Shown: positions 1-64,000 of the stretch, piece by piece | Layout: each line of letters opens with the position of its first letter | Numbering within the stretch: the stretch's first letter is position 1 | Assembly: GCA_944390115.1 (NCBI GenBank) | Contig: CALXOW010000004.1 | Span: forward strand, 46,036 to 110,035 | Origin: an uncultured Anaerobiospirillum sp. | Lineage (GTDB): Bacteria; Pseudomonadota; Gammaproteobacteria; Enterobacterales; Succinivibrionaceae | Direction: 5' to 3' | Length of the DNA stretch: 64,000 nt | Made by a program: the position numbers and the translations under genes | Notes under the pieces: model-generated | Told to the model about the DNA's origin: nothing | The model's input: only the letters and a program-made list of their open reading frames with translations | The model's database searches: none

Positions 1-831
1 CACCGTGGTGGCTGGAATAAGGCCGCTCATGGCTGCTTTGAGGCCCGTGGCAAGACCTTGGGCATTATCGGCTATGGCCACATCGGCACCCAGGTCGGCA
101 TTATCGCTGAGAGCTTAGGCCTTAAGGTGATCTGCTACGACATCGAGAGCAAGCTGACCTTAGGTAACGCCCATCAGGTCGACACCATCGACGAGCTCTT
201 TGCTCAGGCTGACATTGTGACCCTGCACGTACCTGAGACCGATCTCACCAAGCACATGATCGACGCGGACGCTTTTGCCAAGATGAAGGACGGCGTCTTC
301 TTTATCAACGCTTCGCGCGGCACCGTAGTTGATGTGGATGCTTTAGCTGAGGCGCTGCGCTCCAAGAAGGTAGCCGGTGCTGCCATCGACGTATTCCCTA
401 AGGAGCCAGCCTCCAACGGGGCTGAGTTCGTTTCGCCACTGCGTGAGTTTGACAACGTCATTTTGACCCCACACATCGGTGCTGCAACTGAGGAAGCTCA
501 GCGCAATATTGGTATTGAGGTCGCCCAGAAGCTGGCCTTGTACTCGGACAACGGCTCGACCTTAACTGCGGTCAACTTCCCAGAGGTTTCGCTGCCAACC
601 AAGCGCACCAGCGTTTCACGCCTGTTACATGTCCACAAGAACGTCCCAGGCATTATGCAGCAGATCAACGAGGTCTTTGCCAAGCAGAACATCAACGTTG
701 CTGCGCAGTACTTACAGACCAGCGGCGATGTCGGCTACGTGGTTATGGATATTCACTCCGACGAGCCAGAGAAGATCGTGCCGCTGTTAAAGCAGATTGA
801 GGGCACCTTAAAGTGCCGCATCCTGTACTAA
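1..831 (+). CDS. serA: D-3-phosphoglycerate dehydrogenase, 5'-truncated by window edge
   Basis: This enzyme oxidises 3-phosphoglycerate to 3-phosphohydroxypyruvate, the first step of serine synthesis in the cytoplasm. The frame is open from base 1, so the start and about 134 residues (by comparison with the 410-residue E. coli enzyme) lie outside the window. Visible features are the NAD-binding glycine motif LGIIGYGHIGTQ, the catalytic Arg in INASRGTVVD, the Glu in DVFPKEPA and the His in LTPHIGAAT. A C-terminal ACT domain follows, with AAQYLQTSGDVGYVVMD, which in the family binds serine for feedback inhibition. The reading ends KCRILY, close to the E. coli ending. A hairpin terminator follows 25 bases later. 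The identity is secure; only the missing start is uncertain. Confidence 0.97.
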   Translation, partial: HRGGWNKAAHGCFEARGKTLGIIGYGHIGTQVGIIAESLGLKVICYDIESKLTLGNAHQVDTIDELFAQADIVTLHVPETDLTKHMIDADAFAKMKDGVFFINASRGTVVDVDALAEALRSKKVAGAAIDVFPKEPASNGAEFVSPLREFDNVILTPHIGAATEEAQRNIGIEVAQKLALYSDNGSTLTAVNFPEVSLPTKRTSVSRLLHVHKNVPGIMQQINEVFAKQNINVAAQYLQTSGDVGYVVMDIHSDEPEKIVPLLKQIEGTLKCRILY

Positions 832-855
832 CAGCGAGCGCATCATAGCTCTCAC

Positions 856-892
856 AAAAGGCAGTGGCAGGGCGTCCTGGTGCTGCCTTTTT
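856..892 (+). terminator. Intrinsic terminator of serA
   Basis: An AAAGGCAG/CTGCCTTT stem with an 18-base loop is followed by a short T run, 25 bases after the serA stop codon. Confidence 0.75.
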
Positions 893-978
893 ACTGCGTG
901 CTTACTCAAGCGCGGGCGGGGCGTGGCGCGAATTTCGCACTTAGTGCCCCAATGATTGCTGCAACGTGGCGCAGGAGT

Positions 979-1021
979 GGAATTAATTGCGCGTTGAGGC
1001 GGGATTAATCGCGCTTTTTGC
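979..1021 (+). repeat. Two degenerate 22-bp tandem units
   Basis: Two adjacent units share the core GGRATTAATYGCGC (979-1000 and 1001-1021). They lie in the 360-bp gap between serA and the next gene. No gene or clear promoter was seen in the rest of this gap apart from the second repeat at 1105-1164. Confidence 0.5.
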
Positions 1022-1104
1022 AGCATTGTGATGCGCTTTGTGGTAGTCTTAGCCCAAGAGATGGGTGGATGTAGTCTGGACAGATGGTCGTAATTTAGGC
1101 CGCT

Positions 1105-1164
1105 GGTCTCAGATTAAAAGCTGCAGGTTCAGACTAAAGGCATAGTCTTAGACTGACAGCTAAT
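1105..1164 (+). repeat. Three degenerate 19-21 bp tandem units
   Basis: Three consecutive units share the pattern GGTYTCAGAYTAAA / GTCTTAGACTGA (starts 1105, 1126 and 1145). They sit directly upstream of the ribosome-binding site of the secreted-protein gene at 1192, so they would lie in its leader or promoter region. Confidence 0.5.
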
Positions 1165-1191
1165 GGGTTTTGTTAATTAGGTGGGTAACAT

Positions 1192-2355
1192 ATGCGTAAG
1201 AAGATGAGTGCATGGAGAGGTAGCTTAGCAGGGGCTGCCGTTTGTACTCTCAGTACACTTGCACTTTTAGGTGGCAATGCGGCCTATGCTGCCAATGCTT
1301 ATAGTCAGCAACCCACCGGCGTTTGGGTTTATAGCGAGGACCCTAACTACACCTACGCTAAGGGCAGTGCCTCCCAGATGCTCTCGATTCAAGAGGCGAT
1401 CCTGCACCATTCCCTGAGCATCACCCTGAAGCGCTCGCTCACCGACCAATTTGGCTTTAAGGTCGGGTGCATGGTGCAAAATCCTACTCCGCTCTTTGAG
1501 CTTGATGTCAACTCACTTGATATCCGCCTCTTTGATAGCATCAACGACTTCGTTTATGCCCGCTTCATCGTCGACAATAATCAAGAGTACTCATTGCGCG
1601 GTGAAATCGCCGGACGCGCCCGCATTATCTTTGCCCCAATTACCAAGACGCAAGAGCGCAGCTTATCCGACCTTTTCTTACAGATGCGTGAGGGTGGCAC
1701 GTTAAAGATCGGCTTGCTCCAAGGCGAGCGCGATCGCGTGCGTACCTACGAGATTCCTTTAGCTGGCTTTATGGACTATTCTGACCGCATCTTGCAAAGC
1801 TGCCAGAACTACAATCAGTCCTATAACGGTCAGCAGCAGTACCTGCCAGACTATATGTCCAAGGAGCCTTCTGGTTACGCCCCTAAGCAGTACAGCTTAA
1901 AGCAGCCAACCGAAGAGATCATCGATCCATATGCTCCCCAGCCGCAGGCGCCAGAACCAGCCCCACAAGAGGAAGCTCCAAAGGCGCCACCACGCGAGGT
2001 CTTGCCTTTTGTGCCAGGTGGTGGCCCCGCCTCCATTGGTCCTGATGGCCTGCCGGTAGGTGCCCAAGGGAGCTCAGTCCAAGGCCAAGCTGGGGCGCAA
2101 GTTGATGCGTCCTTAGGTACGGCTTCAGGTCCAATGCAGATTGGCCCTGATGGCATGCCGATTACCAATAGCGCCAGTGCCAGCGCCAGCGCGCAAGGGG
2201 CTAACGCCAATGCCGCTGCCAGTGCTACGAGCCAAGGCCCAAGCTTTGATGCTAACGGCAATCTGCTCCCGGCAGGCCAAGGGGCTAATGGCACGCAGCC
2301 AGCCAATGGGCAGCAGCCAAATCAAGCTAATCCGGTCATGGAAAATATCTTCTAA
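1192..2355 (+). CDS. Secreted protein of unknown function with low-complexity C-terminus
   Basis: I do not recognise this family. Residues 1-33 form a signal peptide: a basic start (MRKK), a hydrophobic core (AAVCTLSTLALLGG) and an AYA-A cleavage site, so the protein should enter the periplasm. Residues about 34-210 look folded and contain two cysteines, one near MVQNP and one near LQSCQNY, that might pair. From about residue 240 the sequence turns to Pro/Gln/Ala-rich low complexity, with two related segments ASIGPDGLPVGA and MQIGPDGMPIT, then Ala/Ser/Asn-rich sequence ending NPVMENIF. The start is supported by AGGTGGG about seven bases upstream. It stands alone between terminator-like hairpins. 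A disordered tail on a small periplasmic domain would suit wall or surface association, but this is inference. Confidence 0.7.
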   Translation: MRKKMSAWRGSLAGAAVCTLSTLALLGGNAAYAANAYSQQPTGVWVYSEDPNYTYAKGSASQMLSIQEAILHHSLSITLKRSLTDQFGFKVGCMVQNPTPLFELDVNSLDIRLFDSINDFVYARFIVDNNQEYSLRGEIAGRARIIFAPITKTQERSLSDLFLQMREGGTLKIGLLQGERDRVRTYEIPLAGFMDYSDRILQSCQNYNQSYNGQQQYLPDYMSKEPSGYAPKQYSLKQPTEEIIDPYAPQPQAPEPAPQEEAPKAPPREVLPFVPGGGPASIGPDGLPVGAQGSSVQGQAGAQVDASLGTASGPMQIGPDGMPITNSASASASAQGANANAAASATSQGPSFDANGNLLPAGQGANGTQPANGQQPNQANPVMENIF

Positions 2356-2379
2356 TCTAATAAGACAATTGAGCGCCAC

Positions 2380-2406
2380 AAGGCTCTGGGTTTCACTCAG
2401 AGCCTT
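2380..2406 (+). terminator. Hairpin terminator after the secreted-protein gene
   Basis: A perfect 9-bp stem (AAGGCTCTG/CAGAGCCTT) with a 9-base loop is followed only by TTGTC. The T tail is weak, so read-through into the following transposase-like ORF is possible; the ribosome-binding site of that ORF begins about ten bases later. Confidence 0.5.
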
Positions 2407-2428
2407 TGTCGTATTAAGGGGGAAAGTC

Positions 2429-3952
2429 ATGAGCGACATCACCGCACACAGCATTGCAGAGCTGGAACTTCCCCGTTTCTGAACCAAGCGCGTTAGGATG
2501 CACGATGGCAGAGAGCGCTACTTTGTGACTACGCCGGGTGAGGCAACGCATCACTACGTATATCGCAGGGGGGCTCCGATCCTAAGTTTTGCCGAGGCGG
2601 CTGATTTGCCACAACCCCCGCGCAGTCACCTCTATTGCTCGCTGGTGCTGTGTGCCTTAATCGCACAGCGCTTCGGCATTGACCGCGCTTTGACTCAGGT
2701 CTGGGGCCGCGACGCGCCGGTCATCTTGGCCTTTGCTACGGCCTTGCTCATGGTGCGTCGTCTTAAATTCTGCAAGACGGTGGTTCAAGCGGTGGTCAAG
2801 GATCGCATCGATCTGTCCATTGGTTCTGAGACTTTGGCTAAGCTGATTGTATTTGAGGCGCGCATTGAGGAATATGGCGGGCTCCTGTCCCAGAAACTGC
2901 TGGGGGATAAGTCCGCAGCTCTGACTTCCTTTGTCTTAGGCGATCGTCCGTACTTTGCGCCCATTACCACCGGCATTCCGTACGCTCAACGTAGGGTCGA
3001 GGGGGATAGCGCAGCGGCAGTAGTGTCTTATCATCAAAAAACGGCGCGTCAGGTGTTGTTTTTGGTGGATCAAGGTCCGGGCAGGGTGAAGATGGCTAAT
3101 AGCGCGCTCGCGCAAGGCTTGAATTTCATTTGGGGTGTGCCTGAAGGGTTGGAGATCTCCTCAATGGTTAAGTCCTACGCGTGCGCGCATATGGATGACA
3201 GTGATCAGCTTGAGGACTCGGTAAGGTACTGGAAGTCGCCGCAAATTAAGTGCTTTGATCTCATCGGCCTTGATGGCACCGATTATCCTCTCATTTTGCG
3301 CTTGTTCTATGACGCCAAGATTGAGGCTCAAGAGCAGCAAAGGCTGATAAATTTGGGGGTCGCGTTGGCGCAAGCCCGCAATGAGGGACGCTATGAGCGT
3401 CTGCTGCGCAAAAATCCTGCTATGCAGCAGGTGGTAGAGTTCATTAAGCCCAGCAAAGGCCATTGGCTCCTGAGCCTTTCAGCTGTGAAGCAGGCGGCAA
3501 AGCTCAAAGCCATCACGGCGTTCGCGACCAATCGCTCAAACTTGAAGATGAATTTATTGTATCAAGCATGGTCTCACTATGAGCAAGTTAGCGCCGCGCT
3601 GCACGCCACTCGGCACACGCTTACGGAGTATGAGAAACTGCCGCACTTTGATTTGATCTTTTGGGTGAGCTGCCAATTGGAGCAAGGTCTGCGTCAGGTC
3701 CTAAATGACATAGACCCAACCAAGTCTGAGCGCAAACTGCTGCAAGTCTGTACCAAGCTGCCGGAGCTGTTCAAATTCATCAACAAGGCAGACCCGGCCT
3801 ACCAGGGTGATGAGAACTGTGCCTTTGGCTTAACTGAAGCCAAGCGTAATTACCTTGCCCAGCTGGGCTTTGAGGTGCAGGAAAGCAGGGAATACGATCA
3901 GATGGCCGATTTAGCAATGCAGGCGTTAGCGGTGCTGCTCAAGTTCAAATAG
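2429..3952 (+). pseudogene. IS1634/IS4-superfamily-like transposase remnant with in-frame TGA at codon 18
   Basis: A strong ribosome-binding site (AAGGGGGAAAG) precedes ATG 2429. That frame reads 17 codons (MSDITAHSIAELELPRF), meets TGA at 2480-2482, then continues in the same frame through ATG 2498 to 3952, giving 484 further residues. The layout resembles IS1634-type DDE transposases. There is a helical N-terminal region. A segment FLVDQGPGRVKMANSALAQG resembles the family's second-Asp region (VADRG...). A late segment AITAFATNRSN...AWSHYEQ resembles the usual 'FVLETN...Y+..W.VE..F' block. The family match is by pattern only, and catalytic residues look eroded. No terminal inverted repeats were found. 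If translation begins at ATG 2498 the product lacks 23 residues and has a poor ribosome site (TTAGG). It could also be a domesticated gene. Confidence 0.45.
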
Positions 3953-4002
3953 GCGGGAAGGGAGCGCGCCTCTTATTTTCTTTTTTTAGGCGGCCCAAAA
4001 AC

Positions 4003-4027
4003 AAAAAAACAACCCGCAGGTTGTTTT
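4003..4027 (-). terminator. Intrinsic terminator of the tRNA-Leu pair
   Basis: Read on the minus strand, AAAACAACC TGCG GGTTGTTTT is followed by a T run (the A run at 4003-4009 on the plus strand). It lies just beyond the 3' end of the second tRNA transcribed. Confidence 0.75.
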
Positions 4028-4033
4028 AATGTT

Positions 4034-4121
4034 TGGTGCCCAGAGCCGGGGTCGAACCGGCACGGATGTTTAGTCCGAGGGATTTTAAGTCCCTTGCGTC
4101 TACCAATTTCGCCATCTGGGC
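4034..4121 (-). tRNA. tRNA-Leu(UAA), downstream copy
   Basis: On the minus strand the gene starts GCCCAGATGGCGAAATTGG and ends in encoded CCA. The acceptor stem GCCCAGA/TCTGGGC, the T arm GCCGGTTCGACCCCGGC, a long class II variable arm (CGGACTAAACATCCG) and the anticodon loop CTTAAAA (anticodon TAA) are all visible. It is identical over 88 bases to the copy at 4175-4262. Confidence 0.97.
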
Positions 4122-4174
4122 ATAATAAATTTTTGTCTCAAGTCTGAGTGACAGAAGCGCACCAAAGCTTTCTT

Positions 4175-4262
4175 TGGTGCCCAGAGCCGGGGTCGAACCG
4201 GCACGGATGTTTAGTCCGAGGGATTTTAAGTCCCTTGCGTCTACCAATTTCGCCATCTGGGC
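4175..4262 (-). tRNA. tRNA-Leu(UAA), promoter-proximal copy
   Basis: Same 88-base class II tRNA as the neighbouring copy, with the TAA anticodon, a long variable arm and encoded CCA. The 53-base spacer between copies resembles the sequence upstream of this copy (ATAAATTTTTGTCT against ATCAAATTTTTCTGTCT, both ending in AGCGC). The duplication therefore probably included part of the leader. Confidence 0.97.
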
Positions 4263-4307
4263 ATCAAATTTTTCTGTCTTAAGGCTCAGTGCCTTGCGAC
4301 AGCGCCC

Positions 4308-4335
4308 ATTATAGAGATTTTTCTGGGCCTTGCAA
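4308..4335 (-). promoter_or_regulatory. Sigma-70 promoter of the tRNA-Leu pair
   Basis: On the minus strand TTGCAA (4330-4335) and a consensus TATAAT (4308-4313) are separated by 16 bp, about 45 bp upstream of the first tRNA. GC-rich bases follow the -10, as in many stable-RNA promoters. Confidence 0.8.
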
Positions 4336-4553
4336 GAACTTTGTCACAAAATTTCCAAAATTTTTACCCCGTCATAAACCCAATATCACTAAGACAGAGT
4401 AAGATTAATCTTTTCGGCCGTTTTTAAGCCATCCGTGGCCCTGTGCCCTAAGCTATAAGCAGTGGGTGGGCAATTGCCCCGAAGACAGCCCCAATTTGGA
4501 CTTGTCCCAATTTAGTTCTCATTCAGGTGTAGGTAGCACTTCGGTGAGACTGC

Positions 4554-4877
4554 TTAGCGCTGGGACTTGGGATTGATGATGAAGGCGATGAGCTGAAGCG
4601 TAAGCCACAAGATGGTCGGGGCGCCCATTAAGGCAATGGCGGCCCACAGCTCCCAATGCCAGACGTTATAGGCGGCAATGATGCCTAAGATGGAGCTTAA
4701 TAAGGGTACACCGGCTAAGAGAGTCGCCACCGGAGCGGCAAAGAAGGCTGACCAGTCGAGGTAGTCATTAAAGAAGCTGTAGAGCGCGGCCAGCTGCACG
4801 GCACTGATGCCTAAGACCAATAAGAAAAAGATGCCCGTCAAGTTGGTAAAAGGGGCCGGAAGTAAGCCATCGCGCAT
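4554..4877 (-). CDS. Small three-helix inner-membrane protein, unknown function
   Basis: The 107-residue product has three predicted membrane segments: GIFFLLVLGISAVQLAALYSF at about 15-35, VATLLAGVPLLSSILGIIAAY at about 50-70, and LWAAIALMGAPTILWLTLQL at about 77-97. It ends with the basic tail NPKSQR. I do not recognise a family. The start is well supported: GGAGG sits four bases before ATG on the minus strand. A TATAAT hexamer at 4910-4915 (minus strand) could be its -10 element. It stands alone, transcribed away from the flagellar genes. The hydrophobic pattern and strong ribosome site argue for a real gene; the function cannot be stated. Confidence 0.65.
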   Translation of the reverse strand: MRDGLLPAPFTNLTGIFFLLVLGISAVQLAALYSFFNDYLDWSAFFAAPVATLLAGVPLLSSILGIIAAYNVWHWELWAAIALMGAPTILWLTLQLIAFIINPKSQR

Positions 4878-4950
4878 AACGCCTCCATACAGATGCTGAG
4901 GTTAGTCTCATTATAGGGCGTAGGGGCGGCAAGGGCTGAACCCCAAGAGG

Positions 4951-4984
4951 TAGTTCAAGCTAAGTGATGGTTCAAGCTAAAGGG
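4951..4984 (+). repeat. Two 17-bp tandem units
   Basis: Two units sharing TRGTTCAAGCTAARKG sit in the 318-bp gap between the small membrane protein and fliK. Apart from the -10-like hexamer at 4910-4915 I see no other signal in this gap. Confidence 0.45.
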
Positions 4985-5195
4985 CGGCGGAAGCTCAAGG
5001 GCCAGTGGGGAAAAGAGTTCCGCTTGGGCTAAATCTTGCCGCCTGATATCTAGTGAGAAGTTTGGGCCTGGGGCGTAAAGCCGATAAATACGGGGCGGGC
5101 GCTTGGTAGCTGGCGCGGCATGATTCTTGCGTTTTTGGGAGGCGTTCTTTACATCTTGCGTTGCTGCGGCAGCGTGTGCTTATGGCGAGGTTTTC

Positions 5196-8100
5196 ATGCC
5201 TACTCTTCCTCATGTCTTGACTAATCAAGCGGCCTCCGAAACTAAGGGCCAAGGCTCGAGCTCGAACTCGACCGCCAATCGCTTTGATTTCCTGATGGGA
5301 GTCAAGGATGACAGCATTGAGGGTAAGTTCTCATCGCTGTTGACCTCGATGAAGAGTAAGTTCGGCAGCTTTGAGCTGGCGGGCGGCGCGGAGCATCGCG
5401 ACTCGTTGGAGCAGGCTGTTTCCGATATCCAAAACAAGGCCGATGAGCTCAAGGATGAGCAAGATGAAGAAGAGCGCAAAAAAGAGGAGCGCTTAAAGGC
5501 CGAGCGCCGCTCCCAAGATCAACTTGACGATCTTGAGGACGCTGAGGTTAAGAGCCAAGTTGCGCACACTAAAGAACTGCAAACTGCCGGTAAAGAGTTA
5601 CAAGCGGCCGGTCAAGAGCTGCAAGAAATGCACTCCATGCAGGTCAGTGCTACGTCCGCTGATGGCTCGACCGCGCTGCGCCCATCTGACTTATTAGCTT
5701 CGGCCTTTGCTCGTAAGAGTGCCGGAGTTGATGGGGTGAAGAGCACAGGCTCGGTCAGTGCCGCTGCCGCATCGAGCGCAAGCACTGGCACCAGCACCGG
5801 TCAAGGCTCCACTGATTTAGGCGCTGATGCCAAGGTCGGCCTGACCCAAGGCGGCTATGGCACCGATACTAATAGCAATAGTGCCCGCGCCGCACGCGCC
5901 ATGATGAATGTGGATGGAGTCACCTCCGAGCTGACCGCCGGTGATCTCGACACCTTAAACACGCGTCCTGAGCCTGCTAAGAGCAATGCCACGAGCACAG
6001 TGGAAGCTGAGGCGCCGGTTGATGATGAACTAGCCTCTTCCAATACCCAAGAATTAAAGCAGCGCCTTGATGTGCTGGCTCGTGAGACCCACGTCTCCAA
6101 GCTCAGCCTGCAAATGGCCAATCCGGCCACGGTCGCCGCTGAGCGCCGGACCGCGCAGCAATTAGCGCAGTTGCCAACCTCCAATGATCAAGTAGCCAAG
6201 CTCACGGCCGCAACCACGACCCAGCAAAAGGTCATGTCCGGGGCCTTAACCCAAAGCGGTCCGACCTCGAGCGCCGAAGCCTTAACCCAAGGCGCGCGCA
6301 GTATGATTTCGGCTAACCACGGTGCCGCCTCCACTGAGGATGTGCAGCGTGTTGCCTCGGCCACTAACGTCAAGGTCTCTGAGGCAAAGAGCACTTCAGC
6401 CCAAGAGCTCACCAAGTTAGCGCAAGCCGCCAAGACGGCTCAAGCCCCAAGCACCGCTGAAGTTGCAGCGGCTAAGCAAGCGGTAGTGGCCAATCACGGT
6501 GCTTTATCGGCTGCCAACAGCGATCCTAGTGCCTCGCAGGTCAGCCCAGAATTGTCCCGCCCACAAGGCGCGGATGACGTTAAGGCGCAAGTGCAGCGTA
6601 CTGCTGACCGCGATTTAAGCCACGGGGTGGATTTAGCCCAAGCTGCGACTAAGAGCGAGCATGGCGCTTCGGCTAAGGCGCAAGCGGCGCTGCTCAGTTT
6701 AGCGGAGGCGCAGCGCTCGGCCAGCGCCACCGAGGTTAACCCGAACCTTGAGACCTTAGTGCTGGAGGTTAAGGGTAATAACTTAGATCTCAACGCCGCC
6801 AACAACGTTATGCTGGAGGCGATTAAGTCCTTAAAGCAAGGCACCACTTCCTTTGCCAATTCCAATGCTGCGGTCTCGCCATTGGCCTCAGCCGTGGCCG
6901 CGAACGCCTTTGGCTTAGGTGCCGCCAAGGCCGCCGCCCAAGCGAGCGGTCGTATCAACCCACTGACCGAAGGCCTCTATGAGACCTACGAAACCAGTGA
7001 GTTCTATGCCTCGATGTTCGGTGAGGATGGTGCCGCTGCTGTTGCAACCTTAACCGGTGCTAACGTGGGTAAGGATGAAGCATCTGATGATGCCGCCGAT
7101 AGTGCTTTAGCTGGGGATGAAGCGGCGGTCAATGCGCAGAGCGCTCCAACCGCTCAGGTAGGTGAGACGGCCGAGCCGGAGCTGCCGCCTGAGCTGACAC
7201 GCTTTGCTTTGAGTGGAGATGCCGCTGAAGATGCCCAAGCGCTGCATGAGCGCGTCATGCAAATGGCAGCGCGCAACTTAAAGCAGCTCTCGGTCGAGTT
7301 AAGCCCGAACTCGCTGGGCAAGATGAAGATTTCCATCGCCTTGAGCGACGACAACAACGCTATTGCGGTCTCGCTGCAAGCGGCCAATCCGCATACGCGC
7401 GAGCTGTTACAGCAAGCGCTGCCGCAGCTGCGTGATACCTTGGCTAAGCAGAATGTTGCCACGGACGTTAACGTCTATGATTACACCCGTGACACCACGC
7501 AAACGGCCCAAGCTGTGGCTAATGCCGCTTCTGCTGCCCAAAAGGCTAAGAAGTCGGCTGCTACCGCTGCCACTGCCGGGGCGCAGGGGGCGGGCGCTGC
7601 GCCTAAGACCGCCGCTAATAAAGCTAATCCGGCCAATACCGCTCCGGTGGAAGCAGTGGGCGAGGAATTTGTTCACCCGGCTACGCGCTATGTGCTGCCT
7701 GATATCACGGTGGCTCAGCTCTCTGAGAATGCCATGCGCCAGCGCGATAAGCTCAAGGTGGCGACGATTGAAGATGAGATTGCCGCGCTGGAGGCTAAGC
7801 GTGCCGCTCGTGGCGGTGCGACAGCCACCGATGAGCTCTTAGGCTCGGTTAGCGCCAAGGAGCTCGAGGAAATCGCCTTGGCCACCATGCGTGATGCTGG
7901 TATTGACCCAAGCTCTGCTCCTGACTTACTGGCGGCAATGGGCGCTAAGCCTGAGGCCGCACCTGAGGCTGCCCCGAAGGTCGGCTTAGGTCCTGAGGAT
8001 TTTGGTATTGAGCGTACCAGCCTGACCCCAATGCCAGAGATTCGCGTGGACTTAAATGGTCACAGCCGCTCGGCTGAGGCTGCCCTCTTGGCGCAACAAG

Positions 8101-8444
8101 CGCCACGTCCGGCCGCACGGCCAGCCCCGCGCACGGCTTCTAGCACAACCGAGCCTGCTGAGGGCATGACCACGACCGCTGCGGCCTTGGCCCATAACAG
8201 TGCTCAGACTAACCGCTTACCTCGGCGCCTGCGTAACCAAGCTCCAGCTAATACCTTGGCCGCCAGCGGCATTAAGCGCGCCTCCGATCATCCGGTACCA
8301 GGTATGACCTTGCGCGCACGCGCGGCTGATGCTGAGCTTATGAACTCAACGACCAATGCGCGCTCGGGCAAGGCCGCTGCGGCTTCCGTGAGCCGCTTAG
8401 AGGCCCTAACCTCGCAGCTGGAGGCCGCCGCCGCTAAGGTCTAA
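5196..8444 (+). CDS. fliK: Flagellar hook-length control protein FliK, unusually long
   Basis: FliK is exported by the flagellar type III apparatus, measures hook length and switches export specificity through FlhB. The Flg_hook C-terminal domain is visible at about residues 667-769, including LKQLSVELSPNSLGKMKIS and LQQALPQLRDTLAKQN. The ATG at 5196 is preferred because GCGAGG lies six bases upstream; a TTG at 5127 would add 23 residues but lacks a good site. The product is 1082 residues, whereas FliK proteins are usually about 400-600. Residues 1-660 are Ala/Ser/Thr/Gln-rich with a charged coiled-coil-like stretch near 90-150 (KDEQDEEERKKEERLKAER). About 310 further residues of Ala/Pro-rich sequence follow the conserved domain, which is normally close to the C-terminus. 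It is separated from fliL by a terminator. Confidence 0.9.
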   Translation: MPTLPHVLTNQAASETKGQGSSSNSTANRFDFLMGVKDDSIEGKFSSLLTSMKSKFGSFELAGGAEHRDSLEQAVSDIQNKADELKDEQDEEERKKEERLKAERRSQDQLDDLEDAEVKSQVAHTKELQTAGKELQAAGQELQEMHSMQVSATSADGSTALRPSDLLASAFARKSAGVDGVKSTGSVSAAAASSASTGTSTGQGSTDLGADAKVGLTQGGYGTDTNSNSARAARAMMNVDGVTSELTAGDLDTLNTRPEPAKSNATSTVEAEAPVDDELASSNTQELKQRLDVLARETHVSKLSLQMANPATVAAERRTAQQLAQLPTSNDQVAKLTAATTTQQKVMSGALTQSGPTSSAEALTQGARSMISANHGAASTEDVQRVASATNVKVSEAKSTSAQELTKLAQAAKTAQAPSTAEVAAAKQAVVANHGALSAANSDPSASQVSPELSRPQGADDVKAQVQRTADRDLSHGVDLAQAATKSEHGASAKAQAALLSLAEAQRSASATEVNPNLETLVLEVKGNNLDLNAANNVMLEAIKSLKQGTTSFANSNAAVSPLASAVAANAFGLGAAKAAAQASGRINPLTEGLYETYETSEFYASMFGEDGAAAVATLTGANVGKDEASDDAADSALAGDEAAVNAQSAPTAQVGETAEPELPPELTRFALSGDAAEDAQALHERVMQMAARNLKQLSVELSPNSLGKMKISIALSDDNNAIAVSLQAANPHTRELLQQALPQLRDTLAKQNVATDVNVYDYTRDTTQTAQAVANAASAAQKAKKSAATAATAGAQGAGAAPKTAANKANPANTAPVEAVGEEFVHPATRYVLPDITVAQLSENAMRQRDKLKVATIEDEIAALEAKRAARGGATATDELLGSVSAKELEEIALATMRDAGIDPSSAPDLLAAMGAKPEAAPEAAPKVGLGPEDFGIERTSLTPMPEIRVDLNGHSRSAEAALLAQQAPRPAARPAPRTASSTTEPAEGMTTTAAALAHNSAQTNRLPRRLRNQAPANTLAASGIKRASDHPVPGMTLRARAADAELMNSTTNARSGKAAAASVSRLEALTSQLEAAAAKV

Positions 8445-8470
8445 ACCTTTGTTTGTTCTTGATTTCCATG

Positions 8471-8502
8471 GCCAAGGCATCGCCCTTGGCTGTGTTGTTT
8501 TT
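8471..8502 (+). terminator. Intrinsic terminator of fliK
   Basis: The stem GCCAAGG/CCTTGGC with a six-base loop is followed by TGTGTTGTTTTT, 26 bases after the fliK stop. It suggests that fliL onward is transcribed from its own promoter. Confidence 0.65.
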
Positions 8503-8579
8503 AGGGGTACGGGCACAGTCTTTGCTAAAATAAGGCAGCCTTAGGCCTTTGCTGAATATTTGACTTAGCAGCAAGGCGG

Positions 8580-8630
8580 GATCGCTGTACAGGCGTGATC
8601 GCTTTGAAGGCGTAATCGCCGTGTAGGCGT
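8580..8630 (+). repeat. Three 17-bp tandem units upstream of fliL
   Basis: GATCGCTGTACAGGCGT, GATCGCTTTGAAGGCGT and AATCGCCGTGTAGGCGT follow one another exactly with a 17-bp period, about 100 bp upstream of the fliL start. Confidence 0.65.
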
Positions 8631-8732
8631 GATCTTAAGGTTTAGATGTGCTAGCTTAGAGCGGCACTTAAAAGAGTTTCTCTTTTTTTTCGTTTTTGTA
8701 GTTGAGCTCAAGTAGGCAACGGAGAGATAGCG

Positions 8733-9278
8733 ATGTCAGAGCAAGCTGATGATTTAGATAGTGGCTTTAAGTCGAAGTCACGCCGTAAGCTTCTTGCCTT
8801 GATTGGCTTGGTGCTCATATTCATCTTGGCGGTGGGCGGTTACGGCACCTATGCTTACTTGTACAACAAGTGGCCATTTAGCTCCTTCACCGGAAGCGAT
8901 GCCGCTGTGGTGGCAGGTGAAAAGAGCATGGCAGATCAAGATGCCGCAGCCTTAATGGCAGATCAATACATTCGCTTTGATTCGGCCTTCACCTTTAACT
9001 TACCAGGCGAGAATCGCCGTGGTCATATGGTGCAGGTTGATGTCGCCTTAGTGGTACATGGCGTACAAAACGCTACGATTGCACAAAAGCATCTGCCTTT
9101 GATCAGCGCCACTATCTCTGAGATTTGCGCGCAGCAAGATTATGAAAGCTTAGCCAGCCCATCGGGTCGTGAGCGTTTCAAGCGCTTGCTGCTTGATGGT
9201 ATCAGAACCAAGCTTACCGGTGTGATCAACGATCCAGTGGTCGAGCAGGTTTTATTTACCAACTTCGTCATGCAGTAA
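8733..9278 (+). CDS. fliL: Flagellar basal-body protein FliL
   Basis: FliL is a single-pass inner-membrane protein that surrounds the stators and supports motor torque. The 181-residue product has a basic cytoplasmic start (SKSRRK), one membrane helix (LLALIGLVLIFILAVGGYG, about residues 20-40) and a periplasmic domain with the family's repeated features, namely a FTFNLPG strand, HMVQVDVALVV and the C-terminal VVEQVLFTNFVMQ. The ribosome site GGAGAG lies seven bases upstream. It begins the fliL-fliM-fliN group; fliM starts 30 bases later. Length and order match gammaproteobacterial flagellar clusters. Confidence 0.93.
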   Translation: MSEQADDLDSGFKSKSRRKLLALIGLVLIFILAVGGYGTYAYLYNKWPFSSFTGSDAAVVAGEKSMADQDAAALMADQYIRFDSAFTFNLPGENRRGHMVQVDVALVVHGVQNATIAQKHLPLISATISEICAQQDYESLASPSGRERFKRLLLDGIRTKLTGVINDPVVEQVLFTNFVMQ

Positions 9279-9308
9279 GCTGGCAGAAGCTAAAGGACAC
9301 GACTTGTT

Positions 9309-10361
9309 ATGACTGAGTTCTTAACACAGGATGAAATCGACGCGCTGCTGCATGGCAACGACGAGACTGAAGACACCCAAGACTTCAACCCCGACGGCCA
9401 AGGCGTAAAACCGTTTGATTTTGGCTCCCAGGAGCGTATCGTCCGTGGACGTATGCCAACCTTGGAGCTGGTTGATGAGCGTTTTGCGCGTCATATGCGC
9501 ATCAGTCTCTTCAACATGATGCGTCACTCGGCCGAAGTTACTTGGATCGGCGTCAAAATGATGAAGTTTGGTGAGTACGTGCAGACCCTGTACGTGCCAA
9601 CCTCACTGAACATGGTGCGCTTCCGTCCACTCAAGGGTACCGCTCTGGTAACCTTAGAGGCGCGTTTAGTCTTCATCTTGGTTGAGAACTTCTTCGGTGG
9701 TGAGGGTCGTTTCCGTGCCAAGATCGAAGGCCGTGAGTTCACCCCAACCGAGCGTCGTATTATTCAAAAGCTTCTGAAGATGGTCTTTGAGGACTATAAG
9801 GAAGCTTGGGCTCCAGTAATGGACGTCGAGTTTGAGTACCTCGACAGTGAAGTTAACCCAGCGATGGCTAATATCGTTAGCCCTTCGGAGATGCTGGTAG
9901 TTAACCAATTCCACATCGACCTCGACGGTGGTGGTGGCGATATGCACATCGCCTTCCCATACTCGATGATCGAGCCAATCCGCGAGCTGTTAGACGCCGG
10001 TGTCCAGTCAGATAAGGGCGACACGGACGTACGCTGGAACAAGGCCTTACGCGAAGAGGTCATGGACGTGCAGGTTGATATGCGCGTTAAGATGTTAGAT
10101 CTCGTCTTAAGCTTAGGCCAAGTGATGGATCTTAAGGCAGGCGATGTCTTGAATGTCGAGATGCCTGAGAACCTCCTCGTCTACATCGAAGATCTGCCAA
10201 GCTACCACGCTAAGTTAGGTCGTACCAAGGACAAGCTGGCGATCAAGATTTCCGATGTCCTCAAGCGTCCTCCTTCAATGAAGAGCGATCTCTCGATCCT
10301 CAAGGGTTCGGGCATCAATATTGAGGATGACGATGACTTTGAAGAGTTTGATGACGACTAA
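9309..10361 (+). CDS. fliM: Flagellar motor switch protein FliM
   Basis: FliM forms the middle of the cytoplasmic C ring and binds CheY-P to reverse rotation. At 350 residues it is of usual length. It begins with the CheY-binding N-terminal peptide (FLTQDEIDALLHG), followed by the CheC-like middle domain with GGEGRF and the C-terminal SpoA domain (DLVLSLGQVMDLKAGDVL...YHAKLGRTKDKLAIKI). The tail is very acidic (IEDDDDFEEFDDD). AAAGGA lies about 13 bases upstream of ATG. It is followed by fliN after 118 bases, an unusually wide gap for this pair. Confidence 0.97.
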   Translation: MTEFLTQDEIDALLHGNDETEDTQDFNPDGQGVKPFDFGSQERIVRGRMPTLELVDERFARHMRISLFNMMRHSAEVTWIGVKMMKFGEYVQTLYVPTSLNMVRFRPLKGTALVTLEARLVFILVENFFGGEGRFRAKIEGREFTPTERRIIQKLLKMVFEDYKEAWAPVMDVEFEYLDSEVNPAMANIVSPSEMLVVNQFHIDLDGGGGDMHIAFPYSMIEPIRELLDAGVQSDKGDTDVRWNKALREEVMDVQVDMRVKMLDLVLSLGQVMDLKAGDVLNVEMPENLLVYIEDLPSYHAKLGRTKDKLAIKISDVLKRPPSMKSDLSILKGSGINIEDDDDFEEFDDD

Positions 10362-10479
10362 TCAGGCCGCCTAAAATGGGGCTCTAGGCTGAGCCCAGTC
10401 CCCTAAGCGTACCTGATAGTCCCGCCGCGAATTTAGAGCAAGTCTCCGGCTTGGTTCCGGAGTGTAGGAGTAAGCCGAA

Positions 10480-10881
10480 ATGTCGGAAATTGATAACACC
10501 GATTGGAGCCAAGGTCTGCCAAGCACTGATGGCGATGGCATGGATGGAGGCATGAACACTGCTGACTTAGAGCAGTTTGAGGATCCTTCCAAGAGCAAAG
10601 CCCCGCTGTCGCGTGAAGAGCGTAAGAAGTTAGATGCGATCTTAGATATTCCTGTTACCATTACGATGGAAGTAGGTCACGCTAAGATCTCGATCCGCAA
10701 CCTCTTACAGTTAAACCAAGGCTCGGTCATTGAGCTGGAGCGTTTAGCTGGTGAGCCGCTGGACGTATTGGTTAATGGCACTCTGATTGCTCACGGCGAA
10801 GTCGTGGTCGTTAATGATAAGTTTGGTATCCGCTTAACTGACGTTATCAGCCAGGTTGAGCGTATCAAGAAGCTGCAATAG
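10480..10881 (+). CDS. fliN: Flagellar motor switch protein FliN
   Basis: FliN forms the base of the C ring and binds FliH and CheY-P. The 133-residue protein has a Gly/Asp-rich variable N-terminus and a C-terminal SpoA domain at about residues 57-130, with DIPVTITMEVGHAKISIRNL, LLQLNQGSVIELERLAGEP and HGEVVVVNDKFGIRLTDVIS. GGAGT lies upstream of ATG. A 9-bp hairpin with a T run sits between this gene and fliO, so fliN may end a transcription unit. Confidence 0.97.
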   Translation: MSEIDNTDWSQGLPSTDGDGMDGGMNTADLEQFEDPSKSKAPLSREERKKLDAILDIPVTITMEVGHAKISIRNLLQLNQGSVIELERLAGEPLDVLVNGTLIAHGEVVVVNDKFGIRLTDVISQVERIKKLQ

Positions 10882-10900
10882 CGCTTCACCATCCTTAAAT

Positions 10901-10941
10901 AAGATTGAGCCTTACAGGCATAAGATCAAGCCTACAGGCGT
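10901..10941 (+). repeat. Two 20-21 bp tandem units after fliN
   Basis: AAGATTGAGCCTTACAGGC and AAGATCAAGCCTACAGGC (units at 10901-10921 and 10922-10941) lie immediately before the fliN terminator hairpin. Confidence 0.55.
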
Positions 10942-10948
10942 AATCCGC

Positions 10949-10988
10949 AAAGTGTCAGCCGTCATCGTCTGGCACTTTTGTGTTTTTT
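10949..10988 (+). terminator. Terminator-like hairpin between fliN and fliO
   Basis: The arms AAAGTGTCA and TGGCACTTT form nine pairs (one G-U) around a 12-base loop. TGTGTTTTTT follows. The hairpin ends 17 bases before the fliO ATG, so it could either end the fliL-M-N transcript or attenuate expression of the export-gate genes. Confidence 0.6.
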
Positions 10989-11004
10989 ATAAGCCCGTTT
11001 TGCT

Positions 11005-12249
11005 ATGCCCGCTCGTATCGCCTTGTGGTCAGCTCTTGCGACCTTAATTTGCACCACCGCTCTAGCTCCAGGGTACGCCGAGGAAAAATCAGCCCCAGAT
11101 CCGCAGCTAATTTCGGCTGCTACCCCCGAAGAGCAAGCTCAGGCACGTGCCCCTGAGATCGCCCCAGCTGCGACCTATCAGGCGCCAGCACCTGAGGCTG
11201 CCGCCCATAAGTCACCAGCACTTGAGGTCGCTGCGCCGCAAGCTGCTACTACGCCGCAAGCTACTGAGCAAGCTACTGCGCCGCAAGCTGCTGACTCTCA
11301 TGCCGCTGATGCTCAAGACGCTGAAACCGCTGCTCCACCAGAGTCTGACTCGGCGCAAGCAGCTGCTGAAGACACACCTGCGGCTCAGAGCACATCTGTG
11401 GCTCAAGCGGGAGCTGCGGCGCCGGGATCCACGGTGGCGCAAGGCAAGAGCTTTGATGATACGCTCGCCAGCTTTAGCCCAGAGGAGCGCCCTAAGCGCT
11501 CAGGACCGCTTGCGGAAAATAACCTCAGTACCGCTGGTGGCATCATTAAGTGGCTGCTCTCCACTATCGCCATTTTGGGCGTAATCGTCCTCTTGGCCTT
11601 CCTGCTTAAGAAGTCGCGCCTGGTGCAGCGCTCAGTTGGCCCCATGTGCTTGGAGGCACAAATGGCGGTCGGCCCAAAAGAGCGCGTGGTGCAGTTGCAA
11701 GTAGGAAAGCGCCATATCCTCTTGGGTGTAACTGCCAATAACGTAAATTTCCTGATGGATTTAACCGAGCCCGAAGAGCCTGACGAGCCGGAGGCTAAGC
11801 CGACGGCGCCTTACACGCGCGCGGAATTTGACCGCTTTGCCGCGCAGTTCATGGCTTATATGCAAGAGCAAAAGGCCTCGGCGTCAGGTAGCGCTGCTAC
11901 TGGCGCTGCTGCGGGCAACGCGGCCTTTAGCGAGGTTTTTGCGCAGGCTTATGACCGCACCACTCAGGCGGCGCAAGCGGCGGGCTTGATGGACACAGCG
12001 GCGCCAGACCATGGGACAGCGCCTGCGGGCAGCCCTAGGGGTGCGTCAGTGGGTAGCACTAGTGCGGCACAGGCTAACACCGCCGAGGTAATTGAGGCGC
12101 TTAAGAACACGCCGTGGGTGGCCGACACTGAGCTTGCTCCTGATGATAGTGAGACCTTGCCGCCGCTGCCTGAGGGTTTGACTAAGGGCACGACCCCTGA
12201 AGAAATTCCGTCTGAGAGCGCTAAAGATAAGCGCAGCGATGCCAACTAG
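11005..12249 (+). CDS. fliO: Flagellar export protein FliO with long periplasmic and cytoplasmic extensions
   Basis: FliO helps assemble the FliP pore of the flagellar export gate. The recognisable part is one membrane helix (IIKWLLSTIAILGVIVLLAFLL, about residues 180-201) followed by the short cytoplasmic domain with MAVGPKERVVQLQVGKRHILLG. A signal-peptide-like start (ALATLICTTALAPGYA-E) precedes about 150 residues of Ala/Pro/Gln-rich repeats. A 160-residue Ala-rich tail follows the domain. Total length is 414, against about 120 for E. coli FliO. No Shine-Dalgarno sequence is visible before ATG 11005, and the frame is closed by TAA 12 bases upstream. Position just before fliP supports the call. 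Confidence 0.85.
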   Translation: MPARIALWSALATLICTTALAPGYAEEKSAPDPQLISAATPEEQAQARAPEIAPAATYQAPAPEAAAHKSPALEVAAPQAATTPQATEQATAPQAADSHAADAQDAETAAPPESDSAQAAAEDTPAAQSTSVAQAGAAAPGSTVAQGKSFDDTLASFSPEERPKRSGPLAENNLSTAGGIIKWLLSTIAILGVIVLLAFLLKKSRLVQRSVGPMCLEAQMAVGPKERVVQLQVGKRHILLGVTANNVNFLMDLTEPEEPDEPEAKPTAPYTRAEFDRFAAQFMAYMQEQKASASGSAATGAAAGNAAFSEVFAQAYDRTTQAAQAAGLMDTAAPDHGTAPAGSPRGASVGSTSAAQANTAEVIEALKNTPWVADTELAPDDSETLPPLPEGLTKGTTPEEIPSESAKDKRSDAN

Positions 12250-12324
12250 CTCTAGCTTGGTGTAATTTGGCGCGAACTTGGCTTGCGCTCTAGTGGGTAA
12301 ATGACCGATTTGTGAGGAAAGAGA

Positions 12325-13152
12325 ATGTTTTATAGCAACCTGAGTCGAGACGAGGCGCGCGCGCACCTTGCGGGGCTAAAACGCCTCTTTGTCGGTTCGC
12401 TGCTCCTTGCGCTCATCTCGGGATTTATTTTGTACTGGTCGTCGTCGGCTGCGTACGCTGCCGATCTCGATATGACTGCCTTTACCGTTAAGACGAACCC
12501 TGACGGCACCCAGGACTATTCGATTTCGCTGCAAGTGGTCATGCTCATGACGCTTTTGACCTTCTTGCCGTCGATTATCATTATGACGACCTCCTTTGTG
12601 CGTATCGTGGTGGTCTTGGCGATTTTGCGTCAGGCGCTGGGTTTACAGAGCTCGCCATCCAATCAAATCTTAATTGGCCTGGCGCTCTTTATGACCTTGT
12701 ACATCATGACCCCGACCTTAAATCGCATCTACAATGAGGCCATTGTCCCGTACGCTAATGACGAGATCCAAGCCCGTGAAGCGATCGAAATCGGCCAACG
12801 CCCGCTGCATCAGTTCATGCGCGAGCAGACACGTATGTCGGACTTAAACGCCTTTATGGAGTATGCCGATGTCCATGTCAGCACCGTCGAGGAAGTGCCA
12901 CTGCATGTCCTGATTCCGGCCTTCGTGGTCTCCGAGCTTAAGACCGCGTTCCAAATCGGCTTTATGCTTTTCTTGCCGTTCCTCATCATTGACTTGGTGG
13001 TCGCATCCATCCTCATGGCTATGGGTATGATGATGCTCTCGCCTATGATCGTGTCCTTGCCGTTCAAGCTGATGCTCTTCGTGTTGGTCGACGGCTGGAC
13101 CTTGATTATGGGTACCTTAGTGGCGTCCTACGGTATTGGAGTGCCCGCGTAG
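12325..13152 (+). CDS. fliP: Flagellar export-gate pore protein FliP
   Basis: FliP makes the five-subunit core of the export gate through which flagellar proteins cross the inner membrane. The product (275 residues) has an N-terminal signal sequence ending SSSAAYA-A at about residue 45. The family core follows: TSFVRIVVVLAILRQALG, the segment NQILIGLALFMT, HVLIPAFVVSELKTAFQIGF and MMMLSPMIVSLPFKLMLFVLVDGW. GAGGAAAG lies seven bases before ATG. A repeat array begins inside its last codons and runs to fliQ. Confidence 0.97.
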   Translation: MFYSNLSRDEARAHLAGLKRLFVGSLLLALISGFILYWSSSAAYAADLDMTAFTVKTNPDGTQDYSISLQVVMLMTLLTFLPSIIIMTTSFVRIVVVLAILRQALGLQSSPSNQILIGLALFMTLYIMTPTLNRIYNEAIVPYANDEIQAREAIEIGQRPLHQFMREQTRMSDLNAFMEYADVHVSTVEEVPLHVLIPAFVVSELKTAFQIGFMLFLPFLIIDLVVASILMAMGMMMLSPMIVSLPFKLMLFVLVDGWTLIMGTLVASYGIGVPA

Positions 13153-13215
13153 GGGATAGGGGTGCCCGGTAGGGATTAACCGCGCAGGGCATAAGTGGGC
13201 CCACGTAGGGCATAG
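13141..13215 (+). repeat. Degenerate tandem repeat overlapping the fliP 3' end
   Basis: Four units of about 16-21 bp share GTGCCCGCGTAGGG-like sequence (13141, 13162, 13181, 13197). The first unit contains the last fliP codons and its TAG stop. The unit seems to have been copied out of the gene end into the fliP-fliQ spacer. Confidence 0.55.
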
Positions 13216-13234
13216 TTTTATTAGGGAGGCATCG

Positions 13235-13504
13235 ATGGGGCCAGAGGTTTTTGTTGAGGTGGTGCGCTCGGCCTTAGGCTTAGTGGCGATCCTAGTGTCT
13301 GCATCCATTCTGCCCTCGCTGTGTGTGGGCTTGATGGTGTCCGTGTTCCAAGCGGCCACTTCGATTAACGAGCAGACCTTGTCGTTCTTGCCGCGTCTTC
13401 TCATCACCGTTTTAGGCTTGATGTGGGGCGCGCATTGGGGCTTGACCAAGCTGATGGAATTTTTCTTTGAGCTGGTGCATTCCATCCCCTCGGTGATCGC
13501 CTAA
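13235..13504 (+). CDS. fliQ: Flagellar export-gate protein FliQ
   Basis: FliQ is a small two-helix protein of the FliPQR export gate. The 89-residue length matches the family. Two membrane segments flank the conserved VFQAATSINEQTLSFLPRLL motif. GGGAGG precedes the ATG by about five bases. fliR starts 15 bases after its stop, so the two are co-transcribed. Confidence 0.97.
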   Translation: MGPEVFVEVVRSALGLVAILVSASILPSLCVGLMVSVFQAATSINEQTLSFLPRLLITVLGLMWGAHWGLTKLMEFFFELVHSIPSVIA

Positions 13505-13519
13505 AGAGGGATTGACGTC

Positions 13520-14320
13520 ATGGGTATCAATTTCCTTGAGCCGTTCATGCTCAATTCGATTGATTCGATCATGTGGCCGTTGTGCCGCGTGGGCGGCTTC
13601 CTCATGGCGTTTATGGTCTTTAGCGCAGGCTCAGTGCCGACGCGTGTACGCGCCTTGCTCGCGCTCACGATCACCGTGTGCTTTTTGCCTAATATCCCGG
13701 CGGTGCGCACTGACATTCAGTCCTTTTCGGTCTTAGGCATTGTCACCACGATTTCGCAGGTGGTGATTGGCGCCGGTATCGGCTTTATGACCCAGTACTT
13801 GGCGCAGTGCTTTGTGCTGGCAGGCCAAGCGGTGGCGATGCAGACTGGTTTAGGCTTTGCCTCCTTAGTTGACCCGGTCTCAGGCACCAATGCGCCAATT
13901 ATCGGCCAGTTCTTTACCGTGCTGTGTACCTTGGTGTTCTTTGCCGTCGACGGCCATTTAGTCTTTATTCGGCTCTTGCTGTTGAGTTTTGAGACTATCC
14001 CCATTGCGCCCGGCGCCTTTACCCCACCGGGGCTTGAAGCCATCATCTTCTTTGGCGCGACTATGTTCCAATGTGCCCTGTCGACCGCCTTTGCCGCGAT
14101 CTGCACCTTGCTTGTGGTTAACTTCACCTTCGGTGTTATGACCCGCGCCGCACCGCAGCTCAACGTCTTCTCGATGGGCTTTGCCATCGCCTTAATCGTG
14201 GGCATGTTCGTGCTCATGATCAGTCTCAATGCCTTCATGGGCAATTTCACGATCGCGATCAACACGCTGATGAGCGACACCTGCACCTTGATGGGCACCT
14301 CGTGCGAAGGCATTTTCTAG
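13520..14320 (+). CDS. fliR: Flagellar export-gate protein FliR
   Basis: FliR completes the FliPQR gate. The 266 residues are almost wholly hydrophobic, with the family features PLCRVGGFLMAFMVFSAG near the start, a conserved GIGFMTQYLAQCFVLAGQAV region and VMTRAAPQLNVFSMGFAI near the end. GAGGG lies eight bases before ATG. In many bacteria flhB follows fliR directly. Here a 350-bp noncoding gap and an unrelated operon follow instead, so flhB and flhA must lie elsewhere. Confidence 0.97.
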   Translation: MGINFLEPFMLNSIDSIMWPLCRVGGFLMAFMVFSAGSVPTRVRALLALTITVCFLPNIPAVRTDIQSFSVLGIVTTISQVVIGAGIGFMTQYLAQCFVLAGQAVAMQTGLGFASLVDPVSGTNAPIIGQFFTVLCTLVFFAVDGHLVFIRLLLLSFETIPIAPGAFTPPGLEAIIFFGATMFQCALSTAFAAICTLLVVNFTFGVMTRAAPQLNVFSMGFAIALIVGMFVLMISLNAFMGNFTIAINTLMSDTCTLMGTSCEGIF

Positions 14321-14675
14321 CCTAAAAGTCATTACAGAAGGCTCACTGCAATTGATGACTCGGGCTAAGTCTTAGCGAGAGTCGTTTGGGTCAATACCCC
14401 GGTCAATTGCGCTGTGCTCTTAACCTGAGCTGTGCTGCTAAGAAACTCCAATTATTTGCGGCTAAAAATGCGTTATGATTGTACCTATACAGGATTCCGA
14501 TCCTATTGCCTGTAGGCAGGGCGTAACTGCTTGAGCGCTCTTGTTGATAGCGGTTCTCGTTTGCTTGTCATTGCGTGAAGCCTATTTCAGGATCTGAGTC
14601 CTAAATACTTAGTCAGTGTACTAAGATCCGCTGCGATTTTAGCCGTCTAAACTCAGAAGCTGCAAGGTGACAGTT
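14321..14675 (+). other. Noncoding gap with small hairpins upstream of the accessory operon
   Basis: No gene was seen. The gap marks the change from flagellar genes to the accessory operon. It has a TATGAT hexamer near 14474, without a clear -35. Nested arms follow: ACAGG-AGGAT/ATCCT-CCTGT around 14490-14520, then CTTAGT/ACTAAG near 14610-14630. These could form a folded leader or operators for the downstream pair, but the evidence is weak. Confidence 0.35.
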
Positions 14676-16826
14676 ATGGTGTGGTTTCAGAAACATGCGC
14701 GCTTGAACTCCCCTTATTCAGGTTATGGCAGGCAATTTGGAGCGCCAGGTGGCTCATATGAACCTGAAAGCCCAATCAGGAGACTTACCAAGGATGCTTA
14801 CGCTCAAGCTAAGCAAGGACAGGTGGCAGCAGCGCTGAGTTTGCTCGAGCAATATGAAGCCACCTATCGCAATGAGCTTGATTTTTGGAAATGCTACATC
14901 CATTGCTTGTCCAAGCTCTGTTGGCAAGATCACAGTAATTTCGCGCAGGATGAGGCATGGTGCGCGCTCTTTGAACAGCGCATGCAAATGCTTATGCGCG
15001 ATAGCTCTGAGGCCCGCAACCATAAGAGCTTTGATGAAGTTTTGTCAACAACTAATAGTTTTGATCAGCACATTCTCAAAGCGCTGAAATCGTTGCAGAA
15101 CTTGCGTGAAGAGCACTTGAGGCCGCCGCAGCAAGTTGCGCTCTTGCAGCAGGCTAAGGATGCCGCCAATAGCAAGAACAATCGTCAGGCGCTAGCACTA
15201 TATCAAGAAGCTATGGCCTGGGGGCCGCTCCCTGAAGCTGCTCTAAATAGCGTTGGATGGTGTATCTACCGATGCATAAAAGAAGAGATCGCCTCTCCAC
15301 GCGTGCAACTCAAACAGATTGAACAGCTCTTTGGTCTTTATCTGCAATGCTGTCCTGAGCCACAGCCGGGCCTTTTGCATTCCTTAATGTTTGTCCAACT
15401 TAGCAATATCTGTAAAGGGATCAATGACCAAAATGATCCCCAGAAAGAAAAAGGTGGCCAGCACTTTTACGGTGGCTACGATTTCAATGCCTGGTTGTGG
15501 CTCAAGCACATGGATGTGCTCAATACCCTCCAAAACGAAGATCTATATAGCAAACTTAGTGAAGACGGCAAAGAATATGACCCTCTGGTGATCGGGCTGC
15601 TGCGTCATGTGGCGAAGTTTGAGATCAACCAGATCAAGATGAGCAACAAGAAAGCTCAGGGCGGGGAGCGCATTGATTTGACGCCCGAGCAGGGTGAGCT
15701 GGCCAATTATCTGATTGCAGCAATTAGCAAATACCGCTCCTATGATCAGTCCAATAATCGCATTTGGCTCGACTATTACCAAGCTCAACTCCTCTATTGG
15801 ACGCAACGCTACGACGAGGCTTCTTCTCTGTATCGTTCTTTGGTGCAGCAAAAGAGTACTGAGTACTGGATGTGGAGCTCTTTGGCTAAAAGCTATGCTA
15901 AGCAGGGTGGTATAGCTGATAACTCGTTGATACAAAAAGGGGCGCAGTGCTTTGCGCAAGCGATTATGTGTCACCCTCAGAGCTCGGTTCTACCTTCACT
16001 TTACGTGCAAGCAGCCTGGGTTTTTAAGCAATGTGGCTATAGCAGCGTAGCGCAATTTCTTAAAGATGAGGCCACGAAGGATATACCATGGGCACCGCGT
16101 GCGAGCCGGGCACGGATTTGGATTGGCCCTGTCTCTAGTGATGATAAGGCTCAAGCTCAGGACGCATCACCTGAAGATGCGGCCCAGACTCTTATAGAGA
16201 CCCTCGCCAGTGAGGCCTCGGCAGAGCTGTACTCAGAACTGTCGTGGTATCACGCTAATTTGGGGCAAGCTTTTACCCAAAAGCCTAAAAACTCCAATAA
16301 AGCAGACTCTGGTAAAGGAGATGAACGAAAGCGCCGTACGATTTTGGTTAAATATCCTGGCTATGAGTTGCCGCTTAAGATCTCTATTAATGAAGAGCCA
16401 AGTTTGCGTAAGTTGCCGTTAGGGGTACCTTTGGAAGCGCGTGTGGAACGCGATGGATTTGATAGTAAAGGTGCACCGCGCTTTGTGGTGCGGCAGTTGC
16501 GCCTGCGGAGCTCAGAGCAAGCTGAGTCATGGGATTTGGTGCCGCTGCGTGCCTTAGTGATCACTAAGGTTGACAATGATGCTCATAAATATCACTTCCG
16601 CTATAACCGTGAGATTCATGGCACTCTGCCTTTTAATCTGCTGACCATCAAAAAGGGCTCAGAGCGTAGTGAACTGCCGCTTAAGCCCGGTGCAGTCTTT
16701 GAGTCGCGTCTTGGGGCGCAGCCGCGCTCAGGCTTTGTGGCCAGCATTTGCTTGGATGCGGCTTATCCGACTAACAAAGATCCTTTGCCTGAGGCGCTTA
16801 ACTATGTACGTAGTGACGAGGATTAA
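14676..16826 (+). CDS. Helical-repeat (TPR-like) protein with C-terminal OB/S1-CSD-like domains
   Basis: The first gene of a two-gene operon; the helicase starts 22 bases after its stop. ATG 14676 has AAGG eight bases upstream (a GTG at 14667 is the alternative). Residues about 25-500 are helical with TPR-like pairs, for example AYAQAKQGQVAAALSLLEQYE, NRQALALYQEAMAWGPLPEAA and YWTQRYDEASSLYRSLVQQ. A charged linker (NSNKADSGKGDERKRR) precedes about 160 residues that look like two small beta-barrels: LPLGVPLEARVERDG...KGAPRFVVRQLRLR, and ALVITKVDNDAHKYHFRY...GTLPFNLLTI. This architecture recalls the TPR plus S1/CSD-like proteins linked to TOTE-type conflict systems. That link is from memory and tentative. 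No enzymatic motif was seen. Leucine codons are mixed, unlike the TTA-dominated neighbours. Confidence 0.55.
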   Translation: MVWFQKHARLNSPYSGYGRQFGAPGGSYEPESPIRRLTKDAYAQAKQGQVAAALSLLEQYEATYRNELDFWKCYIHCLSKLCWQDHSNFAQDEAWCALFEQRMQMLMRDSSEARNHKSFDEVLSTTNSFDQHILKALKSLQNLREEHLRPPQQVALLQQAKDAANSKNNRQALALYQEAMAWGPLPEAALNSVGWCIYRCIKEEIASPRVQLKQIEQLFGLYLQCCPEPQPGLLHSLMFVQLSNICKGINDQNDPQKEKGGQHFYGGYDFNAWLWLKHMDVLNTLQNEDLYSKLSEDGKEYDPLVIGLLRHVAKFEINQIKMSNKKAQGGERIDLTPEQGELANYLIAAISKYRSYDQSNNRIWLDYYQAQLLYWTQRYDEASSLYRSLVQQKSTEYWMWSSLAKSYAKQGGIADNSLIQKGAQCFAQAIMCHPQSSVLPSLYVQAAWVFKQCGYSSVAQFLKDEATKDIPWAPRASRARIWIGPVSSDDKAQAQDASPEDAAQTLIETLASEASAELYSELSWYHANLGQAFTQKPKNSNKADSGKGDERKRRTILVKYPGYELPLKISINEEPSLRKLPLGVPLEARVERDGFDSKGAPRFVVRQLRLRSSEQAESWDLVPLRALVITKVDNDAHKYHFRYNREIHGTLPFNLLTIKKGSERSELPLKPGAVFESRLGAQPRSGFVASICLDAAYPTNKDPLPEALNYVRSDED

Positions 16827-16848
16827 TAGGATTTAGGTGGGATAAAGT

Positions 16849-19800
16849 ATGGGCAATGTCAATTGGACCTCTGAGACGAGCAATTCAGCCTTGCAACTAC
16901 AAAATGTGGTCGTGGAAGCGCAACAAAAAAAGAATGCCGCAAGTCAGCTGGCACTGAGAAATTTTTATTCCTGTGAGCTCAGCCCAGATCAAGAGCGCGT
17001 AGTCGAGGAACTATGGCAGTTTTTTAGCAGTGAGCAGCAGGTGTTTTTGCTCAAGGGTTACGCTGGTACCGGTAAAACTTTTTTGCTCGGAGGTATCGTG
17101 CGCTACCTTAGTGCGCTTGAGTGGCAGTCTTGCTGCTGTGCGCCTACCGGTAAAGCGGCAAATGTATTAAGAGACAAGCTCGACGTTGCGGCCTTTACTA
17201 TCCACCAAACCATCTATGATTTTAACGTGACTAGTGATTGGGCTCATCACGAGGCGAAAGGGAGTACGCTGGGCCGTGAAGATGAAAACGATACGATTGT
17301 CGTAGGAAGCATTAAGACTGACCAACCGAGCTGCCTTGTGATGCTGGTTGATGAAAGCTCGATGATTTCTGATGAGGTGATGGATGATGATGATTACATT
17401 TGCGGTTCGGGTAAGCTGCTAAGCGATATCTTTACTTTTTTGCAACTTGAGAAGTACCCAGGACGTAAGGTTATCTTCGTTGGCGACGCCGCTCAATTAC
17501 CTCCGGTGGGCAGTAAAATTTCTCCGGCACTCAGTGCTCAGTACCTCAAAAAACATTTTGGTTATGCTGTGGTAGAAGATGAGCTCCGCTCGATTGTGCG
17601 CCAGCAGGCTCAGAGCGCAATTTTGCAGAACTCATTGAAATTGCGCCAAGGGCTGCAAAACAACTTCTATCAAGAACTGGCCTTTACCTTCAAGTATGGT
17701 GAGGTTGATACAGCTGCCTCGCATGATTCTTTGGTGCAGGATCTGGCCCACCGCTATAAGGCAGAGCTGGCACAGCAGCGTATGCCCCAAGTTTCTATGG
17801 TTTGTTACTCTAATCAGCTTGCCTTGGGGTACAACCTATATATTCGCCATTACTTGTTTAATCTACCTTATTACGCCTCAGATTCAGGTCTTCAGGGGGT
17901 GTACGCCGGAAACTACGATCAGATGCCAGTCGAGCATCCATTGGACTTGCAAGTTGGCGATTTGCTCTTGGTTTTACGCAACAACTACCTACATTATCTT
18001 TACAACGGTCAGTTGGTGCTGCTGGGGCAGTTTGATCCTACTGCTCTGATCACTCGTACTATCCATCTGCGTCAGAGCAAAGCAGAGCAGCGGAAACTTG
18101 GGTTGAAGGAGAGTGACTCTAATTGGATTGAGGTCACGCTCAAATTCTTGCCGGTGGAGTTGTTGTACAGTGCCTCCGATAATAAATGGGTTATCAAAAA
18201 GGTGCTGTTGCTGACCAATGCTCTGTATTCGCCTGAACGCTCTATCAGCCATGACGAACAACGGGCACTGTATGTTGACTTTATAAAGCGTCACGATGGG
18301 GTAAAGCGTGGTAGCAATGAGTTTATATCAAAATTAAAAGACGATCCTTATTTCAATGCCGTCCAAGTGCATTTTGGCTATGCCTTAACCTGCCACAAAG
18401 CTCAGGGTAGTGAATGGCAGCATGTCTTTGTTGACTGCAATGGCTCAACTGGTGCCAATGAGCAGAACTTCCGCTGGCTCTATACTGCGATTACCCGTGC
18501 CAAGTCCCATTTGACTCTGATTAATTATCGTGAACGCAAGGTAGCAAGCAAGCTTAAGATAGCTAGCACCTTTAAGTTCAATGCAACAGAGTTACCTGCC
18601 ATCACCTCCAATACCCCACAAGCACAGAGTTTAAACATTTTACGTGAGCCTGATCGAGGACAGCCTGTACCGAGTTTAAGTGATCAGTATGAGTCAGACT
18701 GGAATAAAACAGCTTCCAATATAGTTTCACGTATAAATTCGAGTTTAGATGAGCAGCATGAACCAACCTGGGACCAATCCGTTCCTCCTTTTGCTCAGTC
18801 TCATGGGGCAAACTGGGACCAATACGTTCCACCTTTTGCACAGACGCGTGAGCGAAGATGGGAGCCACCTGTTCCGCCTTATGTAGATCCGTCTGAGCAA
18901 AACTGGGAGCCACCAGCTCCGCCTTATGCGGATCCGTCTGAGCAAAACTGGGAGCCACCAGCTCCGCCTTATGCGGATCCGTCTGAGCAAAACTGGGAGC
19001 CACCGGCTCCGCCTTATGTGGAGCCGTATGAGCCAAACTGGGAGCCACCGGTTCCGCCTTATGCGGAGCCGCCTGAGCAAAGCTGGGAGCCACAGGTTTC
19101 GCCTTATGCGGAGCCGCCTGAGCCACACAGGGACCAATCCGCTGCGCGCTTACACGCCCAGCCAGATTCTAGTCTTCGCAGTAATGTTACACAGCCTGAG
19201 CCGTACTTTTATCAAGGTGATGCTGCAGTCGCACCAATTAACTGTGCCGAAGAAGTAGCCTCGCCTCTGCGGAATGCTGCTTCTGCACCTATAGCGCAGA
19301 GGAGCGATATAGCAAGCTCCCCAGCTGAGCAGCTGGTATCGTTTTGTGCTGAACAGTGCTGTCAGCTGTCCTATGCTCATTTACAGGTTAGCCACTTAGC
19401 TTCGCCTGATTACCAAGAGCAGCTCAGTATCTCAGATGCGCGTGAAGGTAAGAGCCTGGTCTTGCAAGTGTACTATGGCGGTAATGACTGTTACTCCAAA
19501 GTGCGCGTCAGCAAAAGCAATCTCGACCAGCAGCTGAGCAGTAAGCTAGTTGATGCTCTAAATGCTGCCCTAAAAGGACGCTCGCGCTTTAATCTGACGG
19601 GCGAGAACACCTCCTCAATTGCGGCGGTAGAGCCACCTGATATGGGCAATGCAGGCTTTAACGACTATTTAAGGCGTCTTCAGGCGTACCTTGCCCAAAA
19701 TAAGATTTTGACAATTTCTTGGCAAGAGTTGCAGTATGTGCTGCGCGTTAAGTTTCAGGCAGCAGCGGATATTGCGCCTAATATCCATGGCGGCGATAGT

Positions 19801-19920
19801 GTTGAGCTCGATCTTAATTACAACGGCAGGTTTGCGATAACTTATATCAGCCCTTCGCGCAAAGGAGAGGGCGATAAACCGTTAGGACGTCTAGTGCTTT
19901 CCCTTATCCACAGCCTATAG
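16849..19920 (+). CDS. RecD/Dda-like superfamily 1 helicase with W/P/Y repeats and unknown C-terminal domain
   Basis: Residues about 40-570 form an SF1 helicase with the expected motif order: GYAGTGKT (I, about 70), CAPTGKAA (Ia, about 98), VDESS (II, about 166), GDAAQLPPVG (III, about 212), CHKAQGSEW (V, about 515) and YTAITRAKSHL (VI, about 545). The family unwinds DNA 5' to 3' using ATP. An insertion of about 200 residues between motifs III and V includes NLPYYASDSG and NNYLHYLYNGQ. Eight 15-residue Pro/Trp/Tyr units occupy about 640-759. A C-terminal domain of about 195 residues, which I do not recognise, ends VLSLIHSL. AGGTGGG precedes ATG. It is translated with the upstream helical-repeat protein and ends before a strong terminator. 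Leucine codons are mixed, in contrast to neighbouring core genes. Confidence 0.8.
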   Translation: MGNVNWTSETSNSALQLQNVVVEAQQKKNAASQLALRNFYSCELSPDQERVVEELWQFFSSEQQVFLLKGYAGTGKTFLLGGIVRYLSALEWQSCCCAPTGKAANVLRDKLDVAAFTIHQTIYDFNVTSDWAHHEAKGSTLGREDENDTIVVGSIKTDQPSCLVMLVDESSMISDEVMDDDDYICGSGKLLSDIFTFLQLEKYPGRKVIFVGDAAQLPPVGSKISPALSAQYLKKHFGYAVVEDELRSIVRQQAQSAILQNSLKLRQGLQNNFYQELAFTFKYGEVDTAASHDSLVQDLAHRYKAELAQQRMPQVSMVCYSNQLALGYNLYIRHYLFNLPYYASDSGLQGVYAGNYDQMPVEHPLDLQVGDLLLVLRNNYLHYLYNGQLVLLGQFDPTALITRTIHLRQSKAEQRKLGLKESDSNWIEVTLKFLPVELLYSASDNKWVIKKVLLLTNALYSPERSISHDEQRALYVDFIKRHDGVKRGSNEFISKLKDDPYFNAVQVHFGYALTCHKAQGSEWQHVFVDCNGSTGANEQNFRWLYTAITRAKSHLTLINYRERKVASKLKIASTFKFNATELPAITSNTPQAQSLNILREPDRGQPVPSLSDQYESDWNKTASNIVSRINSSLDEQHEPTWDQSVPPFAQSHGANWDQYVPPFAQTRERRWEPPVPPYVDPSEQNWEPPAPPYADPSEQNWEPPAPPYADPSEQNWEPPAPPYVEPYEPNWEPPVPPYAEPPEQSWEPQVSPYAEPPEPHRDQSAARLHAQPDSSLRSNVTQPEPYFYQGDAAVAPINCAEEVASPLRNAASAPIAQRSDIASSPAEQLVSFCAEQCCQLSYAHLQVSHLASPDYQEQLSISDAREGKSLVLQVYYGGNDCYSKVRVSKSNLDQQLSSKLVDALNAALKGRSRFNLTGENTSSIAAVEPPDMGNAGFNDYLRRLQAYLAQNKILTISWQELQYVLRVKFQAAADIAPNIHGGDSVELDLNYNGRFAITYISPSRKGEGDKPLGRLVLSLIHSL
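18766..19125 (+). repeat. Eight in-frame 45-bp repeats in the helicase gene
   Basis: Each unit encodes 15 residues of the form NWEPPAPPYADPSEQ. The first two units are divergent (WDQ.VPPFAQ), the fourth and fifth are identical at the protein level, and a decayed ninth unit follows. Near-identical central units suggest recent expansion by slippage or recombination. Confidence 0.9.
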
Positions 19921-19988
19921 CACGTTTGTGGCATCAGGAGAGCCGACTTGCTGGGATCGGTTAGATTACCTTAACGAACGTTGAAGCC

Positions 19989-20028
19989 AAAAGAAAGGCC
20001 GCAGTCCTGAGGACTGCGGCCTTTCTTT
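19989..20028 (+). terminator. Strong bidirectional terminator between helicase and maoP
   Basis: A near-perfect inverted repeat (AAAAGAAAGGCCGCAGTCC / GGACTGCGGCCTTTCTTTT) has A and T runs on both sides. It serves the helicase operon on the plus strand and maoP on the minus strand. Confidence 0.9.
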
Positions 20029-20046
20029 TATGAAAGCTAGAGCTTT

Positions 20047-20394
20047 TTACTCGATGGAGCCCTCGTCGCCACCACCGGAAAAATCGCCGCCGCTCATTTC
20101 ATCGTCGGCGCCGACGGTGCACAGACGGTGCAGACGGCGTGGCTGGATCACTTGCAGATACTTCTTGAAGATCTTGGCATATGGATCGGTGATCACGTCG
20201 TCAGAGTGTAACTGCTCTAAGAAGACCTTCTCGGTCTCATCAGCTGGCTTGCGCTGGCCTAAGTGCAGCTCCATCATTGCGGTGCCGCATTGCTCTAAAA
20301 TGCCACTTTCACGAATCGAGAACTCGCCCGAGCGACGGATGCCACGGGCAAAGTGTTGAAAGTCGTTAAATTGCTTTTCAGATTCAAAGCTCAT
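20047..20394 (-). CDS. maoP: MaoP/YifE-family (DUF413) protein
   Basis: MaoP is a cytoplasmic factor that in E. coli acts with the site maoS in organising the Ori macrodomain. The chosen start (minus-strand ATG at 20392-20394, GAGGGA upstream) gives 115 residues, close to the E. coli protein. Matching features are NDFQHFARGIRRSGEFSIRE, LLE-like ILEQCGTAMMEL, the LGQRKPADETEK block and the YLQVIQPRRLHRL segment, then an acidic Gly-rich tail. A longer ORF start at 20445 lacks a ribosome site. It ends at the shared terminator with the helicase operon. Confidence 0.85.
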   Translation of the reverse strand: MSFESEKQFNDFQHFARGIRRSGEFSIRESGILEQCGTAMMELHLGQRKPADETEKVFLEQLHSDDVITDPYAKIFKKYLQVIQPRRLHRLCTVGADDEMSGGDFSGGGDEGSIE

Positions 20395-20817
20395 TATCTT
20401 TAGTCCCTCAACGAACTCAGGGTGGAGGTGGCAGGACGCAACCAACCTCTCGGCTTAGCTCAAAAAAGTGCGGCTTATTGTAGCCTATTTACCGCGAAAA
20501 TGGCGAGAAAAGCGCCAAAAAGCGTGGGGAGGTTTCTGAGAGCTTTGAACTTAGGGGCGGGCTTTGCTAAAATCGCGTGAGATTGACGGCGCCTCGGGCG
20601 CATTTTGTGTCTTTGGAACCCGACAAAAGTCGGATTTTGCGCTAAAATGCCCCGCCCACCGGTCAGGGCCTCCTAGGTCGGACTTGACGATGGGGCGGCC
20701 GCAGTTTGGAAGCCCCCACGCTGCAATTAACTGTGCTTAAAGCGGCGCTTAGTAGCGCGAGATGATTGAGTCCAGCTAATTGCATAGTGGGGCTTGTGTT
20801 TTAGATTGGAGAGCGCG
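20395..20817 (+). other. Divergent intergenic region between maoP and glnS
   Basis: No gene was seen. Two TTTGC...TAAAAT elements (around 20566-20576 and 20637-20649) could be -10 regions for glnS. A small hairpin CCGAC-AAAA-GTCGG at 20620-20633 followed by ATTTT lies between them. Confidence 0.35.
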
Positions 20818-22488
20818 ATGGATTCGGTCGAGAAAATTCCACGCAACTTTATTACAGACATCATCGATGAGGACCTCAAGTCTGGCCGTCACGATCATGT
20901 CGCAACCCGCTTCCCTCCTGAGCCAAATGGCTACTTACACATTGGCCACGCTAAGAGCATTTGCTTAAACTTTGGCCTGGCCCGTGACTACCAGGGTACC
21001 TGCAATCTGCGCTTTGATGACACTAATCCTGTTAAAGAGGATATGGAGTACATCAATTCGATTAAGCGCGACGTGCAGTGGCTGGGCTTTCAGTGGTCCG
21101 GCGAGGTGCGCCACTCATCCGATTACTTCGATCAACTCTATCACTTTGCTTTAGAGCTGATTGATAAGGGCTTAGCCTACGTCGACGAGCTTACCCCAGA
21201 TGAGATCCGTGAGTATCGCGGTACCTTAAAGGAGCCAGGCAAGAACAGCCCATACCGTGATCGCTCGGTCGAGGAAAATCGCGCCCTCTTTGAGAAGATG
21301 AAGAATGGCGAGTTTGAGGAAGGTAAGGCCTGCTTGCGTGCCAAGATCGATATGGCTTCGCCTTTCATCTGCATGCGTGATCCGGTCATTTATCGTGTAC
21401 GCTACGCCACTCACGCCCTCACCGGTGATAAGTGGTGCATCTACCCGATGTACGACTTTACGCACTGCATCTCAGACGCCATCGAGCACATCACCCACTC
21501 CATCTGCACCTTGGAGTTCCAAGATAACCGCCGTCTCTACGATTGGGTGTTAGAGCATATCTCGATTGATTGCCACCCACATCAGTACGAGATGAGCCGC
21601 TTGAACTTAGAGTACTCGATCACCTCTAAGCGCAAGCTCAATCTCTTGGTCAATGAGGGCTATGTCGATGGTTGGGATGACCCTCGTTTAACCACGATCT
21701 CGGGCCTGCGCCGTCGTGGCTATACCCCAGCTTCGATCCGCGAGTTCTGCCGCCGTATCGGTGTTACCAAGCAAGAGAACACGGTGGAGATGACGGCTTT
21801 GGAGTCTTGCATCCGCGAGGACTTAAATGCCAATGCCCCACGTGCGATGGCTGTACTCCATCCTTTAAAGCTCGTGATCGACAATTACGGGGCTGAGGGG
21901 GTCACCGCAACCTCCTTTACCGTGCCAAATCACCCTGATAAGCCAGAGCTGGGCACGCGTGAGGTTTCCTTCTCCAAGGAGCTGTACATCGACGAGGCCG
22001 ACTTCCGCGAGGAGGCCAACAAGCAGTACAAGCGCCTGAAGTTAGGCGGCTTAGTTCGTCTGCGCCATGGCTATATCGTCAAGGCCACCTCCTGCGATAA
22101 GGATGAGAACGGTAAGGTCACCTGCGTCCACGTCGAGGCCATTCCAAATTCGGTCGGCTGCGATGTCGAGGGTTACAAGGCCAAGGGCGTCATCCACTTT
22201 GTTGATGCCAACAATTACTTTGATGGCAAGGTCATGCTCTACCAGCGCCTGTTCACGGTACCAAACCCAGGTGCCGCCGAGGATTTCTTAGCTTGTGTGG
22301 ACAAGAACTCGGTTGAGGTGATTGAGCATGCTGCCTTAGAAGCCTCCTTAGCGCAAGCTAAGGTGGGCGATAGCTTCCAGTTTGAGCGCGAAGGCTATTT
22401 CTGCGTCGACAGCAAGTACTCAACGGAAGGCCACCCAGTCTTTAACTTAACGGTCGCTTTGCGCGAGACCAAGAAGGCTCAGGCTTAA
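20818..22488 (+). CDS. glnS: Glutaminyl-tRNA synthetase
   Basis: This class I enzyme charges tRNA-Gln with glutamine using ATP. The 556-residue length agrees with the E. coli enzyme (554). The HIGH signature is in [15 protein letters not shown] and the KMSKS equivalent is [10 protein letters not shown]. The glutamine-specific region includes [15 protein letters not shown], and the C-terminal anticodon-binding beta-barrels contain [11 protein letters not shown] and [16 protein letters not shown] 20818 is chosen because GGAGAG lies five bases upstream and the protein then begins like the family; an upstream ATG at 20794 has no ribosome site. An unknown gene follows after 19 bases. Confidence 0.98.
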
Positions 22489-22507
22489 GCGCGTCAAGGA
22501 GATATCC

Positions 22508-22966
22508 ATGTCTGATAATGATGATTTCGAGAAGAGCAACGATCCGCTGACTCCGCCACCTGGCTCGGATTACGAAGTACCATTTATCTTCCACTCCGAC
22601 TCCCCACTTGAGCGCGCATTTGACAAGGCTGAGCACTGGGTGCGTGTAGGTGTGCGTCCAGATCACATCTTCTTAGATGATCGCAGCATGTCGGTCATCA
22701 ACTTCCATAAGATCATGCGCGATCCATTACTGGCCCAAGCCGGTGTCGAGCGCTTTGTTGATTTCCGTTGCTCGCTGACCTTATCGGAGACGGACGTCGA
22801 TGCCGTCTTCTCGTCGGTCTGCTACTACGAGCCTGATTGTGAGCCAGTCTTCATCAATCAGTATGACCCTGAGTTAAGCTCGATCAAGGAAGTCTTAAAC
22901 ATGGTCGCAGAGAACCTCTTTAATTACTTAAAGAAGCCTCTGATTCGTCCAGGTATGGCTGAGTAA
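22508..22966 (+). CDS. Hypothetical protein co-transcribed with glnS
   Basis: I do not recognise this 152-residue protein. It has no signal peptide or membrane helix, is acidic, and starts with a disordered stretch (SDNDDFEKSNDPLTPPPGSD). A compact domain follows with FDKAEHWVRVGVRPDHIFLDDR, CYYEPDCEP and EVLNMVAENLFNYLKKP. The ribosome site AAGGAGAT is ideal, and the 19-base gap to glnS with no terminator implies co-transcription. Codon use (TTA leucines, CCA prolines) matches the highly expressed neighbours, so it is likely a real, native, well-translated cytoplasmic protein. A hairpin terminator follows. Confidence 0.75.
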   Translation: MSDNDDFEKSNDPLTPPPGSDYEVPFIFHSDSPLERAFDKAEHWVRVGVRPDHIFLDDRSMSVINFHKIMRDPLLAQAGVERFVDFRCSLTLSETDVDAVFSSVCYYEPDCEPVFINQYDPELSSIKEVLNMVAENLFNYLKKPLIRPGMAE

Positions 22967-22986
22967 GACTAAGCTGAGCTGACGCC

Positions 22987-23039
22987 ACGCCTCAGTGCCC
23001 CAGGCTAAATGCCCAAGGTACTGGGGCGTGTGCGTTTTT
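22987..23039 (+). terminator. Terminator of the glnS operon
   Basis: ACGCCTCAGT pairs with ACTGGGGCGT (one G-U pair) around a 23-base loop and is followed by GTGCGTTTTT. Confidence 0.6.
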
Positions 23040-23225
23040 AGCCACCGCACTTGCTGGGCTTAGCCCTTGGGACACAAGCTGGTACCTGGTCGCAAGCTAG
23101 GCCCGTGACCTGAGGCCAGGCAAACTGCGGGAACTTACACCCCGTGCGGTGGTCTGTTGCTGTGGCGGGTCTTGGCGCAATGTTTTAGAATAGGTAAGCT
23201 GAAAGCCCTGTCGCTACTGGCTTGT

Positions 23226-23340
23226 GAGCTCAGTCAATACTGGCATGAGAGCATTAGTCAATGCGGGCTTGAAAGCTCAGTCAATACTGGCATGAGAGCA
23301 TTAGTTAATGCTGGTATGAGAGCATTAGTCAATGCGGCCT
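23226..23340 (+). repeat. Five-unit 23-24 bp repeat array upstream of bamC
   Basis: Two alternating units, GAGCTCAGTCAATACTGGCA and GAGCATTAGTCAATGCGGGC, are arranged A-B-A-B-B, giving a 47-bp higher-order period. The array ends about 30 bp before the bamC start. The rest of the 400-bp gap after the glnS-operon terminator shows no gene. Confidence 0.75.
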
Positions 23341-23372
23341 ACGCTGTCACTTAGGTTTTAGGAGTTATTAGA

Positions 23373-24569
23373 TTGTCAAACCTCAAGTTATCTTCCTTAG
23401 CCGTAGCCCTGGCATTGGGCACTGGTGCGCTTGCGCTGAGCGCCTGCAGCGCAGTAAGTGACACGTACGATTACCTCATGGATACCAATGACTCCCAAAA
23501 GAAGGAGCCAACGGGTTACTACGACCATACCTTTGCCCAAGAGTATGTCGATCCATTACAGGTTCCAGCAAGCTTAGGTCAGCCTTATACCGATACGAGC
23601 TTTACTGTGCCTGAGGTTGCGGTCACTAAGGAAAGCCGTACCATGGTCGGTGGCAATATGGATGTGCGCCCTCCGGTGGTCGCTCAGGTTTCGGAGATGG
23701 GCGTTGAGGTTACTAATTCCGACCAAGACGCGGTCCTGTGGTTTATGCCTTACAACCAGTTTGGCGTCCAGAGCGAAAAGGATGCTTGGGACTTATTAAC
23801 GGCCTCCTTAAACTTTATGGAGATCCCGATCGCCAATGCCGATACCGAGCGTTTAATCCTTGATACCGCTGCGTTTGACTACAACGCTTATGGCGAGCCT
23901 TACGATACTGTTTCCTTACAGTTTGAGGCCCCACGCTACAGCCAAACCTACAAGATTCAGGTTGGCCACTCGATGTCCGGTCAAGTGGGCTACTACATCG
24001 CTCTGATCACCTCGAGCTCCTTGACCTCTGAGGGTGAGCTCATTGGCGAGCGCTTAAATCTGCGTCAAAAGAGCAGCTTTGCGGTAGGTATGGGCAATAG
24101 CATCATCAAGGCAATGATGCTCCAGTCGCAAGCCAAGGAAGAGATTCCAGATACGATCCAAGTCTTGCTTTCGCGTGACAACAATGACCAAGACGCTCTG
24201 ATCGTGCAGGCTCCATACAGCTCGACTTGGAACGTATTGCGTGGCCTCTTAGAGCAATACTCCTTTACTATCGACGAGTACTCGATCTCGCGCTCGAGCT
24301 ACAATGTCGAGGTCAATGAGGAAGATCCTGAGTACTATCGTGACTTAGGAGTTGAGCCATTTGGCCTGGAGAGCGGCAGCTATATCATTCGTTTAGCAGT
24401 GGCCGGTGACAACACTGTGATCACCTTCTACGATGAGGATGACAAGCCGCTGCCAACGACCAAGGTCGCAGGTCTCTACGCTGGTTTTGCCCAAGCGCTG
24501 CAAAAGGAATTTGCCATTTATAAGCGCGAAGGTGCGGCCTATCTTGCTAAATTTATCGAAGAAGATTAA
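23373..24569 (+). CDS. bamC: Outer-membrane assembly lipoprotein BamC
   Basis: BamC is a lipoprotein of the Bam complex that inserts beta-barrel proteins into the outer membrane. The N-terminus is a lipoprotein signal (VALALGTGALALSAC, lipidated Cys about residue 25). An unstructured Pro/Tyr-rich stretch and two helix-grip-like domains follow, with AWDLLTASLNFMEIP-like and YSSTWNVLRGLLEQYSFTI elements. The start is TTG 23373 with AGGAG eight bases upstream. At 398 residues it is longer than E. coli BamC (344). The downstream neighbour purC matches the E. coli order dapA-bamC-purC, although dapA is not upstream here. Confidence 0.88.
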   Translation: MSNLKLSSLAVALALGTGALALSACSAVSDTYDYLMDTNDSQKKEPTGYYDHTFAQEYVDPLQVPASLGQPYTDTSFTVPEVAVTKESRTMVGGNMDVRPPVVAQVSEMGVEVTNSDQDAVLWFMPYNQFGVQSEKDAWDLLTASLNFMEIPIANADTERLILDTAAFDYNAYGEPYDTVSLQFEAPRYSQTYKIQVGHSMSGQVGYYIALITSSSLTSEGELIGERLNLRQKSSFAVGMGNSIIKAMMLQSQAKEEIPDTIQVLLSRDNNDQDALIVQAPYSSTWNVLRGLLEQYSFTIDEYSISRSSYNVEVNEEDPEYYRDLGVEPFGLESGSYIIRLAVAGDNTVITFYDEDDKPLPTTKVAGLYAGFAQALQKEFAIYKREGAAYLAKFIEED

Positions 24570-24718
24570 AATCCGCATCGCTCAAGAGGTACAGAGTTCA
24601 GCCACAGTAACGATGGTTACCACCGGATCGCAGCCCTTGCAACAGAGGTAGGGGCTGGTGCGGGAGCTGAAGTGAATTCTCTGACCCCAGTTTTAATCTT
24701 ATTTCGTAGGGCACGAAG

Positions 24719-25429
24719 ATGGAAAAGAAGCAGGAACTCTACCGCGGCAAGGCCAAGTCGGTTTACGAGACTGATGATCCAAATCACTACATCATGTACT
24801 TCCGTGATGACACCTCCGCTTTTGATGGCAAGATCATCGAGCAATTAGAGCGCAAGGGTCGCACCAACAACCGCTTCAATTTCTTCATTATGAAGAAGTT
24901 AGAAGAGGCGGGTGTTCCTGTTCACGTTGAGGAGTTACTCTCCGATCGCGAGTGCTTAGTCAAGAAGCTGAAGATGCTGCCAGTTGAGTGCGTCGTTCGT
25001 AACGTCGCTGCTGGCTCGATCTGCAAGCGCTTAGGCGTAGCTGAGGGCACCGACCTCAACCCACCTACCTTTGAATTCTTCTACAAAGACGACGCTCTGC
25101 ACGATCCAATGGTCAATGATTCCCACATCATTGCCTTTGGTTGGGGCACCCAAGAGCAAATCGACGAGATGAAGGCTCTGTCCTATAAGATCAACGAGGT
25201 CTTAAAGGAGCTCTTTGACAAGGCTGGCTTAATCTTAGTTGATTACAAGCTTGAGTTCGGTTTATTCGAGGGCAAGCTCTACTTAGGCGACGAGTTCTCG
25301 CCTGATGGCTGCCGTCTGTGGGACAAGGAAACCCGCAAGAAGCTCGATAAGGATCGCTTCCGTCAGGGTTTAGGTGACGTCATCGAGGGCTACGAGGAAG
25401 TAGCTCGTCGTATTGGCTGCCCACTCTAA
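24719..25429 (+). CDS. purC: SAICAR synthetase (phosphoribosylaminoimidazole-succinocarboxamide synthase)
   Basis: This cytoplasmic enzyme joins CAIR and aspartate using ATP in purine synthesis. The 236-residue protein is the single-domain bacterial form, with [13 protein letters not shown] at the start, [10 protein letters not shown], the [20 protein letters not shown] signature, DPMVNDSH and [23 protein letters not shown] element lies seven bases before ATG. It follows bamC by 149 bases without a clear terminator between them. A strong terminator lies 40 bases after the stop. Confidence 0.98.
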
Positions 25430-25468
25430 AAGAATTTAAGTAACTGTTCTTAAAAAGTAACAGTTGCT

Positions 25469-25527
25469 AAAAACGCCCCGCATGCCCAGAACTTTCGATG
25501 TTCTGTGGTGTACGGGGCGTTTTGTTT
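25469..25527 (+). terminator. Terminator of purC
   Basis: The arms AAAACGCCCCG and CGGGGCGTTTT pair perfectly around a loop that itself contains CAGAAC/GTTCTG, and TGTTTT follows. A smaller hairpin (AACTGTT/AACAGTT) lies just before it at 25442-25465. Confidence 0.85.
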
Positions 25528-25615
25528 TCGGCTAAGGCTTTTGCCCCATGACGGAGCGTCAGTGGGCGATCTTTGTGTGGTTTGTGATGTGCGGCAATAG
25601 TGGGACTACGTTTTC

Positions 25616-25644
25616 TTGCTCTAGCTATAAGGGCTCACTACAAT
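25616..25644 (+). promoter_or_regulatory. Probable sigma-70 promoter of pyk
   Basis: TTGCTC and TACAAT are separated by exactly 17 bp. A perfect 6-bp palindrome GGTCAC-GCTT-GTGACC lies at 25655-25670, just downstream of the expected start, and could be an operator or a short leader hairpin. Confidence 0.6.
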
Positions 25645-25734
25645 GACACAATTAGGTCACGCTTGTGACCACAGGTTTTGTGATAGCAGGTAGCAGTGCG
25701 CACCTGCGTGGGGTGCTATCGGTAGGAACGCAAC

Positions 25735-27174
25735 ATGCCAACTAGAAAGCGTAGAACTAAGATCGTAACCACTTTAGGTCCAGCCACGGATCGTCCGGGG
25801 GTACTGGAGGAGCTGATTCGTGCCGGTGCCAACGTGGTACGTTTAAATTTCTCTCATGGTACCTTTGAGGATCACCAAAAGCGCGTTCAGATGGTGCGCG
25901 AAGCCTCGGCTAAGCTCGATATGCCGGTAGCGATCATGGGTGACTTACAAGGCCCTAAGATCCGTATCGGCAAGTTCAAGGATGGCCCAATCTTATTAAA
26001 GCACGGTGATATCTTTGTCTTAGACGCTGATTTGCCATTAGATGCCGGTACCCAAGAGTCGGTTGGTCTGACCTATCAAGAGCTGCCACATGACGTTAAG
26101 CCAGGCGACATCCTGTTGTTAGACGACGGTCGTATTCAGCTGGCTGTCACCAAGATCGAAGGCAATCGCATCTTCACCACTGTGATTGTGGCCGGTCCGC
26201 TCTCCAACAATAAGGGCATCAATAAGCAAGGTGGTGGTCTGTCTGCTCCAGCCTTAACCGTTAAGGATAAGCAGGATATCATCCACGCCGCCGAGTTAGG
26301 CGTCGATTACATCGCCGTTTCCTTCCCACGCTCGGGCCAAGATTTACAAGAAGCCCGCCGCTTACTGCGTGAGGCTGGCTCCAATGCCCACATCGTCGCC
26401 AAGGTTGAGCGTGCTGAGGCCGTTGCCTCCGAAGAGGCAATGCGCGATATCGTAATGGCCTCGGATGTGGTCATGGTCGCTCGTGGTGACTTAGGTGTTG
26501 AGATTGGTGATGCCAACTTAATGTCGGTCCAAAAGCGCCTCATTAATTTCGCCCGTGGTTTAGATCGTGCTGTGATCACTGCGACCCAGATGATGGAGAG
26601 CATGATCAAGAGCCCAATGCCAACCCGTGCTGAGGTTATGGACGTTTCCAATGCGGTCTTAGACGGTACCGATGCGGTTATGCTGTCGGCTGAGACTGCC
26701 GCTGGTGATTACCCAGTGGAGACGGTCCGTGCCATGTCGCAAGTCTGCTATGGTGCTGAGGCCGAGGTTAAGAAGTCGGGCTATCGTGCTGATCGCACCT
26801 TCGCTACCGCTGAGGAGACTATTGCGGTATCAGCAATGTTCGCAGCCAACCACTTAGAGGGCATTCACGGTTTAATTGCCTTTACCGATAGCGGTCAGTT
26901 ACCACTGTTAATGTCCCGTTACCGCTCGGGCTTACCAATTTTCGCTTTCTCGCGCAGTGAGCAGGCGGTACGTTGGATGGGCATGTATCGTGGCGTATTC
27001 CCATTCCTCTTTGATAATTTAGCTTATCCAAACCGCGATGAGTTAATGGAAGTGATCAAGCGCTATCTGCAAGAGCATGGCTTGGCCAGCTCCGGTGACA
27101 AGTTTGTGGTGGCCTTTGGCGTTGCCATGGGTCAATCCGGTCACACCGATTCGCTGCGTATCGTAACGGTTTAG
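25735..27174 (+). CDS. pyk: Pyruvate kinase (PykA type)
   Basis: The enzyme converts phosphoenolpyruvate and ADP to pyruvate and ATP, the last step of glycolysis. The 479 residues match the PykA (type II) branch. Visible features are [14 protein letters not shown], the substrate-binding NFSHG, the B domain with [17 protein letters not shown], the catalytic Lys in [10 protein letters not shown], the Mg-binding [37 protein letters not shown] and the C-terminal regulatory domain. GTAGGAA lies seven bases before ATG. Leucine is mostly TTA, as expected of a highly expressed gene here. It is monocistronic, with promoter and terminator visible. Confidence 0.97.
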
Positions 27175-27218
27175 TCATAATCGTACAGCCCACGCGGCTG
27201 GACTCCTAATGTTGAACC

Positions 27219-27249
27219 AAGGCCTCAGCAGAGATGCTGGGGCCTTTTT
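27219..27249 (+). terminator. Terminator of pyk
   Basis: AAGGCCTCAGCA and TGCTGGGGCCTT pair (one G-U) around GAGA and are followed by TTTTA. Confidence 0.8.
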
Positions 27250-27279
27250 ACTACCTGCGGGCCTGACACGCTGGCGCGC

Positions 27280-30231
27280 TTAGTGGGCGCGGTTTTGCAG
27301 CAAGCGGCAGCTATCGGCCGCCGTTAAGAACGGTGGCAGCTTACCGTGCGGCAGCTGAGGTAAAGCAGAGAAGTCAAAGGCGGTAGCCCCTAAGGAAAGC
27401 TGCTTGCTTTGAGCCTCCGCATAGAGGGCGCCTAAGCCCTCGTGGCGGTCAAGTTCGGCGCGAAATTGGGGCACGCCCGTGCACATGCTCTTGAGCGTGG
27501 CGAGGTCTTGGCGTACTTGTCCTTCGGCGCAGCGCGCTTGCATTAAGAAATTGAATTGCGCGGCATTGGCGACCCAGTCACAGTCGTGAAGGTCATAGCT
27601 GACCTGACGGCCGCTGGCGGCTAGGTCCTGGTTAACCATGGCGCAGCTGTACTCGAAGTTTAAGCGGCGGTCGGCATACCAGCGCAGGTGCGTGGCGGTA
27701 TCGCGCAGCTGCTGCTCCAGCATGCTGATCTTAATGGCATCAGAGCGGCGCCCCGTTTGCTGGTGCTGCTCCTTAAGATAGCTGAGGGCATTGCAGTAAG
27801 GGGCAAGTCCGGTTTGCGCAACTTTGCCGTAAGGATAGGCGGGGGTAGTGCTGGTGTTTTCTACGGCCATTTGCTCGATGCGCAACGTATCGTAAGGCAG
27901 TGGCTCGTAGCAGCTGCCAGACAATTCCGCCGGACTTGCTCCGATGCCGTGACAGTCATCGAGACTGTAGTCCAAATACTCAGGGGCGCTTGGATCCGTG
28001 CTGACGCTAAAACCCGCACCATCATTGTTGTTGAGCCAGTCGCACCGGAATTGCTCCAATATCTGCTGGGTGCAGCTCAAGGTCAAATAGCCTGCGTCGC
28101 TCAGCTGCACAAAGTCAGACTCACTGGAGGTGTTAAGGAGCGTAGCCGAGGTCGCTTGCTCTTGGGTGAGCAAGTTGAGCACGAGAGCTTGCGGCACACC
28201 CTGGTCATCACGCGTGCTAATAGCCTGAGGCAGTACGAAGGTATGCGGCAGTACCCCGGCGCTGGCGCCGTGCCAACACTTAGGATCGAGGGTATTGACT
28301 AATTTAGGCTGCACCAGATCGACGTAGCCATAATCGGTTTTATCGCCGTATAGCTGTGGGAAAGTCGCCTCCCAGCGCTCAGGGTGAGCATCCGCACGCT
28401 TGAGCTGAGCGTATTCAGCTAAGAAGGCTGGGACGTCAGGGAGCTTTTCAGGCTGCGTTACCGGCAGCTGATGCAGGTAGCACAGCTCAGGTACAAGCGG
28501 CACCAGATCAAGTTGCTGATAGGTCTTAACGACTTCGTCTTCGTTGACCTTGGGAGCTGCGCTCAAGCCAAAGTCAGTGACCGGCAGAATTGGCACGAAC
28601 CAAGAGTGATCGCTGAGATCGGCGGCGTTTGCGGGCGCTGTGCTTGAAGCAAAAGTCGACTCAGGCAAAACCGGCACGAACCAATCGTGAGTGCTGTCTG
28701 CGTGCGTTACCTCAGGCTCAGTGTCTGTGGTGCTATCTTGATCAACTTCGCTCTGAGGCGCGGCACTCAAGCCAAAGTCGGTGACCGGCAGAATTGGCAC
28801 GAACCAAGAGTGATCGCTGAGATCGGTGGTGTTTGCAGGCGCTGAGCTTGAAGCAAAGGGCGACTCAGGCAAAATCGGCACAAACCAATCGTGATCTCCT
28901 TGATCTGCTGCGTTATTGGTCGAGCTGGCCGCTGCGATGTCCTCTGAGCTGCCGCTGGCATCAGGCATGGTGCCAGAGTCATTTGGGGCTGAACCTGAAT
29001 CGTTGGAGCCTGAACTGCCGCCTTGATCATCTGGATCGTGGAGATCGGACTTTGAGGCAAGAGCGTTGGCCTGCTGCTCAGCTTGCTCAAGCTCTGCTTG
29101 GAACTGTGCGTCGTTGCGCTCAGCCTGCTTGCGCAGTTTAGCCTTAAGCTTAAGCTCAGTGGACTTGAGGTAATCCTTTACCTGCTCGGCCTGATTGGTG
29201 GCATCAGTTGTGGTGATGCCGGGAGCCATCAGCGGCACCAGCGGGTAGTGCTGCGCAATAAAGCGGCCTAATTGCGCTAAGCCTTGGATGAAGCCAACAC
29301 CATCAAGCCTCAAGAGCGGGTTGATCTTGGTCAGAGCAGGACCTAAGTGACGTGGTTGCATGCGACTGATGCTAAGGCTCAGGTCGTTGATCGCCTGTTG
29401 GGCCTCTAAGGTTACGCACTGGGCGCGCTCGTTTAAGCCTAAGCAGGTGCGCTTAACGTCGTAGGCCTTGGGTTGCTGCGGCAGCTCATAGTCACAGCAC
29501 TCAAAATGGCTGAGGTCGGCAAGATTCCAGGCACGGGTCAGCTAATCCTCAGGTGCGCCGGTGAACTGATGAGCCCAGGCCCGTAAAGTGAGAGGCGCAT
29601 AGTGGGCGGCAGCTTGTTCAATGAGCTGATGGTTGGTTAAGCCATTGAGGTCGGTGACGCTGCTCAGGCACATATTGTAGAAGGCAGGACGCTCGGCAGG
29701 CTTGAGGTAAGTGAGTACCAAGGCCTGGTAGTCGCAGCTCAGCTGCTCGGTTCTAGTACGTTGATGAGCCAGGGCTTGTTGCTCTGGTGCTACCAGGGCA
29801 ATTGGGTGTGAGCGCAGGCACTTGCAAGCGCATGTGATCTGAGCGGCCTTAGGTGGGAAGGTGCTGAGCTTAGCACTCAGCTCAGGCTTGAGCTGTAAGT
29901 GGGACGAGGAGCCCTCATTCTGTTCAGGCTGGGCACTCAGAGCGACTTTTGCGGTATTGGTGTTAAGCGGCATCTGAGCATGCCAAGCCGTAAAGTCTTG
30001 CTTTTGGTTGCGCAGATAGGCCTGCTGCGTGGCACGCACTTGCGCAGCTTGCGCAGCTTGCGCCAAGCGGGCGCGGGCGGCAGATGCGCGCTCAGCGGCT
30101 AAGTGCTGCTCGCCACGCGAGCTTACAGCTAAGTCCTGATGCGTGGCCAGGAAAGCACTGGTCGGTGCTGGGGTGAAGTAATGCTGTTCATGAGCGGCAA
30201 CGTTTAGATGTTGTAAAAGCAGGTGTTCCAT
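27280..30231 (-). pseudogene. Large unknown ORF interrupted by one in-frame amber codon
   Basis: On the minus strand ATG 30231 (GGAG six bases upstream) opens a frame of 983 codons. It is broken only by TAG at 29544-29542 (codon 230) and then runs on without another stop to 27280. There is no frameshift: HQFTGAPED, stop, LTRAWNLADLSHFECC are all in one frame. The first part is rich in Ala/Gln/Arg with many Cys and His. The second part contains a disordered Ser/Asp-rich region, four HxWFVPILP motifs in a duplicated block, and a Cys-rich C-terminal part (CRLLQNRAH end). I know no homologue, and no signal peptide is evident. It may be a recent nonsense mutation, a sequencing error or amber read-through. 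Translation could restart at the ATG at 29361, giving 693 residues. Confidence 0.6.
28562..28899 (-). repeat. Duplicated 135-bp block encoding WFVPILP motifs
   Basis: Two near-identical segments (about 28562-28699 and 28766-28899) are offset by exactly 204 bp, so they stay in frame. Each encodes one DWFVPxLPES and one SWFVPILPVTDFGLSAAP unit. Confidence 0.85.
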
Positions 30232-30339
30232 ATGAACTCCGAAAATAGTGTGGTGGGTAATAGAGGTGATGGCGCGCTGCGCCGTCACGTGTTGCCTCAC
30301 CGGTACGGTGACTGGGCGCGCGCAGGCTCCCGAAACAAC

Positions 30340-30367
30340 AAAGCCTTTGAACTGAGTCAAAGGCTTT
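30340..30367 (-). terminator. Terminator-like hairpin in the leader of the amber-interrupted gene
   Basis: A perfect 11-bp stem (AAAGCCTTTGA/TCAAAGGCTTT) around a six-base loop is followed on the minus strand by GTTGTTT. It lies about 110 bases upstream of the start codon, so it may attenuate that gene or end a transcript arriving from the right. Confidence 0.45.
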
Positions 30368-30872
30368 ACCTGATTACAAATTTACGAGGTCCGTTTTTTG
30401 GCCTCAGGGCTCATTGCTTAAGAAAAAGGTGGGTTTAGTGGCTCCAAAGCCCGTATTTATACGGTTCTTGTAATAAAGTGCGATTGCGGTCACACTTTTG
30501 GCTGTTTTGAGGACTAAATTACGTGCCAGGCCTTATCTGGTGCGGCTTAGCGCGTTTTAAATTTTTTTTTGATAAGATGCAAATTAATATCTATGATCTC
30601 AATTTTGAGGTGAAGTTGATTTTGAGATAAACCGCTTTTATATGAGGTTTTTGCGGTATAGAGGTGCCCAGGAGGCAGTTCCTGCGCTCGACTGTGGTTT
30701 TGTGGAGTATCAGGTTAAGGAGGTCGCATCAGCTTGGTTGGGATAGCGTTTAAGGTGGACAAACCTGTGATTTTGGCTTGACAAGAATGAGCTTTGGTAT
30801 CTATACCATCAGATGATAGGGATTTTCAGGTGAGGCGCAAAAGGGGATATTCATCGGATTTTATAAAGACCG
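30368..30872 (+). other. AT-rich noncoding region between divergent genes
   Basis: No gene was seen. The stretch is AT-rich around 30550-30660 (runs of T and A). It separates the amber-interrupted gene from the transposase-derived gene, so promoters for both should lie here; only the rightward one at 30873-30900 is clear. Confidence 0.4.
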
Positions 30873-30900
30873 CTGACATTTGGGAACTTTGCGTTATAAT
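30873..30900 (+). promoter_or_regulatory. Sigma-70 promoter of the transposase-derived gene
   Basis: CTGACA and a consensus TATAAT are separated by 16 bp. The expected start near 30907 leaves a leader of about 350 bases before ATG 31261. Confidence 0.65.
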
Positions 30901-30906
30901 AAGCGG

Positions 30907-31260
30907 CCGCTGACTTTGTGAGCATGCCCACAAAATGCTGTGAAAGCGATGTTTACGGCCTTTATCGAGGCGTGGTCCGAGGTCTTATTCTCTTTTGGTC
31001 ATAAAGTTAGTGAGCGCTAAGAGCGGCACGCTTGAGACAGTTTGATCGCAGACTGACATACTAGTACAGCGTGCTCTTTCCACTGTTGTTGGTGGCACTA
31101 ACTTTCGTTTGCATGACTTTTGTGGGTCTTGAAGGGGAGTCTCGTCGCTCCTTGATTTGCGTTGTGTTCAAGACCCAATTGGGGCTCTGATAACTTGCGG
31201 AAGGGCAAGTTATTGAGTCCTAAGGTCATTATTGGATATCTTCAACCTGAGGTCATAACC
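30907..31260 (+). ncRNA. Long structured 5' leader with four inverted repeats
   Basis: Between the promoter and ATG 31261 there are four stems. They are TTTGTG/CACAAA near 30914-30934; AAAGTTAGTG (31003) with CACTAACTTT (31096), nesting AGAGC..ACGCT (31020) with AGCGTGCTCT (31068); GGGTCTTGAA (31124) with TTCAAGACCC (31167), nesting GGAG/CTCC; and ATAACTTGC (31190) with GCAAGTTAT (31205). The 9-10 bp arms are perfect. A regulatory leader or an element-end structure would both fit; I know no named RNA family that matches. Confidence 0.45.
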
Positions 31261-33099
31261 ATGGGTCGTATTAAGCTGACAGGGGTTTTAACAGATAGTA
31301 CCGGTATCGAGTTAGTCGATCGTGTCTGTACGCAAGTACAGTTACGCTCGCACCTCAACCAGCTTAGTACCAAGCGCAAGAACATGGCCTACGTCCTCTT
31401 TGGTGACGCTGTCACCATCATGGTTTTGCACTATCTGTGCGATGACCTGGGCCGTTCTTGGAACCGTATTGGCGACTTCGTGGAGATGCTGCCTCAGCGC
31501 ATGTACTCGGAGATGGGCCAGGCGGCAGCACATCACATCAATCGTGATGTGATCCAAGATGCCATGATGCGTATCGTGAAGTTCGGTATTGCTCCATTCT
31601 TAGCCACGATCGCTCCACGTGCCTTATCTGAGCTCAATCTGGTCGATTCCTTGATCGACAAGTTAACCCAAGGTCAGGAGCTGACCGAGGAAGAGCAGAA
31701 GCTGGCCCACGACTTAAGCTTCCTGAAGATCAGCGCTAAGCGTATCCAAGGCTACCTCGACTTCTTTGCCTTACGTCGTCACGACTTAAAGGAGCTCTTT
31801 GAGAACCTCGATTACTTGCCTTTATTAGTAGGTGCCAATGGCCTGCAAGTAGTCCGTCCAGAAGAGCGCAAGGAGTTGATGCCACGCCGTCGCGGTAAGA
31901 ACCAAGCTTTAAGCGTCACGGTCACCGATAGTGGTCTCCTGCTCAATGCCGCCAATGAGAATGAAGAGCTCGACGGTGACTTTGAAGGTGATCTGGAAGC
32001 TACTGATGACATGGTCGATGCCGAGGTGGAAGAGGTTATCGACGCTGAGGATGAGCGCAAGCGTGCCCGTATGGCCCGTGAGCACGGTGCCGTACCGGTG
32101 GAGAATGTCTTCTTAGGCAACTCCCCAAGCGACCCTTACACCTTACCAAGCATCGAAGAGTTAAAAGAGGTCAATGCTGACTACGAGCATCTGGCCGTTG
32201 AGACCTTATCGATCGATGAGGTTGCAGCTATCTGCGGTCGTCACCACCTCAAGGTGATTATGCGTCTGCCTGATACCGACCCTAAGGTCCGTGAGATCAA
32301 GGAGCGCTTTGTTAACAATGAGCTGCAGTTCCAGCGCTTTGAGGTCACCAACTCCATTGTTAACTACGAGCAGGCTCGCGCTACCACCAAGGTACTGCCG
32401 GTTTACACCATTTCCGGTGCTTGGGCTGGTTCCACTCAGATCAATGGTCAGGACTTCAGCTTACTGTTCATCAACGCCAAAGAGCTGCGTATGACCTACA
32501 GCTCCTACTGCCTTGATTTTGCTCGTCGTGAGCAGGCCCGCCTGCAGCGCCAAAACAAGATTATCTTGCCATTAGGCGCAACCCGTGAGGATGTCGAGGC
32601 GGTAGCCGCCCGTATCTTCAGCAAGGCTCGTTGGTGCCGCTACACCTTAAAGCAATGGGGTGAGGTCACGGGCTTTAGCTCGGTCGGTCGTCCTGCTCGT
32701 GGTGCCATTCCACAGCCTCAGTTCATGCGTGGTGTCTTCGATATCGCTATGGATCCAGTTAAGATCAAGAGTGCGGTCGATTCTGAGCTCTACTACGTCT
32801 TAGCGGTCTCCAATGGCTCGAGCGGTGCTAAGCGCCCTGAGCTCACCATGAAGCAGATCTACGACATTTACCACTGCGACTTTGGTACGGAGTGCACTTC
32901 GGCACACCTGCGCAAGCAAGGTTCGGTCTCGCGTTTTGTCACCCAGACTTCGACCCGTCGCCTGACTGCTTTAACCGTGCTCCTGCACTACACCTTCATT
33001 ATCCAATCCTTACTTGAGTCGCGCCTCCAGTTAACGAGCTTAACTGCCGCTCAAGCTTCAGCTGCGCGTAAGAAGACCAAGCAAGAAGAAAGCGCCTAA
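31261..33099 (+). CDS. Transposase-derived protein, IS1634-like fold, catalytic residues not evident
   Basis: The 612-residue product follows the order of IS1634-type DDE transposases by pattern. There is an N-terminal helical domain (VLFGDAVTIMVLHYLCDDLG). A strand resembling the start of the RNase H fold follows (NQALSVTVTDSGLLL). Then come ELKEVNADYEHLAVETLSIDEV...KVIMRLPDTD, where families usually carry an Asp, a long insertion with VYTISGAWAG, and the C-terminal LYYVLAVSNG...LTMKQIYDIYHCDF block ending in LLHYTFIIQSLLESRL. Acidic DDE residues are not where expected. Codon use is TTA-rich and native. GAGGT lies seven bases before ATG 31261. No terminal inverted repeats or target duplication were identified. 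It may be a domesticated transposase; the family call is tentative. Confidence 0.5.
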   Translation: MGRIKLTGVLTDSTGIELVDRVCTQVQLRSHLNQLSTKRKNMAYVLFGDAVTIMVLHYLCDDLGRSWNRIGDFVEMLPQRMYSEMGQAAAHHINRDVIQDAMMRIVKFGIAPFLATIAPRALSELNLVDSLIDKLTQGQELTEEEQKLAHDLSFLKISAKRIQGYLDFFALRRHDLKELFENLDYLPLLVGANGLQVVRPEERKELMPRRRGKNQALSVTVTDSGLLLNAANENEELDGDFEGDLEATDDMVDAEVEEVIDAEDERKRARMAREHGAVPVENVFLGNSPSDPYTLPSIEELKEVNADYEHLAVETLSIDEVAAICGRHHLKVIMRLPDTDPKVREIKERFVNNELQFQRFEVTNSIVNYEQARATTKVLPVYTISGAWAGSTQINGQDFSLLFINAKELRMTYSSYCLDFARREQARLQRQNKIILPLGATREDVEAVAARIFSKARWCRYTLKQWGEVTGFSSVGRPARGAIPQPQFMRGVFDIAMDPVKIKSAVDSELYYVLAVSNGSSGAKRPELTMKQIYDIYHCDFGTECTSAHLRKQGSVSRFVTQTSTRRLTALTVLLHYTFIIQSLLESRLQLTSLTAAQASAARKKTKQEESA

Positions 33100-33133
33100 T
33101 AGGCAAGCAAGCGCTTAATCTAACCTAGTGCTC

Positions 33134-33188
33134 ACAAGGGCGCGTCTTGGGAAGCAGCAACAAGCTGCGTCTTGGGGCGCGCCCTTGT
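33134..33188 (+). terminator. Terminator of the transposase-derived gene
   Basis: ACAAGGGCGCG and CGCGCCCTTGT form a perfect 11-bp stem with an inner AGC/GCT hairpin, followed by TGTTT. Confidence 0.6.
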
Positions 33189-33613
33189 TGTTTGGGCAAG
33201 CCACTCCATTCACACTGGAGCCTCAAATGGCGCGCCTCTCAGCGGTGCCATAGAGCGTGCCTGAGCTGAGGGACGTAACTGCACTGGGCACAGCGGCAAG
33301 CGCGGTTAAGCTTGAGCCGCGCTCACGGCGCGCACACCTCAGCTGCCGATGATCGATCTCAGATCGAGTGATCTCTCAAGCGCCTCTTAAGATCACTGCT
33401 CACACGCCGCCCGGTGGTAGCGCGAGCGTCCTGCGGCAGTCGACGTTTTGGGCATTTGCTCCGAGCACCCAAAGCTGCGTCTGTCTTTGCGTGCTGACAT
33501 GCGCGAGCTCACTGAGCAAAGGTGTCTGGGGCGCTCTTAGATAGGGGCGGGCGCTGATTGAGTCCTTTGGAGTGCGGTCTGAAGCTGATGGCTGGTTTGG
33601 GGAGCGCGCAAAT

Positions 33614-33646
33614 AAAAAGCCCCAGGTGTGGTGACCCAGGGCTTTT
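33614..33646 (-). terminator. Bidirectional terminator, best on the minus strand
   Basis: AAAAGCCC/GGGCTTTT arms are followed on the minus strand by a TTTTTATTT tract. No minus-strand gene lies between it and the transporter stop at 33999, so the operon transcript would have a 385-base 3' region, or a separate small RNA ends here. Confidence 0.6.
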
Positions 33647-33737
33647 GGCGGCTGTTTGTGATGGATACAGCCTGTGACTATCATTGCTGGTTGGTGATGT
33701 TGTTGTGTGATGATAGAGAATCGAGAGCTATGCCCTC

Positions 33738-33799
33738 GGCTCTGAGCTTTTTGGTACCACTGGTGTGTGTGGGGAATGGCACGGCAAAAGCTCAGAGCC
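33738..33799. repeat. Perfect 14-bp inverted repeat, 34-base loop
   Basis: GGCTCTGAGCTTTT (33738-33751) and AAAAGCTCAGAGCC (33786-33799) match without error. No coding sequence overlaps it. Confidence 0.75.
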
Positions 33800-33998
33800 C
33801 AAGACATAGGGCGGTGCAGGCAATGACTGCACTGAGCCATGATTGAGTGAGCAATGATTGCGTTTTATGTGCTTTCAGCAACGTTGCTCGTCTTAGGGCG
33901 GGGCGGGCCTTGCCTTGTCTCAAGGGCGCCCCGCGAAAGCCACGTTTTGCGTGGGTGGTGGCTCAGGCCATGCCCTGAGCTACAGTAAAGCTATGCTG

Positions 33999-35531
33999 TT
34001 AATCAGCTTGCTTGTGTAAAGTCCAGCAGTCTTCGTACTTGTAGCCGGTTAAGCTCTCAACGATAGACTTGACCTCTGGATCAACATCTTCCTTCTTGCC
34101 GCCTTCCTTTAAGCGTTGAACCTCAAGGCAAACCTTCTTGTGATTTTCCTTGTTGAGCTTGAGGCGCATTGCAGCAAGCCAGCCAATGCCTAAGAAGACG
34201 AGAGGAACGATAACGGCAATTAACATTATGCCAAACTGGGTGAACTCGCTTTGCTCAGTGGTGCCCTTGGTGTAACCGAAGGCGGCTAAGCCTAAACCAA
34301 TTGCAAAAGCTTCGATACCGGTGGCAGCACGCGAGAACAGGGTGTTAACACCTACGAAGATACCCTCACGACGCTCACCGTGAACGATCTCATCAATGTC
34401 AGCCATGAATGGTAATTGGAATACAGGGATGTAGTCGATACCTGCACGACCGGCAAAGGCGATAATGGCGACACCAGCTAAGACATAAACCTGCGAAGCT
34501 TGGCCGTTCATGTAGGTTAAGCCGTAGTAGCCTAAGCAGCCAATGGCGACGATAACCGAGAAGATCATGAAGGTCTTAGGGGCACCGAAGCGTAAGCACA
34601 GGTAGATGCATAAGAACAGACCGGCAAAGGAGGTCATCTGGGTGATGCCTAAAACCCAAGCGGCGTCTTGCTGAGCTAAGAACAGTACCGAAACTACGAA
34701 GTAGGTGAAGATACCGGTAGCTAAGTTCTTGTAGATACAGCCCATCGCTAAGATCACGCAGTGTAAGCGGTAAGCACGTAAGTGCAGAGCAGCCTTAACA
34801 TCGGTGAAGATCGACATCATGATGTTGCCTAAGCTGCTGGTGTTAGCGCTGGTGTGAATCTCAGACAGTGGCTTCTCGTAGGTGAACATCCAAACAACGA
34901 CTAAGGAGACAGCCATCATGATGCCGTAAACAACGCCAGTCATGAAGAAGGCAGTAGTGTCATTCTCGCCGTAGATTTGGAACATTAAGCCTGGAATGAA
35001 GGCAGCAATGGTCGAAGCGACAATACCGCAAACTTGCTTGCCACCGGTCAGCTTGGTCTTATCCTCGGCACGACGGGTCATCTCAGCTGGCAGCGAGACG
35101 CACGATACGATAACCATGGTGAAGACCATTTCGTACAGGAGGTTAACTGCGAAGTAGTAGGCGAGGTTCATGCCTGGAACCCACATCGCAGGGAATACGA
35201 TCAGGATCGATGGGATGCCTAAGAGAATGAAGAAGCGGCGGCGACCAAAGCGACGGCCTAAGGCAGTCTTGTAGAAGTTATCAGTAATGAAGCCCATTAC
35301 TGGATTTAACAGAGCATCAGCGATACGGGCGACGGTGAAGATAACCGAGGCCGAAATTGCCGAGAGGCCGCACATGGTGGTGTAAAAGAACATCAGCCAT
35401 GCGGAAATTAACACGGTGGAGCCACCACCTAAGAAGTTAACCGACGCATAACCAATAATGTTCATTATGGTAATGCGGCGCTCCTTTGGGGCTGCCTTGA
35501 CAGCTCCAGTTGCGCTTACATCTTGCGACAT
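33999..35531 (-). CDS. GPH-family (glycoside-pentoside-hexuronide:cation) MFS symporter
   Basis: A 12-helix inner-membrane sugar:cation symporter of the MelB/YicJ type. Recognisable features are the N-terminal NIIGYASVNFLGGG, the conserved ARIADALLNPVMGFITDN loop, LGRRFGRRRFFILLG, and helices such as VLGITQMTSFAGLFLCIYL. ATG 35531 has GAGG ten bases upstream; a TTG at 35540 is closer to that site than normal. It is the second gene of a minus-strand operon behind the GH105 hydrolase, with 129 bases between them. The natural substrate is therefore probably an unsaturated rhamnogalacturonan or related pectin oligosaccharide. That is inference from context. The C-terminus is a soluble tail with EDVDPEVKSIVESLTGY. 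Confidence 0.88.
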   Translation of the reverse strand: MSQDVSATGAVKAAPKERRITIMNIIGYASVNFLGGGSTVLISAWLMFFYTTMCGLSAISASVIFTVARIADALLNPVMGFITDNFYKTALGRRFGRRRFFILLGIPSILIVFPAMWVPGMNLAYYFAVNLLYEMVFTMVIVSCVSLPAEMTRRAEDKTKLTGGKQVCGIVASTIAAFIPGLMFQIYGENDTTAFFMTGVVYGIMMAVSLVVVWMFTYEKPLSEIHTSANTSSLGNIMMSIFTDVKAALHLRAYRLHCVILAMGCIYKNLATGIFTYFVVSVLFLAQQDAAWVLGITQMTSFAGLFLCIYLCLRFGAPKTFMIFSVIVAIGCLGYYGLTYMNGQASQVYVLAGVAIIAFAGRAGIDYIPVFQLPFMADIDEIVHGERREGIFVGVNTLFSRAATGIEAFAIGLGLAAFGYTKGTTEQSEFTQFGIMLIAVIVPLVFLGIGWLAAMRLKLNKENHKKVCLEVQRLKEGGKKEDVDPEVKSIVESLTGYKYEDCWTLHKQAD

Positions 35532-35660
35532 AGATGACAAACCTCAAAAATTCAGGCTAACAGACAATGATAGTCGCCACAGTGTTGCCGCACTGCGGCG
35601 TAGGGTTCTTGCCGCATCCGCCGTTAGAGCAAACGCCGGACGCAGCTTGGGGAAATAGGA

Positions 35661-36755
35661 TTACTGAGCGCAGCGCTCCGACTCGATGCTGGCGAAGATG
35701 AATGGGCCTAAGCCTTTTGGCTCGTTGCTGATGATTGGCTCGCTCATGTAGTAAGCGTAGGAGCCATCACGGTAGGTCTTACCACCTAAGCCGGCGACGT
35801 AGCAGATCTTGTTTAAGTTGAGGTAGCCGTCGTGGCACTCCAAAATAAACTCATCTAACAGGCCTTGGTAAGCGCCCTGAGCTGCGGCCTTAGCCTCGCT
35901 CTCGCTTAAAACGCCTAAACGCATAGCCTTGAATAAGGCAGCGGTGATCATGCAGGAGGCAGAGGCCTCAAGGTAGTTTTGCTTCTTGCCCTTGAGGTTC
36001 AGGATTTGGTACCAAACCTTAGCCTCAGGATCTTGGACCTTGATTAAGGCCATTAAGCAGTCGTGCAGAATGGTAATGAGTTGAGCGCGGCCAGCGTGGC
36101 TTTGTGGCATGAGCTCAATGACGTCAGCTAAAGCCATGACGTACCAGCCCATAGCGCGGCCCCAGAAGTGCTCGGATAAGCCGGTTTCCTTATTAGCCCA
36201 GTACATGCTCTTGCTCTCATCCCAGGCGTGGTAGAGCAGGCCAGTTTGCTCGTCCTTGAGGTGTGGGTAGGACTTGGTGAACTGAGCTACGATGTCGTCA
36301 AAGTCGCTCTCGGTGCCGAAGCGGCTGACGTAAGCGGCCATAAAGGCAGCGCCCATGTATAAGCCATCGCACCAAACCTGGTGTGGGTAGATGGCCTTGT
36401 GCCAGAAGATACCCTCGCTGGTGCGTGGGTGGGTCTTGGTTTGCTCGTAGAGGTGAGCAGCGGCGATCTTGTAGCGCTCTTGACCGGTGATGTCATAGAG
36501 CTTGAGCATGACCTTGCCGTTATTTAAGTGATCGATGTTGTACTCATCCATGCGATAGCCATTGACGGTACCGTCTTGGTTGACAAAGGTATCCATGGTG
36601 GTGATAACGAAGTCTAAGTACTTCTTGTCCTGGGTGGCATGATAGACGTCTAAGATGCCCTCTAAGGTCATACCGTACTCATAGCCGTAGTGGTCAGTTA
36701 AGGTAACCTTATGAGCGATAATGCTATCGGCCATGCGTACCGAGAAACGCGACAT
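35661..36755 (-). CDS. Glycoside hydrolase family 105, unsaturated rhamnogalacturonyl hydrolase
   Basis: GH105 enzymes (YteR/YesR type) remove the terminal unsaturated uronic acid from pectin lyase products. The 364-residue protein has no signal peptide, so it acts in the cytoplasm on imported oligosaccharides, which fits the adjacent symporter. Visible features are the (alpha/alpha)6-barrel pattern with the HQVWCDGLYMGAAF segment bearing the likely catalytic Asp, EHFWGRAMGWYVMALADV, NYLEASASCMITAALF and CYVAGLGGKTYRDGSYAYYMSEP. ATG 36755 is preferred: AGAGGA lies nine bases upstream. A TTG three codons earlier would touch the ribosome site. It is the promoter-proximal gene of the operon. Confidence 0.92.
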   Translation of the reverse strand: MSRFSVRMADSIIAHKVTLTDHYGYEYGMTLEGILDVYHATQDKKYLDFVITTMDTFVNQDGTVNGYRMDEYNIDHLNNGKVMLKLYDITGQERYKIAAAHLYEQTKTHPRTSEGIFWHKAIYPHQVWCDGLYMGAAFMAAYVSRFGTESDFDDIVAQFTKSYPHLKDEQTGLLYHAWDESKSMYWANKETGLSEHFWGRAMGWYVMALADVIELMPQSHAGRAQLITILHDCLMALIKVQDPEAKVWYQILNLKGKKQNYLEASASCMITAALFKAMRLGVLSESEAKAAAQGAYQGLLDEFILECHDGYLNLNKICYVAGLGGKTYRDGSYAYYMSEPIISNEPKGLGPFIFASIESERCAQ

Positions 36756-36811
36756 ATTATCCAATCCTCTTAATGCAAATGTGAGCGGAGATTAGCGCTG
36801 GTACCAGATAG

Positions 36812-36833
36812 CGTTAGGTCATAGGCCCTAACG
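36812..36833. promoter_or_regulatory. Palindrome upstream of the GH105 operon
   Basis: CGTTAGG and CCTAACG are separated by eight bases, about 60 bp upstream of the GH105 start. This is a plausible operator position; the regulator is unknown. Confidence 0.45.
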
Positions 36834-37014
36834 TCTTTGTGAGTTGTCTGAGCTTGAGCTCAGGAGCACCCAGCGCTCTTTGCAATTTGATCCCTATAGA
36901 GCAACCGCTTTGCCAACTTAAGAAAAATTTTACACAAAGCGCATATATAAGGCGTTTATCGCGTGATGTCCTAGTATGGCACTATTTGGCATGTTGTATT
37001 TATGTAATAATCGT

Positions 37015-37032
37015 TGTTGCAATACTGCAACA
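37015..37032. promoter_or_regulatory. 18-bp palindrome in the AT-rich region
   Basis: TGTTGCA-ATAC-TGCAACA is a perfect inverted repeat of the size bound by LacI or GntR-type regulators. It lies about 260 bp upstream of GH105 and 650 bp upstream of the autotransporter. Confidence 0.45.
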
Positions 37033-37173
37033 GTAAAAGGGTAAAAGTTGCATAAAAATAGCGCATGAGGCGGGATGAAATTGTAACATTGCGTAACGGG
37101 CCAAACTGGCATTTCAGTAAAGACGCACGGAGCTGAAAAAGAGGGTGGCTGAAGCTGGGAACAACAAGAGTGT

Positions 37174-37302
37174 GATCACCGTAGAGGCCAGATCACCTTG
37201 GAGCGAGATCATCGTGGATCGAGATCGTTGTGGCTTCAGATCACTGTGGATCCATTGCGTTGTGAAGTCAGATCATTGTGGATCCAGATCACCGTGGATC
37301 CA
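37174..37302 (+). repeat. Seven-unit 16-17 bp GATCAC-GTGGATCC repeat array
   Basis: Units of the form GATCAYYGTGGATCCA recur about every 16 bp, with one double-length interval at 37252-37267. Every unit begins with a GATC or GATC-like sequence, so the array has many Dam-type sites. The remaining 36756-37680 interval holds no gene I can support. Confidence 0.75.
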
Positions 37303-37680
37303 GAGCGCTGGGGGCGCGCTCTCCTACGGGAGCAAGCTTGCTTGGCAGTGAGAGCGGCGGGTAGAAAGAGGAGATCGAGATCGGTGCGTGAGCCCGTACA
37401 GAATAAGTGGTCTGGTAGTTAAAGTTGCGAGATAGGACGCAAATTTGTGGTGAGGCTTGGGATATTTTCTGGCTTTTGCTAGTCTATGGCTCAAGATACC
37501 ACCCCTAAGCTGCTACAATGTTTGTTTAGGCTGAGTGGAATGATGCCCCGATTGGGCCCAACTCACGGCGCAATTTGGTGGCAGACACTGGGCGCTAGGC
37601 CTTACTGGACGGAGGCTGCGCTCTTAATTGGCTTTATCTTTTATTTTTCAATGGTTGTTGGTTTCAGCGCATCACCTTAG

Positions 37681-40600
37681 ATGAAACAAACGAATCATGC
37701 TTTAACTTTTTTACAGGCCCACTATCGCGCGATCTTTTATCGCGCCCTGCGCAGCGGCAGCGCATGGACGAGCGTCGCGACCGTCGCACTGACGAGTGCG
37801 GTGGCGGCAACGCCGATGGTGCCTCCAGCTTCGATCGCGGCTCAGCCAGTGGCTGAGACGACCGCTGATGCTGCCTCTTATCAGCCCGCTGCTGACTGCG
37901 CTAGTGCTTATATTCAGGTGGAACCGGGTAGTCCGGTAGTCCACGTTCCGACCTTTACGCGTCGTCCTTACGGCTTTGATGCAGATGCCCCGGCTAAATT
38001 CTTTGATTTAGCCCAAGATGGCTCGCCTTTAAGCCACGATCGTGATCTCAACGCCAATGTCCTGTCCGCAGGCTCTTGGGCGAATCATTTATTTTTCGGT
38101 GCTTCAGTTTTTAATGCTTTAGCGCGTGATGCCGCTCAGGCAGGATCAGCCGTACCTGTAGTGAGTGATGCCACTTTAGGTGCGAGTGATAGCGCTTTAA
38201 ATGTGAGTGATACCTTTACCAGGGTGAGTGATGCCACTTCCGGTGCAGGTGATGCTCAGACTAATGCTGCGGTGACTACGGTCGCTGTGGGCGTTGATGG
38301 CACCATTACCCTGACTGACTACCAAGGCGCGGTCATGCTCTTACGTCCTAATAGCGCGCAAGAGCATCGCTATAGCGTAGTCACGGGCGCTTATGAGCTT
38401 CAAATCCAGCCGGGTACGGTAGTAGAGCTCATTGCGGGTAGTGCGCTGAGTATTGATGGTGTGACCCGTGCGATCTGCGTGGAAGCTGATGGAACCTTGG
38501 CTTTAGCTAGCCAGGCTTTGAGCGCTTATGACTTAAGTTTAGGGGATGAACTGAGCGCCGACTTAGTCGTCGATGTGTCCGCCTTAGGTGAGCTCGACGA
38601 GCCTGGCATCTTAAAGCTGGGGCGCTCGGCTCCGAACTTTGAGCCGAGCCTGCCTCAGCCGGTGGTAGCCACTTCGGTGCACGACTATCAGTTCCCAGAG
38701 CAAGCCCAGCCTCAGGTTAGCTCCATTTTGCCGCAAGAAAAGGAGTGGAGTGCTCAAGATAAGCTACGCTTTGCCAGTGCTGCTGAGTTAGATCACGGTC
38801 TGACGGTAGCACCGGTGCCTGGTTCGGTGGTGGACTTACAAGTGCAGGAGCTGACCCGTCCTCAGCTCAGTGCCAGCGATCCCTTCGTGCTGTCTAGTGC
38901 CCAGCGCCCGATGGCAGCGCCAGCGGTGCTGGATTTAGGGAGCTTGAGTGCACACAACCAAGGCTCAGCTGATGCTTTTGCCGTTGATTTGGTGATGGAC
39001 ACAGGCCCGACCTTGGTCGTGACCGATCACAGCCCAGCTACCCCTAATTTGCTCACATCTCGTGCGCTGCCTAGTGTCTTTACCGCTCCTTACGCAGAGA
39101 ACCACCGGGTCGATCTAGAGGTTTCAGACGATACCAATCACGATTACCTCGCGCTGACTTATCGCAGTGCTGGGGCGCAACAGGTCACGTCTCAGGTCGA
39201 CGCTGTGAAGTTTGTGCTGGCGCAAAATACCACCGTGATGCTCGATGTCTCGTCCTTGGGCGAGGACACGGTTGCGATCACCCAAGATACCAAGCGTCCA
39301 GCGGTCGTGCTCACGCGCGATGACCACACCGGTCTGTTAGCGATCAATGGTGCCGATATCGCCTTGCCGTTAAATGGCAGTGGGCGAGTTGATGTCACTG
39401 ATTTGTTCGAGGCTAGTGCCGGGGGCTTGAGCTCAGAGCAGCTTACGGTTCCGGTAAGTGACCAAGTGCTCACTGGAGTAGCGTCGGGCGATCAGCTCGC
39501 GGGATCATGGCAAGCGCTCGAAGCTGAACCTGACACCAAGCAAGTGGCGGTGAGCGCGGGACAAACTCTGGATTTAACGGGCACCTTGCCGCAAACAGGT
39601 ACCGTGTCCCAAACGGATAGCTTGCCGCAGTCTGGTAGCTTGCCGCAACCGGGCACTTTACCGCAGCAAGACGCTGGCTTAATGCCACAAGATGAGGGCT
39701 TAGCACCGATCGCTGCCACGAGCCAAGGCCAAATGGTGGGCATTGAGCTGGGCGCGGGTTCGACTCTGAATCTTAAGAGCTCGGGCAAGATCGGTTCGCT
39801 TACCGGTAAGGGCACCGTGAACTTAAACGGCGTGGAGCTGATGGTGGTTAACCCTGACGGTTTAGCCCCAGCTGACGTTAAGGTTGAGTCACTTAATCTC
39901 AAGGATAGTGAACTTAAAGCTAAGGAGATTAAGGCTAAGCAGTTTGAAAGCTTAAGCTCGGCCTTACATCTGGAGAGCCTCCAGGTTAGCGACGAAGGCT
40001 CCTTTAGCGTGCGCGACTCTAAGCTGCAGCTCAAGCACTTAGATTTAACTAAGGTTGCAGGCACGGCTCAAGTAGCAGCCTCCGAGGTCGAGGTTGGGAC
40101 TGTGCTCGCCCATCAGATGGCGCTGCACCAGGGTACTTCAGTTTACGCCGACACGATTAAGTTAAGCGGTATCAACAGCGTTCTGGCTGTAGGCCATCAG
40201 CAAGTTGAGGTTGAGGCGCAAGAGCCTGCCGCTCCGGCGCTAAAACCAAATGCAGCTAAGGCAAGTGCCTCACCGGTTGTTACCAATGTCGTCACGCAGA
40301 ATCTTGACTTGCAGGGCGGCCTCTTGTGGCTGGCCGCACCTGAAGGCGAGCGTGCGACCTTCCAGACTGCCAACTTAGGGGCCTCGACCCTCAAGCTCTC
40401 GGGTAATGTCGTGGTCGGGCAGAATGCAGCTTTGGGTGTAACCGAGGATGCCGCAGGCTTTGCTCAGGCTCAGGCCCGTGTCATGGCTGATGATGCGCTG
40501 CTTGACGCGGCCGTGCCTCATGATGCTACGGTGCCGACTACGGTGCCTTATGCCGCGCCGCAGAGCCCGGAGGTACCGCTCAACCTCTTGTCGGGTACCC

Positions 40601-42723
40601 AGAGCGCCAAGGTCTCCTCGCTTGCTTATATCGACCGCGCTGGCATTGAGCTTGGTCCATACAAGCTCATTGTGGGGCCTGAGAGCCAGCAGGTGTTGCA
40701 GCGTGAGCTTCAGGGCACGAACAGTGTTTATTTAGGCCCACGCGGCGGCATGCAGGTGACGGCGCGCGCTTTAGGCGCGGCAGCGGCGCAGGAGCGCTCG
40801 GTCTTTGTCGATATGTCGGGTAAGACCGTAGCCTCTAATGGCGGCTACCTCTTAGTACCTGCCATGACGAATGCGCACGAGCTGGGGACGATCTTTGGTA
40901 CTGAGGTTAAGCTCAAGGACGGTGATCGCATCAATGTGGCCACCGAAAACGGCCTCTATCGCGGCACGATTACCAGCAGCGCTCAGTTGCAAGGCAAGGT
41001 CGACTTTGACTTCAAGTTAGCCCCGAACTCGCGTCAGATCTTACGTAAGCTCTCTGATCCAACTTATGATGCCGTGATGAACATCATGAGTCCTGACTCA
41101 TCCTTCATTGGCACCTATGAGCGCTCGCAGATGGGCTCGCTTGACTCGATTGTCAACGACCAAAGCACGGGCGATAGCAGTGGGCTGGGTGATCTGGTCA
41201 CCGGTGACCCTAATGGCACCACCAATGGCGGGCTTACTAACAATACGCTGCCGGGTGATACCAATGCCATCATCGATGGGCCAAGCGATGTACTGCCGCC
41301 AAGCAACGATGCAGGCTTAGCTAACGACAGCAGCGATAGCACGACCAATGGCGCGGTGGTGACGACGCCAAGCCCAACTACGCCAAGCAATGATGGGCTT
41401 GATAACAGCTTGGCCAATAGCACCATCAGCGATAGCCTGACTGGCACTGATGCCGCAGCTGATAGCTCTACGGGCGCGCAGACGAGCTCTGAAGGCGGCG
41501 ACTTAGCAGCGGTTGGTGATTTAGACAGTGGCGCGGGCTCCGCCGGTGGTTCGTCGGGCTCGGCGAGCAGCGATATTTCCACCTCCTTGCGTCCAAGCAA
41601 TGGCGTCAAGATCCAGGTACGCTCAGCGGGCTTCCAGTTCTTACGTGATGCCTTAGGTTCTAACAACTACGAGGCGATCGACCAGGTAGCGCGCATGGCC
41701 AACTTTGGCGGTGCGGTCCAAGGCGTGCAGTTGGTTTCGGCCAGCTCGGTTGATGCCATGAATCTGCGTTTGGGCTTTGGCAAGGGCGCCAATATGGAGC
41801 TCACCTCGGGCATTGCCCGCGCCAGCAGCTTAGAGCGCAATTCCCTGTGGCTCAATCCGATCTACCGTAACTACAAGGCTAAGGATTACGATGCCCAAGG
41901 GCGTGAGTATGGCTCGGATATCGAGCTCTATGGCGCGATCTTAGGTCTTGACCACTACGAGGATGGCAACAGCCGCCTGCTCGCGGGCACGGGGCTGGAG
42001 GGACTGCGCTTTGGCGCGATGTTCAGCGTCGGCGCGGGCGATGCTCAAGGTAAAAACGCCGGTCAAGGCATCAGCAATGACATGAGCTTCTATAGCTTAG
42101 GTGTCTTTGCAGGTCTCGATCTGGGGCGCAACGTCAAGCTGGTAGCCAACTTAAGCTATGCTGAGGTCAATAACGATCTGTCAGCCTGGGCGGGCGTGGC
42201 CGATTGGAATATGATGACGAGCTCGACCGACAGCTCCAATTGGAATGTCGGAGTCGGCGCACAGGTTACCTTGCAGGCGCTCAAGAGCCAAGTTGAGATC
42301 ACGCCACACTTAAGCTTGCGCTATCACCGCGTTGCCCTCAACGATTACGAAGTTGCGATCGACGGCACCAAGGTGGCTGAGAACAGCATGCAGGACATGA
42401 ATATGTGGAGCGTACCACTGGGCGTGTCCTTTGCGCGTGACTTTATCACGGATCAGTGGCAGCTGCGGCCTGCCTTTGACCTCACCATCAGCGCTAACTT
42501 CGGCGATACCGATATGTACTCGCGCACGCGCTTTGATGGAGTCAGTGGGGCCGACTTTAACTACTGCACCCAGGTCATTGACAACTTCACCTACTCGGTC
42601 ACTACCGGCATTGCGCTCAAGCACAATTCCGGCAAGTTTAGCGCTGTGCTCAATGTGGGTTACAACGGCTCACTCCATGCCGAGGACTATATGATCAACG
42701 GCCAGCTCAACTACTTGTTCTAA
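37681..42723 (+). CDS. Type V autotransporter with large unknown passenger
   Basis: The C-terminal 294 residues (about 1387-1680) form an autotransporter beta-barrel: alternating amphipathic strands such as FYSLGVFAGLDLG, WNVGVGAQVTLQ and ITPHLSLRYHRV, with the final strand ending NYLF. The N-terminus (MKQTNHALTFLQAHYRAIFYRALR) with a long weakly hydrophobic stretch resembles an extended autotransporter signal. The passenger has acidic, Ala/Ser-rich sequence, a Leu-Pro-Gln-rich repeat (SLPQSGSLPQPGTLPQQDA) and strand-like regions (KSSGKIGSLTGKGTVNLNG) fitting a beta-helix. A Ser/Asn/Gly/Asp-rich linker at about 1150-1310 precedes the barrel. No protease or lipase motif was seen. ATG 37681 lacks a clear ribosome site and directly follows an in-frame TAG. 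A surface adhesin-like role is inferred. Confidence 0.85.
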   Translation: MKQTNHALTFLQAHYRAIFYRALRSGSAWTSVATVALTSAVAATPMVPPASIAAQPVAETTADAASYQPAADCASAYIQVEPGSPVVHVPTFTRRPYGFDADAPAKFFDLAQDGSPLSHDRDLNANVLSAGSWANHLFFGASVFNALARDAAQAGSAVPVVSDATLGASDSALNVSDTFTRVSDATSGAGDAQTNAAVTTVAVGVDGTITLTDYQGAVMLLRPNSAQEHRYSVVTGAYELQIQPGTVVELIAGSALSIDGVTRAICVEADGTLALASQALSAYDLSLGDELSADLVVDVSALGELDEPGILKLGRSAPNFEPSLPQPVVATSVHDYQFPEQAQPQVSSILPQEKEWSAQDKLRFASAAELDHGLTVAPVPGSVVDLQVQELTRPQLSASDPFVLSSAQRPMAAPAVLDLGSLSAHNQGSADAFAVDLVMDTGPTLVVTDHSPATPNLLTSRALPSVFTAPYAENHRVDLEVSDDTNHDYLALTYRSAGAQQVTSQVDAVKFVLAQNTTVMLDVSSLGEDTVAITQDTKRPAVVLTRDDHTGLLAINGADIALPLNGSGRVDVTDLFEASAGGLSSEQLTVPVSDQVLTGVASGDQLAGSWQALEAEPDTKQVAVSAGQTLDLTGTLPQTGTVSQTDSLPQSGSLPQPGTLPQQDAGLMPQDEGLAPIAATSQGQMVGIELGAGSTLNLKSSGKIGSLTGKGTVNLNGVELMVVNPDGLAPADVKVESLNLKDSELKAKEIKAKQFESLSSALHLESLQVSDEGSFSVRDSKLQLKHLDLTKVAGTAQVAASEVEVGTVLAHQMALHQGTSVYADTIKLSGINSVLAVGHQQVEVEAQEPAAPALKPNAAKASASPVVTNVVTQNLDLQGGLLWLAAPEGERATFQTANLGASTLKLSGNVVVGQNAALGVTEDAAGFAQAQARVMADDALLDAAVPHDATVPTTVPYAAPQSPEVPLNLLSGTQSAKVSSLAYIDRAGIELGPYKLIVGPESQQVLQRELQGTNSVYLGPRGGMQVTARALGAAAAQERSVFVDMSGKTVASNGGYLLVPAMTNAHELGTIFGTEVKLKDGDRINVATENGLYRGTITSSAQLQGKVDFDFKLAPNSRQILRKLSDPTYDAVMNIMSPDSSFIGTYERSQMGSLDSIVNDQSTGDSSGLGDLVTGDPNGTTNGGLTNNTLPGDTNAIIDGPSDVLPPSNDAGLANDSSDSTTNGAVVTTPSPTTPSNDGLDNSLANSTISDSLTGTDAAADSSTGAQTSSEGGDLAAVGDLDSGAGSAGGSSGSASSDISTSLRPSNGVKIQVRSAGFQFLRDALGSNNYEAIDQVARMANFGGAVQGVQLVSASSVDAMNLRLGFGKGANMELTSGIARASSLERNSLWLNPIYRNYKAKDYDAQGREYGSDIELYGAILGLDHYEDGNSRLLAGTGLEGLRFGAMFSVGAGDAQGKNAGQGISNDMSFYSLGVFAGLDLGRNVKLVANLSYAEVNNDLSAWAGVADWNMMTSSTDSSNWNVGVGAQVTLQALKSQVEITPHLSLRYHRVALNDYEVAIDGTKVAENSMQDMNMWSVPLGVSFARDFITDQWQLRPAFDLTISANFGDTDMYSRTRFDGVSGADFNYCTQVIDNFTYSVTTGIALKHNSGKFSAVLNVGYNGSLHAEDYMINGQLNYLF

Positions 42724-42878
42724 TGACTCACGCCGCCTACGGGCGGCGCTGGGCGCAGAGCATGGCTTGGTTTTGCTGGAGCAAGCAAGGTATGGCCCGA
42801 GCAAGCTAGTTTTTTCAGCAAGCCAGGGCTGTTCGGGGCAAGGAGGCGGCGGGGAAGGCTTGGGGGCGCGGGCGCCTC

Positions 42879-43352
42879 TTAGAGTTCTGGGAAGAGGCCT
42901 TTGACCTTGGAGTCGATGCGCTCTATGAGCTTGAGGGACTCTGTAAAGTCTTTTTCGCCACGGGCGTTCATGATGTTGATACTGGCGACCGTGCCGTCTT
43001 TTTCACTAAAGTAGTAGCGGCCACTGTAGCCTTGCACCTCGATATTGGTGCGATAGTAGTTGCGCTCGTGAGTTAAGGGCTCAGCGCTGCCATTTTTCGC
43101 GGCCAAGTTGGCAATGGCCTTGGTGCCGGTTTGCTTGGCATTTAAGGGCGAGTTGGGGACTACTGCAATGGTTAAGATATCAGCGTTGACGTTGTTGGCG
43201 TAGATCGCGACTAAGGCGCCATTTTTCTCTTCTTGCACTTGCTCGTACCAAGTGTCGCCCAAATCGAGCTGGTAATAGGGAGTTTCGACCTCAGCGGCAG
43301 TGGCGCTTAGCGCCATAGCGGCGCCAGCCCAGATCAAGTGCTTTAATGACAT
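42879..43352 (-). CDS. Small periplasmic protein of unknown function
   Basis: The 157-residue product begins with a signal peptide (MSLKHLIWAGAAMALSATAA-E). AAGGA lies eight bases before ATG 43352; the longer ORF start at 43397 has no such site. The mature part has TPYYQLDLGDTWYEQVQ, ADILTIAVVPNSPL, YYRTNIEVQGYSGRYYFSEKDG and a C-terminal helix KDFTESLKLIERIDSKV. The order of strands, with a final helix after a 'secreted stress-protein' type sheet, resembles Mog1/PsbP-like small domains, but this is a guess. It has the same general plan as the product at 61944-62522. It lies alone on the minus strand between the autotransporter and proQ. Confidence 0.65.
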   Translation of the reverse strand: MSLKHLIWAGAAMALSATAAEVETPYYQLDLGDTWYEQVQEEKNGALVAIYANNVNADILTIAVVPNSPLNAKQTGTKAIANLAAKNGSAEPLTHERNYYRTNIEVQGYSGRYYFSEKDGTVASINIMNARGEKDFTESLKLIERIDSKVKGLFPEL

Positions 43353-43644
43353 AGCTCGTCCTTGCATTGGGGGATAACCTCTGCCCGCGAGCATCACTTA
43401 TGCCGTTGTGCGCCTCAAGCTGGGTCAAATTGCTAATTTTTTGGGCGCACCGGCGGTTTTTCTTGGTGCAAGGGGCAAAAGCAAAATTGTTACAGCTTAA
43501 GGCCCAATTTTGGTGGCTGAGCTGGGATCGTGGAATTTTGACTGAGCATCGGGGCGCTGCTTGTCAAAATTTTGATGTCACGTGCTCAGATACGCTCAAT
43601 GGTTGTTTTTAGCTGAGTTCTGGCGTGGCGTGTAACGTGCATTT
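43353..43644 (+). other. Intergenic region between the small periplasmic protein and the proQ promoter
   Basis: No gene was seen. It should hold the minus-strand promoter of the periplasmic-protein gene, which I could not place with confidence. Confidence 0.3.
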
Positions 43645-43653
43645 TGCTACAAT
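43645..43653 (+). promoter_or_regulatory. Extended -10 promoter of proQ
   Basis: TGCTACAAT fits an extended -10 (TGn plus TACAAT). Transcription would start near 43660, giving a leader of about 190 bases. Confidence 0.55.
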
Positions 43654-43659
43654 GACAAT

Positions 43660-43849
43660 TTGAGCAGGATTATGTCCTGCCGATGAAGCCTAATCCAGCG
43701 CGGGGCGTCAGCCCCTTGGGCGCATTGGGACGGTTATGGTGTCAACACCACCTGTGACTTAAGCGATTAGGCAGCGACTAGCATGATGTGTCAGGGCCAG
43801 CTGAGCTGGGCCCTTAGGCTAGTCGTCTAACGATTTGGAGAAAATTTTA
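43660..43849 (+). ncRNA. Highly structured 5' leader of proQ
   Basis: Three helical units follow one another. Hairpin 1 is GCAGGA (43664) with TCCTGC (43675). Unit 2 is closed by GCCTAATC (43688) and GATTAGGC (43765) and encloses two hairpins, GGGGC-GTCA-GCCCC (43702) and TGGTG-TCAA-CACCA (43737), making a three-way junction. Unit 3 is closed by CGACTAGC (43775) and GCTAGTCG (43818) and encloses GGGCCAGC-TGA-GCTGGGCCC (43794). All closing stems are perfect over eight pairs. The ribosome site TTGGAG (43835-43840) lies just outside the last stem. A cis-regulatory RNA is likely, possibly an autoregulatory ProQ target. Confidence 0.6.
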
Positions 43850-44815
43850 GTGGAAACTAATGAGCAAGTAGTTGATCCGATCACTACCACCCCAGAATCT
43901 GGGGCTGCGGCTCCTACGGAAACGGCTGCTCCGGCGGCTGCACCTGCGGCTGAGGCTAAGGCTGAAAGCGAAACCGGCACCCACCAAGAGCATGTCAAGG
44001 AAGCGCTGGAGCTGTTATATCAGCACTTCCCTAAGGCCTTTATCAAGGAAGGTGACTGTAAGCCTTTGAAGGTTGGCATCTTAGAGGACTTAAAGCCTTT
44101 GATTGCCGACATCGAGGGTCTGTCGATCTCGAAGGTTCGTGCGGCAGTTCGTATCTACACGACCCGTCTGCGCTACTTCTACGCCGTGCGTGAAGGCGCT
44201 ATGCGTATCGACTTAAACGGCAACGAGATCGAGCCTGTTACCGCTGAGCACGCCGAGTACGCGCGCAGCCGCTTTAGCGAGATTAACGCTAAGCGTCGCC
44301 CACCTAAGCCAAAGAAGCAAAAGCCACAGCAGGGCCGCTCAAGCGCTAAGGGCCAAGGCGAGGCTAAGGGCAATGGTCGCCCAAGTCGTGGTCGTCCTGA
44401 GGCCGGGCGTGGTCGTCCGAACAATCGTCCACAGCGCCGCTATATCCCAGCCAAGGAGAGTGATATTCGCGTGGGTCGTCGCGTCTTTGTCTCCTCAAAC
44501 CGCAGCAACTATGTCCAGGCTACGGTTTCTGAGGCCGCACGCGGTGCTAACGTCAGCGTCACTATGGCCAATGGCCTGTCCTTTAGCATCCCATTAAATC
44601 AGGTCTTTTTGAGCGAGGGCGGTAACAGCCGTCCAGGTCAAGGCAAGCGCCCATTTAATGGCGGTCGCCCACAAGGCCAAAACCGTGGCCCACGCCGCGA
44701 TAATCGCGGTGGCGCCGAAGGGCGCGGGGGCTCGGACAATCGCGGGGGCGCGAACCAGCGTAACCGTGGCCCACGTAACCACGGTCCAGCTGCTCCAGCA
44801 GCACCTCAAGCTTAG
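43850..44815 (+). CDS. proQ: RNA chaperone ProQ with long RGG-like tail
   Basis: ProQ is a global RNA-binding protein that stabilises small RNAs and mRNA 3' ends. The start is taken as GTG 43850, because TTGGAG nine bases upstream is the ribosome site; a TTG at 43835 would overlap it. Residues about 1-45 are Ala/Pro/Glu-rich. The FinO/ProQ domain spans about 48-150, with VKEALELLYQHFPKAF, LKVGILEDL, SKVRAAVRIYTTRLRYF and the basic linker KRRPPKPKKQKP. A Tudor-like C-terminal domain follows (DIRVGRRVFVSS...ATVSEAARGANVSVTMANG). An Arg/Gly/Asn-rich tail of about 60 residues (RRDNRGGAEGRGG) is absent from E. coli ProQ. The gene is followed by prc, as in E. coli. Confidence 0.92.
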   Translation: METNEQVVDPITTTPESGAAAPTETAAPAAAPAAEAKAESETGTHQEHVKEALELLYQHFPKAFIKEGDCKPLKVGILEDLKPLIADIEGLSISKVRAAVRIYTTRLRYFYAVREGAMRIDLNGNEIEPVTAEHAEYARSRFSEINAKRRPPKPKKQKPQQGRSSAKGQGEAKGNGRPSRGRPEAGRGRPNNRPQRRYIPAKESDIRVGRRVFVSSNRSNYVQATVSEAARGANVSVTMANGLSFSIPLNQVFLSEGGNSRPGQGKRPFNGGRPQGQNRGPRRDNRGGAEGRGGSDNRGGANQRNRGPRNHGPAAPAAPQA

Positions 44816-44967
44816 TTAGCTAGCGCTGCTGTTTTTTCTTGCGTGCAAGGCGTTGTTTTTTAAGGCCCTCCTGAGTGCTTGAGGAGGGTCTGCGGGAATA
44901 ACGCCTTAGGCGTGTCTAGAGCGCGAGAAAAAACAGGCAGGGCCACGGAAAAAAAAAGAGCCGCACG

Positions 44968-45076
44968 GGGCCAGCAGGGGCCCAGGACCTAGGCCAGCGG
45001 GGCTCAGTAGGGGCCCAAGGCTCAGCAGGGGCCAAGCTGGGGCTAAAAGGGGCAATGTCTGGGCTAAACTGGGGCG
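44968..45076 (+). repeat. Degenerate GGCYCAGCAGGGGCC repeat array
   Basis: Six to seven loose units around CAGCAGGGGCC / CAGTAGGGGCCC / AAGCTGGGGCT fill the proQ-prc gap after the proQ gene. The remaining gap has a TATAAT at 45137-45142, possibly for prc, and three CGCTAAG copies just before it. Confidence 0.55.
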
Positions 45077-45250
45077 TTGCTTGAGGCTTTTTTGCACTTT
45101 GCGGCTAAGCGTGCGCTAAGATGCCTACGCTAAGCTTATAATGATAAATTTGGTGCATAGGCCTAGGCTTAGGGCTGTGGTTTGGTGCACTGGGATTTCA
45201 TTTTTAGTTTCTGATTGCTGTGTGGAATCAGAACCGGGGAAGCGTTAGCT

Positions 45251-48151
45251 GTGCTTAAATTTTCTCACCTTGCGCTGGGGCTGAGCGCGGTACTGTTCGC
45301 AGTCACCGCTCAAGCCAAATTATCGATTCCGACCTACGAAGAGCTCCCTGAGCTCGAGCCGGAAGGAATCCACCAGACGTCTTGTACTCGTACGGCTAAT
45401 AGCTTTTTCCGCGCGCACTATAAGGCTATCGACGTCAATGATGCCTTTGCTGATAAGGTTATCAAGCAACTGCTTTACCTCATTGACTACAACAAGAGCC
45501 TCTTTACTCAGGGCGAAGTCGACGCGATTTACCAAAATCGTGAGCGTATTATCCGCGCCTTGGTGCTGTGCGACTTAAGCTATCCTTACGAGATTTTCAA
45601 TAACTCGATTAAGAAGCGCTTTAAGAAGTACTCCTTCTTTGTCGACCAGATCACCAATGATGCCTTAGATCTCAGTGCGCCTGATGTCGTGGAGTTCGAC
45701 CGTAAAGATGCTGAGTTCTTGCCCGATGAGGCGGCCTTACAGCATCAATGGTTAGTCGAGCTCAAGAATGACTATATCTTGCAGCTGCTCTCCGATAAGA
45801 CGCCAGAAGAGGCTAAGTCCCGTTTGCTGCGCCGCTACAATGCGGCCTTAGGTCGTTTGGCGCAAACCACCTCCGAGGACGTGTTCTCGATCTTTGAGAA
45901 CAGCTTTGCCACCGCGATCGATCCCCACACTTCGTACTTGAGCCCTGATGACTCGGAGAATTTCAACGATAACCTCAATCTGTCCTTAGAGGGTATCGGT
46001 GCGGTTTTAACCACCGAAGATGAGTACACCGTCATTAACTCGATTCTGCCGGGTTCGCCGGCCGAGCGCAGCAAGAAGCTCAAGGCCAAGGACAAGATCG
46101 TAGGTGTGCGTCAGGCTGATGGCACTTACGAGGACATCATTGGCTGGCGCTTAAATGACGTGGTCAAGAAGATCAAGGGTCCAAAGGGCACCAAGGTCAC
46201 CTTAGATATCGAGCGTGGTGAAGGCTCGCAGATGACCACCTTTAGCGTGGACATTATCCGCGATAAGGTACGCCTGCAAGACTCTGAGGCCAAGATCGAG
46301 CTTAAGTTCTTAGGAGCCGATGGCACGATCATCACCATTGGTGAGCCCAAGAAGGAAGAGTCTGACAGCCAAGAAGAGCGCGCTTTAACCGCTGCCGAGC
46401 AAAAGCAAGCCGATGCGGCGGCCGAGCAAGCTCGGGCCGAGTATGAGGCCAAGGCTAAGGCGGATGCGATTGCCAAGCTTGGTCCTGACTGCAAAAAGAT
46501 CGGCGTACTGCGTATCAAATCCTTCTACACCAACTTGCACCAAGACATTAAGCGTGAGCTGGAGCGCGTCCAGCAAGACGGCACCAAGCTTGACGCTCTG
46601 ATTGTCGATCTGCGCAACAATGGTGGTGGCTTGCTCCCTGAGGCGACCTTGTCCTCAGGCCTCTTTATCAAGCAAGGCCCAATCGTGCTGGTGCGCGATG
46701 CGCGCGGCAACGTGATTCCGCAATTTGATACCGATCCATCGGTCTCCTATGAGGGCCCGCTGGTGGTGCTGATTAACCGCTTGTCAGCCTCGAGCTCGGA
46801 GATTATGGCGGCGGCCTTACGCGACTATGGTCGTGCCTTGGTGGTCGGTGATACCTCCTTTGGTAAGGGCACGGTGCAGCAGTCCAAGCCGCTGGCGCGC
46901 GTCTACGACTTCAATGACTCGGACTTTGGTTCGATTCACTACACCATTGCTAAGTTCTATCGCATCAATGGCGGCTCCACTCAGTTAAAGGGCGTGTCCC
47001 CAGACATCTACCTGCCGACTACAGTCGACAATACCGAGTTTGGTGAGTCGAGCGAGCCTAATGCGCTACCATGGGACAAGATCAGCGCGGTACCATATGA
47101 GGGCTATCTCAATATCGCCGCCTATGTGCCGGAGTTGACCCGCCTGTCGCAAGTGCGCAGTGCCGATAATGTCTTCTTTGAGGTCATGAAGTCTGACCTC
47201 GAGCGCTACTACGAGCTCAAGGATAAGAAAGTCTTATCGGTCAACTTAGAAGAGCGCAAAGCGCTCAAGGAAGAAGATGACGCCTACCGCTTAAAGACGG
47301 TTAACGCCCGCCTTGAGGCGATGGGCGAGCCGACGATCACAGATCTCGATGACTTAGACGAGGACTTTGAGTTCGACGACGCGATCTTAGATGAGACCGT
47401 GGCGATCGCAAGCGACTTTGCCGCTGCGCAAAAGAAGAAGCTCTACGAAGACAAGAATATGCCGGTGCTGACCCGCTATCAGATCCAGCAAGACGAGATC
47501 TCCAAGGGCTCGGGCTTAAGTTCGCCTCCAGGTGCGGCCGCGATGCCGGCCCGCCCGATGGTCAAGCGCGCCGCTGAAAGCGTGCAGGTTACCAAGGGTG
47601 CGACCATTAACTCCGCTCCAGCGCCAGAGCCGGTAGCCCATGACGCAGCGGCGGTAACGGCCGCTGAGGCGGTGGCCGATAAGGTCGAGCCGGGCGTCAC
47701 GGTGGTTGAGCCGAGTGAGCCGGGCTTAGGGGCAGCAGCAACTCAAAACGGCGCAAGTGATAAAGAGGCAGCCGCTGAAGAGGCAGCCGACGTTGTGGCG
47801 CAATTAGCCCAAGGAAGCACTTCATCACCAGCTGCTGCGGCCATTGAGTCGGGGGTAGAGCCAACAGAAGATGCCGTGGCCTCAGCCTTAAGCCAAGATG
47901 AGGTCCCGCTGTACCAAGAAATGGATAATATGGCCGAAGACGGCTCGCTCTTGGGCCCATGGCGCACGGTCAACGAAGACGACACCTTCTTGCGCTTAAG
48001 CGACCAAGATTTTCGTCAGCTGGTGCGCGATAGCACCGAAAGCTCGATGAGTAAGCACTTGGAGGATAGCCGCTATCCTTCGATCATGCGTCCGCATCAG
48101 GATGCGGTGGCCAATGACTCTCATGGCACCATCGTGCTGCAAGCTGATTAA
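45251..48151 (+). CDS. prc: Carboxy-terminal (tail-specific) protease Prc/Tsp, extended
   Basis: Prc is a periplasmic S41 protease that degrades ssrA-tagged and misfolded proteins and trims lipoproteins and murein hydrolases. GTG 45251 has GGGGAAG eight bases upstream and gives a signal peptide (LKFSHLALGLSAVLFAVTAQA). Features are the N-terminal helical domain, the PDZ domain with SLEGIGAVLTTEDEYTVIN and IKGPKGTKVTL, and the protease core with IVDLRNNGGG, the catalytic Ser in NRLSASSSEIMAAAL and the catalytic Lys in SFGKGTVQQ. An extra Ala/Glu/Lys-rich coil (about 375-415) and a 230-residue Ala/Glu-rich tail bring it to 966 residues, against 682 in E. coli. proQ-prc order is conserved. Confidence 0.95.
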   Translation: MLKFSHLALGLSAVLFAVTAQAKLSIPTYEELPELEPEGIHQTSCTRTANSFFRAHYKAIDVNDAFADKVIKQLLYLIDYNKSLFTQGEVDAIYQNRERIIRALVLCDLSYPYEIFNNSIKKRFKKYSFFVDQITNDALDLSAPDVVEFDRKDAEFLPDEAALQHQWLVELKNDYILQLLSDKTPEEAKSRLLRRYNAALGRLAQTTSEDVFSIFENSFATAIDPHTSYLSPDDSENFNDNLNLSLEGIGAVLTTEDEYTVINSILPGSPAERSKKLKAKDKIVGVRQADGTYEDIIGWRLNDVVKKIKGPKGTKVTLDIERGEGSQMTTFSVDIIRDKVRLQDSEAKIELKFLGADGTIITIGEPKKEESDSQEERALTAAEQKQADAAAEQARAEYEAKAKADAIAKLGPDCKKIGVLRIKSFYTNLHQDIKRELERVQQDGTKLDALIVDLRNNGGGLLPEATLSSGLFIKQGPIVLVRDARGNVIPQFDTDPSVSYEGPLVVLINRLSASSSEIMAAALRDYGRALVVGDTSFGKGTVQQSKPLARVYDFNDSDFGSIHYTIAKFYRINGGSTQLKGVSPDIYLPTTVDNTEFGESSEPNALPWDKISAVPYEGYLNIAAYVPELTRLSQVRSADNVFFEVMKSDLERYYELKDKKVLSVNLEERKALKEEDDAYRLKTVNARLEAMGEPTITDLDDLDEDFEFDDAILDETVAIASDFAAAQKKKLYEDKNMPVLTRYQIQQDEISKGSGLSSPPGAAAMPARPMVKRAAESVQVTKGATINSAPAPEPVAHDAAAVTAAEAVADKVEPGVTVVEPSEPGLGAAATQNGASDKEAAAEEAADVVAQLAQGSTSSPAAAAIESGVEPTEDAVASALSQDEVPLYQEMDNMAEDGSLLGPWRTVNEDDTFLRLSDQDFRQLVRDSTESSMSKHLEDSRYPSIMRPHQDAVANDSHGTIVLQAD

Positions 48152-48182
48152 CACGGGTCACTGACCCAGCTAGATTTTTGGT

Positions 48183-48208
48183 AAAAGGCAGGTCGTTCCT
48201 GCCTTTTT
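48183..48208 (+). terminator. Terminator of prc
   Basis: AAAAGGCAGG-TCGTT-CCTGCCTTTT is a perfect 10-bp stem with a T tail, 31 bases after the prc stop. Confidence 0.85.
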
Positions 48209-48212
48209 GGCA

Positions 48213-48361
48213 TCCGACCTTAGGTCGTACCGGCCTTATGGGGCCAGGTCCTAGGCCGACAGGTTTCGGTTTCCGGCCTTAAGGCTGGACATGTTTCGGT
48301 TTCCGGCTTTTGGGGGCAGCGGTCCTAAAGTCGGTAGGTTTTGGGATCCGGCCACTGGTCG
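48213..48361 (+). repeat. Degenerate CCGGCCTT...GGTTTCGGTTT repeats upstream of pepN
   Basis: Three to four units of about 30-45 bp carry CCGGCCTTA, GGTCCTAGGCCGAC/GGTCCTAAAGTCGG and GGTTTCGGTTT elements, filling the gap from the prc terminator to the pepN ribosome site. Confidence 0.6.
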
Positions 48362-48390
48362 GGCTAGTTCTTTTTGGTTGAGGGGACGAA

Positions 48391-51081
48391 ATGACAGCAA
48401 ACTCGTTTCAGGTCAAACGGCGTTTAGATTACAAGAAGCCCGACTTTACGGCAGTTGATATCGATCTGACCTTCACTTTGTCCGATGAGGCCACGGTAGT
48501 ACGCTCGAGCGCCCACTATGAGCGTTTGTCCTCCGATAGTCGCGTGCCACTGCGTCTTGATGGCGAGGATTTGACCTTAAATGAGGTGCTGTTAAACGGC
48601 CAGCCGTGCAAGTACCAAGTGATTGACGGTACGCTCATCGTGCCTGATGTCCCTAATGAGTTTGAGCTCACCACTGAGGTCGTGATTAACCCAGTGGCCA
48701 ATACCTCGCTCATGGGCCTGTACAAGAGCTGCGGCTGCTTCTGCACCCAGTGTGAGCCGGAGGGCTTTCGCCGCATCACTTACTTCTTAGATCGCCCGGA
48801 TGTCTTAGCTAAGTACCGCGTCACCGTGATCGGCCCGGAGTACGGCTGCGGCGTATTGCTGTCCAATGGTAACCTGGTGGAGTCGGGCACCAAGAATGGC
48901 CGCAACTACACCGTATGGGAAGATCCGTTCCCGAAGCCATCGTACTTATTTGCGTTGGTCGCCGGCACCTTTGACATCATCGAGGACAAGTTTGTCACTA
49001 AGTCTGGCCGCGAGGTCGATCTGGCCTTGTACGTTGATCGCGGTGCTTATGAGCGTGGCCTCTTTGCCATGCAGTCGATCAAGGACGCCATGGCCTGGGA
49101 CGAACAGCGCTTTAACCTCGAGTACGACTTAGATAACTTCAAGGTGGTCGCCGTCGACTTCTTCAACTTCGGCGCGATGGAGAATAAGTCGCTCAATATC
49201 TTCAACTCGAGCTGCGTCTTAGTGGATGAAGAAACCGCGACCGACGCCAATTACTATCGCGTCCAAGGCGTGATCGGCCACGAGTACTTCCACAACTATA
49301 CCGGTGACCGCGTAACCTTACGCGATTGGTTCCAGCTGTCCTTAAAAGAGAGCTTGACGGTATTTCGCGACCAGGAGTTCTCATCTGACGTCAACAGCCG
49401 CGTGCTGACGCGTCTTGATGCCATCAACTTGATTCGCTCCAAGCAATTTGCTGAGGATGCAGGTCCAATGGCCCACCCAGTGCGCCCGGAGCAGGTGATG
49501 GAGATGAACAATTTCTACACCGTCACCATCTACGACAAGGGCGCCGAAGTGATCCGCATGATCCACACTATCTTGGGCGAGGAGAAGTTCCAAAAGGGTG
49601 TGGCCCAGTACTTAGAGCGCTTTGACGGCTCGGCCGCTACCATCGAAGACTTTATCTTAACCATGGAAAGTGCTTCGATGCAGGACTTAGCGCAATTCCG
49701 CCGCTGGTACTCGCAAGCGGGTACCCCAGAGGTTTACGCTAAGTGGCACTTTGATGCCGATACTGCTGAGTCGGCGGCGGGCACCTTGGGCAAGCTCACC
49801 TTGACCTTAACCCAAAACACCCCAGCCACCCCAGGCCAAAAGACCAAGGAACCATTCATGATTCCGGTGCGCACCTCCTTCTTGAGTGCCTCGGGTCTGA
49901 CCATCGTGCCGCCAGAGCTGCCGGAGTCGGGCGTGCTGCTCTTTACCGAGAAGGAGCAGTCCTTTGAGTTCACTCAGGTGCCACAAGGCACTATCCCGGT
50001 TGTGTTCCGTGATTTCTCGGCCCCGGTTAAGCTCGATTCGATTTACACCGAGCAAGATTACCTGAACTTATTGGAGCATTGCGACGATCCATTCATTCGC
50101 ATCGACGCGCAGCGCTCCTTGGTCATGGCTTATATCCACCAGAATATCGATAAGGTCGACTCGGGCGAATTACCTGAGCCAACTGCGATTATCAAGGCGC
50201 TGGGCTATGTCTTAAAGGATGAGTCGCTGGACTTACAGCTCAAGGCCCTGCTCATTGTGCTGCCAGAGCTGGAGGCGGTGATTGAGACCTTCAAGAAGGT
50301 CAACCTTGATCCATTAGCAGCGATTTACCGTAAGCTCAATCGCATGCTGGCTACCGCTTTACACAGCGAGTACGTTGCAGTGGAGCACGCTACGCGCTCT
50401 TCGGGTAAGTACCGCTATGATGCGGCCAGTGCCGCGCGCCGTGCTGTCCACAATGCCGCCCAGTACATGGTCGCTTTAGGCTATCTGGCCCAAGACGATC
50501 TCGATGCTTCAAGCGGGGGCTCGGGCGATGCTACTATCAAGGCCGACGATCTCATTTCGCGTGCTTACTACGATGCCAACAATATGACGGATCGTTATGC
50601 CGCGATCAGCACGGCGGTCAAGCTGGACCTGCCATGCAAGTCGGCCTTGCTCGAGCGCTTTGAGGATAGCTACGGCCACGATCCGCTCACCTTCGATAAG
50701 TTTTTTGCTATGCAGGCGGCAGTACCAAAGGAGGATACGGTCAAGACCGTGCGCAAGCTCTTGGAGCACCCACGCTTTGACCTCACCAATCCAAATCGCG
50801 TCCGCGCCTTGGTTGGCACCTTGGGCTACAACAACCCAGTGGCACTGCACCGCCGTGATGGTACCGGCTATCTCTTGATCTACGATGTAGTCAAGCAGCT
50901 CAACAGCATCAACCCATCGGTGGCTGCGCGCATCTTAGATGGCATGATGGGCTATCGTCGCTTTGACGCGGTGCGTCAAGCTAAGGCCGAGGAGTGCTTA
51001 AACAAGATCCGCAATATCGACGGCTTAAACCGTGCGGTCTTTGAAAAGGTCAACGCTGCTCTCACTCAAGAGCACAAGTAA
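48391..51081 (+). CDS. pepN: Aminopeptidase N (M1 family)
   Basis: A cytoplasmic zinc aminopeptidase that removes N-terminal residues from peptides. The 896 residues align in plan with E. coli PepN (870). The exopeptidase motif GAMEN is at about 261-265 and the zinc motif HEYFHNYTGD at about 296-300, with the third ligand Glu in LKESLTVFRDQEF. The N-terminal beta-sheet domain includes CGCFCTQCEPEGFRRITYFLDRPDV, typical of the PepN subfamily. GAGGGG precedes ATG. A DUF2835 gene follows after 53 bases. Confidence 0.98.
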   Translation: MTANSFQVKRRLDYKKPDFTAVDIDLTFTLSDEATVVRSSAHYERLSSDSRVPLRLDGEDLTLNEVLLNGQPCKYQVIDGTLIVPDVPNEFELTTEVVINPVANTSLMGLYKSCGCFCTQCEPEGFRRITYFLDRPDVLAKYRVTVIGPEYGCGVLLSNGNLVESGTKNGRNYTVWEDPFPKPSYLFALVAGTFDIIEDKFVTKSGREVDLALYVDRGAYERGLFAMQSIKDAMAWDEQRFNLEYDLDNFKVVAVDFFNFGAMENKSLNIFNSSCVLVDEETATDANYYRVQGVIGHEYFHNYTGDRVTLRDWFQLSLKESLTVFRDQEFSSDVNSRVLTRLDAINLIRSKQFAEDAGPMAHPVRPEQVMEMNNFYTVTIYDKGAEVIRMIHTILGEEKFQKGVAQYLERFDGSAATIEDFILTMESASMQDLAQFRRWYSQAGTPEVYAKWHFDADTAESAAGTLGKLTLTLTQNTPATPGQKTKEPFMIPVRTSFLSASGLTIVPPELPESGVLLFTEKEQSFEFTQVPQGTIPVVFRDFSAPVKLDSIYTEQDYLNLLEHCDDPFIRIDAQRSLVMAYIHQNIDKVDSGELPEPTAIIKALGYVLKDESLDLQLKALLIVLPELEAVIETFKKVNLDPLAAIYRKLNRMLATALHSEYVAVEHATRSSGKYRYDAASAARRAVHNAAQYMVALGYLAQDDLDASSGGSGDATIKADDLISRAYYDANNMTDRYAAISTAVKLDLPCKSALLERFEDSYGHDPLTFDKFFAMQAAVPKEDTVKTVRKLLEHPRFDLTNPNRVRALVGTLGYNNPVALHRRDGTGYLLIYDVVKQLNSINPSVAARILDGMMGYRRFDAVRQAKAEECLNKIRNIDGLNRAVFEKVNAALTQEHK

Positions 51082-51134
51082 GGGCAAAGAAAAAAAAGGC
51101 AAACATCACACAGCGACCTTCATGAGGAGGGCCT

Positions 51135-51362
51135 ATGGCCGGTGAGCGTTACTTTCATTTTCATTTGAATATCGACCCCGATGAGCTGATGCGTGTTTAT
51201 CGGGGCGCGGCGCACCGGCTGCGGGTCCGTTCACTAGAAGGTCCGGTGCTCGATCTCGATGCTAATCACTTGCGTGCTTACACCACGCGCTCGGGCATCC
51301 AAGGTGACTTTCGCCTGGTGATTAGCGCCCAAAACAAGTTTCTGCGTTTAGAGCGTATCTAA
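51135..51362 (+). CDS. DUF2835 family protein
   Basis: A 75-residue single-domain cytoplasmic protein. The features YFHFHLNIDPDELMRVYRGAAHRLRV, the LRAYTTRSGIQGDFRLVI segment and the ending NKFLRLERI match the DUF2835 pattern found next to pepN in other gammaproteobacteria. Its function is unknown in the family. GAGGAGG lies about six bases before ATG. It sits 53 bases after pepN and about 100 bases before pyrD, so it may be expressed with pepN. Confidence 0.85.
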   Translation: MAGERYFHFHLNIDPDELMRVYRGAAHRLRVRSLEGPVLDLDANHLRAYTTRSGIQGDFRLVISAQNKFLRLERI

Positions 51363-51465
51363 AGCGCCAAATATTAAAGTGTGCGCGCTGCTTCAGCGCT
51401 TGCCATAAAAGCGCCCAATGCCTGGTCTTTTTAAGGCCGGGGCTTGGGCCGTCAAGGTTTCTGTT

Positions 51466-52488
51466 ATGTCGTTATATGGTTTATATCCGAGCCTGGTGCG
51501 TCCGCTCATTTTCTGCTTAGACCCAGAAAATGCCCACAGCCTGACCATTAAGCTCGGCTCTATCTTAGGCAAAGAGCCTCTCATCAAGCTCTTTTCTCAG
51601 CAAGTAGCCGCCAAGCCGGTCGAGGTGATGGGCCTGAAGTTTAACAATCCTTTAGGTTTGGCCGCCGGTATGGATAAGAATGGCGATGCCATTGATTATC
51701 TGGGAGCGTTGGGATTTGGTCATCTGGAGTTAGGTACCGTCACCCCTAAGGCGCAGAAGGGTAATCCTCGGCCGCGCATGTTCCGCATTAAGTCCGCCTC
51801 GGGCATCATCAACCGCATGGGCTTTAACAATGCGGGTGTGGATTATCTGGTCAAGAACTTACAGCAGCGCCATTACCAGGGTATTGTCGGTGTCTCGATC
51901 GGTAAGAATGAGACCACGCCGCTTGATAACGCAGTGGATGACTACCTCATCTGCATGAACAAGGTCTATAACCACTGCGATTACATCGCGATCAACATCT
52001 CATGCCCGAACACCAAGGACTTAACCGCCTTGCAAGAGGCTGAGCCTCTGGTCAAGCTCATTTCGCGTTTGAAGGAAGAGCAGGGCAAGCTTGCTGCCGG
52101 GGGCCGTTATGTCCCGCTCGTGGTCAAGATTGCTCCCGATCTGACGACGACCCAGCTCGAGGCCATTTGCGATGCCTGCCTGCGCCTTAAGATCGATGGC
52201 ATCACCGCAACCAATACCACGACTTCGCGCGACGCGATTTACGGTTTACCGCACGCCAGCGAGTGGGGCGGCCTCTCAGGCGAGCCGCTGCGTGCGCGCG
52301 CTACCGAGGTCTTAGCTCAGGTCCATGCCCAAGTGGGGGATCGTATTCCGCTCATTGGTGTCGGTGGTGTCAACGGTATTATTGCCGCCCGCGAGAAAAT
52401 GGCCGCCGGTGCCAGCCTCTTGCAGTTGTACTCGGCCTTCGTCTATCAGGGACCTGCGGTTATTAAGGATATCGTGGACAATCTCTAG
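51466..52488 (+). CDS. pyrD: Dihydroorotate dehydrogenase (quinone), class 2
   Basis: This membrane-associated FMN enzyme oxidises dihydroorotate to orotate in pyrimidine synthesis, passing electrons to quinones. ATG 51466 (MSLYGLYPSLVRPLIF) is chosen by similarity to family starts, with AAGG nine bases upstream; a start at 51418 would add 16 residues. The amphipathic N-terminal helix typical of class 2 enzymes is present. Motifs are NPLGLAAGMDKNGD, GFGHLELGTVTPKAQKGNPRPRMFR, NRMGFNNAGVD, SIGKNETTP, the catalytic Ser region NISCPNTKDL and IGVGGVNGIIAAREKMAAGASLLQLYS. zapC follows, as in E. coli. Confidence 0.97.
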   Translation: MSLYGLYPSLVRPLIFCLDPENAHSLTIKLGSILGKEPLIKLFSQQVAAKPVEVMGLKFNNPLGLAAGMDKNGDAIDYLGALGFGHLELGTVTPKAQKGNPRPRMFRIKSASGIINRMGFNNAGVDYLVKNLQQRHYQGIVGVSIGKNETTPLDNAVDDYLICMNKVYNHCDYIAINISCPNTKDLTALQEAEPLVKLISRLKEEQGKLAAGGRYVPLVVKIAPDLTTTQLEAICDACLRLKIDGITATNTTTSRDAIYGLPHASEWGGLSGEPLRARATEVLAQVHAQVGDRIPLIGVGGVNGIIAAREKMAAGASLLQLYSAFVYQGPAVIKDIVDNL

Positions 52489-52861
52489 GCATGGGGCTTA
52501 GAACTTGCATTAACTTGTCATTGCGAGTCTGCGTTAATAACGCCGAGCTCAATCAGGCTTGGGTCTGAGTGCTGATAGCAGCTTGGACCGGGCCTAAGGG
52601 CAAGGTTAGTCCTAGATACCAAGAACAGGGTGCCAACAGAAAATTGGCAGCGGTTACATTTTGGGTCTGGGGCGGCGCAAACTTTTCGTTTTTGTGTGGT
52701 AGCAGACTAAGCCCTGAGGCAGAAAGCTACTGAGTTGGGTGGCAAGCTCCTGAAAGGTTTCCTTTCTAAAGAGTTAGTCTCTTGGGGATGACCTTGGGTC
52801 AGGATGCTTGGTCTGATGGGGCCTTAACGGGCATGAGCTAATGCTCTAAGGTATGGTCATA
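52489..52861 (+). other. Noncoding gap between pyrD and zapC
   Basis: No gene was seen in 373 bp. It has only a small GAAAGG-TTT-CCTTTC hairpin near 52753. A promoter for zapC probably lies here but could not be placed. Confidence 0.35.
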
Positions 52862-53461
52862 ATGAGGATAACACCAGGCGAGTCTGGAACTTGGTCTTAT
52901 CAAAGTATCAACGGGCAAGATTATCTTGGCCTGCATCTGACGCTTGATAACGGGATGCGTTACTTTTTTAAGACCAACTTCAAGGTCGAGCACTTAGCGG
53001 TATTCCCCGAATACGGTACGCCTTTTAGCGTCCTCGATGGCCAGCTCTTGACTGACTTCATGAATGGTCTCACCGCTATTGGGGTGCGCGACAATGCCGA
53101 TGACAACAATATCTCGGTCAATGTCGAGCTCGCCTTAAACGCCGTCGCCTGCTATCGCTTTGTCCGCCCGCCTAAGTGTGCGATCGCCCATGCCTTCCTG
53201 CCGTTTCCAGGCCAGCCCTACATCATTAAGCGGGGCATGGTCGCATCACTGTATGCCCGTGACCATATGGTCAGTGATTACATCGTCTTAGATGACGAAA
53301 GCGAAGCGCAAGATGGCATCTTTCGCCTCATGTATATCAACCATAAGTACCGCATCGGTAACCGCGTGTTATCGGTGGGCGCGCTCATCAAGGTACCGCG
53401 TAATGTGATTTGCCCGTACCGCTATATGAGTCGCCACCAAGAATCAACTAATTACGCGTAG
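52862..53461 (+). CDS. zapC: Cell-division protein ZapC
   Basis: ZapC binds and bundles FtsZ at the division ring. The 199-residue product starts MRITPGESGTWSYQ, which parallels the E. coli start, so ATG 52862 is preferred over ATG 52853; AAGG lies ten bases upstream. Shared features are LTLDNGMRYFFKTNFKVE near the N-terminus, LALNAVACYRFVRPP in the middle and a C-terminal sheet with YIVLDDES...FRLMYINHKYRIGNRVLSVGALIKV. The overall sequence is divergent from E. coli ZapC, so the call rests partly on position directly after pyrD. Confidence 0.8.
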   Translation: MRITPGESGTWSYQSINGQDYLGLHLTLDNGMRYFFKTNFKVEHLAVFPEYGTPFSVLDGQLLTDFMNGLTAIGVRDNADDNNISVNVELALNAVACYRFVRPPKCAIAHAFLPFPGQPYIIKRGMVASLYARDHMVSDYIVLDDESEAQDGIFRLMYINHKYRIGNRVLSVGALIKVPRNVICPYRYMSRHQESTNYA

Positions 53462-53590
53462 CTTCTTTACGCTCAACCTTTTATCATTATCATCTTCTTG
53501 GGCTTATGCTCCTTAGGCCGCGCCTTTTTGTCTTTACGGCGGCATCAAATTCTCGCTTTTAGCTTTTGGGCCCAACTGGAAGATGAGGGT

Positions 53591-53615
53591 AAAAAGCCCG
53601 TAACTTAGGGCTTTT
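53591..53615 (+). terminator. Terminator after zapC
   Basis: AAAAGCCC-GTAACTTA-GGGCTTTT has T runs on both strands. Confidence 0.65.
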
Positions 53616-53641
53616 GGCCCCATTGTGCCTGACCTAGTGGC

Positions 53642-53670
53642 TTGTTTAGCCGCGCTAGACTTGTTAAAAT
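53642..53670 (+). promoter_or_regulatory. Candidate promoter of rpoD
   Basis: TTGTTT and TAAAAT are separated by 17 bp, about 50 bp before the rpoD start. Confidence 0.5.
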
Positions 53671-53698
53671 GGAAGTTCGACCGTTTTAGCAAGTCTAG
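53655..53698. promoter_or_regulatory. Long palindrome over the rpoD promoter start
   Basis: CTAGACTTGTTAAAATG (53655-53671) pairs with CGTTTTAGCAAGTCTAG (53682-53698) over 17 positions, two of them G-U, around a 10-base loop and followed by TTTT. The left arm contains the proposed -10, and the centre coincides with the expected transcription start. It could be a DNA operator, or a terminator-like hairpin for upstream transcription. Confidence 0.6.
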
Positions 53699-53719
53699 TT
53701 TTCGTGGGATATTTGTTTG

Positions 53720-55816
53720 ATGGACAATTCCGCAAGCACCGAGTTTAAGCAACTGATTGCCCGTGGTAAGGAGCAGGGCTACCTCACCATCGAAGAGATC
53801 AATGATCTGATCCCACCTGATATTATTTCAGGTGATCAGCTCTCGGTCTTTATCCAGACCTTTATTGATATGGGCATCAGAGTCTGTGAAACCCCACCAG
53901 ATCCTGATGAGCTCTTGATCAACGAGAACTCGCAGTCAGTTGACTCCGAGGACGTTGAAACTGTGGCCTCACAGTTAGACAGCTCGGTCGATATTGGTCG
54001 TACTACCGATCCAGTGCGTATGTATATGCGCGAGATGGGTAATGTCTCACTCTTAACCCGCAAGGACGAGATTGAGATCTCCAAGCGCATCGAGCGTGGC
54101 ACCAACGATGTCCAAAAGTGCATTGTTGAGTACCCAATGGCGATGCAGGAGCTCTTTGCCCGTTTCGACGAAGCCTGCGATCCGGCCACCGAATTACGCT
54201 TTAGCGATATCATTGTCGGCTTTACCGATCCTTATGTCGAGGATGACGCACAGCTGGAGAAGGCGATCGCCCAGGTCGCCAGTACCCGTGCTGCGGTCAA
54301 TGCTGCCGCCGCCGCTGAAAAGGCCAAGAAGGCCGCCAAGCAAGCTGAGCCTGAGCTGGAAGAGCCGGAGATCGTCGATGATGAGGAGCTCGAAGAGCTC
54401 GCCGCTGACATCGACTCTGGTGATATGGTCGACGATGACGAGGACTTAGATTTAGAGGGAGATGAGGAAGCCGTCGAGGATAAGAAGGCGACCAAGAAGG
54501 CTCCAGCTAAGCGTAAGGGCAAGGCTAAGGACGAGGATGAGGCCGAAGTAGCCGATGACGAGGATGAGGGCGATGGCGCCAACTCGTCCAATGACTCCGG
54601 TCCAGATCCTGAGCTGATCAAGCAAAAGTTCCAAGAGCTGCGCGTCCAGTTTGACAAGGTCCAAGCTCTGCGTGACAAGACCGGTGCGGTCAACAAGCGC
54701 AAGTACGAGGAAGAGTTAAAGCGCTTAACCGAGCTCTTCTCGACCTTCCGCTTAGTACCTCAGCAGCTTGAGGCCCTGTTAAATCACATGCGCGACATGA
54801 TGGAGCGCGTCAAGGCTCAAGATCGTCGTATCCGTGAAATTGCGGTCACCCGCTGCGGCATGAAGGTCGAAGACCTGCGTACCTACTACACCGACTCGGC
54901 CAAGGAGTCGAGCATGGAGTGGTATGAGAAGGCAATTAAGCCACGTCGTGCCTACGCCACCCGCTTAAAGGAGTACCGCGATCAGATCGAAAAGTGTGTC
55001 GAGGCCCTGCAAGAAATCGAAAAGGAAGCAGGAATTTCGATTGCACGCTTACGCGAGCTCTCGCGCCGCGTCATGATGGGCGACGCTATGGCCAAGAAGG
55101 CCAAGAAGGAAATGGTTGAGGCCAACTTACGTCTGGTGATCTCCATTGCCAAGAAGTACACCAACCGTGGCTTACTGTTCTTAGACCTGATTCAAGAGGG
55201 CAATATTGGCCTGATGAAGGCGGTCGATAAGTTCGAGTATCGTCGTGGCTACAAGTTCTCGACCTACGCTACTTGGTGGATTCGTCAGGCGATCACCCGT
55301 TCGATTGCCGATCAGGCTCGCACCATCCGTATCCCGGTTCATATGATTGAGACTATCAACAAGCTCAATCGTATCTCCCGTCAGATGCTCCAGGAGAAGG
55401 GCCGTGAGCCAACTCCAGAGGAGTTAGCCGCCAAGATGGGCTTGCCGGAGGAGAAGATCCGCAAGGTCATGAAGATCGCCAAGGAGCCAATTTCCTTGGA
55501 GACCCCAGTTGGTGACGACGATGATTCGCACTTAGGCGACTTCATCGAGGACAGCTCGATTGAGGTGCCATCTGAGGCTGCGACCTCCGAGTCGTTAAAG
55601 GCGGCAATCAACACCGTCTTAGACGAGATGCCACCACGGGAAGCCCAAGTGCTGCGTATGCGCTTTGGTATCGGCATGACCTCGGATCACACCTTAGAAG
55701 AGGTGGGCCGCCAGTTTGGCGTTACCAGGGAGCGCATTAGACAGATAGAGGCTAAAGCGCTGCGCAAGCTGCGCCACCCATGCCGCTCGGCCGGGCTCAA
55801 GGGCTTCTTAGACTAA
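53720..55816 (+). CDS. rpoD: Primary sigma factor RpoD (sigma-70)
   Basis: RpoD directs RNA polymerase to housekeeping promoters. The 698-residue protein has region 1.1 ([21 protein letters not shown]), region 1.2 with [11 protein letters not shown], a long acidic non-conserved region rich in Asp/Glu/Ala/Lys (about 180-300) and region 2 with [22 protein letters not shown] and [13 protein letters not shown]. Region 3 follows with [13 protein letters not shown], and region 4 has the helix-turn-helix [20 protein letters not shown] ending [11 protein letters not shown] 53720 is used. The acidic region is somewhat richer in DDE runs than in E. coli. Confidence 0.98.
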
Positions 55817-55885
55817 AGCCCCCGGCCTGCGCGCCAGTTGCGCGCCTGCGCAAGGCCGGTTCCAGGCCATATTGCCTGATGGCAT

Positions 55886-55925
55886 AAAAAGAGCTTCCAA
55901 GGCTGCAAGCTTTGGGGGCTCTTTT
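55886..55925 (+). terminator. Terminator of rpoD
   Basis: AAAAGAGCTTCCAA pairs with TTGGGGGCTCTTTT (with G-U pairs) and ends in a T run, 70 bases after the rpoD stop. Confidence 0.75.
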
Positions 55926-55989
55926 GCGTTATGATGAAGCAACAGAACGCGCCCTGAGCGCTCCAACAAGTGGTTAAGGAAACCAATAA

Positions 55990-56214
55990 ATGACTGAAGC
56001 AGAAATCTTTGACAAGATTGTCGAGATCGTCGACCCTCTTGATCCGATCACCCAAGAGACCGTAGTCAGAGAGTGCGCTGACATCGACTCGCTTGCTTTA
56101 TTCAATATCGTCTTCTTCTACAAGCAGGAAAAGGGCTTGCCTCTGGCTTTAAATGACCTCATTACCTGCAACACGGTCGGCGATATTGTGAAGCTGATCG
56201 CTTCCAAGCAATAG
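55990..56214 (+). CDS. Stand-alone acyl-carrier-like protein
   Basis: The 74-residue acidic protein has the four-helix carrier-protein pattern with the phosphopantetheine attachment motif DSL in CADIDSLALFNIVFFYKQE. It starts with the helix TEAEIFDKIVEIVDP. AAGG lies nine bases before ATG. It is not in a fatty-acid synthesis cluster; the neighbours are rpoD and a HAD phosphatase. It is therefore probably a specialised carrier rather than the main AcpP, which usually carries DSLDTVELVM. The partner enzyme is unknown. Confidence 0.8.
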   Translation: MTEAEIFDKIVEIVDPLDPITQETVVRECADIDSLALFNIVFFYKQEKGLPLALNDLITCNTVGDIVKLIASKQ

Positions 56215-56237
56215 TTTGCCTTAACTGCATCTGACGC

Positions 56238-56265
56238 CTTGGCCGTGCCTGACCGCACGGCCAAG
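56238..56265 (+). terminator. Perfect 11-bp hairpin after the carrier protein gene
   Basis: CTTGGCCGTGC-CTGACC-GCACGGCCAAG is perfect but has no T run after it, so it is a weak terminator or an RNA-stabilising hairpin. Confidence 0.4.
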
Positions 56266-56307
56266 TTGCCTCTGGGGCCGCCACGAAGAGGAGGGCCCCA
56301 AACAAAC

Positions 56308-56342
56308 AAAAAGAAACGGCCGCTCAGCGACCGTTTCTTTTT
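56308..56342. terminator. Bidirectional terminator between carrier protein and HAD genes
   Basis: AAAAAGAAACGG/CCGTTTCTTTTT arms with A and T runs on both sides end the two convergent genes. Confidence 0.85.
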
Positions 56343-56370
56343 GGGTGGGACCTCATGGGTCCAGTGTTAA

Positions 56371-56991
56371 TTACTCAGCTGACGCCTCGTGGTAGAGGCG
56401 CTCGATTTCAGCCCAAACCTCGTCTGGATTATGGCGCCAGAGCAGGCCGTGGATGCCGATCTTGTTGGCGGTATCGATGTTTGCTTGGCTGTCATCGATG
56501 AAGATGCACTCGTCGGCCTTTAAGTGATAGCGCTCGAGTAAGGTGTAGTAGATGCGTTTGTCCGGCTTCTTCATCATCTCTTCGCCTGAGACGACGATAC
56601 CCTCGAAGTCATCTAAGAAGCGGTAGTGGTTAAAGGCATAAGGGAAGGTCTCGGCCGACCAATTGGTTAAACCATAGACCGTAAAGCGCGGATCAGCTTT
56701 GATCTTCTTTAAGAGATCAACACCATCAGCCAGAGCGCCGTGCAGCATCGTGGACCAGCCGCTGTGGTAGAGCTCAATTTCCTTGGTCCACTCAGGATAC
56801 TTTGCGCACAGCTCCTTTACGCCTTCGGCAAAAGGCTTACCTGCGTCCATCTGGGAGTTCCACTCGCCGGTGCAGATCTCAGCTAAGAACTTTTCCATCT
56901 TAGCGTCATCGTTGAAGTATGGGCGATACAGGTAGCGTGGGTCCCAATCGAGCAGCACCCCACCAAAGTCGAAAATTACATTCTTTCTCAC
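56371..56991 (-). CDS. HAD-superfamily (subfamily IA) phosphatase
   Basis: A cytoplasmic haloacid-dehalogenase-type hydrolase resembling YihX-type sugar phosphatases. GTG 56991 is the likely start: GGAG lies eight bases upstream and the protein then begins RKNVIFDFGGVLLDW. The motifs are DFGGVLLD (nucleophile Asp; the second position is Gly-Gly rather than DxD, as in YihX DLGNV), LTNWSAE (motif II), the Lys in MMKKPDKRIYY (motif III) and IFIDDSQANI (motif IV). The substrate is unknown. The longer ORF reading back to 57114 lacks support. Confidence 0.85.
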   Translation of the reverse strand: MRKNVIFDFGGVLLDWDPRYLYRPYFNDDAKMEKFLAEICTGEWNSQMDAGKPFAEGVKELCAKYPEWTKEIELYHSGWSTMLHGALADGVDLLKKIKADPRFTVYGLTNWSAETFPYAFNHYRFLDDFEGIVVSGEEMMKKPDKRIYYTLLERYHLKADECIFIDDSQANIDTANKIGIHGLLWRHNPDEVWAEIERLYHEASAE

Positions 56992-57250
56992 AGCCTTAAC
57001 TCCTATCGCGACGGGCGCAACATGAAAGCGTCCCGCCTTCTTGCTGTAGTTCAAGCATAACGCACCTAATGGGGCTTGAGAATAGATCTGAGAGAAAGAT
57101 GCGACTGGGGCCACAGGCTACCCGCGCCTAAAGCCGCGCCTAAGCCGGATCGTCCTTAAACTACCTTAAACCCGTGTATGCCCCCAACTGAGGGAGCGGG
57201 TGGGGTTTGCTTTTTGTGTGCTACAAAATAGGGCGTCTGACCTGTAGGGG
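56992..57250 (+). other. Divergent intergenic region, left part
   Basis: No gene was seen. It is shared between the HAD gene and the amino-acid transporter; the regulatory palindromes lie just to the right. Confidence 0.3.
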
Positions 57251-57307
57251 CCATTTTGCGGCCCAAAATGGTGCGATTGCGTCGCACCGGCGCGCGGTGA
57301 GTATGAT
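57251..57307 (+). promoter_or_regulatory. Two adjacent palindromes and -10 upstream of the first binding protein
   Basis: CCATTTTG-CGGCC-CAAAATGG (57251-57271) abuts GGTGCGA-TTGCG-TCGCACC (57270-57288). A further half site TCGCACC recurs near 57310. TATGAT at 57302-57307 can serve as the -10, so the second palindrome would cover the -35. This is a plausible repressor site; the regulator is unknown. Confidence 0.5.
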
Positions 57308-57366
57308 CGTCGCACCAAGCACGGTTTCGACCAATGTGTGTCTTAATTCAATTAGGAGATGATTCG

Positions 57367-58143
57367 ATGTCCCATTTCAGTCGTAATTTGGCTTTCTCGG
57401 CATTATTGGCAGGTGCAGCCTTAGCTTTCAGCGCAAGCGCTTTAGCCGAAGACCGAGGCCCATTACGGGTGGGTACTGAATCCTCTTATGCCCCATTTGA
57501 GTTTACCCAAGACGGCAAGCTGGTAGGCTTTGATATCGATTTGGCCGAGGCTGTATGCCAAGAGCTGGGCTATCAGATTGAGTGGGTGCAGATGCCATTT
57601 GACGGCTTAATCCCAGCGATGCTGACCTCGCAGGTTGATATGGCAGTTGCCTCCTTCACCGTCACCGAGGAGCGTGCTAAGCGCATTAACTTCTCTGATC
57701 CTTACTATCGCTCGGGTATTACCTTTGTGGTTCGTGCTGATGACGCTGACAAGTACGCCGCTGGTGCTGATGCCTTAAAGGGCAAGCAGCTGTGTGCCCA
57801 GTTAGGCTCGGTTTCGGCAATGAAGGCTGAGACCTTAAGCCCAGGCATGGTCACCACCTTTAACGACGCCTACGCTGGTTACTTAGAGTTAAAGCAGGGT
57901 GGCTGCGAGGCAATGGTCAACGACCGTCCGGTTAACCAGTACTTCATCAAGACCTCCAAGGGCGCTGAGGGCTTATTAGAGTTAGCTCAGGTCATGGACG
58001 CCGAGGATATGGCTATGGTCATCCCTAAGGGCAATGACGAGCTCTTAGCTGAGGTCAACAAGGCTTTAGCTGCCTTAAAGGCTAATGGCAAGTACGACGA
58101 ACTCTACACCAAGTGGTTTGGTGAGGCCCCAAAGGCTAAATAA
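57367..58143 (+). CDS. Polar amino-acid ABC transporter, binding protein 1
   Basis: A periplasmic family 3 solute-binding protein (ArtJ/HisJ/GlnH type). ATG 57367 has GGAGAT six bases upstream. A cleavable signal (LAFSALLAGAALAFSASALA-E) precedes the mature domain of about 230 residues, with LRVGTESSYAPFEFTQDGKLVGFDIDLAEAV, the Arg-containing EERAKRINFSDPYYRSG ligand region, and a Cys pair (LCAQLGS and QGGCEAM) typical of arginine-binding members. Basic amino acids are the likely ligand by these features, though not proven. It lies upstream of a second binding protein, a permease and an ATPase. Confidence 0.9.
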   Translation: MSHFSRNLAFSALLAGAALAFSASALAEDRGPLRVGTESSYAPFEFTQDGKLVGFDIDLAEAVCQELGYQIEWVQMPFDGLIPAMLTSQVDMAVASFTVTEERAKRINFSDPYYRSGITFVVRADDADKYAAGADALKGKQLCAQLGSVSAMKAETLSPGMVTTFNDAYAGYLELKQGGCEAMVNDRPVNQYFIKTSKGAEGLLELAQVMDAEDMAMVIPKGNDELLAEVNKALAALKANGKYDELYTKWFGEAPKAK

Positions 58144-58145
58144 GG

Positions 58146-58199
58146 CCAGTAGCTGAGCAAAACCAGTAGCTGACCACAGCAGCTGATAAGTAGCTGCCA
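58146..58199 (+). repeat. CCAGTAGCTGA repeats after binding protein 1
   Basis: Four units of 10-17 bp (CCAGTAGCTGAGCAAAA, CCAGTAGCTGACCA, CAGCAGCTGATAA, GTAGCTGCCA) start just after the stop codon. Confidence 0.55.
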
Positions 58200-58260
58200 C
58201 AGCGCGGTCCTGATTTGGGTGAGACCTGAGTTGGGGCGGCGCTGTTGTTATTTTGGGCTA

Positions 58261-58326
58261 GGCTGACTTAGTGCCGGGCACAGGCTGGCTTAGCGCAGTG
58301 CAAGGGCTGACTTGTTGTGGTGCAAG
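58261..58326 (+). repeat. Three exact-period 22-bp tandem units
   Basis: GGCTGACTTAGTGCCGGGCA, GGCTGGCTTAGCGCAGTGCA and GGCTGACTTGTTGTGGTGCA start at 58261, 58283 and 58305. They lie upstream of a TATAAT (58390-58395) and a TTTGCG/CGCAAA palindrome (58355-58374) that probably belong to the promoter of binding protein 2. Confidence 0.7.
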
Positions 58327-58596
58327 GCCCACGCAAACGCTCTTAACATAGATTTTTGCGTGAGTGAGCGCAAAGCTTGGGCTTGCCTGTATAATGTGCG
58401 CTTAGCTTTGCCTTAAAATAGCCCTGAGCGTGGCTCAAAGCAGGGCAAGAAGCGTGAGTACTAACGTGCGCACTGCCCCTTAGCTCAAATTGATTCACGG
58501 TAAGAAGGTGGCCACTTCTTTTTCTTTTTTCGTGGCTTGTCTTGCCTCAACTCAGTTGCGCTGGTGCGTCCTAGGCGCATTGGTGGGAGATATGAT

Positions 58597-59370
58597 ATGT
58601 CATTTTCTTTAAGTGGTGCCCTGAAGTCACTGACGTGCGCCGCTGCTTTATCATGCTGTGCCATTTCTTTTGCTCAGGCTGATACCTTACGCGTCGGTAC
58701 TGAGGCGACCTTTGCGCCGTTTGAGTTTGCCGCTGAAGACGGTTCGCTCACCGGCTTTGATGTCGAGATCATGCAGGCTATCGGCAAAGAAATCGGTTAT
58801 GACGTTGAGATTGTCAATATGCCATTTGACGGCTTAATCCCAGCGATTATGACCGCGCAGCTTGATGCAATTATCGCCGCAATGTCGATTACCCCAGAGC
58901 GTGCTAAGCGTGTGGCTTTCTCTGACCCTTACTATACCTCGGGTCTGTCGGTCTTAATCCGTGAGGAGACCGCTGCCAAGTATCCTAAGGTTGACTCGTT
59001 AAAGGGCCAGCCTTTGTGCGTCCAGATCGGCACCACGGGTGCTATGACCGCTGAGAAGCTGTCCCCAGGTAAGGTTAAGGCCTTCAATACCGAGCCAGAA
59101 GCTTTTATGGAGCTCAAGGCTCGTGGCTGTGAGGGTGTAGTTAACGATCGCCCAATTAATCTGTACTTCTTAGCTCAGAGCAATGCCTCCGAGGGTATCA
59201 CCGAGTTACCTGAGATTTTAACTGCTGAGCAATACGGTATTGCTACGCACTTACACAATAAGGAGCTGCAGGCTAAGATCAACGAGGGCTTAGCTAAGAT
59301 CCGTGCCAACGGCACTTACGATAAGATTTACCAAAAGTGGTTTAAGTTAGCTCCAACTGATAAGGAGTAA
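58597..59370 (+). CDS. Polar amino-acid ABC transporter, binding protein 2
   Basis: A second family 3 periplasmic binding protein of 257 residues. ATG 58597 has GGGAGAT six bases upstream. The signal peptide ends ISFAQA-D. The mature part parallels the first protein (LRVGTEATFAPFEFAAEDGS, MPFDGLIPAIMTAQLDAIIAAM, ERAKRVAFSDPYYTSG, LCVQIGTTGAM, ARGCEGVVNDRP). The two are clearly paralogues but differ throughout, so they may feed the same permease with different ligands. It has its own promoter-like TATAAT at 58390. Confidence 0.9.
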   Translation: MSFSLSGALKSLTCAAALSCCAISFAQADTLRVGTEATFAPFEFAAEDGSLTGFDVEIMQAIGKEIGYDVEIVNMPFDGLIPAIMTAQLDAIIAAMSITPERAKRVAFSDPYYTSGLSVLIREETAAKYPKVDSLKGQPLCVQIGTTGAMTAEKLSPGKVKAFNTEPEAFMELKARGCEGVVNDRPINLYFLAQSNASEGITELPEILTAEQYGIATHLHNKELQAKINEGLAKIRANGTYDKIYQKWFKLAPTDKE

Positions 59371-59379
59371 GCCACTTAA

Positions 59380-59471
59380 CCCCGAGCTAGGGCTTGGTTA
59401 ATGCCGAGCCTGAGTTCGATTGACTCCGAGTCTGGGCTTGATTTCAAGCCAGGGCTTGGTTAGCCCCGAGC
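59380..59471 (+). repeat. Four to five 22-bp CCGAG...GGCTTGRTT tandem units
   Basis: Units begin CCCCGAGCTAGGGCTTGGTT, TGCCGAGCCTGAGTTCGATT and CTCCGAGTCTGGGCTTGATT with a 22-23 bp period. They lead into the hairpin CCGAGCC-GTCA-GGCTCGG (59467-59484), which could be a transcript end or processing site between binding protein and permease. Confidence 0.65.
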
Positions 59472-59601
59472 CGTCAGGCTCGGCGCGCAGCCGTGGGGAC
59501 TTGAGCCCTGCGGCTGTGCTTACTTAGGCAGACGCATCGCCGTTAGGTGTCGCGTTCTGTGAAGCTCACCGCTGTTACAGCGCTTTTGAGAGTGTTACCA
59601 C

Positions 59602-60258
59602 GTGTCGATTCCATTTGACTTGTCCTTAATCTTCGACAGCTTACCGCTGCTGGGTATCGGTGCCTTAGTGACGATTGAGATCACTGCGGTCTCGGTGTTC
59701 TTAGGTACCTGTATTGGTTTAATGGTGGGCATTGCTGAGCTCGCCCGCTATCCTTGGATTCGCATCCCTGCCAAGATCTACGTGGATTTCATCCGTGGTA
59801 CCCCACTGTTAGTCCAGATCTTCATTATCTACTTTGCGCTGCCAATTATCCTCGGCACGCGTATCGAGCCGTTTGTGGCTGCGGTCGCCGCCTGCTCGAT
59901 TAACTCCGGCGCTTACGTTGCCGAAATCTTCCGTGCCGGTATCCAATCGATCGACAAGGGCCAGATGGAAGCAGGTCGCTCCTTAGGTATGAGCTGGACC
60001 CAGACCATGCGCTATATCGTGATTCCGCAGGCCTTCCGTCGTACCATTCCACAACTGGGCAATGAGTTCATTGCGATGTTGAAGGATTCGTCCCTGGTCT
60101 CGGTCATCGGCTTTGAGGAATTAACCCGTAAGGGCCAGCTGGTCATCGCTTCGACCTATGGTTCCTTGGAAATTTGGACTGCGGTAGCCATTATCTACCT
60201 CATCATGACCTTATCCATTACGCGCTTTGTAGCCTTCTTAGAGAAGCGCTTCAAGTAA
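59602..60258 (+). CDS. Polar amino-acid ABC transporter permease
   Basis: An inner-membrane permease of the His/Glu/Gln/Arg family (218 residues, five predicted helices). The EAA-type loop EAGRSLGMSWTQTMRYIVIPQAFRRTIP, which contacts the ATPase, is clear. The N-terminal VDFIRGTPLLVQIF motif is typical of this family. The start is GTG 59602 with a GAGAG-like site. Only one permease gene is present, so a homodimer is expected. The ATPase gene follows after 19 bases. Confidence 0.95.
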   Translation: MSIPFDLSLIFDSLPLLGIGALVTIEITAVSVFLGTCIGLMVGIAELARYPWIRIPAKIYVDFIRGTPLLVQIFIIYFALPIILGTRIEPFVAAVAACSINSGAYVAEIFRAGIQSIDKGQMEAGRSLGMSWTQTMRYIVIPQAFRRTIPQLGNEFIAMLKDSSLVSVIGFEELTRKGQLVIASTYGSLEIWTAVAIIYLIMTLSITRFVAFLEKRFK

Positions 60259-60277
60259 AGTCCCTGCGAGGTAGCAC

Positions 60278-61009
60278 ATGTCAGACGCTATTATCAAGAT
60301 TCGTAATCTGCACAAGAGATTTGGTTCCAACGAAATCCTCCGGGGCATCGACTTAGACGTCGAGAAGTCCGAGGTGGTGGTTATCATTGGTCCATCGGGC
60401 TCAGGTAAGAGTACCTTACTGCGCTGCGTCAATTACTTAGAAGTGCCATCAGACGGCATGATTACGATTGATGGCCAGGACATCACCCGTGATGTCAACA
60501 TCAACACCGTCCGCGCTGAAGTAGGTATGGTGTTCCAGCACTTCAATCTCTTCTCGCACATGACCGTGCTTAAGAACATCACGATGGCTCCGGTCATGGT
60601 GCGCAAGAAGAGTGAGGAAGAGGCCAAGAAGATCGCCTTAGAGCTGTTAGAGCGCGTCGGCTTAAAGGACAAGGCCGACAGCCGTCCAAGCCAGCTCTCT
60701 GGTGGTCAGCAGCAGCGTGTCGCCATTGCGCGTGCCTTAGCGATGCAGCCTAAGATTATGCTCTTTGATGAGCCAACCTCGGCCTTAGACCCTGAGATGG
60801 TTAAGGAAGTACTCGACGTTATGAAGCGCCTGGCGGAGTCGGGTATGACCATGATGATCGTGACCCACGAAATGGGCTTTGCCCGCGAGGTCGCCGACCG
60901 CGTAATCTTTGTTGATGGCGGCAAGATCCTCGAGATGGGTACCCCAGAGCAAGTCTTCGAGCATCCAAAGGAAGCTCGTACCCAAGAGTTCTTAAATAAG
61001 ATTCTCTAA
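60278..61009 (+). CDS. Polar amino-acid ABC transporter ATP-binding protein
   Basis: The cytoplasmic ATPase of the transporter, GlnQ/HisP type, 243 residues. Walker [11 protein letters not shown]-loop [11 protein letters not shown], signature [15 protein letters not shown], Walker [17 protein letters not shown] and the switch His in IVTHEMGF are all intact. GCGAGG precedes ATG by about five bases. It completes the set of two binding proteins, permease and ATPase, and ends at a terminator. Confidence 0.97.
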
Positions 61010-61017
61010 CGCAAGGA

Positions 61018-61041
61018 GGCCGTCGGTGACGGCCTTTCTTG
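61018..61041 (+). terminator. Terminator of the amino-acid transporter
   Basis: GGCCGTC-GGT-GACGGCC is followed by TTTCTT, starting about ten bases after the ATPase stop. Confidence 0.75.
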
Positions 61042-61100
61042 TTTGGTGACGCCGCCTTTCTTCGGGGGCGGTGCCCTTTCTCATTTGGCTCAAAGTTGCC

Positions 61101-61106
61101 TATAAT
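61101..61106 (+). promoter_or_regulatory. -10 element of adk
   Basis: A consensus TATAAT lies 30 bp before the adk start. No good -35 is visible at the normal distance. Confidence 0.5.
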
Positions 61107-61109
61107 TAA

Positions 61110-61793
<684 letters not shown>

Positions 61794-61852
61794 TGCTTGC
61801 CGTAAGCCAGTAATGCTGGCTTGCTTAAGTCAGCCCCGTTCTGGGGCTATGA

Positions 61853-61889
61853 GAAAAAGCCCTGACGTCTTTGGCGTTGGGGCTTTTTC
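61853..61889 (+). terminator. Terminator of adk
   Basis: GAAAAAGCCC/GGGCTTTTTC forms a 10-bp stem, extended inside by TGACG/CGTTG. Two more perfect hairpins lie just before it (AAGCCAG/CTGGCTT near 61804 and AGCCCC/GGGGCT near 61832). Confidence 0.85.
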
Positions 61890-61943
61890 CATGGGGCTAA
61901 AGTCTCTACAATAAGGGCAGGTTTGATTTATGAGGATGAGGTT

Positions 61944-62522
61944 ATGAAGTGGGGTGCTTGGGCTTTGGCCTTAATGGTAGCAAGCAGCAGTGCAGTATGG
62001 GCTGAGGAGCAGGGTGCTGCGCCCCAAGCTGAGGCGCCTGCTGAGAGCACCGCGCAAGCTGCTCAGGCTGCACAGGCCGCGCAAGCCGAAGCTATTGCGG
62101 CAGCTAATGCCACGCAGGGCGTCAACGACGACTTAGCTTTAAGCACAGGCCCAGAGCTGCCTTGCCCTTCGTTCTGGTCAGTGCAGCCTAATCCGAGCGT
62201 GGAAAATTCGCTCTCCTACGTGCATGACTCGGGCGATATCGCCGTGAGCGTCACCTATATCGCCGACCAAAGTGGCTCGGAGGTCAGTGCCGAGACCTTT
62301 GCGCGTGTAGCAGCCGAGCAGATGAACTGCACTATGCCGCTGCGCTCCAACCTCATCGGCCACGCCTGGTCCTTTATCTGCGATGACGGCGAGCTCGAGG
62401 CCATCGTCTATGGGGACGAGGGTGATTTAGTGCTCCTGTCGATCGCCGGGCGCAACGAAAAGACCGAGACCTACTTAGACGGCTTTATCTCCTTCCTGTC
62501 CTACCAGGCCGGTCGCCGCTAG
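61944..62522 (+). CDS. Small periplasmic protein of unknown function
   Basis: The 192-residue product has a signal peptide (MKWGAWALALMVASSSAVWA-E), then an Ala/Gln-rich linker (STAQAAQAAQAAQAEA), then a compact domain with two Cys that may pair (MNCTMPLR and FICDDGE). Features are GDIAVSVTYIADQSGSEVSAETFARVAAE and the C-terminal helix TETYLDGFISFL. ATG 61944 has GAGGA eight bases upstream. The domain plan (short strands, one helix after AETFARVAAEQ, final helix) is like that of the protein at 42879-43352, so the two may be distant relatives. Function unknown. Confidence 0.65.
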   Translation: MKWGAWALALMVASSSAVWAEEQGAAPQAEAPAESTAQAAQAAQAAQAEAIAAANATQGVNDDLALSTGPELPCPSFWSVQPNPSVENSLSYVHDSGDIAVSVTYIADQSGSEVSAETFARVAAEQMNCTMPLRSNLIGHAWSFICDDGELEAIVYGDEGDLVLLSIAGRNEKTETYLDGFISFLSYQAGRR

Positions 62523-62633
62523 AGGTGCTTGGTCGCCGCTCGAGCGTTGCGCGAGACGGTTGCGCTCGAGGCAGGTCGGCTCAGCCTGAATCTACCTGCG
62601 CAAGACTTACATGCGGCCTCAAGCTTGAGGCAC

Positions 62634-62683
62634 TAAAAAAGCCTGACTTCACATCCGGAGAGTGGATCGGGAGGCCAGGCTTT
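62634..62683 (-). terminator. Terminator of the flagellin gene
   Basis: On the minus strand AAAGCCTGG... pairs with CAGGCTTTTTT and ends in a T run, just after the flagellin stop. Between it and the preceding gene, CTCGAGCG/CGCTCGAG forms a perfect 8-bp inverted repeat around 62537-62568. Confidence 0.75.
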
Positions 62684-62706
62684 AGTTGTTTTGAGTTGAA
62701 CCGGAG

Positions 62707-63588
62707 TTAGAGGCCGCCGAGCAGCTGCAAAATCAAATTGCCTTGCTGATTGGACATCATCAGCATTTGCAGCGAGGCTTGCTGGCGGATCTGAGCGGAG
62801 ATCATATTCGAGACCTCCTCAGCGTAATCCGTATCACGAATGCGCGAGCGGGCATCGGCCAGGTTAGCCTGCATCGTGCTGTTGAGGCGCATCGTCGAAT
62901 CAAGGCGTACTTGCAGCGCACCGGCTTGACCGCGCTGGGCGTCGACCACGCCGATCATGTCGTCAATGCGGTCAATCAGATTGTTAGCATCTTCTTGGCT
63001 GTTGATCACGAAGTGGCCATCGGCGTCGACTACCGTGTCGCCGGTGATACCTGCTGCCTCAGCGATATCCTTAAGGCGCATGCTCTGAGTAAAGTCGGTG
63101 GTGATGGTGTTGCCGGTGTTCGGGCCCACTTGCAGAGTGAACATACCGTCAACGAACATCGTGCTGTCTTCACCCAATAAAATCGTTTCACCGGCAAAGG
63201 TGGTCTGCTCGGCAATACGTGTGATTTCGTCGGCCAGCGAGTTCATCTCCTGGGTGATGGCATCACGCTCACTTTGGCTATAGGTGCCGTTCGAGGCTTG
63301 GACCGCCAGAGTGCGAATGCGTTGGAGCATATTGGTGGTTTCGTCTAAGGCGCCTTCGTAGGTCGCAGCTAAGGCGCTACCATCGGCGGCATTGCGGTTA
63401 GCTTGACCCAGACCGTTGATCTCACTGGTCATGCGATTGGAGATCATCAGGCCAGCCGGATCATCCTTGGCCGAGTTAATTCGATAGCCCGATGCTAAGC
63501 GTTGCATCGAGGTGTTAAGTTGGCTCGTGGCGAGGCTCAGATAGTACTGCGAGCGCAACGACGCGATATTGGTCAGATACAGTGCCAC
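62707..63588 (-). CDS. fliC: Flagellin
   Basis: The main filament subunit, exported through the flagellar apparatus. GTG 63588 has AAGGAGAG upstream; the 293-residue protein then starts [17 protein letters not shown]. The conserved N-terminal D0/D1 region ([30 protein letters not shown]) and C-terminal region ([33 protein letters not shown]...LLGGL) are intact. The central variable D2/D3 part is very short (about 80 residues), so the filament surface should be plain. It is far from the fliK-fliR block and on the opposite strand, with its own sigma-28 type promoter. Confidence 0.97.
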
Positions 63589-63667
63589 TTGGTCTCTCCT
63601 TGCGCCGATAGGCGCCCCTGGCATTGGCCCGACTTAGGACTGCGGGTAAAACGTTCTCTATTCCTTT

Positions 63668-63695
63668 TTATCGGTTATCTAGCGCTAAAACTTTA
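63668..63695 (-). promoter_or_regulatory. Sigma-28 (FliA) type promoter of flagellin
   Basis: On the minus strand TAAAGTTT (63688-63695) and ACCGATAA (63668-63675) are 12 bp apart, close to the TAAAGTTT-N11-GCCGATAA consensus. It lies about 80 bp upstream of the flagellin start. Confidence 0.85.
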
Positions 63696-64000
63696 GACAG
63701 CCCCCAGCTCCCACCGGGCGCTCTTTGCGCGGTTCATTGGGGAGCTGCCCTTTATCAGCACAATGTGCTTTTTGTCAGGATAATGTGCTTACTTGTTCAA
63801 ACATTGGTGGGGCAAGCGTGGAGCGCGGTGCTGTGCTTTGTTAAACTGAACTGGTGGCCGATAACCTTGAGCTTAAGCAAGTCCTTTGGGGCTTGCCCTG
63901 GCGAATTTGGTGGGGTGCCACGAGCCCTAGTACAGAATAACGTTAATTTTTTCACTTAATTCAGCTCAGGATAGAGGTGTTTCAGTTTAACGCGAGCCGA
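63696..64000 (+). other. Window end without a recognisable gene
   Basis: No gene, RNA or clear repeat was seen here. The sequence up to the edge looks like an intergenic region upstream of flagellin. Confidence 0.4.

Follow-up and report, generated by a model that had tools for sequence, protein, structure and literature searches.

A predicted two-gene TOTE-type defence pair between fliR and glnS in an Anaerobiospirillum-like genome

In a genome resembling Anaerobiospirillum, two long genes separated by 22 bp stand between fliR and its neighbour glnS, raising the question of whether they are native to this place and what they might do together. The window, meaning the whole 64,000 nucleotide stretch of DNA analysed, had been described in an earlier note made from the sequence alone, in which the two genes were taken to be a mobile defence or conflict module, akin to TOTE-type and related systems, inserted beside flagellar genes. 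Both open reading frames are present as described. On balance we think it probable that the pair is a stripped-down two-gene TOTE-type system (PDC-M16), acquired horizontally, in which TPR-OB and TBP parts would guide a helicase onto invading nucleic acid. The gene pair is widespread, and by its domains it is a member of the known TOTE class, a predicted bacterial defence family. The features of the locus, in window coordinates, are as follows.

14332..19984, no strand, inserted stretch, 5,653 bp long by comparison with the empty site in sister genome G006 (blastn)
14676..16826, + strand, gene 1, 716 aa, or 719 aa from GTG 14667 (ORF list)
16245..16505, + strand, first C-terminal barrel of gene 1 product, residues 524-610 (model; aligned across 12 homologues)
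16548..16766, + strand, second C-terminal barrel, residues 625-697, five-stranded (model and homologue alignment)
16849..19920, + strand, gene 2, start ATG 16849, 1023 aa (ORF list)
16849..18546, + strand, helicase core of gene 2 product, residues 1-566, SF1B Dda/RecD2-like (Pfam, alignment, model, fold search)
18547..19314, + strand, disordered linker, residues 567-822, 256 aa (pLDDT <50 throughout)
18756..19123, + strand, 45-bp tandem repeats in the linker (Tandem Repeats Finder and repeat search)
19321..19914, + strand, tandem TBP-TOTE repeats, residues 825-908 and 935-1022 (PF22721, model, 13-homologue alignment)
19989..20029, no strand, terminator, a perfect 20-bp inverted repeat adjoining the gene that converges on the pair; it belongs to the site and lies outside the module

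Domain architecture of the two proteins

Gene 1 may start at GTG 14667 or, better, at ATG 14676, the latter being favoured because AAGGTG lies just 5' of it. Its product matches DUF7017 (Pfam scan, 1.9e-12) and the PADLOC model PDC-M16B (1.8e-43), and the TPR-like helix pairs that had been noticed earlier are recovered both by Pfam and in an AlphaFold2 model with a mean pLDDT of 80. The protein is modelled as a TPR superhelix with DUF7017 followed by two OB-like barrels of S1/CSD type, in agreement with the two C-terminal beta-barrels first proposed from the letters. In the model the first barrel has five strands, the third and fourth of which are separated by a short helix, and the second occupies the position held by S1CSD-TOTE-1 in relatives. 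Of the profile families that the earlier note had put forward for gene 1, DUF7017 was matched, whereas the Pfam scan gave no S1CSD-TOTE match in the window protein at E values up to 1. An OB fold of S1/CSD type is supported indirectly, through profile comparison and the model. C-termini of the window's clade match those of relatives with a profile-profile E of 2.4e-12, and S1CSD-TOTE domains are present in most homologous partners scanned: S1CSD-TOTE-1 in four of ten relatives, two of them scoring above the cut-off, as well as in the two TPR proteins of a further scan, and S1CSD-TOTE-2 in seven of the ten. S1CSD-TOTE-2 is missing from the window, G007 and G002 proteins, each of which ends before it in the alignment. 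A PDB fold search with the gene 1 model returned TPR-type superhelices at low TM and says nothing on the barrels.

The gene 2 product matches PDC-M16A (8.4e-153), and the SF1 helicase motifs reported in the earlier note hold up, their key residues being invariant in an alignment of 13 proteins. The linker repeats code for proline-rich units of the kind WEPPxPPYxxPxEQN. TBP-TOTE (PF22721) is matched in two stretches at 28.2 bits against a cut-off of 27 (1.4e-6), and the tail is modelled as helix, four strands and helix, twice over. The gene 2 model is weaker overall than that of gene 1 (mean pLDDT 67, pTM 0.54), and the gene 1 and gene 2 models were built from only 12 and 13 sequences. The PDB fold search with the gene 2 model gave mostly helicases, the closest solved folds being DSH9, Dda, RecD2 and Pif1, and says nothing on the TBP tail. 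Gene 2 has its core fold and motifs in common with the SF1B helicases Dda, RecD2 and Pif1, which to our knowledge do not carry a TBP-like tail. With 115.4 bits against a cut-off of 500 for the RecD2 NCBIfam model, it is not a RecD2 equivalog. By Pfam scan, no nuclease or other toxin domain was recognised in either gene and DUF4145 is absent from the window helicase, leaving the SF1B helicase with its conserved motifs as the effector candidate.

Insertion site and distribution

A near-identical sister site, in genome G006, is empty (about 120 bp). When window positions 14201-20500 were compared with its fliR junction (blastn), matches stopped at 14331 and restarted at 19985, with 12 bp between them in G006. 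Short gaps at this site were also seen in G009, G002, G004 and G010. The idea of a housekeeping pair fixed next to flagellar genes was rejected on this evidence; the pair is accessory and horizontally variable. Of the two outcomes that the earlier note had named as refuting its reading, a constant housekeeping locus and homologues that do not pair, neither occurred. The strong terminator that the note had assigned to the module was rejected as the module's own, since its 20-bp inverted repeat occupies an identical position in G006, where the site is empty.

No long or outstanding repeats were found at the borders of the insertion, nor was an integrase-like gene or insertion enzyme seen among the ORFs read beside the pair, and a transposon or integrase-borne island was rejected accordingly. 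The word mobile is used here for horizontal variability rather than for a demonstrated transposon, and it is in this sense that the mobile module of the earlier note survives; its defence part we infer, and PADLOC neighbours (below) did not discriminate. The gap upstream of gene 1 yielded no sigma-70-like promoter; across 14250-20100 there were two sigma-70-like matches, below shuffled sequence (mean 5.3, sd 2.2). No RNA families were found in 14200-20500.

Composition sets the pair somewhat apart from its surroundings. Measured in 1-kb windows, the pair has a GC of 47-52%, and the sequence on its left has 50-60% and that on its right 50-54%. The two genes have a GC3 of 0.49-0.51, compared with 0.57-0.74 for the 10 other genes of the window that were tested. 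The mixed leucine codon usage noticed earlier against a TTA-rich core is real in that TTA makes up 4% and 15% of leucine codons in the two genes and 27-55% in seven non-flagellar genes tested. However, fliP and fliR beside the pair are likewise low (12% and 17%), and GC3 is for this reason the better signal.

Within the window's genus, 5 of 11 genomes were found to carry the pair, which takes up four different places among them. Other genes fill the fliR slot in G008, where it contains a fragmented type IIG restriction gene, and in G005, where it contains an AAA/PD-(D/E)xK gene. At E 1e-30 the helicase is found in 13 of 57 genomes of the family. TBP-TOTE was found in 2 of 369 genomes of the class, a low estimate because the whole-genome searches also missed the window's own copy (no matches in G000), though the protein scan finds it.

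This distribution bears on a reading of the pair as an accessory DNA-repair or transcription-replication-conflict module, in which a Dda/Pif1/RecD2-like helicase and RNA/DNA-binding helpers would clear host R-loops or stalled complexes in the service of genome maintenance rather than defence. The nearest solved folds and the OB- and TBP-like domains would suit such a role, yet the sporadic spread just described, the varying sites and carriage on plasmids argue against it, and we regard it as unlikely.

Among plasmids, gene 1 matched 13 records at 1e-5 and the helicase 68 records at 1e-30; all 12 of the gene 1 matches listed have a helicase match alongside. The plasmid pairs include conjugative and mobilizable plasmids, and one further pair lies on an IMG/VR contig (L195, the sole viral locus scanned for a partner). 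Such carriage could mean that a plasmid- or island-borne pair aids the competition or persistence of mobile elements, shielding the element rather than the cell. Against this selfish role, the window pair sits between core genes without long edge repeats or an integrase-like gene among the ORFs read, and gene 1 had no match among 50,697 phage records at 1e-5. We hold it to be very improbable.

Recurrence of the pair

Genomes were scanned with the helicase alignment, and the pair counts describe the best 80 of 567 relatives; a scan with gene 1 alone as query gave no matches. Of these 80 loci, 39 have both TBP and an adjoining TPR gene, 6 have TBP without a TPR neighbour (L139, at a contig end, L142, L147, L166, L161 and L169), 34 have no TBP match and one (L193) has no helicase ORF. 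In L161 and L169 the TBP-like ORF is separate. A TPR gene on the same strand thus adjoins the helicase in 39 of the 45 helicase and TBP loci among the best 80 of 567, so that the genes do occur as a pair, as the earlier note had anticipated, with exceptions in one related genus. The order is helicase then TPR gene in 38 of the 39 paired loci, opposite to that of the window, and in 37 the genes overlap or lie no more than 30 bp apart. The surveys overlap, in that L115, L116, L136 and L151 appear identical to the pairs of G007, G361, G035 and G020.

Distances between helicases and between their partners are correlated over 41 pairs (Mantel r 0.82; none of 2000 permutations as high). This set consists of the 39 paired loci less L136, L151 and L154, which have split or partial genes, plus the window, G001, G002, G008 and G019. 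In the related genus, four genomes (G049, G050, G052 and G053) have the helicase without an adjoining TPR gene, which argues against strict coupling. In G049, G050 and G053 a separate contig carries the TPR gene, which there has no neighbouring helicase, and G052 gave no TPR match.

HisKin-conflict and iREC genes are among the neighbours of Bacteroidota loci, and in some relatives (L105, L028 and L118) DUF4145 is fused to the same helicase. Other lineages have the same core standing behind a conflict-type histidine kinase and inactive receiver, or fused to DUF4145. Passages of PMC3710099 place DUF4145 in the HEPN superfamily, and the fusions would fit abortive infection, with the pair sensing phage nucleic acid and the helicase harming host replication or transcription so that the cell dies before phage release. 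The window protein has neither DUF4145 nor another recognised toxin or nuclease domain, and for the window pair this explanation seems quite unlikely.

PADLOC families were compared between the neighbours of pairs and those of the 34 helicase loci without TBP match, taking on each flank two ORFs of 120 aa or more and the 25 commonest families of each set. Among pair neighbours the top families matched 3 of 119, against 2 of 117 among control neighbours, and families matched in all numbered 144 against 152; the control is imperfect, as contig ends cut off L127 and L140, and L138 lacks a TBP match but does have a TPR partner. The comparison showed no enrichment and did not discriminate between pair and control loci.

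Comparison with known systems and proposed function

TOTE conflict systems were reportedly described by Aravind, Iyer and Burroughs in 2022. The window pair resembles them in its TPR, OB (S1/CSD-like) and TBP-like domains and in having a helicase as presumed effector, and TOTE-named Pfam families match the window proteins or their direct homologues. The window lineage differs from TOTE in the absence of S1CSD-TOTE-2 and DUF4145, the reversed gene order and the repeat-rich linker. In passages of PMC12458937 the name stands for TPR, OB, TBP and Effector. It asks for an OB domain and not for S1CSD-TOTE-2 in particular. The same passages give TALON as having TPR-CSD and TBP proteins in common with TOTE, and its centre is a helicase, YprA, together with a nuclease, NERD (PMC12458937); in contrast, no YprA-like helicase or NERD nuclease family is among the Pfam matches of the two genes. 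Both window proteins match PADLOC PDC-M16 (A the helicase, B the TPR protein) and are encoded side by side. The PDC-M16A and B models come without description, and the term was not found in the open literature searched. No laboratory test of TOTE systems was found in the open literature searched, in which one relevant paper mentions them, and the passages of PMC12458937 describe none.

The assignment to a TOTE-type conflict module made in the earlier note is supported by DUF7017, TBP-TOTE, PDC-M16A and B, the S1CSD-TOTE domains of partners, recurrent adjacency and presence or absence at the site. The domains (as matched or modelled), the recurrent pairing and the accessory distribution emerge from sequence comparison and structure models, and a defence role would be in keeping with them. 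In such a role the TPR-OB protein would be a scaffold for nucleic acid, either ssDNA or RNA, and would probably bind the helicase too. The tandem TBP repeats, carried on the flexible linker of the helicase, would make up a saddle that grips duplex or distorted DNA. Together these parts may load the SF1B helicase, by kinship a 5'-3' enzyme, onto phage or plasmid nucleic acid, where its translocation would strip replication or transcription complexes from the invader. The helicase itself would be the effector in the window pair, given that no nuclease domain was recognised in either gene and DUF4145 is lacking. Being a compact two-gene TOTE without extra toxin or regulator genes, and having a natural empty-site sister genome, the pair would make directly testable the question of whether the helicase, TBP and TPR-OB core defends alone.

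A more far-reaching idea, which we consider highly improbable, is that the family took TOTE parts apart and reused them, as a minimal helicase-only pair in the window, as the set in genome G017, as helicase and TPR genes lying apart in genus g12, and as a helicase-less TBP-like protein near corC that might regulate the mobile pair from the chromosome, act as a decoy or serve as its immunity partner. This would amount to a TATA-binding-protein-like factor at work in bacteria.

Two observations concern TBP-like genes without a helicase. A TBP-TOTE-like gene with no helicase lies near corC in 9 of the 11 genomes from the genus of the window. G017 carries a TBP-like ORF and two TPR-OB genes with no helicase, the TBP being seen only with a custom profile.

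Domain make-up of the gene pair

The module is almost certainly a TOTE conflict system (TPR, OB, TBP, Effector, as spelled out in PMC12458937), and it also matches the PADLOC candidate system PDC-M16. Its two genes are 22 bp apart.

14676-16826, + strand: gene 1, TPR/DUF7017 and OB-like-barrel protein (716 aa from ATG; 719 aa from GTG at 14667)
16849-19920, + strand: gene 2, helicase with TBP-TOTE tail (1023 aa)
18756-19123, + strand: 45-bp tandem repeats in the gene 2 linker, coding for WEPPxPPYxxPxEQN-like units

The pair is flanked on the left by fliP and fliR and on the right by glnS, purC and pyk, names that were assigned by reading the ORFs. Its GC content is 47-52% in 1-kb windows, and its third-position GC is 0.49-0.51, compared with 0.57-0.74 in 10 other genes of the window.

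Pfam searches identified DUF7017 in the gene 1 product (47.8 bits, cut-off 27.5) along with weak TPR matches, and PADLOC gave a PDC-M16B match at 1.8e-43. An AlphaFold2 model built from 12 sequences (mean pLDDT 80, pTM 0.69) is helical up to residue 518 and then forms two five-stranded barrels, at residues 524-610 and 625-697. Strands 3 and 4 of the first barrel are separated by a short helix, the arrangement of an OB fold. Pfam returned no S1CSD-TOTE match in the gene 1 product of the window itself. S1CSD-TOTE-2 was found in seven of ten relatives and S1CSD-TOTE-1 in four of ten (E up to 0.05), two further relatives scanned contained both, and the nearest relatives, from G007 and G002 of the same genus, contained neither at E up to 0.05. 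When aligned, the window, G007 and G002 proteins end ahead of S1CSD-TOTE-2, and a C-terminal profile of the window clade aligns with that of nine relatives at E 2.4e-12.

The helicase core of gene 2 is of the AAA_30/UvrD_C_2 type (Pfam) and matches PDC-M16A at 8.4e-153 (PADLOC). Key SF1 residues, including Walker A and Walker B, are invariant across 13 homologues, and the solved folds closest to the model are DSH9, T4 Dda and RecD2. The model as a whole has a mean pLDDT of 67 and a pTM of 0.54, with the core and tail good and residues 567-822, which include the repeat-coded units, disordered. A Pro/Trp-rich linker encoded by the 45-bp tandem repeats joins the helicase to the TBP tail, and its repeat number may vary from strain to strain. 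The tail (residues 825-1022) is modelled as helix, four strands, helix, in two copies, and its TBP-TOTE score of 28.2 bits is barely over the cut-off of 27. Some gene 2 relatives (loci L105, L028 and L118) bear an N-terminal DUF4145, which Pfam did not find in the window's product. PMC3710099 places DUF4145 within the HEPN superfamily and lists a UvrD helicase fusion.

A defence role for the module is likely. We propose that helicase action would most likely interfere with invading nucleic acid, with the helicase guided by its TBP tail and by the TPR-OB protein. Searches of an open-access literature collection found no paper with an experimental test of the TOTE/PDC-M16 pair.

Pairing of the helicase and TPR genes

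Genomes were scanned using the helicase alignment, and the best 80 of 567 relatives were evaluated. Within these 80, TBP repeats were in or beside the helicase at 45 loci, 39 of the 45 had an adjoining TPR gene on the same strand, and in 38 of the 39 pairs the helicase came first, the order being reversed only in L151, from the window's family. Helicase and partner distances were correlated (Mantel r 0.82, 41 pairs, 0 of 2000 permutations).

Of 57 genomes from the family, 13 contained the helicase (E 1e-30); G050 was an additional case, detected via its TBP domain. A whole or partial TPR gene adjoins the helicase in 10 of these 14 genomes, with the helicase first in G001, G002, G007, G008, G019, G035 and G044 and the TPR gene first in G000 (the window's genome), G020 and G056. 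No TPR gene was seen beside the helicase in the remaining four, all of the related genus g12: in G049, G050 and G053 it is on a separate contig from the helicase with other genes on either side (the G053 helicase is at a contig end), while G052 gave no TPR match. Genome G017 (L019:6632-12394) has a TBP-like ORF, recognised only with our own profile (1.2e-7), followed by two tandem TPR-OB genes, and no helicase was found. Pairing is thus strong, though not absolute.

Three g12 genomes have a different gene, not the TPR gene, after the helicase-TBP gene (L031:3543-4241, L041:2-1120, L043:2-1120).

Insertion sites within the genus

All 11 genomes of the genus contain fliR. The G006 copy is 99% identical to that of the window, and the gap from it to the converging gene is ~120 bp with the terminator retained; the 5.65-kb module of the window replaces 12 bp of G006. 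The corresponding gaps are about 145 to 700 bp in G009, G002, G004 and G010. The slot holds an AAA-ATPase_like/PDDEXK_9 gene in G005 (L096), a fragmented type IIG restriction gene in G008 (L104) and a DUF4241 ORF followed by the contig end in G007 (L101), and the contigs of G001 and G003 stop too early to show it. As cargo differs among species and includes a restriction-type gene, the slot 3' of fliR (window 14321-19984, L096, L104, L101) is likely an insertion hotspot. In G001 and G008 the pair sits between rseP and bamA (named from ORF reading), which adjoin each other in eight other genomes of the genus, G002 being impossible to judge at this junction. G002 and G007 carry the pair at two further places, and thus it was found at four places in 5 of the 11 genomes.

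Neighbouring genes, plasmids and phages

The commonest Pfam families among 119 neighbours of pair loci were Response_reg (7), iREC (6), HisKin-conflict (4) and Phage_integrase (4), and a related upstream protein is common to eight pair loci. Names such as HisKin-conflict and iREC show that the domain authors met these families in conflict contexts, which does not prove function. PADLOC matches showed no clear difference between neighbours of pair loci and those of control helicases. The gene order at locus L141 is HisKin-conflict, iREC/receiver protein, helicase-TBP, TPR-OB; here (L141:4486-7934) and at comparable loci in Bacteroidota, the helicase-TPR pair is directly preceded upstream by genes for a conflict-type histidine kinase and an inactive receiver.

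Gene 1 matched 13 plasmid records at 1e-5, and a helicase match adjoins it in all 12 plasmid records among the matches listed, a conjugative plasmid for example. The helicase matched 68 plasmid records at 1e-30, and therefore most of these helicases are without a recognisable gene 1. No gene 1 match was found among 50,697 phage records.

Distribution of TBP-TOTE and the gene near corC

Among 369 genomes drawn from across the class, two (G172 and G361) gave a TBP-TOTE match, as did 18 of 57 genomes of the family. Each of these searches overlooked the copy in the window, and the counts are therefore too low. A strong DUF7017 gene adjoins the TBP-TOTE gene in G361; the neighbour in G172 is weak (24.3 bits, below cut-off) and was not recovered by our own TPR profile. 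Five of the 18 family genomes (G003, G004, G005, G009, G010) were found solely via a helicase-less gene near corC, and G001 and G008 via both this gene and the helicase gene.

This helicase-less gene with TBP-TOTE-like repeats is present in 9 of the 11 genus genomes, including that of the window, and is absent from G002 and G007. Copies include:

L290:6331-8496, window genome, contig 72
L291:5857-8376
L108:8488-10410
L109:6363-8693

One small ORF usually separates it from corC, with lnt on its opposite side (the names corC, lnt, miaB and ybeY come from ORF reading); contig 72 of the window genome stops short of the expected lnt position. The copy in the window genome scores 21.2 bits, under the Pfam cut-off of 27, and was therefore assigned through the family alignment and the G004 copy, which passes at 29.2 bits. 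The gene appears to encode a conserved TATA-binding-like protein within a bacterial core gene cluster.
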